This document shows, one piece after another, positions 1-5,484 of a stretch of 5,484 nucleotides of DNA. Each line of letters opens with the position of its first letter. Positions within the stretch are counted from its first letter, which is position 1. Location: positions 1 to 5,484 of the forward strand of contig JAGYIH010000049.1 of assembly GCA_018402615.1 (NCBI GenBank), written 5' to 3'. The DNA comes from Aquiluna sp. (lineage in GTDB: Bacteria; Actinomycetota; Actinomycetes; Actinomycetales; Microbacteriaceae). A program made the position numbers and the translations under genes. Under the pieces are notes generated by a model that ran no database searches, had not been told where the DNA came from, and saw only the letters and a program-made list of their open reading frames with translations.

Positions 1-2
1 CC

Positions 3-167
3 CTCCGCAGCCTGCCTGGCGAATTTACCGGCCTCCACCTAGCCTCGCTCCTGTATACAGGAATGCAAAAGATCGCCCCAAACACAGACGCCGGAATCGA
101 TCTGTCCCGCGAACTCGCCGAGGCGAAAGCTCTGCTCTCCGATCAAACCAACCCGCCGAAAAACTGA
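3..167 (+). CDS. C-terminal fragment of an unrecognised protein
   Basis: An open frame enters from the left edge and runs for 54 codons to a TGA at 165-167. Third codon positions are mostly G or C, as expected for real coding sequence, and there is no in-frame stop before the TGA. The visible peptide begins LRSLPGEFTGLHLASLLYTG. A helical charged stretch (SRELAEAKALL) follows, and it ends in a polar tail (NPPKN). I do not recognise the family. An in-frame ATG at 63 would give only 34 residues, so this is more likely the tail of a longer gene than a complete small one. It is separated from the helicase operon by about 320 bases of structured non-coding DNA, so it is probably not part of that operon. 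Confidence 0.5.
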   Translation, partial: LRSLPGEFTGLHLASLLYTGMQKIAPNTDAGIDLSRELAEAKALLSDQTNPPKN

Positions 168-259
168 ATGAATCCAAATCCACCATCTTCAAAAAAACTG
201 GAGGGCGATGCTCTGTCAGCGCCGTGGTATCCGCGCCGAGCGCCCTTTCAGCTACCTCG

Positions 260-292
260 CCCCGTGGAATGCGAAGCCCTATTCCACCGGGG
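260..292. repeat. Bulged inverted repeat (11-bp stem, 10-nt loop)
   Basis: The left arm CCCCGTGGAAT (260-270) pairs with ATTCCACCGGGG (281-292) across a 10-base loop. This gives seven pairs next to the loop, one unpaired C at 288, then four G:C pairs, with a possible G:T pair outside at 259/293. The stem is too long and GC-rich to be casual. There is no T-run directly after it, so it is not a typical intrinsic terminator, but it could end transcription of the upstream gene or be a REP-like dispersed repeat. Confidence 0.7.
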
Positions 293-350
293 TCAGCTTC
301 TGCCTGCCTCCCTTTTCTTCACCCGCCACTCGTTACAAGCCACGCGCCAC

Positions 351-365
351 GGCGGCGAAGCCGCC
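351..365. repeat. Short GC hairpin (6-bp stem, GAA loop)
   Basis: GGCGGC (351-356) and GCCGCC (360-365) form a perfect six-pair stem around a GAA loop. A second small palindrome, GGCC-AAA-GGCC, follows at 375-385. Together with the larger hairpin at 260-292 they suggest a repeat-type intergenic element. No T-tract follows, so an intrinsic terminator is not supported. Confidence 0.5.
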
Positions 366-490
366 TCAGTCCTCGGCCAAAGGCCTGTGGCAGCTTTTGC
401 GACACCCCCCAACCGAGGCTGCATGGAAATGACCACAGACTAAAGGAAGCCTGCCGAAACCAACCGCCGACGAATTAAAACCCATTGCAA

Positions 491-3334
491 ATGTATACCG
501 ATTACCATTCGAAATATTTTGCCTATGAACTAACCAGACGCAGCGCTTCTGATAGCGTGGAGAAGCTGGCAGCGGCTGTCGCGGGTGCTCAAGTGGACCT
601 CAATCCCCATCAGGTGGACGCGGCTTTGTTTGCATTCTCTTCTCCATTGTCAAAAGGCGCGATTCTGGCTGACGAGGTTGGCTTGGGAAAAACAATCGAG
701 GCCGGCTTGGTGCTCTCCCAGAAGTGGGCGGAAAGAAAGCGCCGCATTTTGATCATCGTTCCGTCAAATCTTCGCAAACAGTGGCACCAGGAGATGAAGG
801 AAAAATTCTTTCTCCCCTCAATTATTCTGGAGACGAAATCTTATAATGCGGCGATTCGCCAAGGTCGTTTCCGGCCCCTTGAAGTGGATGAAATTGTGAT
901 TTGTTCCTACCAGTTTGCCCGGAACAAGGCTGCTGATGTCGCTAACACTGCTTGGGACCTTGTGGTGATCGATGAGGCACACAGGCTGCGCAATGTTTAC
1001 AAGACTTCAAACATCGTCGCAAATACCCTCAAACTTGCCTTAGCGGGAAAGCATAAGCTTTTGCTCACCGCAACACCGCTTCAGAATTCCCTGCTCGAAC
1101 TTTTTGGCCTCGTCAGCTTCATCGATGACCACACTTTCGGTGACTTGAAAAGTTTCCGGGACCAGTTTGCGAACCTCACCCAAGAGCAGGTTTTCGAGAC
1201 TCTTCGAACAAGGCTGAGACCGGTTTGCCACCGCACGCTCAGGCGCCAGGTTACCGCCTACATTCCATTTACAAAAAGAAGTGCCATCCTTGAGGAGTTC
1301 ACCCCCGAGGAGAGCGAAGATCGCCTATACAATCTCGTTTCCGAATACCTTCAGCGTCCCAACCTTCAAGCCCTGCCACCCGGTCAGCGCTCCCTCATGA
1401 CGCTTGTGCTGCGGAAGCTTCTGGCATCGTCCACATTTGCCATTGCCGGGGCCCTCGGCACCATCGCCGATAGGCTCAAGGCGAGGCTGAAGAAACAAGA
1501 GCCCAAGACCCCTCTCGATGAGGAACTCAACGAAGATTACGAGGCGATGGACGAAACCGCCGAGGAATGGAGTGACGACGAGGCTGAGGATCCTCTTTCG
1601 GATGCGGATCGCACGGCTATCGAAGAGGAGATCGCCGACTTGGAAAAATTTGCTACTCTCGCCGTCTCCATTAAGCACAATGCAAAAGGAACTGCTCTGC
1701 TTCAGGCCCTGCGGATTGCATTTGCCAAAGCCCGCGAAACCGGTGCAGCGGAAAAAGCAATCATTTTTACAGAGTCACGCAAAACGCAGGACTACATCTT
1801 GAGGGTTCTTTCCGACAGTGAGTTCGGCGAAGGAGTCCTTCTCTTTAACGGCTCAAATACCGACGAGCATTCTAAAGCAATCTATGCGGCTTGGGTGGAA
1901 AAGCACGCTGGCAGTGACTGCATCTCTGGTTCGAAGTCGGCCGACATGCGTTCCGCCTTAGTTGAATATTTTCGTAACGAAGGCCGCATTATGATTGCCA
2001 CGGAAGCCGGGGCCGAAGGCATCAACTTGCAATTTTGCTCCCTCGTCGTGAACTACGACCTCCCTTGGAATCCCCAGCGCATTGAGCAGCGAATTGGGCG
2101 CTGCCACAGGTATGGCCAGAAACACGATGTGGTTGTCGTAAATTTCCTCAACCGCAAAAATGCCGCAGACCAGCGCGTCTATCAGCTTTTGTCCGAAAAA
2201 TTCCATCTTTTCGAAGGAGTTTTTGGAGCGAGTGATGAAGTTCTCGGGGCTATCGAGAGCGGCGTGGATTTCGAAAAACGCATTGCCGGCATCTACCAGC
2301 GTTGCCGTAAACCCGAGGACATCGAGTCCGCTTTCAAAGTGTTGCAACTTGAACTGGACTTGGAAATCAACGAGGCGATGAAGCAGACTCGCCGCAAGCT
2401 TCTGGAGAATTTTGATGATGAAGTCCGGGAGAAGCTCCGGGTTCGCGCGGATGCTTCAGCCCAGTCTCTCGACCGCATCGAGCAAAATCTCATGCGATTG
2501 ACCTCGCATGAGTTGCGAGACCATGCCGATTTTATTGGTGACGACTCGTTTCGACTAAAGAGCTGCCCTTATCGAGGGGATATCCCTCTCGGGCTTTACG
2601 AACTTCCTCGGCGCACGGGCGAGGCTCATGTCTACCGACTCTCCCACCCACTCGCAGAGGCCATCACACAGGCATCGATTTCAAGGGATTTGAAATCAGC
2701 CGAAATCCACTTTGATTACAGCAGCTATGTTGGAAAGCTTTTTGCTCTGGAGCAGTATCGAGGCGCCTCTGGCTGGCTGGCTCTTAAGCGATTCACCGTG
2801 GATGCCTTTGATCAAGTCGAAGACCATCTTTTGTTTTCAGCCTCGACAGATCAAGGCCATGCCATCGAGTCCAGCGTAGCAGCTCTTTTGTTCAAGCTAC
2901 CCGGCCATGTTGCCTGTGATTGCCATGACCAACCTCCAGAGAACCTTGCGAAGTCCGCCGGCCAAAAAGAAGAGGAGATTCTGCAAAGAATCTCCGAGCG
3001 CAATAACAAATTTTTCGATGATGAAGTCACCAAACTGGACGCTTGGGCCGACGACTTGAAGCTCAGCCTTGAGCAGGAAATCAAGGAGATGGATCGCAAA
3101 ATCAAGGAAGCTCGGACACTCGCAAAAAAAATGGTCACCCTTCAAGAGAAGCTCGAGGCCCAGAGAAAAATCAGTTCCTTGCAAAAACAACGAATTGAAA
3201 AACGCCGGGCGCTGTTCACAGCTCAAGATGAAATTGACGAGAAGCGGGATGAACTCATCTCGAATGTGGAAAAGAAGCTAAGACAAAAAACTACTGAAAA
3301 CTATATTTTTACAATCAGATGGAGGTTGAATTGA
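491..3334 (+). CDS. SNF2/RapA-like superfamily 2 helicase (defence-type)
   Basis: This is a 947-residue DNA-dependent ATPase of the SNF2/HepA-RapA group, cytoplasmic and probably a double-stranded DNA translocase. Visible motifs: Walker A DEVGLGKT (61-68), motif Ia around IIVPSNLRKQW (88-98), DEAH box (161-164), motif III TATP (193-196), IIFT (424-427), motif V ATEAGAEGINLQ (503-514) and motif VI QRIGRCHRYGQ (533-543) with both expected arginines. An acidic insert (about 343-381) separates the RecA lobes. The tail is a highly charged coiled coil (about 827-932). No nuclease motif is evident. TAA at 476-478 closes the frame, leaving only TTG at 485 or ATG at 491 as starts. I prefer ATG because MYTDYHSKY resembles the start I remember for relatives; neither has a good ribosome binding site. 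It leads a coupled operon with a DNA methyltransferase, implying restriction-modification or anti-phage work. Confidence 0.93.
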   Translation: MYTDYHSKYFAYELTRRSASDSVEKLAAAVAGAQVDLNPHQVDAALFAFSSPLSKGAILADEVGLGKTIEAGLVLSQKWAERKRRILIIVPSNLRKQWHQEMKEKFFLPSIILETKSYNAAIRQGRFRPLEVDEIVICSYQFARNKAADVANTAWDLVVIDEAHRLRNVYKTSNIVANTLKLALAGKHKLLLTATPLQNSLLELFGLVSFIDDHTFGDLKSFRDQFANLTQEQVFETLRTRLRPVCHRTLRRQVTAYIPFTKRSAILEEFTPEESEDRLYNLVSEYLQRPNLQALPPGQRSLMTLVLRKLLASSTFAIAGALGTIADRLKARLKKQEPKTPLDEELNEDYEAMDETAEEWSDDEAEDPLSDADRTAIEEEIADLEKFATLAVSIKHNAKGTALLQALRIAFAKARETGAAEKAIIFTESRKTQDYILRVLSDSEFGEGVLLFNGSNTDEHSKAIYAAWVEKHAGSDCISGSKSADMRSALVEYFRNEGRIMIATEAGAEGINLQFCSLVVNYDLPWNPQRIEQRIGRCHRYGQKHDVVVVNFLNRKNAADQRVYQLLSEKFHLFEGVFGASDEVLGAIESGVDFEKRIAGIYQRCRKPEDIESAFKVLQLELDLEINEAMKQTRRKLLENFDDEVREKLRVRADASAQSLDRIEQNLMRLTSHELRDHADFIGDDSFRLKSCPYRGDIPLGLYELPRRTGEAHVYRLSHPLAEAITQASISRDLKSAEIHFDYSSYVGKLFALEQYRGASGWLALKRFTVDAFDQVEDHLLFSASTDQGHAIESSVAALLFKLPGHVACDCHDQPPENLAKSAGQKEEEILQRISERNNKFFDDEVTKLDAWADDLKLSLEQEIKEMDRKIKEARTLAKKMVTLQEKLEAQRKISSLQKQRIEKRRALFTAQDEIDEKRDELISNVEKKLRQKTTENYIFTIRWRLN
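3321..3325 (+). promoter_or_regulatory. Ribosome binding site deciding the start at 3334
   Basis: A perfect GGAGG lies inside the last codons of the helicase gene, eight bases before ATG 3334. It favours that start over the in-frame ATG at 3319, which would have this site inside its own coding sequence. Confidence 0.8.
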
Positions 3335-3810
3335 TGAACGCCAATTTTGATCTTGATAACGACCAGGATGACCCAATGGCCCCAGTGGTTTTTAAACTCC
3401 TTAACGGAAATCTTGTTAAGGTTGTCGCACAGGAAATAAGAAGTCCTTTCACTCCTCGAAATTCCTTCGAGGATGAATTGCCCGAAAAAACCTACCGACT
3501 CATCGTATTTTCAAATGACTATACCTTTGAAAATGCGCCGATTAATCAATTTCAGGTGGAGCCCGGTATAGATTTTACTGAAGAAACGATCGTAGAAATG
3601 TTGGCGACCATCCGAGAGCACATTGGATCGGACTCCCGCCATGATTACGAGGAACTGGATGAATTCAACGAGTGGCTTGTCGAGGCCTCGCTTCGAATCG
3701 CGGAATGCCCCGAGGACGCTGTGCGGCACTACGAAAAATTGCCGAACTTAACCTACCCGGAAGCATTTGACCGGATAGACGATTCTTTTTTCAACGACCA
3801 AAACGACTGA
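3334..3810 (+). CDS. Small highly acidic protein of unknown function
   Basis: This gene encodes 158 residues and I do not recognise its family. The ATG shares one base with the helicase stop (TGATG) and sits eight bases after GGAGG, so translation is probably coupled; the ATG at 3319 would add five residues but lacks such a site. By hand count there are about 36 Asp/Glu against 12 Lys/Arg. The N-terminus (FDLDNDQDD) and C-terminus (IDDSFFNDQND) are especially acidic. The middle has alternating hydrophobic segments (VVFKLL, YRLIVFSN) suggesting beta strands, followed by probable helices (about 80-130). There is no signal peptide, membrane segment or cysteine cluster. Its place between helicase and methyltransferase suggests a subunit, adaptor or inhibitor of the system. 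A DNA-mimic role is possible from charge alone, but that is speculation. Confidence 0.85.
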   Translation: MNANFDLDNDQDDPMAPVVFKLLNGNLVKVVAQEIRSPFTPRNSFEDELPEKTYRLIVFSNDYTFENAPINQFQVEPGIDFTEETIVEMLATIREHIGSDSRHDYEELDEFNEWLVEASLRIAECPEDAVRHYEKLPNLTYPEAFDRIDDSFFNDQND

Positions 3811-3811
3811 C

Positions 3812-5470
3812 ATGCCAAGCAAACAAAAACTCGAACTGACATGGATTGGCAAGGAACACCGCCCGAAGCTGGAACCTCGGATTTTGATCGAAGACCCTTC
3901 GAAGTCCTATCATGCCAAACAACGGGCTAGTGAAAATGATATCTTCGAGAACCGCCTAATCTTCGGCGACAATTTACTCGCGCTTAAAGCTCTGGAACAG
4001 GAGTTTGCTGGTAAGGTTAAGTGTATTTTTATTGATCCGCCTTACAACACAGGCAGCGCGTTTACCCATTATGACGATGGCGTTGAGCATTCGATCTGGC
4101 TTTCTCTGATGCGGGATAGATTGGAGTTGCTAAAGAGACTTCTCTCAGAAGATGGCTCACTTTGGATCACAATTGATGACAATGAATCCCACTATCTTAA
4201 GGTCCTCTGTGATGAGGTGTTTGGCCGAGTGAATTTTTTGTCGAATGTTGTTTGGCAAAAGAAATTCCAAGTTCAAAGTAATTCAGAAGGCATTTCTTCA
4301 TCACATGACCATATCCTTATTTATGCAAGGGATCGGGCCAAGTTGAAATTGGCGCTGTTACCAAGAACCGATGCATCCAAAGCGAAATATACAAATGCTG
4401 ATAGCGACCCAAGAGGCGTTTGGATGTCTGATAATTTTACCGTCAGCTTGACGAGTGGACAACGGGGGGCTCAATTTGCCAAAACAGGTAAATCGTCAAA
4501 TCTTTACGAAATTACAACTCCTGCGGGCAGGAAAGTTCTCCCACCGAGCGGCACTTGCTGGAGATTTAGCCCGGAGCGATATGAAGAACTTGTGAAAGAC
4601 AATCGTGTTTGGTTTGGTGTAAGCGGCACAAGCGCCCCTAGACTCAAACGGTTTTTGCATGAGGTTCAGGATGGTGTTATTGCAGGCTCTCTTTGGTTTC
4701 GAGACGAAGTCGGTGACAACCTAGAGGCAAAGCGCGAAATTTTAGTTCTTGACCCAGTCAATGTGTTTGCGACTCCAAAACCAGAGCGATTGCTTCAACG
4801 CGTTCTGCTATTAGCCACAAAGCCCGGCGACCTCGTGCTCGACTCTTTCCTCGGCTCTGGCACCACGGCGGCTGTAGCTCACAAGATGGGCCGACGCTGG
4901 ATAGGGATTGAATTAGGTGATCACTGCCACACGCACTGCTTACCGCGTTTAAGCAAAGTTGTTGACGGAACTGACCCTGGTGGTATCACCGAGGCGGTGG
5001 AATGGAAGGGCGGCGGTGGCTTTCGGTATTACCGTCTCGCGCCGTCGCTCCTAACTCAGGACAAATGGGGCCAGTGGGTCATCAGTCAGGAATACAACGC
5101 ACCGATGCTGGCCGAAGCGGTGTGCAAGTTAGAAGGCTTTTCCTATGCCCCCAGCGACACTCTTTACTGGCAACACGGCCACAGCACCGAGCGCGATTTT
5201 CTCTACACCACGACTGCCAACCTGACGCATGATCAACTCCAGCAACTCAGTGATGAGGTCGGAGCGGATCGTAGCCTGCTTGTTGTCTGTTCCTCCTTCC
5301 GCAGCCGCAAGGAGGGCTACCCGAACCTCACAGTGAAGAAGATTCCAAAAGCCGTCCTCGGGCGCTGCGAGTGGGGCAAGGATGATTACAGCCTTAAAGT
5401 AGAGAACCTGCCCCAGGCCCCACCAAAGATTAGGCAGGGAACTCTTTTTGAAGATGGAGGTGCATTATGA
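3812..5470 (+). CDS. Beta-class DNA methyltransferase, type III Mod-like
   Basis: This 552-residue protein is an S-adenosylmethionine-dependent DNA methyltransferase, most likely N6-adenine. Catalytic motif IV is DPPY (75-78, followed by NTGS). A conserved segment LWITIDDNE lies at 117-125. A variable region at about 150-320 is the likely target recognition domain. Then come the motif X region TPKPERLLQRVL (321-332), AdoMet-binding motif I DSFLGSG (344-350) and a GIEL motif at 365-368. Catalytic before AdoMet-binding is the beta-class order of type III Mod proteins. The C-terminal 150 residues, after a glycine-rich KGGGGF, are probably a partner-binding domain. The start follows the previous stop by one base and has no clear ribosome binding site, so coupling is likely. 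G+C rises from about 46% (3841-4800) to about 58% (4801-5100), suggesting mosaic origin. It probably protects host DNA from the partner nuclease. Confidence 0.93.
   Translation: MPSKQKLELTWIGKEHRPKLEPRILIEDPSKSYHAKQRASENDIFENRLIFGDNLLALKALEQEFAGKVKCIFIDPPYNTGSAFTHYDDGVEHSIWLSLMRDRLELLKRLLSEDGSLWITIDDNESHYLKVLCDEVFGRVNFLSNVVWQKKFQVQSNSEGISSSHDHILIYARDRAKLKLALLPRTDASKAKYTNADSDPRGVWMSDNFTVSLTSGQRGAQFAKTGKSSNLYEITTPAGRKVLPPSGTCWRFSPERYEELVKDNRVWFGVSGTSAPRLKRFLHEVQDGVIAGSLWFRDEVGDNLEAKREILVLDPVNVFATPKPERLLQRVLLLATKPGDLVLDSFLGSGTTAAVAHKMGRRWIGIELGDHCHTHCLPRLSKVVDGTDPGGITEAVEWKGGGGFRYYRLAPSLLTQDKWGQWVISQEYNAPMLAEAVCKLEGFSYAPSDTLYWQHGHSTERDFLYTTTANLTHDQLQQLSDEVGADRSLLVVCSSFRSRKEGYPNLTVKKIPKAVLGRCEWGKDDYSLKVENLPQAPPKIRQGTLFEDGGAL
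5456..5460 (+). promoter_or_regulatory. Ribosome binding site for the fourth operon gene
   Basis: GGAGG within the last codons of the methyltransferase lies six bases before ATG 5467. It is a good match at good spacing and supports a real start in the ATGA overlap. Confidence 0.75.
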
Positions 5471-5484
5471 ATCGGAATGTCAAC
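5467..5484 (+). CDS. Start of fourth operon gene (possible Res-like helicase-nuclease), cut by window
   Basis: Only six codons are visible (MNRNVN). The ATG overlaps the methyltransferase stop by four bases (ATGA) and follows a GGAGG. The tight coupling and strong ribosome binding site make a genuine gene likely. Its identity cannot be read from six residues. By context, a type III Mod-like methyltransferase is normally followed by a Res protein (DEAD/DEAH helicase plus PD-(D/E)XK nuclease), and the visible genes lack a nuclease. I also recall Res-like proteins in comparable clusters that begin with a similar peptide, but I have not checked this. Treat the function as an inference. Confidence 0.6.

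Follow-up and report, generated by a model that had tools for sequence, protein, structure and literature searches.

The window, meaning the whole 5,484-nt stretch of DNA analysed, carries on its plus strand an SNF2 gene, a small acidic gene, mod and the start of a fourth gene, in that order. Direct reading of the open reading frames placed SNF2 at 491..3334 (ATG at 491, TGA at 3332–3334, 947 aa), the acidic gene at 3334..3810 (ATG at 3334, TGA at 3808–3810, 158 aa) and mod at 3812..5470 (ATG at 3812, TGA at 5468–5470, 552 aa). SNF2 and the acidic gene overlap by 1 base, a 1-base gap separates the acidic gene from mod, and the fourth gene starts with the ATG at 5467 in a 4-base ATGA overlap with mod. 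This reading confirmed the four-gene layout and the three junctions described in the first-pass annotation, and chance adjacency of the operon genes was ruled out by order, strand and locus counts. Promoter, Rfam and tandem-repeat scans gave no usable match.

The first gene encodes an SNF2/RapA-type ATPase, as judged from domain and profile matches (SNF2-rel_dom, 2.4e-38; Helicase_C, 8e-21) and from the linkage of its relatives to Mod and Res. Its ATPase motifs are intact: the Walker A motif DEVGLGKT (residues 61–68, 671..694, plus strand) and the DEAH box (residues 161–164, 971..982, plus strand) fall in invariant alignment columns and are kept in 164 of the 165 SNF2 proteins. The best family match was DrmD_b with 704 bits (703.9) against a cut-off of 950, and the SNF2 proteins of the near relatives L268 and L103 also stay below that cut-off (693 and 695 bits). 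DrmD scored 694.6 bits and HmaA 191.7 bits; similarity to BrxH was also seen, and RapA was the best solved-structure match by sequence. On sequence, the family of the window SNF2 is a sister of DISARM DrmD_b.

The mod product matched N6_N4_Mtase (9e-49) and PDLC03636 MTase_III (733 bits), and the fold of its model matched EcoP15I and other type III Mods. Reading and alignment of the sequence located DPPY (residues 75–78, 4034..4045) ahead of the FxGxGTT motif FLGSGTT (residues 346–352, 4847..4867), both intact and on the plus strand; these are motifs IV and I, in the beta order. Profiles and predicted fold thus point to a beta-class N6/N4 DNA methyltransferase of the type III family, and domain matches and motif order bear out the helicase and methyltransferase identities proposed at first pass. 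The target-recognition region (about 4259..4741, plus strand, bounds estimated) varies between relatives, and DNA homology breaks within it in the pairs L011/L275 and L005/L248. Comparison of plasmid records delimited a particular version of the C-terminal domain (residues 405–530, 5024..5401, plus strand), which among plasmids occurred only in records that also carry SNF2 (23 records, 15 of them from one Salmonella lineage). This link is confounded, since at the ordinary mod-res controls Res too belongs to a different lineage; the SNF2-linked Mod of L087 shows only 22% identity in this domain. The confounding also rests on the established role of Res as partner of this domain (excerpt of PMC4490356). 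A new domain at this position was not supported: the predicted Mod structure can be aligned with those of type III enzymes to residue ~511, and the region is a divergent version; a PDB search with the C-terminal domain sequence alone found nothing.

The fourth gene, left as "unknown" at first pass, is seen in the window as six codons (MNRNVN, 5467..5484, plus strand). It is almost certainly Res, because this start resembles the MNRHVN with which Res begins in the near relatives L007, L008, L011, L054, L268 and L103; the 4-base overlap of mod and res is identical in L007, L008, L268 and L103. The Res proteins of relatives have intact Walker and PD-(D/E)xK residues, and REase_III matched all four that were scanned. 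A Mantel test of SNF2 against Res gave a positive but modest correlation (0.37, n = 108; 0.27, n = 70), reached by none of 200 shuffles in either case.

Among 94 non-redundant loci in which 8.5 kb or more of sequence follows SNF2, Mod then Res lay downstream in 81, and 3 more had both upstream on the same strand. Mod and Res therefore adjoin SNF2 in 84/94 loci, in agreement with the earlier suggestion that a type III-like system has here been expanded by a dedicated SNF2 ATPase, which proves to be a conserved addition. Loci derived from an NCBI model gave a similar picture (Mod and Res downstream in 35 of 37), and no annotated SNF2 was present at 5 hand-picked ordinary mod-res plasmids. Before counting, we dropped 20 sequences with SNF2 shorter than 830 aa and nine near-duplicates (L070, L037, L056, L063, L123, L122, L096, L286 and L140), and of 77 viral loci the 33 with the weakest matches were left out. 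Core genes were broken or split in L094, L126, L244 and L130. SNF2 of the same kind, counted alone and not as whole operons, occurred in 7/398 sampled genomes of the phylum of L075 (title: Bacillota), 19/398 of that of L007 (title: Pseudomonadota) and 27/387 of that of L011 (title: Verrucomicrobiaceae genome), known positives included.

Type III restriction, with EcoP15I (Mod2Res1) as an example, is treated as a two-gene system whose cleavage requires two unmethylated sites and ATP. The loci described here share with it a beta-class Mod of type III fold, mod placed before res and, in relatives of the window, a downstream Res helicase with a PD-(D/E)xK nuclease. They differ from it by the added SNF2 gene, their own version of the Mod C-terminal domain and cargo that varies from locus to locus, both ahead of mod (after SNF2) and ahead of res (after mod). 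In the window, SNF2 and another gene precede mod, and we would file it as extended type III-like rather than classical type III. These results indicate that the SNF2-Mod-Res core is, as far as sequence can tell, an SNF2-extended type III-like restriction-modification system, and that the window is probably the front part of such an operon, in the order SNF2, cargo, mod and (res).

It is rather unlikely that a plain type III mod-res pair merely shares its operon with an independent SNF2 gene of antiphage or transcription-recycling (RapA-like) function. That RapA is the best solved match, that SNF2 pairs with Mods of different size classes, that 10/94 loci have no complete Mod-Res pair downstream or upstream, and that Thioclava L096, not counted among the 94 because it nearly duplicates L002, shows SNF2 but neither Mod nor Res within the stretch examined would all agree with independence. 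Against it, the 81 loci that keep order and strand come from many phyla, the junctions are overlaps or gaps of a few bases where cargo is absent, the Mod C-terminal version occurs in plasmids only alongside SNF2, and the ATPase motifs are almost universally kept.

In contrast to the core, the second gene appears not to be conserved. ORF reading, composition and slot comparison identify its product as a small acidic orphan (36 D+E against 12 K+R, pI 4.14); the gene fills cargo slot A, which follows SNF2 and precedes mod. A domain-family search gave no family, comparison with the PDB gave nothing meaningful, and the structure model was rejected as unusable (pLDDT 47.5). In relatives the same slot may have no gene at all, as in the Ketogulonicigenium locus L002, or carry one of various genes, many of them defence-like: AIPR (as in the Methylobacterium locus L007), Septu, HEC-01, AbiD-like, SIR2-HerA, Schlafen, GmrSD, Fic and others, unrelated genes replacing one another. 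DNA homology ends near the SNF2 stop codon and restarts near the mod start in 10 hand-picked pairs of relatives; these pair comparisons, like the tree, the Mod size-class comparison and the Mantel test, still include some core-like ORFs. After removal of seven core-like ORFs from the cargo counts (six, then L126), the slot proteins of 150 aa or more formed 69 distinct clusters, a total that counts the window gene and one transposase. Of 39 slot proteins scanned, 6 matched no Pfam family.

The acidic composition of the protein, its tight gene coupling and its five database homologues, all on short contigs and at least 67% identical, would suit a dedicated regulatory subunit of a four-gene system, such as a DNA mimic or an inhibitor of Mod, Res or SNF2. 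We consider this improbable: none of the others among 155 slot proteins clusters with it, pattern scans of genome and viral contigs, which reach close relatives only, found no relative, and 44/116 loci have no gap of more than 150 bases at either junction. The small acidic protein thus could not be upheld as a conserved fourth component; by these comparisons the acidic gene is not core and occupies a variable slot. Recurrence of SNF2, Mod and Res together stood, and the four-gene order with the acidic gene was not found elsewhere among the loci compared, because its family is seen only as those five homologues and its position is variable.

A DISARM variant with drmA/drmB beyond the window is highly improbable: DrmD_b is the best SNF2 match and L075, L141 and L143 have SNF2-Mod-Res followed by DrmA, but the window SNF2 and those of L268 and L103 fall below the DrmD_b cut-off, the DrmD_b loci form a separate long branch, and phmmer found DrmA in only 5/194 and DrmB in 3/194 sequences, all five with SNF2 above the cut-off. 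Among the 116 SNF2-Mod-Res loci, DrmA occurs in 3 and DrmB in 1, all with above-cut-off DrmD_b, and the other 113 have neither within the reach of their limited stretches; neither gene is seen in the window itself. The idea that the NCBI name DrmD_b is a misnomer at L075 and L143 was rejected, since DrmA is present at both (and DrmB at L075); the name stands and these loci are hybrids.

Nor does Hma, another of the systems named for comparison at first pass, fit the window and its relatives as seen from profile scores and DrmA/DrmB counts. Hma resembles these loci, as do BREX-related (BR) systems, in having a helicase and a methylase as core, with further defence systems inserted among the core genes, and the HEC-01 and Septu models, which correspond to embedded Hma/BR candidates (HEC, Septu), match cargo of SNF2-Mod-Res relatives. 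However, the Mod here is of the type III beta class, and Res takes the place of third core gene. We rejected Hma for the core on the low HmaA score relative to DrmD and on what excerpts of the literature describe for Hma, a DUF499 ATPase (PMC12839542) and a methylase reported as m5C (PMC8565338). No DUF499 ATPase (HmaC) is named in 16 annotated plasmid loci, the gene tables of which are incomplete. In type I systems, guards or toxins lie inside the restriction operon, as with PrrC, or DarTG2 in an RptR-controlled island (excerpts of PMC12707154 and PMC12255303); here the restriction core is another one, and the slot is flanked by the additional motor gene on one side and the methylase gene on the other. 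ARMADA, as far as an excerpt of PMC12458937 describes it, is an operon of a RapA-like SNF2 helicase and a methylase, with a PglX-like methylase and a YprA helicase; it shares the SNF2 helicase and methylase with our loci, which have a type III Mod and Res instead.

For the SNF2-extended type III-like operon, we propose that Mod would mark the host's own DNA, its target-recognition region setting the site, and that Mod-Res would cut unmarked phage DNA. SNF2 would be a double-stranded-DNA motor in the same complex, clearing or remodelling proteins on DNA, or driving or gating Mod-Res. SNF2 perhaps docks on the Mod C-terminal domain, of which the EcoP15I structure contains two copies, one touching Res and the other exposed. 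Since Mods of two size classes are found with SNF2, with 9 changes on a tree that includes some core-like ORFs, SNF2 may assist loosely and not be a fixed subunit. The acidic gene, as the slot gene of this locus, would not encode a subunit but be a cassette co-expressed for second-line defence or as a guard. More tentatively, SNF2-Mod-Res could be a defence chassis that crosses phyla, has so far escaped cataloguing and offers a true plug-in port, in which cassettes are swapped as units between the SNF2 stop and the mod start (and between mod and res). The core would express and restrain the cassette and set it free once restriction is blocked; in that case the acidic gene would represent a new family of defence or guard genes, as its first known example. 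We hold this broader proposal to be possible but doubtful.

The SNF2-equipped type III-like operon appears to be a variant for which we found no description in the open-access literature, most subscription papers lying outside this coverage. Through the link of its SNF2 to DrmD_b, it also suggests an exchange of parts between DISARM and type III-like modules. If type III-like operons carry a conserved motor gene, their annotation and engineering would change, and the slot would provide a list from which defence genes could be sought through guilt by embedding.

The ORFs and junctions found in the window bore out the four-gene, left-to-right layout proposed in the first-pass annotation. On the forward strand, the SNF2 gene (491-3334; Pfam SNF2-rel_dom and Helicase_C) is followed by gene 2, which encodes an acidic protein of 158 aa without a Pfam family (3334-3810), by mod (3812-5470; Pfam N6_N4_Mtase) and by a fourth gene starting at 5467, of which the last 18 bases of the window encode MNRNVN. 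SNF2 and gene 2 overlap by 1 base, gene 2 and mod are separated by 1 base, and mod overlaps the fourth gene at ATGA. With the PADLOC models, SNF2 scored 694.6 bits for DrmD versus 191.7 bits for HmaA, and Mod scored 732.8 bits for MTase_III; the NCBIfam model DISARM_DrmD_b gave SNF2 703.9 bits, below its cut-off of 950. Positions 1-490 held no convincing gene, and promoter, Rfam and tandem-repeat scans of them gave no match; a 5'-open frame at 3-167 could be the tail of a gene lying upstream. Among the relative loci compared with the window (L-numbers), MNRHVNAI(A/S)GRLSLR stands at, or near, the called start of Res in L007, L008, L011, L054 and L268, and MNRHVNSIAGRLSLR does so in L103; mod and res share a 4-base overlap at the res ORF start in L007, L008, L268 and L103. 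Because MNRNVN resembles these Res starts of near relatives and the overlap with mod is the same, we conclude that the cut fourth gene, with six codons visible, is a predicted res.

The linkage of SNF2, Mod and Res was assessed in several samples. Plasmids were searched with Mod and with SNF2, and six and ten loci were opened, in most of which SNF2 was accompanied by Mod and a DEAD/DEAH (Res) gene. A genome scan by SNF2 alignment supplied its best 80 loci, a viral-contig scan 77 loci, of which 44 (L102-L145) were analysed, and the NCBI model NF038318, applied to three phyla (398, 398 and 387 genomes), 53 fetched stretches. Custom SNF2, Mod and Res profiles were searched against 193 loci plus the window, 194 sequences in all. 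An SNF2 of 830 aa or more was present in 174; a 95% identity filter left 165 of these, of which 94 had 8.5 kb or more beyond SNF2. In 81 of the 94 loci, SNF2 is followed by Mod and then Res in the same orientation; in three (L055, L061, L095) both genes precede it on that strand, and in ten the pair is incomplete (L034, L071, L072, L074, L079, L084, L091, L142, L281, L284), with Mod present in L071, L079 and L091. Broken down by sample, the downstream arrangement occurred in 35/43 loci of the genome scan (among its best 80), 35/37 of the NCBI model set (at least four also in the genome scan), 6/8 plasmids chosen by SNF2, 5/5 plasmids chosen by Mod, a figure not independent of Mod because of that choice, and 0/1 viral loci. 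No opposite-strand Mod or Res was seen in the first 96 loci; viral locus L136 carries both on the minus strand. In L128, too, Mod and Res lie upstream of SNF2 and on its strand.

Several further features of these loci were recorded. In Thioclava locus L096 the SNF2 ORF (8974-12690; 1238 aa) carries a long extension at its C-terminus; Mod and Res are absent from its stretch, and its SNF2 is near-identical to that of L002, which carries both. IMG/VR contigs classed as viral, including L102, L103 and L135, hold close SNF2 relatives (69-79% in the best segment) and may be prophage or plasmid-like. A WYL protein or small HTH gene lies immediately 5' of SNF2 in 7 of the 16 plasmid loci (L093 8084-8995; also L005, L087, L088, L089, L090 and L094), which suggests a dedicated regulator.

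Five mod-res pairs from plasmids, picked by hand among the weaker matches to Mod (L097-L101), served as controls; none adjoined an annotated SNF2. Identity to the window over Mod residues 45-130 was 54-72% in the controls versus 48-91% in 35 SNF2-linked Mods; over residues 405-530 it was 11-24% versus 32-86% in 33 of the 35, the other two being L087, an exception at 22%, and L093, a fragment. Used alone as a plasmid query, the Mod C-terminal part matched 23 of 72,556 records, all also on the SNF2 list, 15 of the 23 being one Salmonella lineage. Around Walker A, the Res proteins of the ordinary pairs are likewise more divergent (27% versus 68%), so the C-terminal divergence of Mod may track Res in addition to SNF2.

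The cut-off for DrmD_b, the DISARM sister family of the window SNF2, was passed by L075 (1331.6), L143 (1528.0), L078 (1414.6), L139 (1378.8) and L141 (1396.0). In L075 (8661-21798), L143 (6623-17802) and L141 (5267-16537), a C5 methylase is followed in turn by DrmD_b, Mod, Res and DrmA, then DrmB in L075, so that in these DISARM-type loci DrmD_b and DrmA flank a type III-like Mod-Res pair; L078 and L139 have C5 methylase, DrmD_b, DrmA and DrmB. By phmmer, no DrmA or DrmB was detected in the 194 sequences beyond these five loci. L075, L141 and L143 sit on a branch of length 0.96 in a quick SNF2 tree that carries a long-branch warning. Searches of an open-access library turned up no account of SNF2-Mod-Res as a system; a 2024 preprint by Payne, reportedly on embedded defences, may cover part of it. 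Passages of PMC2292703 describe MORC operons carrying SNF2 or type III-like helicases, and note that AIPR is frequent in such restriction loci; the literature consulted also included PMC12839542, PMC12707154, PMC8565338, PMC12255303, PMC9122601, PMC12988326, PMC4490356 and PMC12458937.

Variable cargo genes occupy slots between SNF2 and mod or between mod and res. Among 116 loci with Mod and Res both downstream of SNF2, 44 had no gap above 150 bases at either junction and 65 had at least one non-core-like ORF of at least 150 aa, the state being undecided in seven (L048, L050, L053, L094, L126, L244, L256); such ORFs lay between SNF2 and mod in 54 loci and between mod and res in 28. In the subset with 8.5 kb, 54/81 loci bore cargo. 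The 155 slot ORFs of at least 100 aa, gene 2 included, fell into 89 clusters (68 singletons). Named from one representative per cluster and counted among the 116 loci, the families were AIPR (12), AAA_21 (PADLOC HEC-01A; 7), Schlafen AlbA_2 and RhuM (6 each), Abi_2 and AAA_23 (5 each), DUF2130 and DUF4276 (HEC-01B; 4 each), YhcG (3) and Fic (2). Single cases include matches to the Septu PtuA and PtuB models (L011), SIR2 with a HerA-like ATPase (L089), GmrSD-type proteins (L088, L280) and a PLD-type nuclease (L001); a protein kinase occurs in L054, which is not one of the 116. Of the 39 slot proteins that were scanned, six lacked a Pfam match (L003, L011 14189, L027, L107, L239, L263), and L011 14189 matches PtuB. 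On a Salmonella plasmid, L005 carries an IS256 family transposase (6551-7807) in the slot next to an Abi_2 gene. Gene 2 belongs to the slot-cargo group; it clusters with none of the other slot ORFs and has five database homologues at 67-85% identity.

With cargo coded as 52 states over 109 decided loci, the SNF2 tree of the 116 loci and the window required 58 state changes versus 64.5 ± 0.6 with shuffled labels (lowest 62), so cargo tracks the tree only slightly. Of 31 pairs whose SNF2 proteins share 75% identity or more, 15 agreed in cargo state, and in nine of these both members were empty. In ten hand-picked pairs differing in slot content, DNA homology ended no more than 193 bases from the SNF2 stop codon and restarted at most 93 bases from the mod ORF start that was used, exactly at the start codon in three; for L011, where the mod ORF was called too long, the aligned start codon was used. 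Between mod and res, L011 and L275 (SNF2 87% identical) carry ORFs of the same Abi_2 cluster; in the first slot L011 has the Septu genes, and L275 a HEC-01A-like ATPase together with a partner of 210 aa. Their homology also breaks within the Mod recognition regions, and such breaks relative to close relatives lie at 15242-15889 in L011 and 9426-10056 in L005. These results indicate that specificity and cargo both differ between near relatives.
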